Shown: positions 1-25,853 of the stretch, piece by piece
Layout: every line of letters begins with the position of its first letter
Numbering within the stretch: the first letter of the stretch is position 1
Virus record (IMG/VR): IMGVR_UViG_3300047562_002398
Span: 1-25,853 of that record
From: a virus
Length of the DNA: 25,853 bases
Reading direction: 5' to 3' (one strand)
Notes under the pieces: model-generated
Told to the model about the DNA's origin: nothing
Seen by the model: the letters and a program-made list of their open reading frames with translations, nothing else
Databases searched by the model: none
Translations under genes and position numbers: made by a program

Positions 1-1073
1 CCGGAGTAAACATAATTTGAGAAATTAGCAAGATAATTCCTATACCAAGTTTTTTGTGGTGAATTTACACCAGAGACGGAATCAGTAGCCTTCGAAACAA
101 AAGTATGTTTTTCGAGAATATTTCCTTGTACGCCAGTCAGTGAACCAGTGTCATCAATAACAACGATATTCAGAGCATCATTTTTTGCATTTCTAGTTGC
201 TGCGTACTGATTGGTTACTGGTTTTGGTGCAATTGATCTCCAGAACAAAGTGGAATTAGTTAAACCAAGAGTTTGTTGGTCGTACCAATCTTGTGCAGTA
301 GCTGCGGAGTAAGAACCAGTTCCAGTAGAAATTCCGGAATTGTTGATGAAAGTTAGGTTAGAACTAGCTAGAATAGAAGCTAGATTGGAGCCCTCTGCGT
401 AGTCAATTTGAGTTTCGGTTCCAGCATTGGAAACTCTGGAAACAATTTTTACATCAATAGTAGAATTTCCTGTAGTGCTGGTTGTTACTCCGGTAATAAT
501 TCCTTTTATATATCCAGTAAATTCGGAAGTAGTTCCAACTCCTGGTACAGTCACCCCAGAAAGAGAAACTGTAACTCCATATCCGATTTGCGCACCAGCA
601 GCACCTAGATTGGTAGTATTGATTCCGATGATCTGGTCTGCCTTATCATCGATAACACAAACCTTTAATCCATTGGCCCAAGTTCCAGGAGTCTTTGCCG
701 CAAAGTGATATGCACCAGTTTCTTGACTGTTGTAGTCGTCAAAGTTTTTAATGTCTACTGTGGCAGTAGTATTATATCCTACTCTTGCATTCTTAAGATT
801 GTCATCATCAACTCGGACAACTTTAAGAATTCCACCATAAGATAGATATGAAGATGCACTCATCCAGTACTCATATTGTGCATCAGCAGACAGAGGCTTA
901 CCAAAGGTATTAATTAATTCTTGTTCTGTTGTGATATCAACAGCTTCTTCTACAGGACCAATCGCAAATGGACCAGCAATAGCTCCAATGTTGTCTAGAA
1001 CATTATCAGCTCTCCCTACAGTTAAATCAACCTCTCTGACGAGTACGCCTGGAGATAATTGAGGAGTCGCCAT
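1..1073 (-). CDS. 18: Tail sheath protein gp18, N-terminal part (runs off the left edge)
   Basis: This is the contractile tail sheath subunit, which polymerises around the tail tube and contracts to drive infection. I translated it directly because the frame stays open to the window edge. It starts at ATG 1073 with MATPQLSPGVLVREVDLT, the typical start of T4-like cyanophage sheath proteins, and continues through DNIGAIAGPFAIGP and a Gly/Thr/Ser-rich middle. About 357 codons are visible; T4 gp18 is 659 aa, so roughly half is missing. A GGAGA ribosome-binding site lies about 7 bases upstream. The 84-base gap before it holds a late-promoter octamer, so the gene probably starts its own late transcript. 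It follows gene 17 and a small Cys4 gene, as expected from T4 order. The identification is strong from the N-terminus and position. Confidence 0.93.
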   Translation of the reverse strand, partial: MATPQLSPGVLVREVDLTVGRADNVLDNIGAIAGPFAIGPVEEAVDITTEQELINTFGKPLSADAQYEYWMSASSYLSYGGILKVVRVDDDNLKNARVGYNTTATVDIKNFDDYNSQETGAYHFAAKTPGTWANGLKVCVIDDKADQIIGINTTNLGAAGAQIGYGVTVSLSGVTVPGVGTTSEFTGYIKGIITGVTTSTTGNSTIDVKIVSRVSNAGTETQIDYAEGSNLASILASSNLTFINNSGISTGTGSYSAATAQDWYDQQTLGLTNSTLFWRSIAPKPVTNQYAATRNAKNDALNIVVIDDTGSLTGVQGNILEKHTFVSKATDSVSGVNSPQKTWYRNYLANFSNYVYS

Positions 1074-1108
1074 TTTTTTCTCCGTTTAATCTCAGTTTAT
1101 CTAAAAAA

Positions 1109-1116
1109 TATTTATT
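1109..1116 (-). promoter_or_regulatory. T4-like late promoter before gene 18
   Basis: On the minus strand this reads AATAAATA, one base from the T4 late-promoter octamer TATAAATA. It ends 35 bases before the gene 18 start codon, in the largest gap on this side of gene 17. T4-type late promoters need only this element plus the phage sigma factor gp55, so no -35 box is expected. The motif is short and AT-rich, so the call rests on position. Confidence 0.6.
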
Positions 1117-1157
1117 AAAAAGTTAATTTACGCAGGGGAAACTTGACGTGAACCTAC

Positions 1158-1388
1158 TTACCAGTCAGGATATTCCCACTTATCAAAAATTTTGGATACT
1201 AACTTATTTGCAACAATTCTTTTAACAGTACATTCTTTGCATTCGTATGAATAAGATGACGCGACAGGTCCCCTATCTTTGCGAGTTCTATAAAATCCTT
1301 CAATAAGATTTTTTATTTCACCACAAACTCTACATTGGCGGTCTGTTAGTAATAAATGACTTAGTTTTATTTGATTGTTTAAGTCCAT
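1158..1388 (-). CDS. Small Cys4 (zinc-ribbon-like) protein between genes 17 and 18
   Basis: This is a 76-aa protein with two CxxC pairs, CRVC (C19, C22) and CKEC (C50, C53), spaced as in a small zinc ribbon. The stretch between them (FYRTRKDRG, SSYSYEC) resembles Cys-pair segments at the front of some phage HNH or endonuclease VII-like proteins, but there is no HNH catalytic motif, so I do not call it a nuclease. It ends in the aromatic and acidic tail WEYPDW. I recall similar 70-80 aa proteins next to gene 17 in cyanophages, always without known function. It begins 7 bases after the gene 17 stop, so it is probably co-transcribed with the terminase. A DNA- or protein-binding accessory role is inference. 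Confidence 0.75.
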   Translation of the reverse strand: MDLNNQIKLSHLLLTDRQCRVCGEIKNLIEGFYRTRKDRGPVASSYSYECKECTVKRIVANKLVSKIFDKWEYPDW

Positions 1389-1395
1389 ATCTTAA

Positions 1396-3051
1396 TCAAT
1401 ATTTCCACATATACTCCCATTCAGAAGACATATCCCCATATTCATCAGTAAACCATCTATCTCCATCAACATCTACAAAGGTATTTGAATCTAAACCATC
1501 CGAAATAAACCCAAAAGGTGCCATATCCTGTTCTATTTGATTTTTTTGTTCTTCATATAGTCTTTTTCTAATATCTTGGTCTGTGAGTTCCTTGAAATAA
1601 TCTTGGGCGACTAGCCAAGCATAAATGACTAAGCACATAGCTAAGTCATCATTACATCCTTCCTCTGCTTCAAAGGAATTATGTTTTTGAATAAAAGTTG
1701 TTAATTCGGAAATAATTTCATAATCATTGAAAAACAGTTTATCTTCTTCAATTAATGTCTTCAAGTTAAATGATCCAACCTTCTTTACGGTTTTGGACAT
1801 CTTAACTCCCAATTGAGTTTTCTTCCCAGAAAATCCCTGACCAACAATTTGACCCGCTCTACCCCGCATTGAGCACATCAATACATTCTGATACTCTAAG
1901 TCATAGTGCAATAAAGATGCAACTTGATCGCCAATATCATTAACTTCACATAGAATGTAAGCGCCATTGTAATTTTTTGCTACTTCGTATATAATGTTGG
2001 GAAATAGCATTGGTTTTATTTCATTATTTCTATATTTTGCAACAACTCTATGTGGAAATTCTGTTATATCAACAACAATAAAAGCAGAATAATCTTCACT
2101 AACTCCTCTAGCAACGTCAACAGTAATTAAATAGTCGTGGTTTTTTTGTGGGTCTATGTGTATATCTAACCCAGCACTTTGTTTTATTGGATGATCGTAA
2201 ACCAAGTTTCTTAATTTTGACGGCGCAATCAATGTATCAACAGACCCTAGAAATTCACATTCAAACTCAACCTTAAACTGTTGCTCTGAAGTATTAGCAA
2301 TAGTAGATTTTTTCCATTCTTCATCTCTACCAGGAACTTCTGACCAATGAACATCTGTTGGAACATATTCATTCCTACCTTTCTCCGCATCATGCCACAT
2401 TCGATAGAAGTGATTCATACCATGTGGAGTGGAAACAACAATTACTTTGGTATTTTTACCCGAGGTAATTGTTGGATAAACAGATGCAAAGAAAGAGTCT
2501 GCAATGTGATTTGGAACGAACGCAAATTCGTCCAAAAAGAGAATATTGAAAGACATTCCTCGAACGGCAGATGCCGATGTCGAAGCAGCAAGAATTTTAG
2601 ATCCATTTTCCAGTTCAATGGATCCTTTATTCCAAGAAATAATACCTTGCTGCATCCACTTAGGGAGATTTTCATAGGCAGTAGCCAATCTACCCAAAAG
2701 TTCTCTAGCAGTTGCTGCTTTGTTTGCTAGAATACCAATATTGACACTATCATTAAAAATAAGGTAGTGTAAAAGATATGAAACAACAGTGGTACTTTTT
2801 CCAGTCTGACGAGGCATCTTACAGATATTGAATCTATGCTCGTGAAACCTATTGATTAATCTTTCCTGGAAATGATATGGATGAAACTGAGTTAAACCTT
2901 CATCCAGAGAAACAATTTTAATATAGTTATTTGCAAAATAAACGGGATCATCCTTACACTTAATAAATTCCTCAATCTGTTCTTGAGTAAATTCAATTGG
3001 TGTGTTTGCCTTTTTTAAATTAGGATTACCAAGATATACACTATCAGACAT
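1396..3051 (-). CDS. 17: Terminase large subunit gp17 (packaging ATPase and nuclease)
   Basis: This is the motor that pumps DNA into the prohead and cuts the concatemer. At 551 aa it is close to T4 gp17 (610 aa). The N-terminal ATPase has a Walker A site MPRQTGKST (79-87), a Walker B site ILFLDEFAF (170-178, D174 and catalytic E175) and a coupling motif VVSTPHG (205-211). The C-terminal RNase H-like nuclease shows TVDVARG (D312), CEVND (E369) and CNDDLAM (D468/D469), matching the usual three-acid active site. The AGGAG ribosome-binding site (3059-3063) overlaps the stop codon of the upstream gene, which favours ATG 3051. No intein interrupts it, although phage terminases are frequent intein hosts. 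It is separated from gene 16 by four extra genes, unlike T4. Confidence 0.97.
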   Translation of the reverse strand: MSDSVYLGNPNLKKANTPIEFTQEQIEEFIKCKDDPVYFANNYIKIVSLDEGLTQFHPYHFQERLINRFHEHRFNICKMPRQTGKSTTVVSYLLHYLIFNDSVNIGILANKAATARELLGRLATAYENLPKWMQQGIISWNKGSIELENGSKILAASTSASAVRGMSFNILFLDEFAFVPNHIADSFFASVYPTITSGKNTKVIVVSTPHGMNHFYRMWHDAEKGRNEYVPTDVHWSEVPGRDEEWKKSTIANTSEQQFKVEFECEFLGSVDTLIAPSKLRNLVYDHPIKQSAGLDIHIDPQKNHDYLITVDVARGVSEDYSAFIVVDITEFPHRVVAKYRNNEIKPMLFPNIIYEVAKNYNGAYILCEVNDIGDQVASLLHYDLEYQNVLMCSMRGRAGQIVGQGFSGKKTQLGVKMSKTVKKVGSFNLKTLIEEDKLFFNDYEIISELTTFIQKHNSFEAEEGCNDDLAMCLVIYAWLVAQDYFKELTDQDIRKRLYEEQKNQIEQDMAPFGFISDGLDSNTFVDVDGDRWFTDEYGDMSSEWEYMWKY

Positions 3052-3061
3052 AATAAATCTC

Positions 3062-4366
3062 CTATGTTAAATCATAATAACCCAAAGAACCGATAATATC
3101 TCCAGTTCCACTAATAGTTCTTGCAGCAACTGTAAAAATATCACTGACTCCTGCTTGAGTAGTTCCAAGTTGAAGTGCCCAGTTATAATCTTGAACTACA
3201 GTGAGGGAACCTGAAGATTGATTTGCTCCAAATGTATATGAAGTATCAACAATTTTTCCACCACTAATTGCAGTTGCAGTTATATCATATTGAGTATTAT
3301 CTGTTGTAGAATCTGGAACGGAAGTAAATGCTGCACCAGTTAAAGTTCCATTTCTAATCAATGCAACTTCATATCCAACATTATTGGAAAGAGGAAGTGC
3401 TGCAAATTGAGTTGGAATAACTACTGCAAACTCTCTTCCAGGAGATAAACGAATAGAAACCAAAGGCACAAATGTTGTTCCTACTTGTTTTGTTGTAGTC
3501 ATTCTTGCGATAGTTTCTACCTTCTTTCTTTCATATCCACCATTAACTTGAACCGACGCACAAATTTGCTTCATCGTTGAAGATGAAGTTGTAATTCCAG
3601 TATTGAATATCTCATAACGAACTGGAAGTGTTGCAGTTCTCATATACACACTATCAATACGATTTGCGTGATTGAATTGGTGTGCGGTAATAAACTTTCC
3701 GTCAATCGCAAATCCAACTCTTACAGAACCAACACCCAACCATTCATATTCAGTAAAAAGAATTTGTGCTTTTGTTAAATCTAACTGAATACCACTTGGA
3801 TTACTTGTGCTAAATCCAGTTCCATCAAGTGTGTCGTGATTCCATTCAGATTGTGGAATTCTTACAGTTGTTCCTACACCAGATACTGCAGTTCTTTTGA
3901 TAATATTAATTTGAGAACCTACTTGTTCCAGGAAGATACCATTTAGTGAGGAACCATACCCCACAATTTGAGTTAGATTTTCTTTTGGTGGATTAAGAAC
4001 AAATGTTTGAAGAACTTGTAATGATTTTCCTGGTTGATATGAAAATGCTCTTTTACTTTGACGAACTAAACGACATCCTGCAGTAGTTCCAATTCCAAGA
4101 GTTGCGGAACTTTGTGTGGTGATAAATCCTACAGTAGAACCAGTTCCAACAACTACATCATCAAAATCTCCATCCTGATAATAAATGTAAGAAGAATCAA
4201 AAATTGTAAGAGGATTAGAAACTTTTAGTCTTCCAAATAAATCTCCACTAAATCCTTGACCTAAATCATCGTAAATATTTCCGTGCTTATCAGCACGCAT
4301 ATAAACTTCAAAAAGTGTTCTCTCTTGATTCAGATAGTCTTGATTATTTTTATTCCACTGAGCCAT
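3062..4366 (-). CDS. Virion structural protein (434 aa), unnamed family
   Basis: This 434-aa protein resembles a structural protein family common in marine T4-like phages. Recognisable segments are GRLKVSNPLTIFDSS (about 46-60), SYQPGKSLQVLQTFV (110-124) and EWLGVGSVRVGFAIDGKF (209-226), followed by a pattern of short beta strands. There is no signal peptide, membrane helix or catalytic motif. The beta-rich, Gly/Thr-rich make-up suggests a surface or decoration role, but its place in the virion is unknown to me. The start at ATG 4366 has a GAGG ribosome-binding site just upstream. It is the last gene of the insertion between genes 16 and 17 and directly precedes gene 17. It could be a head fibre or accessory capsid protein. 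Confidence 0.75.
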   Translation of the reverse strand: MAQWNKNNQDYLNQERTLFEVYMRADKHGNIYDDLGQGFSGDLFGRLKVSNPLTIFDSSYIYYQDGDFDDVVVGTGSTVGFITTQSSATLGIGTTAGCRLVRQSKRAFSYQPGKSLQVLQTFVLNPPKENLTQIVGYGSSLNGIFLEQVGSQINIIKRTAVSGVGTTVRIPQSEWNHDTLDGTGFSTSNPSGIQLDLTKAQILFTEYEWLGVGSVRVGFAIDGKFITAHQFNHANRIDSVYMRTATLPVRYEIFNTGITTSSSTMKQICASVQVNGGYERKKVETIARMTTTKQVGTTFVPLVSIRLSPGREFAVVIPTQFAALPLSNNVGYEVALIRNGTLTGAAFTSVPDSTTDNTQYDITATAISGGKIVDTSYTFGANQSSGSLTVVQDYNWALQLGTTQAGVSDIFTVAARTISGTGDIIGSLGYYDLT

Positions 4367-4374
4367 TATTTACC

Positions 4375-4695
4375 TCAAATCCACTCTAATTTTGCTGGAT
4401 GATATCTCTTTTCGTTTGTAATATCTATAATAGATTCCTCAACGGGGTAAATGTTATGTACAATTGATCCTGGATACTGTTTCTGTAATTTTTCTGTTAG
4501 ACTTTGTTTTGTTAAATTTTTAGATTCTGTTTTTAGATGAAGTCTATGGATATTTCCCATCCAAAGAATGTCTGCAACAAATTCTTCACCAACACTTTGT
4601 ATTTGTGATTCTGGAGAACTATTAATATAAAGATTTCCATTGAAATCTCCAGAAATATTTACAGATTCTGATAGAAATTCTTTAAAGGTTTTCAT
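4375..4695 (-). CDS. 106-aa protein with a capsid-targeting-like N-terminus
   Basis: The start is set at ATG 4695: an AAAGGAG ribosome-binding site sits 4 bases upstream, and the ATG overlaps the previous stop as ATGA. A TTG seven codons upstream would place that site inside the gene. The N-terminus MKTFKEFLSE resembles the T4 internal-protein capsid-targeting sequence MKTYQEFIAE, and LSE fits the (L/I)-x-E cleavage rule of the T4 prohead protease gp21. The body (residues 39-80) has a W-x-G beta hairpin followed by a helix ending QYPGS, matching a module near the end of the neighbouring 882-aa protein. No enzyme motif is visible. Packaging into the head as an internal protein is inference. 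Confidence 0.8.
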   Translation of the reverse strand: MKTFKEFLSESVNISGDFNGNLYINSSPESQIQSVGEEFVADILWMGNIHRLHLKTESKNLTKQSLTEKLQKQYPGSIVHNIYPVEESIIDITNEKRYHPAKLEWI

Positions 4696-7340
4696 GAGTC
4701 TCCTTTGCAATTCCAACGACGGCGTGCTTTACAGATTGGTTTATCTGGTGTTTCACTACAATCTATATTATGCATATCTTTTTGTCCTTTAGAGCGACGA
4801 CAAAAACTATTTTGTCTTTCTGCTCTTTTTCCAGTTGGATTTTTTTCAGTTACTGCAGTTTGAAGTTTAGATTTTGGATTTTCTTCTTTATACTTATCGA
4901 CTGTATCTTGACTCATTCCATCAGTTCTATCCTTACGATTTGCTTTTTGCCAATCTTCCACTTGAAGAAACTGCTCACCTGGTTTAATGTCAGAAACATA
5001 AAAAGATTGAACTCTAGAACCTGGATAAACCTTTGAGATTTGGTCTTGAACTTCTTGGCGATTTGGTTTGGTTGTTTGTGGGAAAAATAGTTTCATTGTG
5101 TAATACTTTCCTCTCCAGGTAAGAGTAACTAGAATAATATTTCCTGTCTTCGCTGGAATTCTGACCGATTCTCCCATTGGTTTCACATAATTTTTATCTG
5201 GTCCCGGTTTTGCGGAACTTCCGCCCATTGGTCTTTTTGGGGAACACTCGCAAGGAGATTTGCCGCATACCTCACACAAAATATTTTTCTCTTCTTTTAC
5301 TGATTCCCATCCACCACCTTCTGATTTATATCCTTTTGCTGCCCAACCATTAGCATAAGCAGAATTTCCGGTAATAGTTATAAATCCATTTTGAACCATT
5401 ACCCAAGTATTATTTTCGGTTGTTGGACACCAAACATCTTCAATACTATCATCCTCAATAATTAAATTTTGGGTTGAATGATATTTTTTATTTCTTACAA
5501 TAGTTGCACCAGAAATTGTATCTGTTTTTTCATAAAATGAAACATGATACCCATTTAAATATGCTGATAATAATGTCGCCCAAAAATGATCATCATTTTT
5601 CTGAGTGAAACCAAAAGTATGTCTTTCTTTAATTTTTGTTGATCCTCCTTGATCCCAACCATCATACACAATTGATGACGCCAAATAAATTTCTCTTTGA
5701 TCTTTATTCCACGATAAAACTTTTTCTACCCAATTATCCTTTTTCGACCAATGCTGCTCAAAAAGATTAATATTTGAATCATTATGCAATTCTGAGCAAG
5801 TTACCAATCTCATTCTTTTATGTATATCTTTTGTTTCAACTAAATTGACATTTTGATACTCGTTTCCACTTCTCACTACCCATTTGTGATTTTCTGTTGC
5901 TCTAATACTAAAACCACTTTTTTTATAAATTCTTTTTAACGGAGCTTGCTCATAAAAATTTAAATGTAAAATCGGTTTCCACTCTAAAACATCATTATCA
6001 ATATTATAGGTTAAAATATCTTCTCCAATATTCAATTCATGATAAAATTTTAATCCTTCCCTTGTAATTGCTTGAGATTCTAAAGGAACGCATGGATAAA
6101 CATCAAACTTCGCTTTTGCCTTCGATTTCCACTTCGCCCATAATTTTGGATTAGTTGGTTTGTTCTTTTCTGTAAGAACTTCTGCTTCCATTTCAAGCAG
6201 AATTTTATCTACTATTGAAATTTCTTCTTTTCTTATTGGAGGTAAAGATACTCCTACCATTTTAGCAGTAGTTTGTTGTTCGCCGCCAGTTCCTCTCTGA
6301 GAAAGGGCATCTATTTTTTTTGCTCTTCTTGCTTTTTTTGCATCAGATGATGTATGAGAAATTTCAAAACTTGCTTCACTTACCGGAACGCAATTAGGAA
6401 CCATTTTATTTCCTTTCTTTTTCATCCCCTCTTGCTTATAACCGCAAGGATCTTTTTCTTCATCCATAGATCCTTGAACATCGTGCTCTCCACTGTCAAG
6501 ATAATCTGCTGCAGAATCAATATAATCTGCTGCTTTGGTAATTTTTGATTGAACCCATGCTTCAATATTTCCTTCTCCTTTCATTTTTGATTTAAGGCGT
6601 TTTACTGCCTTTTCAATAGTTGCAAGTTCTGATCTTGCCATTGAGTGCTCATGGTCTGGTTCTGGTTTTTTGGATTCTTTTATTCCGCCAACTGTCACTG
6701 CATCCCACATAGCAGGTCCATAAGAACATTCCATTCTTCTTTCTCTTTTTCTACACATCGGACAATATCTTTCTTCATCGGATTGTTCTTGTATTTTATT
6801 AGAGACCATTTTTGGTTTTCCTCCTTTTCCTGGACGATCTGCTACTGGGTCTTCTTTTCTCTTTCTTCTTACTGCTGCAGCAATTTCGGATTTAGACATC
6901 TTTGCTGCTTTCTCTTTGGAAAGGCATTTTGGTTTAGGACCATCTCCATCATCATTTTCGCCACGAGCACATTTTCCAGTTCTTTCACCTTTGGTATTAT
7001 ATTCATCCCATCCACCACCACCTACACCACCCTCTTCGCCTTTACCAAACCATCTGCGAAGATCTTCATAATATGCAACACGTTGTTTAGAATGCTTTAG
7101 TTCCCCCTTTTCCTTCGCAATCAACTTCTTAGAAAGAGCACCAAAATTAATATCAATTGGATTTTCATCTGGTGTTTTCTTTTTAGGATTATCATAAACA
7201 TCCACATCCCCATCAGCATCACGATCTACAAATTCTACAGATGCGTGATGAACTAATTGTTTTAGATCCAAATTGGGATCTAGTTGATGTTGTTTCCCCT
7301 TTAAATGTGGAGTTTTATGTGAGAACTTTTGATTCTTCAT
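4692..7340 (-). CDS. Lys-rich multi-module phage protein interrupted by an intein (882 aa precursor)
   Basis: The function is unknown. Modules in order: an acidic patch VEFVDRDADGDVDVYD (35-50); a Gly-rich basic segment with two Cys and MSKSEIAAAVRRKRKEDP (about 95-180), like DUF6321-type phage proteins; CPMC with a third Cys (193-205); NIEAWVQSKITKAADYID (258-275), a helix seen in many T4-like phage proteins; a DUF5872-like motif split by the intein (392-416 plus 660-680); CEVCGKSPCEC (689-699), possibly zinc-binding; a beta-helix module ending VYPGS (727-796); and a basic C-terminal Cys module with TEKNPTGKRAERQNSFCRR. It overlaps both neighbours by ATGA, so translation is probably coupled. 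The intein covers residues 417-659, and the spliced product would be 639 aa. The Lys/Arg content and neighbours with capsid-targeting-like ends suggest a nucleic-acid-binding or head-internal protein, which is inference. Confidence 0.88.
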   Translation of the reverse strand: MKNQKFSHKTPHLKGKQHQLDPNLDLKQLVHHASVEFVDRDADGDVDVYDNPKKKTPDENPIDINFGALSKKLIAKEKGELKHSKQRVAYYEDLRRWFGKGEEGGVGGGGWDEYNTKGERTGKCARGENDDGDGPKPKCLSKEKAAKMSKSEIAAAVRRKRKEDPVADRPGKGGKPKMVSNKIQEQSDEERYCPMCRKRERRMECSYGPAMWDAVTVGGIKESKKPEPDHEHSMARSELATIEKAVKRLKSKMKGEGNIEAWVQSKITKAADYIDSAADYLDSGEHDVQGSMDEEKDPCGYKQEGMKKKGNKMVPNCVPVSEASFEISHTSSDAKKARRAKKIDALSQRGTGGEQQTTAKMVGVSLPPIRKEEISIVDKILLEMEAEVLTEKNKPTNPKLWAKWKSKAKAKFDVYPCVPLESQAITREGLKFYHELNIGEDILTYNIDNDVLEWKPILHLNFYEQAPLKRIYKKSGFSIRATENHKWVVRSGNEYQNVNLVETKDIHKRMRLVTCSELHNDSNINLFEQHWSKKDNWVEKVLSWNKDQREIYLASSIVYDGWDQGGSTKIKERHTFGFTQKNDDHFWATLLSAYLNGYHVSFYEKTDTISGATIVRNKKYHSTQNLIIEDDSIEDVWCPTTENNTWVMVQNGFITITGNSAYANGWAAKGYKSEGGGWESVKEEKNILCEVCGKSPCECSPKRPMGGSSAKPGPDKNYVKPMGESVRIPAKTGNIILVTLTWRGKYYTMKLFFPQTTKPNRQEVQDQISKVYPGSRVQSFYVSDIKPGEQFLQVEDWQKANRKDRTDGMSQDTVDKYKEENPKSKLQTAVTEKNPTGKRAERQNSFCRRSKGQKDMHNIDCSETPDKPICKARRRWNCKGDS
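4700..4706 (-). promoter_or_regulatory. Ribosome-binding site that fixes the 106-aa gene start
   Basis: On the minus strand this reads AAAGGAG, followed by ACTC and then ATG 4695. It lies within the last codons of the 882-aa gene. It supports the MKTFKEF start over the upstream TTG. Confidence 0.75.
5364..6092 (-). other. Intein (243 aa) inside a DUF5872-like domain
   Basis: This in-frame protein-splicing element runs from Cys417 to Asn659 of the host protein, with Ser660 as +1 residue. Block A is CVPLESQAITREGLKFYHEL followed by NIGEDILTYN. Block B is RATENHKWVV with the T-x-x-H pair (T482, H485). Block F is DVWCPTTENNTWVMVQNGF (635-653). Block G is ITITGN before Ser. Joining the flanks restores KFDVYP/SAYANGW, the unbroken conserved motif of the DUF5872 family as I know it. 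The middle (about 515-620) is too large for a mini-intein and contains YLASSIVYDGWDQG followed by FGFTQKNDDHFW, which looks like a single, possibly degenerate LAGLIDADG endonuclease unit. The penultimate residue is Gly, not the usual His, and residue -1 is Pro. The identification is confident; splicing and homing activity are untested. Confidence 0.92.
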
Positions 7341-7492
7341 TCAACTGATTTTGATCTGGTTTTTTCACCTTTTGCTCTTTTTCTTCTTGCGGCACAATGT
7401 GCTTTCTGAGAAAATCCTTTAGGATTTGAGCAGTCAATACTCTTTTTATATTTATTACTCCACTCTTCTTGGAATTCTTTAAACGTCTTCAT
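7337..7492 (-). CDS. Small 51-aa Cys/Lys/Arg-rich protein with a capsid-targeting-like start
   Basis: I found this by reading the gap between gene 16 and the intein gene. It runs from ATG 7492 to TGA 7337-7339, 51 codons, begins MKTFKEFQEEW and ends in a basic Cys module (IDCSNPKGFSQKAHCAARRK). That module is familiar from many tailed phages and resembles the C-terminal SFCRRSKGQ ... ICKARRRW part of the next gene. It starts 14 bases inside the end of gene 16, and its stop overlaps the next start as ATGA, which argues for a real, coupled gene. The N-terminus matches the T4 capsid-targeting pattern, but QEE does not fit the gp21 cleavage rule. It is probably a small nucleic-acid-binding or head-internal protein, which is inference. 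Confidence 0.75.
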   Translation of the reverse strand: MKTFKEFQEEWSNKYKKSIDCSNPKGFSQKAHCAARRKRAKGEKTRSKSVE

Positions 7493-7910
7493 CTGCTTTT
7501 TGCTTCTTGAGAAGTTTGGCTAATTCTGCTGTAGAACCGACAAAGAGTGCATTTGTGACATTTGTTGGACCTTTTGTGATCTTAGTTTCTTCCAAATCTT
7601 TCAATTTTTTCTGAAGATCCATAAGTTTATCTGTGGCATCGGCAACATTTTTTATAAGTTGTCCCGCAACTTCATACGCTCTAGGCATTTCACTTTCTTG
7701 TGCAAGTTCAAGAATTCCATCAATTGCTTCTTGCCCCTTTTCAATTAATGAATATAAGTTTCCTCTCGTGTATTCATAATCTTTTTTAACATCCTCTAAA
7801 GGAGAAGAAACTTTATCTATTTTCTCCGGATTATCTACTGTTGTTTCTACTATTTCACTGGAAACATTGAAAGTTTCATTTAGTTTGTCAAATTTTTTTG
7901 TCATTTTCAT
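7479..7910 (-). CDS. 16: Terminase small subunit gp16
   Basis: This is the DNA-recognition and regulatory partner of gp17 in packaging. At 143 aa it is similar to T4 gp16 (164 aa). The central segment, from YEYTRGNLYSLIEKGQEA (45-62) through ESEMPRAYEVAGQLIKNV (72-89) to a Lys/Leu helix ending KKLKDLEET, matches the helical oligomerisation core of T4-like small terminases. The N-terminus is acidic and disordered-looking. ATG 7910 overlaps the gene 15 stop as ATGA; a second ATG two codons later (MTKKFDK) is an equally plausible start. It follows gene 15 as in T4, but gene 17 is displaced by the four-gene insertion downstream. Confidence 0.92.
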   Translation of the reverse strand: MKMTKKFDKLNETFNVSSEIVETTVDNPEKIDKVSSPLEDVKKDYEYTRGNLYSLIEKGQEAIDGILELAQESEMPRAYEVAGQLIKNVADATDKLMDLQKKLKDLEETKITKGPTNVTNALFVGSTAELAKLLKKQKADEDV

Positions 7911-8920
7911 GAGAATCCGCCACTAAATCCAAAATCATCTCCAACTTCAATTAGTAAATTGTCTTCACTTGTTATTTTCTTGACTTCGGAACCGGAAACG
8001 TGATTTGATATTGGAGTTTGATCAGAACCTCTTATCACTGTCAGAGTATTTCCGGATTTTGAATCAACATACATTTCTTCATTATCAATAACAATATAAG
8101 TATTTTCTAAAATTGAAGATGCATCTACAACTACTACTTTAGTTTCTTCTAATCCAATATCTCCAACCAAATTTGTAGTTACTGTTCCTGTATAATTTTT
8201 AATTGCACGAGGTTCTGCAGAATAAGTAAGATCTCTTGCACCTGTCTTGGAATTTGCTCCAGAAGAGGATGCTGCAGAAAATCCAATAGATATTTTTTTG
8301 ATAATATCCGAAGATGCAGAAAGAACTGGTCCAAATAGATATGTTTTTGCAGTGAATCTTAAAGTGTAAATAAGTGCTCTTCTAGTACTAAAGTCCCCCT
8401 CATAATCATCATTCATCGTAATACTATCAAGAACAATTGGAATATCTCTTTTCTCTCCGATTTCTTCAATGAGATTCACTGACATATTGTAAGATGGTTG
8501 AAAATAAGGTAGAATCTGCTCTATAATTTGAAGCATATCATCATTTAACTTGGTCATAATATTGAGCTCAAATTGCATATTATATGGGACTGGCATATAT
8601 GCCTTTTTTTGTTGAGTTTTATCGGAAGATGATGCTGTTATAAATGTTTGCGTCTGAGTTACTTTTCTTTGGGAGTCATAATTCAATCCAATAAATTCAA
8701 ATGACATTCTCGGCAAGGTCATTTGAACTGGTTTATTCAAATCTGGAGATTGTTCAAGTCTTGCTAAGAATTTTTGTGAGGGGCCATATGCAAGAGGAAC
8801 TTCAATAACACTGACTACATTATCAGAATTATTTGTGTGCTTAATTGAAATATTATTAAAAAGAGAACCAAAGGAAATAACCGTTCTTCTTAATATCTCA
8901 TGATAGAAATATTCAAACAT
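7907..8920 (-). CDS. 15: Tail completion / sheath terminator protein gp15
   Basis: This protein caps the tail tube and sheath and forms the joint to the neck. The start MFEYFYHEILRRTVISFGSL is the standard beginning of T4-like gp15, and the core (to about residue 240) keeps the family layout, with PRMSFEFIGLNYDSQRK and a strand-rich middle. At 337 aa it is longer than T4 gp15 (272 aa). The extra C-terminus (258-316) is a separate small module, TYIVIDNEEMYVDSKSGN then LTVIRGSDQTPISNHVSG, also present in the 1498-aa structural protein. The ribosome-binding site is weak. A late-promoter octamer in the preceding gap suggests its own transcript with gene 16 downstream. Confidence 0.92.
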   Translation of the reverse strand: MFEYFYHEILRRTVISFGSLFNNISIKHTNNSDNVVSVIEVPLAYGPSQKFLARLEQSPDLNKPVQMTLPRMSFEFIGLNYDSQRKVTQTQTFITASSSDKTQQKKAYMPVPYNMQFELNIMTKLNDDMLQIIEQILPYFQPSYNMSVNLIEEIGEKRDIPIVLDSITMNDDYEGDFSTRRALIYTLRFTAKTYLFGPVLSASSDIIKKISIGFSAASSSGANSKTGARDLTYSAEPRAIKNYTGTVTTNLVGDIGLEETKVVVVDASSILENTYIVIDNEEMYVDSKSGNTLTVIRGSDQTPISNHVSGSEVKKITSEDNLLIEVGDDFGFSGGFS

Positions 8921-8959
8921 TTTAAAATTTTTGTAAACTACTTAACAAAACCTTAGTAT

Positions 8960-8967
8960 TATTTATC
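8960..8967 (-). promoter_or_regulatory. T4-like late promoter before gene 15
   Basis: On the minus strand this reads GATAAATA, in the 49-base gap between genes 14 and 15 and 39 bases before the gene 15 start. It matches seven of eight positions of TATAAATA. Gene 15 otherwise has little upstream signal. Support is position plus motif only. Confidence 0.5.
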
Positions 8968-8969
8968 TA

Positions 8970-10352
8970 TTAAGGCATACCAAAAGGATTTGTTTCAGAA
9001 AAATCAATGATTTGATCTGCTTCTTCCTCTATAACATCATTTTGTGCGTATGGGTTTTTAATATCATCAATATCAATTGTTCTAAGAACTCTACTAGCAC
9101 TACTTGCAGTTCCTACAATGCTCTCCCCAGAAACAAATGAACCAGATACTATAGAAACTTCTAGAACATTAGTTGTTGCATCCCAAGATTTGACTCTTGC
9201 AGTTGTTCCACTTATTGAACCAGTAACAATTTCATTGAAAACATATGTTCCGACATTTTCTCCAAGATCAATGGGCGAATCAATAATAATTGTTGGTGCA
9301 GCAGTATATCCAATTCCAGCATCTATAACACGAATTGATGTTATAGTTCCAGCAGCACTTACTACTGCAAATGCTGTTGCAGTAGTTCCCGTTCCAGGAG
9401 AACTTATAGTAATATTTGGTGATGATGTATAACCAGATCCTCCACTAGTAACTGTTATTATTCCCACAATACCATTTGCAATTTCTGTTGTTGCTGCTGC
9501 TCCAACTCCCCCTCCACCAATAAATGCGACTGATGGTGCAGTAGTATATCCATAACCAGGATTTACCAATTCCACTCCCTGTATTTTATCAGATGCTACT
9601 CCGTTACAATCTACAATTCCCGAAATCATAGTTGCGATTCCAGTTGCAGTTAATCCACCAGATGGAGCAGAAGAAATAGCAACTCTTGGTACTGATGTAT
9701 AACCACTTCCTCTGTCGGTTAAAGTAATTTTTCTTACCCCACCATTTACTATTCCTGTTATGGCGGTTGCTGTAGATGCGGAACCAACGAGAGTGAGAGT
9801 TTGAATATACCCTTGATCTACAGTATTATCATCAATTTCTCCTATAGATGTATCAATAACTTCGTCTTCATATCTAAAGAGTTCACAAGTTAATTGGTAT
9901 ACATAATTTTTTTGAAGTTGATAGAATGGTTTTTCGTGCTCAACATATTTAATTTCAAATAGTCTATCTCCAAGAGGAAAATAAATCAAATCCCCCTCTT
10001 TAGGTCTTGTTGAAAGTTTGATATTTGGGATGTTTTTGATAAGTGGAGATATGTAACTTTCAAATCTTTCTTTGGATATTGTTAAAATTAAATCATCCAT
10101 TTCTTGGATGCCAAATTTTGACATTAGAGTTCCAAGTCCATTGTAACCATCATAAGTATCAACATATGCTTCAATAGGATATGCATTATCAAATTTTGAC
10201 TCTATGACCTCTTTTATAATTGTTTTTTCTGATACATATTGTCTCGGTAGATAATAAACTTCAACGCCATATATTTTCAACTGCTCATTTATTAAGTCTT
10301 GTATCAATCCTTGCTCTGACTTGGAACCTTGTTGAAAAAATGGATTTAACAT
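8970..10352 (-). CDS. 14: Neck (head completion) protein gp14, enlarged by GSGYT repeats
   Basis: With gp13 this protein forms the neck that seals the filled head and receives the tail. The start is set at ATG 10352 (MLNPFFQQGSKSEQ), the usual family beginning; a TTG four codons upstream is possible but gives a non-family N-terminus. Residues 1-170 are the conserved core, including VEVYYLPRQYVSEKTI and EAYVDTYDGYNGLG, and the C-terminus IDFSETNPFGMP is also typical. At 460 aa it is much longer than T4 gp14 (256 aa). The excess is four Gly/Ser-rich beta repeats (about residues 204-361), followed by a YVFNEIVTGSISGTTARV module. It begins 4 bases after the gene 13 stop, so the two are co-transcribed. 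Confidence 0.93.
   Translation of the reverse strand: MLNPFFQQGSKSEQGLIQDLINEQLKIYGVEVYYLPRQYVSEKTIIKEVIESKFDNAYPIEAYVDTYDGYNGLGTLMSKFGIQEMDDLILTISKERFESYISPLIKNIPNIKLSTRPKEGDLIYFPLGDRLFEIKYVEHEKPFYQLQKNYVYQLTCELFRYEDEVIDTSIGEIDDNTVDQGYIQTLTLVGSASTATAITGIVNGGVRKITLTDRGSGYTSVPRVAISSAPSGGLTATGIATMISGIVDCNGVASDKIQGVELVNPGYGYTTAPSVAFIGGGGVGAAATTEIANGIVGIITVTSGGSGYTSSPNITISSPGTGTTATAFAVVSAAGTITSIRVIDAGIGYTAAPTIIIDSPIDLGENVGTYVFNEIVTGSISGTTARVKSWDATTNVLEVSIVSGSFVSGESIVGTASSASRVLRTIDIDDIKNPYAQNDVIEEEADQIIDFSETNPFGMP
9270..9743 (-). repeat. Four tandem GSGYT-type protein repeats in gp14
   Basis: Four diverged copies are centred on TDRGSGYTSVPRVAI, VNPGYGYTTAPSVAF, TSGGSGYTSSPNITI and IDAGIGYTAAPTIII. 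Each has a strand, a G-x-G-Y-T turn and a second strand, with linkers of 15-30 residues. The DNA also repeats: the minus strand shows GGNTATAC-like words at the GYT turn of each copy. Related copies occur in three other structural genes in this window. Confidence 0.8.
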
Positions 10353-10356
10353 ATCC

Positions 10357-11205
10357 TTAACCAATCATATCTAGAGGTGGAAGTTCATAAGTATTGGACA
10401 TCTTCTCCATAATCATATCAATTTCTTTCTGTGCATCATCATATATTTGTCTGCCGTTTAGTTCAACACCTCCAGGAAGTTTTACTCCTTGAAACTTAAT
10501 AAGATTTTGTCCCCATTGACGCTTTATTAAAGCGGTTAGATATGGTTTTAAGAAAGAGTCGTTCCAAACTCTTGTGAAATCATTTGGATCTAATGTTCTA
10601 TAACAGTCAATAATCAAATAGTCATTAACCTTTACACTTCCCCAATCAATATCAAGATATAGTCTATCCATTCTTTGATTGAAACGAATTTGTTTTTGGG
10701 TGGTCAAAAGAAAATCCATATCTTCAAGATATGTTTTAACCATTGCATAAGTTAAAAGTTCTGTAGATCCCCAATAGTAAATATCGTTTAAAAATAGTTG
10801 ATATTTGACACTAAACATATTATTAGTAACAGTGTTCGTTCCGTCAAAATGAAAAACCTTTGTTACTCCAATTACTGAGGGTGGAACCTGCAAATAATTA
10901 CTATTTTCTTTATAGTTGAAAGTTACGGATGAACTTGAAATGTTTGCAGTAGCCGTGCTAGTTACTATTCCTGCAATCGGATCATTTCCGTTTGGCGCTC
11001 TTCCTCTATCAATATCTTCTTGGGTAATTTGATACTTTAAAAACATTTGAGAGACACCATCAAAGTGCCTCTCTTGGAAAAATTGAATAGCATCATCAAC
11101 CAAATCATCAATTTGCTCATCGGCAACATTAATTTCTAAAACTGGCGCACCCAGTTTTCTTTTACAATAATCTATTAATTCTTGTCTTGAAGAAGGTTGC
11201 GCCAT
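10357..11205 (-). CDS. 13: Neck protein gp13
   Basis: This is the head-completion protein that works with gp14 to close the portal vertex before tail joining. At 282 aa it is close to T4 gp13 (309 aa). The N-terminus MAQPSSRQELIDYCKRKLG, then APVLEINVADEQIDDLVDDA and FFQERHFDG, is the hallmark of the T4-like cyanophage family. The C-terminal half keeps DYLIIDCYRTLDPNDFTRVW and FLKPYLTALIKRQWGQNLIK. A short Ser/Thr/Asn-rich loop (about residues 78-100) looks variable. An AGAGGT ribosome-binding site and a late-promoter octamer lie just upstream, and gene 14 follows after 4 bases. The order 13-14-15-16 is that of T4. Confidence 0.95.
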   Translation of the reverse strand: MAQPSSRQELIDYCKRKLGAPVLEINVADEQIDDLVDDAIQFFQERHFDGVSQMFLKYQITQEDIDRGRAPNGNDPIAGIVTSTATANISSSSVTFNYKENSNYLQVPPSVIGVTKVFHFDGTNTVTNNMFSVKYQLFLNDIYYWGSTELLTYAMVKTYLEDMDFLLTTQKQIRFNQRMDRLYLDIDWGSVKVNDYLIIDCYRTLDPNDFTRVWNDSFLKPYLTALIKRQWGQNLIKFQGVKLPGGVELNGRQIYDDAQKEIDMIMEKMSNTYELPPLDMIG

Positions 11206-11225
11206 TTTATTAATACCTCTAGATA

Positions 11226-11233
11226 TATTTATT
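11226..11233 (-). promoter_or_regulatory. T4-like late promoter before gene 13
   Basis: On the minus strand this reads AATAAATA, in the 140-base gap before gene 13. It ends 20 bases before the start codon, leaving a very short leader that holds the AGAGGT ribosome-binding site. The same spacing is seen before gene 8. Confidence 0.6.
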
Positions 11234-11275
11234 CTAAATCTTTAATGTGTAAATTGGAAATCGCTTCTTGTTGTT

Positions 11276-11359
11276 TTAAATATTATCAATTTCGGGCGAA
11301 TATTTGAAATAATCAAAATATTTACTCAAATTTTCCAATTCAATTTTATTTGGATTCAT
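11276..11359 (-). CDS. Possible 27-aa peptide
   Basis: This is a short open frame, MNPNKIELENLSKYFDYFKY plus seven residues, starting 14 bases inside the end of the 76-aa gene and filling most of the gap before gene 13. Its composition is charged and aromatic, like small phage proteins, but there is no good ribosome-binding site and I do not recognise it. AT-rich gaps can yield such frames by chance. The rest of the gap holds only the late promoter. Confidence 0.3.
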   Translation of the reverse strand: MNPNKIELENLSKYFDYFKYSPEIDNI

Positions 11360-11576
11360 TCTCAACAATTTTCCTTAAAAGCATTTTTATCTCATTAAGA
11401 TCATTTTTTACAATTTCAATTTCATTCTCTATTAGTTCTATTCTTTTTTCACCGTTTTCCATTTTCTTTCTTCTAATAATATAAGATTCATATTCCATTT
11501 TATTCATATTAATAATAGCATTAGTTTTGGGATCTCTATAAAGATCCTTTTGATTTTCTACTGGTATTAAATTCAT
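11346..11576 (-). CDS. Small conserved phage protein with coiled-coil tail (76 aa)
   Basis: The N-terminal half, MNLIPVENQKDLYRDPKTNA then IINMNKMEYESYIIRRKK, resembles a small family often found in T4-like cyanophages near structural genes. The C-terminal half (43-75) is a predicted coiled coil, with hydrophobic residues in heptad-like spacing (IELIENEIEIVKNDLNEI, then MLLRKIV). No enzymatic motif is present. It starts 2 bases after the stop of the 2530-aa gene, so it is co-transcribed with that gene and precedes gene 13. A chaperone, connector or small structural role is possible; the function is unknown. Confidence 0.8.
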   Translation of the reverse strand: MNLIPVENQKDLYRDPKTNAIINMNKMEYESYIIRRKKMENGEKRIELIENEIEIVKNDLNEIKMLLRKIVENESK

Positions 11577-11578
11577 TT

Positions 11579-14500
11579 CTATGCTAGTGCAATTACCCTT
11601 AGATTTCTAATAATTGGAACAAAAGATTGATTTTCGCTAGTTCCAATTAGTTTTACTCTAAATTGTTTGAAAGATTCATTCAAATCAACAGTAAAAGAAT
11701 ATTCTTTGAAATCTGATATTGAAGGATTATTTATGAACCTATCTTGTTTTAGCATCTTTTTATCAGAACTTCCATCACTATTTCTTGCGTCTATTATAGA
11801 ACCATTCGTATCTATATTTGCATATCCAGGGAAAGGAACAAATACATTACTATCTTCAATTGAGAAGAATGCCCTTAGATCGGAAGCATTGTGTAAATAT
11901 GCGTCCAGTAAAATTTTAATGGAAGATGCTGGGGATTCTAGTGATATTCTGTTTGAAATATAAGTGAATAGATTTGGATCGTCAGAAATAGTATTTACTC
12001 TTGGATCGTTTGCATAATCACTAACTGGACTATTAATTCTATTACTAATTAAGACCAAGCTATTATTTGATAAATCAATTGCTGGACTTATCCTAGAATC
12101 AGTTGTCGCCATAAAGGCATTAACATTCAAGGATTTATTTCCAGGCAAATCGGTCAGATAATTAGTTTCATTGACTTTTGATGCAATCACTCTAGGGGAG
12201 TCAAAGTAATTGATTCTAGAATTAGTTATATCTTGTAATCCCATATCAACAAAAGATACTTCATTTCCGCCTAAACTAGATCCTCTCACAGTCCTTACTG
12301 CGGATTTGATACTTGTTCCTGTTGGTGCAATTTGTTTTATGTTTGGTATTATTGCTTCAAATGGAATATTATAAGATGCTTTACCATTCAATAGTCCAAC
12401 TTGTTTTGTTCTATTGAATTTTAATTTTGGATATAGCACATTATCACTTCTATCAACTCCATTTGCCGACATATCAATCTTAACATAATAATAGTTCACT
12501 CCTATTGGATTTAAAATAGTAGAATCTACATCAGACAGATTGTGCGTTTTGTTGATTCTCCTTAGAGAAACTCCACCTAATTCATATTTTTCTACTGAAG
12601 TTCCAATGGGATAATTAAATCCTTTTGTTCCATCAATTTCCCTTGATACTCCAGTTAGAGTATTAGTAGATAGATTTACTCCCTCATAACTCAAAAGTTC
12701 ATTTGATATTCTAATATATCCTTTGTATGTCGCACTGACCGGGATGTTCTCAAAGGTCAAGAAATCATTTGCATCAGATACTGATATTTCTGCTCCATTT
12801 CCAGTTGCACTTGGATATTGTGATGTGAGAGAAACAACATCGACATCAGATCTAATGTCACGAAGTGTTACTATATTAGAAGAAGAATGCATTCCGTGAT
12901 TTCTATGGAATACTTTTAAGTGATCTCCACTTGTTATTGGATTTAAGTTATCAATAGAAAGTTCTGTACCATTATCGCTAAAATCAGTAGTTACTCCAGA
13001 GTTATTGATAAATTTAATTTTATTGCTGGAAATAGTACTGAATTCTCCTTGCACATTATCAATAATTAATTCATTTCTTCCGGATATTTCGGAAACACTT
13101 AATCTCATACCTAATCCAAGATTTTGTGTTCCAATGGAAATTGGTTCTAAAATATCACCCACAACATATCCAAATCCACCATCTGCAACAGTAGTTCCAG
13201 AAGCAACTACACCACCATTATTAATTGTTATATTTGCAGTAGCGTTAAATCCAGATCCAGTTATACTTGTTAGCGCCACTCCTGTGTAAGTAACATTGGA
13301 ACCAGTGTATCCAACTCCAGAATTTACAACATTTAATGTGCCAAATGCACTACCAGCATAACCAACAAGATTTCCTGTGACCGTTGAAAGTCCAGCAGGT
13401 TGTTGTATTATTGTATTACCTAAAGTCAAATCAGTATTTGTAATAGTTGACGATAAAGACACCATTACTCTATTTGATTGGATAGTCAAAGGATCTTTAG
13501 TCATTACTTGCAGATTTTCTGGCAAATCAGAGTTGAACATCTGGACAAATCCAGAGGAAGTAAAGTTCGCTCTATGCAGTTCAAAAGTTAAATCTTCATA
13601 TTGGCTTGGAGTCCAAGTAGAAGCATTTTGGGATTTGAATAATGATCCTAAAAGTCTTTGGGTAGTCACCAAAATTTGATTTTGCTCAGTTGCAAGTGTT
13701 GCAACATCAGATTCTCCTAGTCTAGATATCCAAACATTATATTCATTTGAGTTTGAAATTACAATAATTGCATATTCCCTTTGGCTTTCGAGATAAACAG
13801 GAGATTCAAAAACAAATGATGTTGCAACTGAAGCATCTTCTGATAGTAATACTTTATCTGGGGTCAATTCTACTTCAGAGAATGCTAATATCTTTTGACT
13901 TGGAGTTCCAAGTTCAACCTCTCTTATTTGCACTGTAACTGGAAGAGTTTCATCTTTTGTTCTAAAATATATGTCTACTTTAGTTAAAAATACTCCAGTC
14001 GGATCATCTACGATGAAAGATTGTGCCAATGGGTCTCTATATTCTCCAGTCAATCTTGGATTGCTAGTAGTAGTAGTGCTAGATACAGTGGTTTGTGAAT
14101 CAAGCAATGCAGAGTCGGATAGTGCTGTAGTTTGTCTGAAACTATCGTCAACATCAACTCTTGCGTTTCGTAGAGAAAGAGTTACCTCTTGACTAGAATC
14201 CACATCACCTTGTGAATAGAAAGTTTCTTCTGCTACTGTTGTAACTACTCCAGGAATCTGAGAATTTGTAGAACTACTTGTTAGTCTGAATCTAGAGCGA
14301 CCAGTTTCAAATTGTGGTGTTCCCTCAAATCCATTTGGTACTTGATAAGATCCTATTAAAGTTCCTAGTCTATCAGTCACCAATCTAACATTTGTTACTC
14401 TAGCCTCAGCACCAGAGGATTGACCTCTAAGAATCATATTTTGCTTTACGATTCCACTGAATGTAGTATTTGATTCTTCTGCAAGAGAAAGTGTGTCTAC

Positions 14501-17500
14501 ATTTAGTGTAGTGCTTGTTGATGAATAAAATTCTGGAATATTTACTTCTCTATTATATGGGTTTCTATCAAAGAAATCTGTTGGTGCATTGTAGGGGCCA
14601 TACTTATGATTGGATTGCGCTACACGAAAAACTGCTGTATTTGAATTTGTAGAAATTTCGTCAATTTGTCCAATTACAGTCTCTCCAACACTAAAAGTGC
14701 CGGAAATCATTTCAATTTCAATTAATTTACTGAAACAAAAATCACTGACATTTACGCCATCAAAAAATGAATATACTTGAGTAAATGGCTTCATTCTTCT
14801 AGAAGTAAATTCTATATTTCTAGAACGCATAAATGATACTATGTCTCTTCTGACAATACGATCACCTAGAGACTCAGTATCAATCTGCTCACTTACAGTG
14901 TTTTGTATACCTGTTCTCTGTTGATCTAACCTAATATCCATAAAGGTATTAGTTGTCGTTACTGTTGTTGTAGTACTAAAATCACTTGTTTCGCCTACTC
15001 TGAATGTTCTGGGAACTCCACCAGATGGAACTTGGCCAACAAATCTTTGGAATTCTGCTGCATTTCCCTGCCTCACAGAATTTGATGTACCACTACTTGT
15101 ACTAGTGCTGCTGTTGACTTCAACTCTTCTATTCAAATCAACACCAGTAGTTTCCCAGGAATTCCAGATTACTGGACTAACTCCCAATCTTTCTCCATCT
15201 TCATTAGTAGAAATTTCTGTTCTCAGTGCCTCAGCAACTCCAGAGAAAGATCCTTCCATATCAACATTGGCAATCTCCATTTTATTCACATCAATCCAAA
15301 CATCCACAGATGGATATAGTTGAATAGATCCTTCCCAAAGTTTTACAAAAAATGGAGTTACATTTTCAGTTCTTGTTGCAAATGGTTGTCTCAACCAAGA
15401 AGTTTCTGAGTAATCTAGTGTAACTACATCACCACTTCTTTTTATGTTTGAACCGAATATTTCGGCATATCGCTTATCACCATTTGACTGGGTTGATGTC
15501 CCAATACCAGTTATTGTGTTATTTGCAACTTCTAATTTTAAATTGGTAGTGTAATGTGATGGTCTTAATTCTCCTCTAGTTACATCAATGCTGTTTTTAA
15601 CACCATTAGACAAATCTTGAGTTAATAATGAAGTAAAATTATCAACATAGAAACCAGATTTAAATCTATTTTGACCAGTGCCGTCATCAACAAACAGATT
15701 CTGAGTGTTTGTTTCTAGCATTGATAATGATGTATAATACTCTAGATTTTTAATTCTAGATTCTAAATTAAAGATATCTCTCATTTGATATCTCTTATGC
15801 TGAACAAATTCTATCCTTGCATCTGATGTATTATAAAGATATGCTGGTAAATAAATGTTTGCAATATTCATTGCACCGGAAACTTCTTCTGGTAAAACAG
15901 GATTATCTGATGGATTTCCATATTTTACCGAGAAGGATTTATCTTTATTCAAATAAATTCTATCAATTCTTGGTAGATAATATGAATATGTTAGAATTAA
16001 AGATTCGTCTGAAGATATAATATTCTTGGAACTATGATTTGACCCAGAAAAATCTCTACCGTCAAATTCAAATGGTGATCTATTTCCTTCTGAAACAGTA
16101 TAATCTTTTACTCTTGGTCTTAGATCTATTAAATCTGTTACTCTATATCCAGAAATAGAAGGTATTTCGTTGGTATAGTCAAATGATGTATAAGAATTTG
16201 TTGTAGTAATATCCCCATCATCAGAAGGATCAAAAAATCCTCTCATAAAATAAACTTTTATCTTTCTTTCTGGTTCTGGAGAATCTAAGTTTCTTATGAT
16301 TCTAGAATAATCAAAATATGTTTGTTTTTGTCCGTTATCTAGTCTGTATCTATCAGTTACATTTGTACTTCCTTGATTTATTGACCCGATTACTCCATTA
16401 ACATTGGATTGATCAAACTTAACCAACTCGCCATTTATGAAATTTATATTATTTTCGTAAATATATCCAATTGATGTATCGCTCTTTCTTTCTACATAAA
16501 GTGCTCTTGCTCCACTTATAGTTCCTACTAAAGTTTCTCCTATTATTAGATCGTTAGTAGTTGAGGTTGCGCCATCCATTGAACCAATTGTGGCGGATGG
16601 AGAATCTGGATTTGATGTATCTTTGGACTCAAAAACTGCATATAGAAGATTTACATCTGGATAATTTAAACATATTTCAATATCTTGTACTCTTGTTCCA
16701 TAAGGATAATTTCCATAAGTTAATCCGTCATTTGTTGTTGATTGACCTATTCCTGAATATGAACCAGAAGACTTATCAATTATTATACTATCTACTATTT
16801 TTTTCTTCTTTGATTTTGATTTTATTTTGGTCTTCCTTAGAGTTGCAATTAATACTGCTCCAGTATCATTTGCTCCTAGATTATTGATGATAAGTCTAGT
16901 AGAACCAGATTGGAAATCAAATCTATCGGAAGTTAAAGTTTCTAGGCTACCATCACTTCTTATAAGAATATATCTTTCTTCGTCAAATGGCAAAAATACT
17001 TCATTAGTTCCAGCATCAATTGGATCAGTAGAATTGCTAGAAATATTGATATTGTTAAATTGTCTTCTTATTGTGAGTTGCGAACCAGTCAAATCTACTG
17101 ATTCAATATTTGATTTTGGTAGAACACTGAATAATGAATTATTACTTGAAGAATTTCCACTACTACCAGTTAATTGTAGCTTTGTGGTAAGAACTGATAG
17201 ATCTGTTATGTTGACTGGTGATGTTGGTAGATCTCCATATACTACTCCAGAAACATTTTCCACAGGAGATATTTCAAATTCTCTTGTAAGGTAGTTTACA
17301 TTCCCTACTTTAGCATAAGAAATTGTTGATATTCCTGGTTGACTATACTTAATTAAATTTCCAGTAGTAATAATCCCAGAAATATTTGTTCCACTAACTG
17401 TTACTGTAGAAATTCCACCAATATTTGCTGAGATAGATGAAATACCAATGAAACTAGAATCAGACTGTATAGTATCTGCAGTAAATGTTATGCCCGATCC

Positions 17501-19171
17501 AACACTGGAAGAATACACTGATTTTATATCAGAAATTCCATAATTTCTGATATCTGTTATATATCTAGAAAATTCATTTTCATCTGATCCACTAAAAATA
17601 ATATTTTCCTTCTCTGAAAATTCACCTTTAACTTGATATACTGTAATAGTACTAGCACTTGAAACAGATTCTTTTAGATATCCAGTTGCTCCAGTTTGGG
17701 AACCACGAACATAAGTTGGAATTGATAATGTAATTGGTTCATTTACAGTAATTTTGGAATAAGTCTGTACATCAAATAACGACAAATCCCACTGATTTGT
17801 ATCCAAATTTTGGACATCATATCCACCCTGCTCAAGAACAAAATCATAAACTCTAGCAACACCAATTTCATTTCCTGGAGCACTTCCAGGATCGCTAGTT
17901 ACTCTTTCGTCTCTTAAACTTAGAGTTGTTGTTGTATTGAAATCAATTAAAGGAGATCCTGTTACATTATTTACAATTAAAGTTGGACCAAATCCAAAAT
18001 TAACAGATTGACTTTCTATCGTTTTTGTTGTTCTTGGCTTTGGTGCATTTAAAAATGTCGGCCCTTGGAATTCTACTTCATAACCTTTTACATAAGCTTT
18101 TCCAGGACTTACTTTATAGATAGCTAGATCTTCACTGGGAACAGAACCAGAATATGTTAATTCGCCACTTTTGAATATTCCTCCGTTCCCCAAACCATTA
18201 TTTAAACTTTCTTTACAATATGTGGTAAATGATTTTATATAATAATGTCCAGACTCATCAAAAGTTCTTCTAGCTAATTCGTCTCCTAGTATATTATAAT
18301 CAGTATTATTGTTTATCTCTCTCAAAACTCCATTTTGTACAGTTGCTAATTGAACAAAATTTGCATTATCAAAATCATTAATATCTTTTTTGAATAAAGT
18401 TGCGGATATTTTTAGTCTATCTGCTCCCGGAGCAGAATAATTACTATATCCCTGTGAATTATCTGTTAGTGAAATATCTTCATCTGAAGTGATAATCTCC
18501 TCATTTATCAGTAATCCTACTCTATAACTAGGAGTGTTTGTATACTGATCTAAAATTAATATTTCATCTTGTACTTCTACGAAAGTACCTCTGAGAAAAT
18601 AAACACCATTTGATAGTGCAAATGCAGATCCAGTTGAAGTGGAATTTTCCGAAATTGTAGTTGCAAATCCCTCACTGGGGGAAATAAAAGTATTTCCAAT
18701 TTGTATTGCTGTTTCCGAATATAAAACCTCACCATTATCAAATTCTCTTTTGCTGAGATCCGAAGAGGATGACTCTAAGTAATCAACATATAAAGTTGCA
18801 TTTCCTCTTTCGGACTCTTCCGATGTTATTACTTTTACAACCTTAGCTTTTACTCCAGATGTTCTCCCATATATTACAGTATCAACCAAATTATCCAAAT
18901 ATAGAGAAACAGGAACACCAGAAAATTCAATATTTATTTCTACTGCATAAAAATTACTAACATATGTTAGTTGTCCAGGAATTACTTTCGCACCTTCTTT
19001 GAAAAAATGCGAACCAAACTGTTCTACTTGATTTTGAAGTATAGACTGTAGAGTGGTTAATTCTCTTGCCTGTACTGGATATCCTGGCTTAAATAGAACT
19101 CTATGGTGATTTTTGTCTTTATCAAAGTCGTCAAAATATGGTGATACATTGAGATTAGTTTCTTGTGGCAT
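11579..19171 (-). CDS. Giant DUF4815-type virion structural protein (2530 aa)
   Basis: This is probably a baseplate or tail-fibre-associated protein. The N-terminus (MPQETNLNVSPYFDDFDKDK ... VLFKPGYPVQARELTTLQSI ... QNQVEQFGSHFFKEGAKVIP) is the DUF4815 signature of phage tail proteins. Further conserved blocks are IVSFMRSRNIEF followed by MKPFTQVYSFFDGV (M1460) and DPLAQSFIVDDPTGVFLTKV (from residue 1713) running to WISRLGESD near 1815, both recurrent in cyanophage structural proteins. Two GxGY repeats lie near 1952 and 1999. The protein is Ser/Thr/Asn-rich and beta-rich, with an unusual Lys run (TKIKSKSKKKK) near residue 790. It occupies the place of T4 genes 9-12 and wac, between genes 8 and 13, without obvious sequence similarity to those proteins. 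Host contact is inference. Confidence 0.9.
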   Translation of the reverse strand: MPQETNLNVSPYFDDFDKDKNHHRVLFKPGYPVQARELTTLQSILQNQVEQFGSHFFKEGAKVIPGQLTYVSNFYAVEINIEFSGVPVSLYLDNLVDTVIYGRTSGVKAKVVKVITSEESERGNATLYVDYLESSSSDLSKREFDNGEVLYSETAIQIGNTFISPSEGFATTISENSTSTGSAFALSNGVYFLRGTFVEVQDEILILDQYTNTPSYRVGLLINEEIITSDEDISLTDNSQGYSNYSAPGADRLKISATLFKKDINDFDNANFVQLATVQNGVLREINNNTDYNILGDELARRTFDESGHYYIKSFTTYCKESLNNGLGNGGIFKSGELTYSGSVPSEDLAIYKVSPGKAYVKGYEVEFQGPTFLNAPKPRTTKTIESQSVNFGFGPTLIVNNVTGSPLIDFNTTTTLSLRDERVTSDPGSAPGNEIGVARVYDFVLEQGGYDVQNLDTNQWDLSLFDVQTYSKITVNEPITLSIPTYVRGSQTGATGYLKESVSSASTITVYQVKGEFSEKENIIFSGSDENEFSRYITDIRNYGISDIKSVYSSSVGSGITFTADTIQSDSSFIGISSISANIGGISTVTVSGTNISGIITTGNLIKYSQPGISTISYAKVGNVNYLTREFEISPVENVSGVVYGDLPTSPVNITDLSVLTTKLQLTGSSGNSSSNNSLFSVLPKSNIESVDLTGSQLTIRRQFNNINISSNSTDPIDAGTNEVFLPFDEERYILIRSDGSLETLTSDRFDFQSGSTRLIINNLGANDTGAVLIATLRKTKIKSKSKKKKIVDSIIIDKSSGSYSGIGQSTTNDGLTYGNYPYGTRVQDIEICLNYPDVNLLYAVFESKDTSNPDSPSATIGSMDGATSTTNDLIIGETLVGTISGARALYVERKSDTSIGYIYENNINFINGELVKFDQSNVNGVIGSINQGSTNVTDRYRLDNGQKQTYFDYSRIIRNLDSPEPERKIKVYFMRGFFDPSDDGDITTTNSYTSFDYTNEIPSISGYRVTDLIDLRPRVKDYTVSEGNRSPFEFDGRDFSGSNHSSKNIISSDESLILTYSYYLPRIDRIYLNKDKSFSVKYGNPSDNPVLPEEVSGAMNIANIYLPAYLYNTSDARIEFVQHKRYQMRDIFNLESRIKNLEYYTSLSMLETNTQNLFVDDGTGQNRFKSGFYVDNFTSLLTQDLSNGVKNSIDVTRGELRPSHYTTNLKLEVANNTITGIGTSTQSNGDKRYAEIFGSNIKRSGDVVTLDYSETSWLRQPFATRTENVTPFFVKLWEGSIQLYPSVDVWIDVNKMEIANVDMEGSFSGVAEALRTEISTNEDGERLGVSPVIWNSWETTGVDLNRRVEVNSSTSTSSGTSNSVRQGNAAEFQRFVGQVPSGGVPRTFRVGETSDFSTTTTVTTTNTFMDIRLDQQRTGIQNTVSEQIDTESLGDRIVRRDIVSFMRSRNIEFTSRRMKPFTQVYSFFDGVNVSDFCFSKLIEIEMISGTFSVGETVIGQIDEISTNSNTAVFRVAQSNHKYGPYNAPTDFFDRNPYNREVNIPEFYSSTSTTLNVDTLSLAEESNTTFSGIVKQNMILRGQSSGAEARVTNVRLVTDRLGTLIGSYQVPNGFEGTPQFETGRSRFRLTSSSTNSQIPGVVTTVAEETFYSQGDVDSSQEVTLSLRNARVDVDDSFRQTTALSDSALLDSQTTVSSTTTTSNPRLTGEYRDPLAQSFIVDDPTGVFLTKVDIYFRTKDETLPVTVQIREVELGTPSQKILAFSEVELTPDKVLLSEDASVATSFVFESPVYLESQREYAIIVISNSNEYNVWISRLGESDVATLATEQNQILVTTQRLLGSLFKSQNASTWTPSQYEDLTFELHRANFTSSGFVQMFNSDLPENLQVMTKDPLTIQSNRVMVSLSSTITNTDLTLGNTIIQQPAGLSTVTGNLVGYAGSAFGTLNVVNSGVGYTGSNVTYTGVALTSITGSGFNATANITINNGGVVASGTTVADGGFGYVVGDILEPISIGTQNLGLGMRLSVSEISGRNELIIDNVQGEFSTISSNKIKFINNSGVTTDFSDNGTELSIDNLNPITSGDHLKVFHRNHGMHSSSNIVTLRDIRSDVDVVSLTSQYPSATGNGAEISVSDANDFLTFENIPVSATYKGYIRISNELLSYEGVNLSTNTLTGVSREIDGTKGFNYPIGTSVEKYELGGVSLRRINKTHNLSDVDSTILNPIGVNYYYVKIDMSANGVDRSDNVLYPKLKFNRTKQVGLLNGKASYNIPFEAIIPNIKQIAPTGTSIKSAVRTVRGSSLGGNEVSFVDMGLQDITNSRINYFDSPRVIASKVNETNYLTDLPGNKSLNVNAFMATTDSRISPAIDLSNNSLVLISNRINSPVSDYANDPRVNTISDDPNLFTYISNRISLESPASSIKILLDAYLHNASDLRAFFSIEDSNVFVPFPGYANIDTNGSIIDARNSDGSSDKKMLKQDRFINNPSISDFKEYSFTVDLNESFKQFRVKLIGTSENQSFVPIIRNLRVIALA

Positions 19172-19181
19172 GGCTGTTTAC

Positions 19182-20741
19182 TCAGAATTGCAAAATAACT
19201 TTGATATCTTCTTTTTGATTGGATGATCTAGTAATAGAGGGTCTATTATCAATATAAATCATTTCCCCTGAATATTTTTTCACCTCTGGATTTGAAATTC
19301 CGTTAAAAAATTCTTGTCCAAGATTATAATTTATTCCACCTATAGATGTACTGATTCCAGTAAATCCAGAATCTACTGATAAATTATTTATTGTCCCATT
19401 TACTGTTCCACCAGAAGAAGAAAAACGAATAAGATTATATCCAAATTCTGGAGTAAAATTCAGTGAACTAGTTCCAGTTTGAAATCCAACATTACTTCTA
19501 TCTTGCCAGTATTTTAGTACTCCAGTTTTATTATCATATGAAACTACTCTCCCTACTGCAGTACCGACCCCAGATATTGTTTGAGTAATTCTAGAATTAG
19601 ATGGAAATGACGCAGATTCAAATGCTCCAGTCAATTTTATGGCATAAGTATTGCTTGCTTTTTGTGTAGATAAAACGCTAGTTGAATCAAAAGATATTGG
19701 ATTTTTTATTATACCAACTCTTGCAATTTTATTTCCGGTAATAAAATCTGGATTCAAGTTATCATTCTCTATTCTGGAGTAAACTAATACATTTTTTGCC
19801 CCAAGTTCTGTATAGATATTGCTTCCGTGTCCTCCAGGTGGTGGAATAATTACATCAAATGTTGGCAGAGTATCTCCAGATATTCCTGCGCTAACTAAAT
19901 CCACGACACCATAGGTATAATTTTGTCCACCGTTGGTTACATTGATTGATTCTACTGTTCCATCAGTTCCAACAACTATAGTTGCTTCCGCACCAGATCC
20001 GTCTCCTACGATAGGTACATTTGTGTATGATTTTGTTGCACTAGTTGGGTCTTCCGAATCAAATATTCCACTTCCTCTATTGGTTATTAAGATTGTTTTG
20101 ATTTGTCCACTGACTAATGGATCTGCGTGATTTCTTATTGGAGCATTTTCGGTATTTGTCAACCAATTTTTCGGTGTTGGTATATAATTGAGAGTATCAA
20201 ATTTTACAATATCGTTTGGTTTTATTGTATATAAGTATTTCCAGATATACCCATCCCCACTAACCCCTGCAGGTCTTGGTTCTAGATCAGTGAAAGTAGG
20301 TTCATCTAGTGATGGTCTTCCGGTTGGATTTTCTGGATCTGTTCCATTATTTAAGCAAATATAAACCCTATATTCACTATTCATTACATAAAAATTTGAT
20401 TCGTATAAACTTGTTCTATTTGATGTTTTGGATCTATTATCTCTACTTATATTATGTCTATACATATCATAAGTATTTCCGGACTGCCATTCTATTCTTC
20501 TTATGACTTGTCTAACATCATCTGAATTTATCTTTTTTAATGCAACTATAGTATCCCAAATATCATTATAATTGTCAAATGAGTCAATGGGATCTAATGG
20601 AGATGTTTCCCAATCAGATTTATAATCTGTTGAATTTGTCAATCCGACAAAAGCATAATATGAATTTGCAGTAGAACCAATAGAATTCAAAAAGTTTTCC
20701 GCACTTAATATTCTAAATTGATCTGTTATAATAGCAGACAT
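19182..20741 (-). CDS. 8: Baseplate wedge protein gp8
   Basis: This is a baseplate wedge component. The N-terminus MSAIITDQFRILSAENFLNS, then SYYAFVGLTNSTDYKSDWET and WDTIVALKKINSDDVRQVIR, matches proteins annotated as gp8 in T4-like cyanophages. Motifs corresponding to T4 gp8 include YDMYRH, the EYRVYICLNNG strand and GDGYIWKYLYTIKP (T4 has DGYVWEYLFEIPP). At 519 aa it exceeds T4 gp8 (334 aa). The extra C-terminal half holds two GSGYT-like segments (near 220 and 270) and further beta modules. It follows the 1498-aa gene across a gap with a late promoter and precedes the giant gene by 10 bases, the T4 gene 8 position. Confidence 0.85.
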   Translation of the reverse strand: MSAIITDQFRILSAENFLNSIGSTANSYYAFVGLTNSTDYKSDWETSPLDPIDSFDNYNDIWDTIVALKKINSDDVRQVIRRIEWQSGNTYDMYRHNISRDNRSKTSNRTSLYESNFYVMNSEYRVYICLNNGTDPENPTGRPSLDEPTFTDLEPRPAGVSGDGYIWKYLYTIKPNDIVKFDTLNYIPTPKNWLTNTENAPIRNHADPLVSGQIKTILITNRGSGIFDSEDPTSATKSYTNVPIVGDGSGAEATIVVGTDGTVESINVTNGGQNYTYGVVDLVSAGISGDTLPTFDVIIPPPGGHGSNIYTELGAKNVLVYSRIENDNLNPDFITGNKIARVGIIKNPISFDSTSVLSTQKASNTYAIKLTGAFESASFPSNSRITQTISGVGTAVGRVVSYDNKTGVLKYWQDRSNVGFQTGTSSLNFTPEFGYNLIRFSSSGGTVNGTINNLSVDSGFTGISTSIGGINYNLGQEFFNGISNPEVKKYSGEMIYIDNRPSITRSSNQKEDIKVILQF

Positions 20742-20761
20742 TGATTTGTGGACTTTTCTAG

Positions 20762-20769
20762 TATTTATT
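20762..20769 (-). promoter_or_regulatory. T4-like late promoter before gene 8
   Basis: On the minus strand this reads AATAAATA, in the 33-base gap between the 1498-aa gene and gene 8. It ends 20 bases before the gene 8 start, the same distance as the octamer before gene 13. Confidence 0.55.
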
Positions 20770-20774
20770 AAAGT

Positions 20775-23700
20775 TTATAGAACATTATAATTTTCAATTC
20801 TTAACTGATTGTATCTTCTGACCACTGGTGTGCTATTTAATCCAACCACCCCATAATCCGGATTAACAGAGAATGAATTTGTGGTTGGTGGGGTATTTAT
20901 TAGACCCCAACTATAGTCGCCAAAATAAGAACTATATCCAATTCCAGTTAGTCCATTATAATCCGATACACTGACAGTTACTTTAACTACAGTAGTAGAA
21001 CCAACTCCATATACATCTGTTGTTCCGGTAGAAACGGAAATAACTTGGTAGACATTATCTATTCCTGTAGTTCCTATTCCTATTACAGAGCCGTCTTTTC
21101 TCAGAGAAGTCAATCCACTACCCACTTTAGAATTAGAAATCTGGAAATAATACTCTTCTTGTAATTGACTCTCTTCTACAATTGGATCAACAAGTGCAGA
21201 ATTTCTCAAATAAGAGTCTTGTGGAATATATAGATCAAAAATCAATGCAGTTGAGGCAAATCCAACATTTGCAGTGTTAATTCCACTGATTATTCCAAAA
21301 TCACCAAAATATGAAACATTATTAATATATTCTTTGGTTAATTTCGGTGGCTCTATATGAACTATTGGTGGATTTGTTGTAGTATACCCATATCCAGATG
21401 AACTAATACCAATGAATATTACACTTCCTCCGGATATAGTTGAGAACAGTTCTGCTTTTCCTGTTACGCCAACTCCAATTGGACTTTGTATTGAAACAAC
21501 AGGGTCAGTTGCATACCCAACACCACCATCAATAATATCAATTGATTCAATTGTTCCTCCAACAGAAACAATTGCAGTGGCTATCGCAGAAACTAAGTTT
21601 GAGTTATCAATAATTTCTATCTTATTGATAACATTTGCCGAAGAATTTTCAGTTTCTGGATCAAATATCGATTTGACGGAACTTACAAAAATTTGTGTAG
21701 ATCCAATACCAACTGATTGAATTAAATTAGAAGTTGGAAATATATTAGCTTCATATCTTATTCTATTTTTGTTAATCTCTACGCCATTGATCACAGTATC
21801 ATTTCTTTGTCTGCACCATTTCACTGGTCTAAAATATTCTAAATCTGGAGTTATCCCAACAGAATTATAAGGATTTGTTGCAACAGTATCTGGTAGAACA
21901 ATATCAGTTACTAGTCTTTCGTTTTCTACCTTATCATAACTATCACCAATTAGTTTTAATTTATCTCCAACTTTAATTGTCTCTAATATATCTACATCAA
22001 CTACATCAATATTTGGAGTTCCTTTATAGAAAATTATTCTGCACTTGTCTCCATTTTTTGGTGCCTCTGTAAATGAAATTAAACTACCCCCATTGAAGGT
22101 ATAGGCTACATCTGGTTCTTGTAGTACATCATTTATGAAAATAAGAAGAACAGAGTTTAAATCAATATTTGACCCATCTTTTGCGATAATAGCAAATCTA
22201 TTTCCATTATCTAATATTGGGAATGTTTTTCTATTACCATCAAATAGATTATCAATATCGTCTAATTTTTGCAATTCTCCAACAGACCAACCACTAAATT
22301 CATCATTATAAATTCTATCTACTGCAATTAAAAATGGTTCAAAGGTCTTTGATATATCGGTTGGTATTCCGGTTAATCCACCAGATTCTATTGTAAGAAT
22401 ATCTCCATTTTCATATGAATATCCAAAGTTTCTTATTGTAAAATCTATTATACTAGATCCTTGTCCAACAACAATATCAATTTTTGCCTGAGACCCAATT
22501 CCACTACTAGAGGAATGATAAATTAGATCTAAATTTGAATAAGAAAGTGGATCATCAAAAACTACTTGTGGTGGATTTGTTGAAGTATACCCAGAACCTG
22601 GATTTGTTATTGCAACACTAACAATATTTCCACCAACAATAGAAGCAACACCAACATATTCAATATTTGGAGTTCCTGTACTTGATGTTTGTACACCTAC
22701 TTTTACAATTGGTTGTACTCCATATCTGTATCCGGATCCACTATTTCCAATGCTTATAGATTGTATTGTGCCTGCAACAGAAACAATAGCAGTCCCACCT
22801 GCCGCTACTAGTGGCTGATATCCAAATCCATTACTAGATCCAAATGAAACAATTATCCCACCTCTAGGCACTCCAGCATTATTAGGATCATATAATGCAG
22901 AAGTCGCTGTTCCAGTAAAATTCAGTTCTGTATTTGATGAAGGTTCGGATAAATTGAAATTGTCTTCTGGACTTTGGAATATGTTGTTGACTAAAATTAT
23001 TGAATTGGAAGTCGAAAATCCTGTTATATCTTGTTTGTTTGATTTTAGTGTAAAATCTTTTGTTACAGCATTAAATTGATCACTAATATCATCAAAAACA
23101 TAATTTGATTGATATGTATCTTGATCGGAATTTGGAACTCCAGATCTTAGGAAAACTCTCCCCTGGAAAGTTGATTTTATGTTTATATCTCCATTTACAT
23201 CATCATATATTGGTCCGTATGGAGCTTCTGAAAAATAAATTTTACTATCAACAATATTATAATTTCCTTTTAATTTTGTTACAGTGGAATCGATTGAATG
23301 TGTGGATAATATTGTCCCTAGTATTGGTCTTTCTACTTCAACAAAATTTGTACTACCAACTCCAACCGAAGTTATTTTCATAATCTCGTCATCTACTCTG
23401 ACTATATTTCCGGCAAAAAATGAAGTAATACCAGAAAAATGTAATGTAGTATCTGATAATTCTAAATCATTTTGGATATGAGCAGTTATTCCAGTGGATA
23501 CAATAGGAGACTGTATTACATTATCAATGAGAATCATACATTTTGCATTTTGATTTGTTGCTACAATGTAATGATTATCTCCTATTCCAACAGAAGTTAA
23601 ATCAATTAAATTAGGTTGTTCGGATAATGCATCAGATGGAGATGTACAAAGTCCAATAAATTTGTTATCAAGTTTGAATACATATAATTCACCCGATAAT

Positions 23701-25271
23701 TTGTCCGTTACTCCTATTCCTGAAATATAGGTATTTGCAATTCCAATAGCAGAAATGGAAGAATTGGATGATGTAGTTGACTCAAATAATCCATAAAAAG
23801 TTGCTGCTGATCCTACAGTTATTTCAGAACTTATTGTACTAGCCAAAGAAACAGAATTTGTACTTACTTCTATGACTTTAATATAATTTTCTCCGAAGTA
23901 ATCATTTTCTTTTATTCCATCTGTAGAATTTAAAGAAAGTATGTCTGTCCCAACACCTGCAGTAGAAGTTAATTCTTTTGTCGCCAACTCGATATATTCA
24001 AATAAATCAGATCTATATGTAACTTTTTCTCCACTATTGAAAAAATGTCCGGGAACATAAATTAAGTCTCGATCTAAATCTATTCCAGATAAATTTAGTG
24101 TTGTATATTCTCTAGAACCATTAAATCTCTTTTCGAAAACTGGTGCGAATCTATGGGTTAAATTAAAATCCTTTTTAAATGATGCTCCACTACTATTAGA
24201 AAATTTACTCAATCCGGTTGAAAGTTCTGAATTTTTAAAGTTTATTGAAGCAGGGAAAGAAGAAAATTCCAAATAAGATACTGAATGTTGCAACAATGTA
24301 ATAGAAACAGCAATATCTGGATTTGGAGTAAATTTCAAATCAACTGACGAAGAAACATCAGCATCAAATGACCCCAAAGAACTATGAGAGTAAACATTTC
24401 CATATTCTATTAAAGTTGATTCAATATCATTGTTTAATACAGCAATCTCTGAGATTTGTATTCTATTATTCGTAGTATCTGTAATCTGAACAATATAATA
24501 ACAAAAATTATAATTTAGTGTGTGAGATGCAATAGTAGTTGAGGTAGGAGAAGGAGTAGATGCAATTGTTGTAAAAATTGATTTCACATCAGCATATTTT
24601 AATGGTCTACCACTGACTGCTCTAAAATTTTCCTTCGAAATTAACACTCCAACAGAATTTGAATTCAGTGTACTTGTCGTATTGGAATAAAAAACAACAT
24701 CAAGTTCTGATCCAGAATCTATAACACCATATGTGCCCAATCCTACAATATTTTTATAAGAATCCGGTGATAATGTGATTCTTCCAAATTCAGAAAAAGT
24801 TATGTCCGATCCGTCATATACAATATTCAGTTCAGTATATTCATATTCTTGATTTTTATTTGAAGATAATTCTACTAAAACCTTAGATGAACTTATATTT
24901 TTTGGTATTTTGTAAACTACAGACGATGATGTTGGATTAATAGTATTGAAAGATGATCCAATACTTACTGTGTTTCCAAAGTTATATGACCCAGAATCAA
25001 AAATATTTTGTTTAGTATCATATGAAATGAATGCATATTGGTATTCATTGACTCTTCCGTCTAATGGATAAAATTCTAAAACTCCCTGTTCTCCAATTTT
25101 GGCAATATCAAAACTTCCAAGTTCATCTTCAGTAAACATCTTTCCATATTGAGTCACATACAATTCATTACCATCAGTTAAGATTGACAAAATAGAAGAC
25201 TGTTTCCTGTCTTCAAATCTTTCGTCTTGTACTGTTAGAAAAAACTTTTTGGATCTGACTTTAGTTGCCAT
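20775..25271 (-). CDS. Large virion structural protein in the gp7 position (1498 aa)
   Basis: The N-terminus MATKVRSKKFFLTVQDERFE, then ILTDGNELYVTQYGKMFTED and VLEFYPLDGRVNEYQYAFIS, is like large structural proteins of T4-like cyanophages. Most of the rest is beta-rich and modular. It includes an ID-x-E-x-M module (RVDDEIMKITSVGVGS, near residue 625), GSGYT-type repeats near 846, 894, 1252 and 1294 with a weaker one near 949, and an ILIFINDVLQEPDVAYTFNG segment seen in phage fibre proteins. Its position just before gene 8 corresponds to T4 gene 7 (1032 aa, baseplate wedge), but I see no clear sequence match, so gp7 equivalence is inference from order. The start at ATG 25271 follows the upstream stop by 6 bases, with a weak ribosome-binding site. 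Confidence 0.85.
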   Translation of the reverse strand: MATKVRSKKFFLTVQDERFEDRKQSSILSILTDGNELYVTQYGKMFTEDELGSFDIAKIGEQGVLEFYPLDGRVNEYQYAFISYDTKQNIFDSGSYNFGNTVSIGSSFNTINPTSSSVVYKIPKNISSSKVLVELSSNKNQEYEYTELNIVYDGSDITFSEFGRITLSPDSYKNIVGLGTYGVIDSGSELDVVFYSNTTSTLNSNSVGVLISKENFRAVSGRPLKYADVKSIFTTIASTPSPTSTTIASHTLNYNFCYYIVQITDTTNNRIQISEIAVLNNDIESTLIEYGNVYSHSSLGSFDADVSSSVDLKFTPNPDIAVSITLLQHSVSYLEFSSFPASINFKNSELSTGLSKFSNSSGASFKKDFNLTHRFAPVFEKRFNGSREYTTLNLSGIDLDRDLIYVPGHFFNSGEKVTYRSDLFEYIELATKELTSTAGVGTDILSLNSTDGIKENDYFGENYIKVIEVSTNSVSLASTISSEITVGSAATFYGLFESTTSSNSSISAIGIANTYISGIGVTDKLSGELYVFKLDNKFIGLCTSPSDALSEQPNLIDLTSVGIGDNHYIVATNQNAKCMILIDNVIQSPIVSTGITAHIQNDLELSDTTLHFSGITSFFAGNIVRVDDEIMKITSVGVGSTNFVEVERPILGTILSTHSIDSTVTKLKGNYNIVDSKIYFSEAPYGPIYDDVNGDINIKSTFQGRVFLRSGVPNSDQDTYQSNYVFDDISDQFNAVTKDFTLKSNKQDITGFSTSNSIILVNNIFQSPEDNFNLSEPSSNTELNFTGTATSALYDPNNAGVPRGGIIVSFGSSNGFGYQPLVAAGGTAIVSVAGTIQSISIGNSGSGYRYGVQPIVKVGVQTSSTGTPNIEYVGVASIVGGNIVSVAITNPGSGYTSTNPPQVVFDDPLSYSNLDLIYHSSSSGIGSQAKIDIVVGQGSSIIDFTIRNFGYSYENGDILTIESGGLTGIPTDISKTFEPFLIAVDRIYNDEFSGWSVGELQKLDDIDNLFDGNRKTFPILDNGNRFAIIAKDGSNIDLNSVLLIFINDVLQEPDVAYTFNGGSLISFTEAPKNGDKCRIIFYKGTPNIDVVDVDILETIKVGDKLKLIGDSYDKVENERLVTDIVLPDTVATNPYNSVGITPDLEYFRPVKWCRQRNDTVINGVEINKNRIRYEANIFPTSNLIQSVGIGSTQIFVSSVKSIFDPETENSSANVINKIEIIDNSNLVSAIATAIVSVGGTIESIDIIDGGVGYATDPVVSIQSPIGVGVTGKAELFSTISGGSVIFIGISSSGYGYTTTNPPIVHIEPPKLTKEYINNVSYFGDFGIISGINTANVGFASTALIFDLYIPQDSYLRNSALVDPIVEESQLQEEYYFQISNSKVGSGLTSLRKDGSVIGIGTTGIDNVYQVISVSTGTTDVYGVGSTTVVKVTVSVSDYNGLTGIGYSSYFGDYSWGLINTPPTTNSFSVNPDYGVVGLNSTPVVRRYNQLRIENYNVL

Positions 25272-25277
25272 TTTGAA

Positions 25278-25853
25278 TTATATGTTGAAAGATGTTACGA
25301 AAGTTCTTGTTATTGAGGTGTTAAAGTCCCCACTAATATCATCTATTTGTAAGACTCTGTTTCCAATAGATTCGGAATAATCCTGTAAGATTATAGTATC
25401 AAAATTTATTTCATTTGATGTTAATATACCATTTACATAATAATTATTCTCAGATACTAAATCATAATCTTGTATACACTCAATATCTACTACACTATTT
25501 AAGTCACATACTGCAGTGAAAGATCCGTCATTTTGTGAGGTAGAAATTCCTGTGTTATTATCAGCAGAAGAATTTAATATTAGATCACTGAATTTTTTGA
25601 ATCCAAGAGTGTGGTTTAGATTTGATACTACATCGTTCCATTCTTGTATTGGAACTTCTGATTTTATAGAATAAGAGAAATATTGATAGTAGTCGCTATT
25701 TTGTACTCTTTGGGAATCATCATTTAAAAATCCAGTTTGAGTATTCCATCCACTTTCCACAATGGAAGAAGAATTTATTTCATAAAATTCTTCATTTTCA
25801 AAAATTTCTTTAATAAATGCTCTCGATTTGGAAGTATTGCCTAGTATTAATGA
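25278..25853 (-). CDS. Virion structural protein, C-terminal part (runs off the right edge)
   Basis: The frame is open to the window edge: 31 codons are readable upstream of the GTG at 25760, so that GTG is internal and the gene begins outside the window. The visible 191 residues include NSDYYQYFSYSIKSEVPIQE then WNDVVSNLNHTLGFKKFSDL, a motif I know from large structural proteins located just downstream of gene 6 in T4-like cyanophages. It is followed by a short beta module (VVDIECIQDYDLVSENNYYV). It is probably co-transcribed with the 1498-aa gene 6 bases downstream. Its place in the baseplate is inferred from order only. Confidence 0.8.
   Translation of the reverse strand, partial: SLILGNTSKSRAFIKEIFENEEFYEINSSSIVESGWNTQTGFLNDDSQRVQNSDYYQYFSYSIKSEVPIQEWNDVVSNLNHTLGFKKFSDLILNSSADNNTGISTSQNDGSFTAVCDLNSVVDIECIQDYDLVSENNYYVNGILTSNEINFDTIILQDYSESIGNRVLQIDDISGDFNTSITRTFVTSFNI

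Follow-up and report, generated by a model that had tools for sequence, protein, structure and literature searches.

Inteins would chiefly be expected at the active sites of enzymes that act in replication and packaging. The 25,853-nucleotide viral DNA analysed here (the window; IMG/VR record IMGVR_UViG_3300047562_002398), a contig from a T4-like cyanophage of the Kyanoviridae type, raises the question of whether an intein has settled in a non-enzymatic phage protein, as a first-pass annotation proposed for positions 5364-6092, and how it would splice and move there. Our reading, to which we give a probability of roughly 0.88, is that the segment is a mobile intein in the conserved YP/SAYAN turn of a DUF5872-type domain, self-splicing and homing between phages.

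The host gene occupies positions 4692-7340 on the minus strand (as do all window features given below) and encodes a precursor of 882 residues, which would be 639 residues once spliced. The terS gene lies directly upstream, in a block of head, tail and terminase genes that includes neck, tail and large terminase genes. Counterparts are found at the same place in the isolate cyanophages S-BM3 (SBM3_00185, T4-GC_119), Sf-CH8 and S-SRM01. The interrupted domain consists of an N-terminal half (6093-6158, ending in KAKFDVYP) and a C-terminal half (5310-5363, beginning with SAYANGWAAKGYKSEGGG), both located by the profile match of the joined flanks and by motif alignment, and the C terminus of the protein is a DUF6321 domain (4713-4934; E 2e-8, above the gathering score). 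The host protein resembles a mosaic of small modules that reappear in other phages in varying order, comprising DUF6321, CPxC zinc-finger-like stretches and a GGGWDxYNTKGERxGKCAR module; the S-SRM01 counterpart has DUF5661. Elsewhere in the window, the neck protein (8970-10364; head closure Hc2, gp14-like) has an insertion made up of GSGYT-type repeats, with further matches to baseplate and fibre families. Beside terL, a Cys-rich ORF of 76 residues (1158-1388; CRVCGEIKNLIEGFY...CKECTVKR) looks like an endonuclease VII/HNH-type protein; genes for endonuclease VII and HNH also occur in the corresponding block of S-SRM01.

The intein (5364-6092) comprises precursor residues 417-659, which are 243 residues from Cys1 (Cys417, codon 6090-6092) to Asn243 (Asn659, codon 5364-5366), with Ser at +1 and with KFDVYP before and SAYANGW after it. 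The N-terminal splicing region (intein residues 1-100, 5793-6092) contains blocks A and B, the latter reading TENH, and the C-terminal splicing region (residues 213-243, 5364-5456) contains block F (VWCPTTENNTWVMVQNGF) and block G, ending in TGN/S. In a tblastn search of the whole protein against 50,697 phage records, exactly residues 417-659 align with PolA of the phi92 group (31-34% identity, E 1e-22 to 1e-26). The aligned stretch of Escherichia phage PaulScherrer PolA, 34% identical from end to end, is annotated by its depositors as an intein. The deposited PaulScherrer feature (L002:2504-3238, MZ501100) begins a codon too late, just past Cys1, and its last residue is the Cys of the C-extein. 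Four records named as Campylobacter phages (MG065639, MG065645, MG065656 and MG065689) carry a PolA intein that scores identically to the coliphage ones, which suggests that their hosts or the records are mislabelled.

Curated profiles respond weakly to the window protein, with E 0.0066 and 16.7 bits (cut-off 35.8) for Pfam Intein_splicing (PF14890) and E 0.006 and 17.6 bits (cut-off 24.5) for TIGR01445. An intein call from curated profiles alone was rejected since both scores fall under the cut-off, which we read as the detection limit for a divergent phage family. The AlphaFold (AF2) model of the intein, built from 50 relatives (pLDDT 95), aligns with solved inteins at Z 14-18, so that the intein identity first assigned from motifs is borne out by the predicted HINT fold. 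AceL NrdHF, a class 3 intein, is the best structural match (Z 18.1, 2.0 A over 143 residues), Ssp DnaB gives Z 17.2, and the endonuclease-bearing TliVMA aligns over 231 residues; the top Z values of class 1 and class 3 inteins are tied, and structural rank does not tell the two classes apart. A nucleophile at position 1, the block B Thr and His, the terminal Asn and Cys, Ser or Thr at +1 are present in all 63 inteins of the family that were compared.

The insertion is in frame, and the joined exteins form a protein that is known without the segment. In L134 the same protein occurs uninterrupted, with 73.5% identity to residues 1-635 of the spliced form, and the intein-less L138, L116, L165 and S-BM3 agree with it; the empty sites read straight through at the DNA level, and the flanks rejoin precisely at YP/SAYAN. 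Relatives of the flanking domain confirmed in IMG/VR number at least about 590 for subtype A and at least about 570 for subtype B. A scan for DVYP followed by CVP returned 43 stretches, 30 of them with a DUF5872-type left flank and 25 of these with a complete intein in the fetched DNA, against at least 120 matches to the corresponding intein-less pattern; thus, the intein is the minority state. A search of the window revealed no further copy of DUF5872, and none of the 43 fetched stretches has an empty copy beside the occupied one. The intein-less orthologues rule out a universal domain of the host family. It is scarcely credible that the segment is an ordinary or Hint-type processing domain that is not removed: the weak profile scores would fit such a domain, but hundreds of copies lack the segment, every member has the terminal Asn and a Ser, Cys or Thr at +1, its homologues in PolA are annotated as inteins, and L134, L138 and S-BM3 refute it. 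The first-pass call is therefore confirmed by the end-to-end PolA match, the fold and the empty sites: positions 5364-6092 encode a real intein, the splicing of which is predicted.

The host domain had been described as DUF5872-like, and its joined flanks do resemble Pfam DUF5872 (PF19197), although their score (E 1.1e-4, 23.2 bits) is below the gathering score of 27.5 bits, as is that of the L007-type joined flanks (E 6.8e-6, 27.1 bits). The match covers positions 1-39 of the 116 in the profile, so that the phage domain spans the first third only, and the whole spliced protein has no DUF5872 match in Pfam at E < 1. Full membership was rejected on these grounds, and the profile scores point to a domain that is related to DUF5872 rather than a formal member. 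Other records of DUF5872 come from algal giant viruses (PMC12085832). A BFVD structure search returned mostly DUF5872-like or unnamed viral proteins and, weakly, one giant virus DUF5872 protein. The domain model (pLDDT 91.5) consists of a helix pair joined by the YPSAYA turn plus two short strands, with the insertion point at the start of the second helix, and it matches no solved structure in the PDB. DUF5872-type copies stand alone (a 57-residue protein in phage C72C1) or lie inside larger proteins. The strong constraint claimed for the insertion site is upheld, as the V, P, S, A and Y of V-x-P-S-A-Y do not vary among 60 copies without an intein, drawn from both subtypes. Such conservation may reflect an important role for DUF5872; contact with nucleic acid or protein is a guess from its basic make-up.

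The PolA inteins of Stephanstirmvirinae coliphages (phi92 and the PaulScherrer group) are like the window intein from end to end (34% identity) and share essentially its length (245 residues), Cys1, the W-C-T residues, the TGN end and a single LAGLIDADG repeat. However, they are inserted in PolA with Cys at +1, whereas the window intein is inserted in DUF5872 with Ser at +1 and falls in a distinct clade with good support. The PolA inteins of Escherichia phage nieznany and Pseudomonas phage KIL1 and the portal intein of Gordonia phage Woes also have Cys1 with W-C-T, the TGN end and the same HINT blocks, but they contain two LAGLIDADG repeats and 324-354 residues, while the window family lacks the first repeat. 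The first 23 relatives found were all inserted in the DUF5872 motif, and a broader scan added PolA, metallophosphoesterase and other hosts. All DUF5872-site inteins found form one clade, the 42 rows lying on one side of a 99/94 branch in a tree confined to the window intein and these relatives. Three positions are occupied: YP/SAYAN (position a, the window intein), PSAYA/SGA, that is YPSAYA/S (position b, clade support 100/99), and YPSAY/SN (position c, clade support 97/88, two long-branched rows). At position c the usual Ala is replaced by Ser, for which the Pro-to-Ser co-conversion at MCM-d provides a precedent, and haloarchaeal MCM has neighbouring intein sites within one gene (PMC10643990). 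Neighbouring sites within five residues in one related intein clade were not found in the literature searched. The proteins that carry DUF5872-site inteins vary in architecture.

The window intein is 84, 82 and 83% identical to those of L004, L005 and L006, respectively, against 53, 43 and 49% for the whole exteins, a contrast that is exaggerated by low-complexity, fast-evolving exteins but with which the neighbouring genes agree (63, 55 and 61% for terS). Similarly, the L007 intein is 74% identical while its structural neighbours are 40-41% identical. The intein-free L134 and L138 are closer to the window, at 87% for terS and 87-88% for gp15. Since inteins 82-84% identical reside in distant hosts and closer phages are intein-free, vertical descent does not fit the distribution, which points to horizontal spread or to repeated gain and loss.

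The signature residues of the splicing regions, after Cys1, are Thr66, His69 and Trp71 (B:7, B:10 and B:12; Trp71 codon 5880-5882), Cys222 (F:4, 5427-5429) and Thr241 (G:5, 5370-5372), followed by Gly242 and Asn243. All 63 inteins have Cys1, Thr B:7, His B:10, Cys F:4, Thr G:5 and Asn G:7, and 62 have Trp B:12, the F:4 Cys having been partly preselected by the search pattern VWCP; the isolates nieznany, KIL1 and Woes, found through tblastn matches confined to the N-terminal part, likewise combine Cys1 with W, C and T. The window intein has the complete WCT triad of class 3 (W71, C222 and T241), and its spacing (H to W +2, C to N +21, T to N +2) is that of the class 3 intein Msm DnaB-1 (PMC5222942). 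A class 3 start, in which Cys222 rather than Cys1 attacks the N-terminal bond, would account for the full triad and its spacing, but we consider it distinctly improbable. Class 3 inteins such as mycobacterial DnaB and AceL NrdHF have W at B:12 (Met in AceL), Cys at F:4 and Thr at G:5 with the spacing of the window intein, but they are described as lacking the first nucleophile, with no Cys, Ser or Thr at position 1, and their definition excludes the pairing of Cys1 with WCT seen here (PMC3196547, PMC5050341, PMC7664689). Class 3 inteins have been counted at about 1,700 (PMC7891396). In addition, the F:4 Cys occurs in class 1 inteins (PMC4031507, PMC3196547). The penultimate residue of the window intein is Gly where His is usual; the Bethlehem phage intein, also with a penultimate Gly, splices, and changing this Gly to His made the precursor accumulate (PMC5050341). 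Cys1 is invariant across the 63 inteins, down to about 25% identity, which favours a class 1 start over a class 3 start, and by sequence the window intein appears to pair class 1 chemistry with all three residues of the class 3 triad. Tori and Perler reportedly noted in 2011 that Ser1 or Cys1 occurs in a small number of WCT inteins, and no priority is claimed for the combination.

The half-size LAGLIDADG-like endonuclease domain (intein residues about 118-212, 5457-5741) contains the single motif YLASSIVYDG. In the relatives with two repeats (those of nieznany, KIL1 and Woes) it is the second that aligns with this domain, the first having no counterpart here; the phi92-type inteins have likewise kept only the second. 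The LAGLIDADG_3 match in relatives is weak (E 0.04-0.08). We infer a homodimeric nuclease, the activity of which is uncertain because there is one repeat where those relatives have two. The endonuclease region is lost in L025:5001-5603 (201 residues), L090:4001-4489 (163 residues) and L092:4001-4585 (195 residues), which lie on separate branches of the tree. Both intein domains are under purifying selection; dN/dS of the endonuclease region is 0.04-0.13 (about 0.06), a rough estimate as synonymous sites are near saturation (dS about 1). Splicing may have been kept and homing lost; the half-size domain would then be a remnant, retained for stabilising the splicing domain or for tuning splicing, and old transfers by general phage recombination would explain the distribution. 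This possibility, which we regard as unlikely though deserving of weight, is consistent with the survival of the second repeat alone and with the three losses, which mark the region as dispensable. However, dN/dS between close relatives is lowest or nearly lowest in the half-domain (0.04-0.06, against 0.08-0.17 in the N-terminal splicing region), the motif acid is retained in 60 of 63 inteins (Asp in 57, Glu in 3) with the other three having lost the region, and the patchy distribution across phages that are 55-88% similar suggests ongoing movement.

In the preferred reading of a mobile, self-splicing intein, Cys1 would attack the Pro416-Cys417 bond in class 1 fashion, helped by Thr66, His69 and the block F Cys222. 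The Ser at +1 would take over the chain and Asn243 would cyclise, joining the exteins into the 639-residue protein. Homing would depend on the half-size LAGLIDADG domain which, probably acting as a homodimer, would cleave DUF5872 copies that lack the intein at their conserved DNA; recombination would then copy the intein into the empty site. The chemistry, the dimerisation and the cutting in this scheme are all inferred. One ancestor from the phage PolA/portal-type intein family would have colonised the DUF5872 motif, and its descendants would have come to occupy three adjacent positions in proteins with little in common beyond that motif.

The proposal of a new intein home in a non-enzymatic phage protein stands for the host family, as DUF5872 was not found as an intein home in the literature or the isolate phage records searched. 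Its novelty is tempered because non-enzymatic hosts were already known among portal proteins (PMC5050341), that of Gordonia phage Woes included. The colonisation of three positions by one clade, the half-size endonuclease, the pairing of Cys1 with WCT and the horizontal spread go beyond the first-pass annotation. The origin of class 3 inteins is disputed, with one study arguing for a phage progenitor (PMC3196547) and another against direct descent from class 1 (PMC7664689). In a more speculative and rather improbable joint reading, the family, with a functional Cys1 beside a complete class 3 active site, would be a surviving relative of the presumed phage progenitor of class 3, able to use either splicing route, and its half-size endonuclease a homodimer recognising a motif common to otherwise unrelated phage proteins. 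The invariant co-occurrence of Cys1 and the class 3 triad is relevant to the dispute over descent from class 1 and makes the question testable. The settlement of one clade at three positions of one short motif constitutes a natural experiment on insertion-site shifts, by a clade that specialises in a domain of roughly 50 residues scattered among many phage proteins. The SAYAN motif also emerges as a constrained element whose function merits attention.
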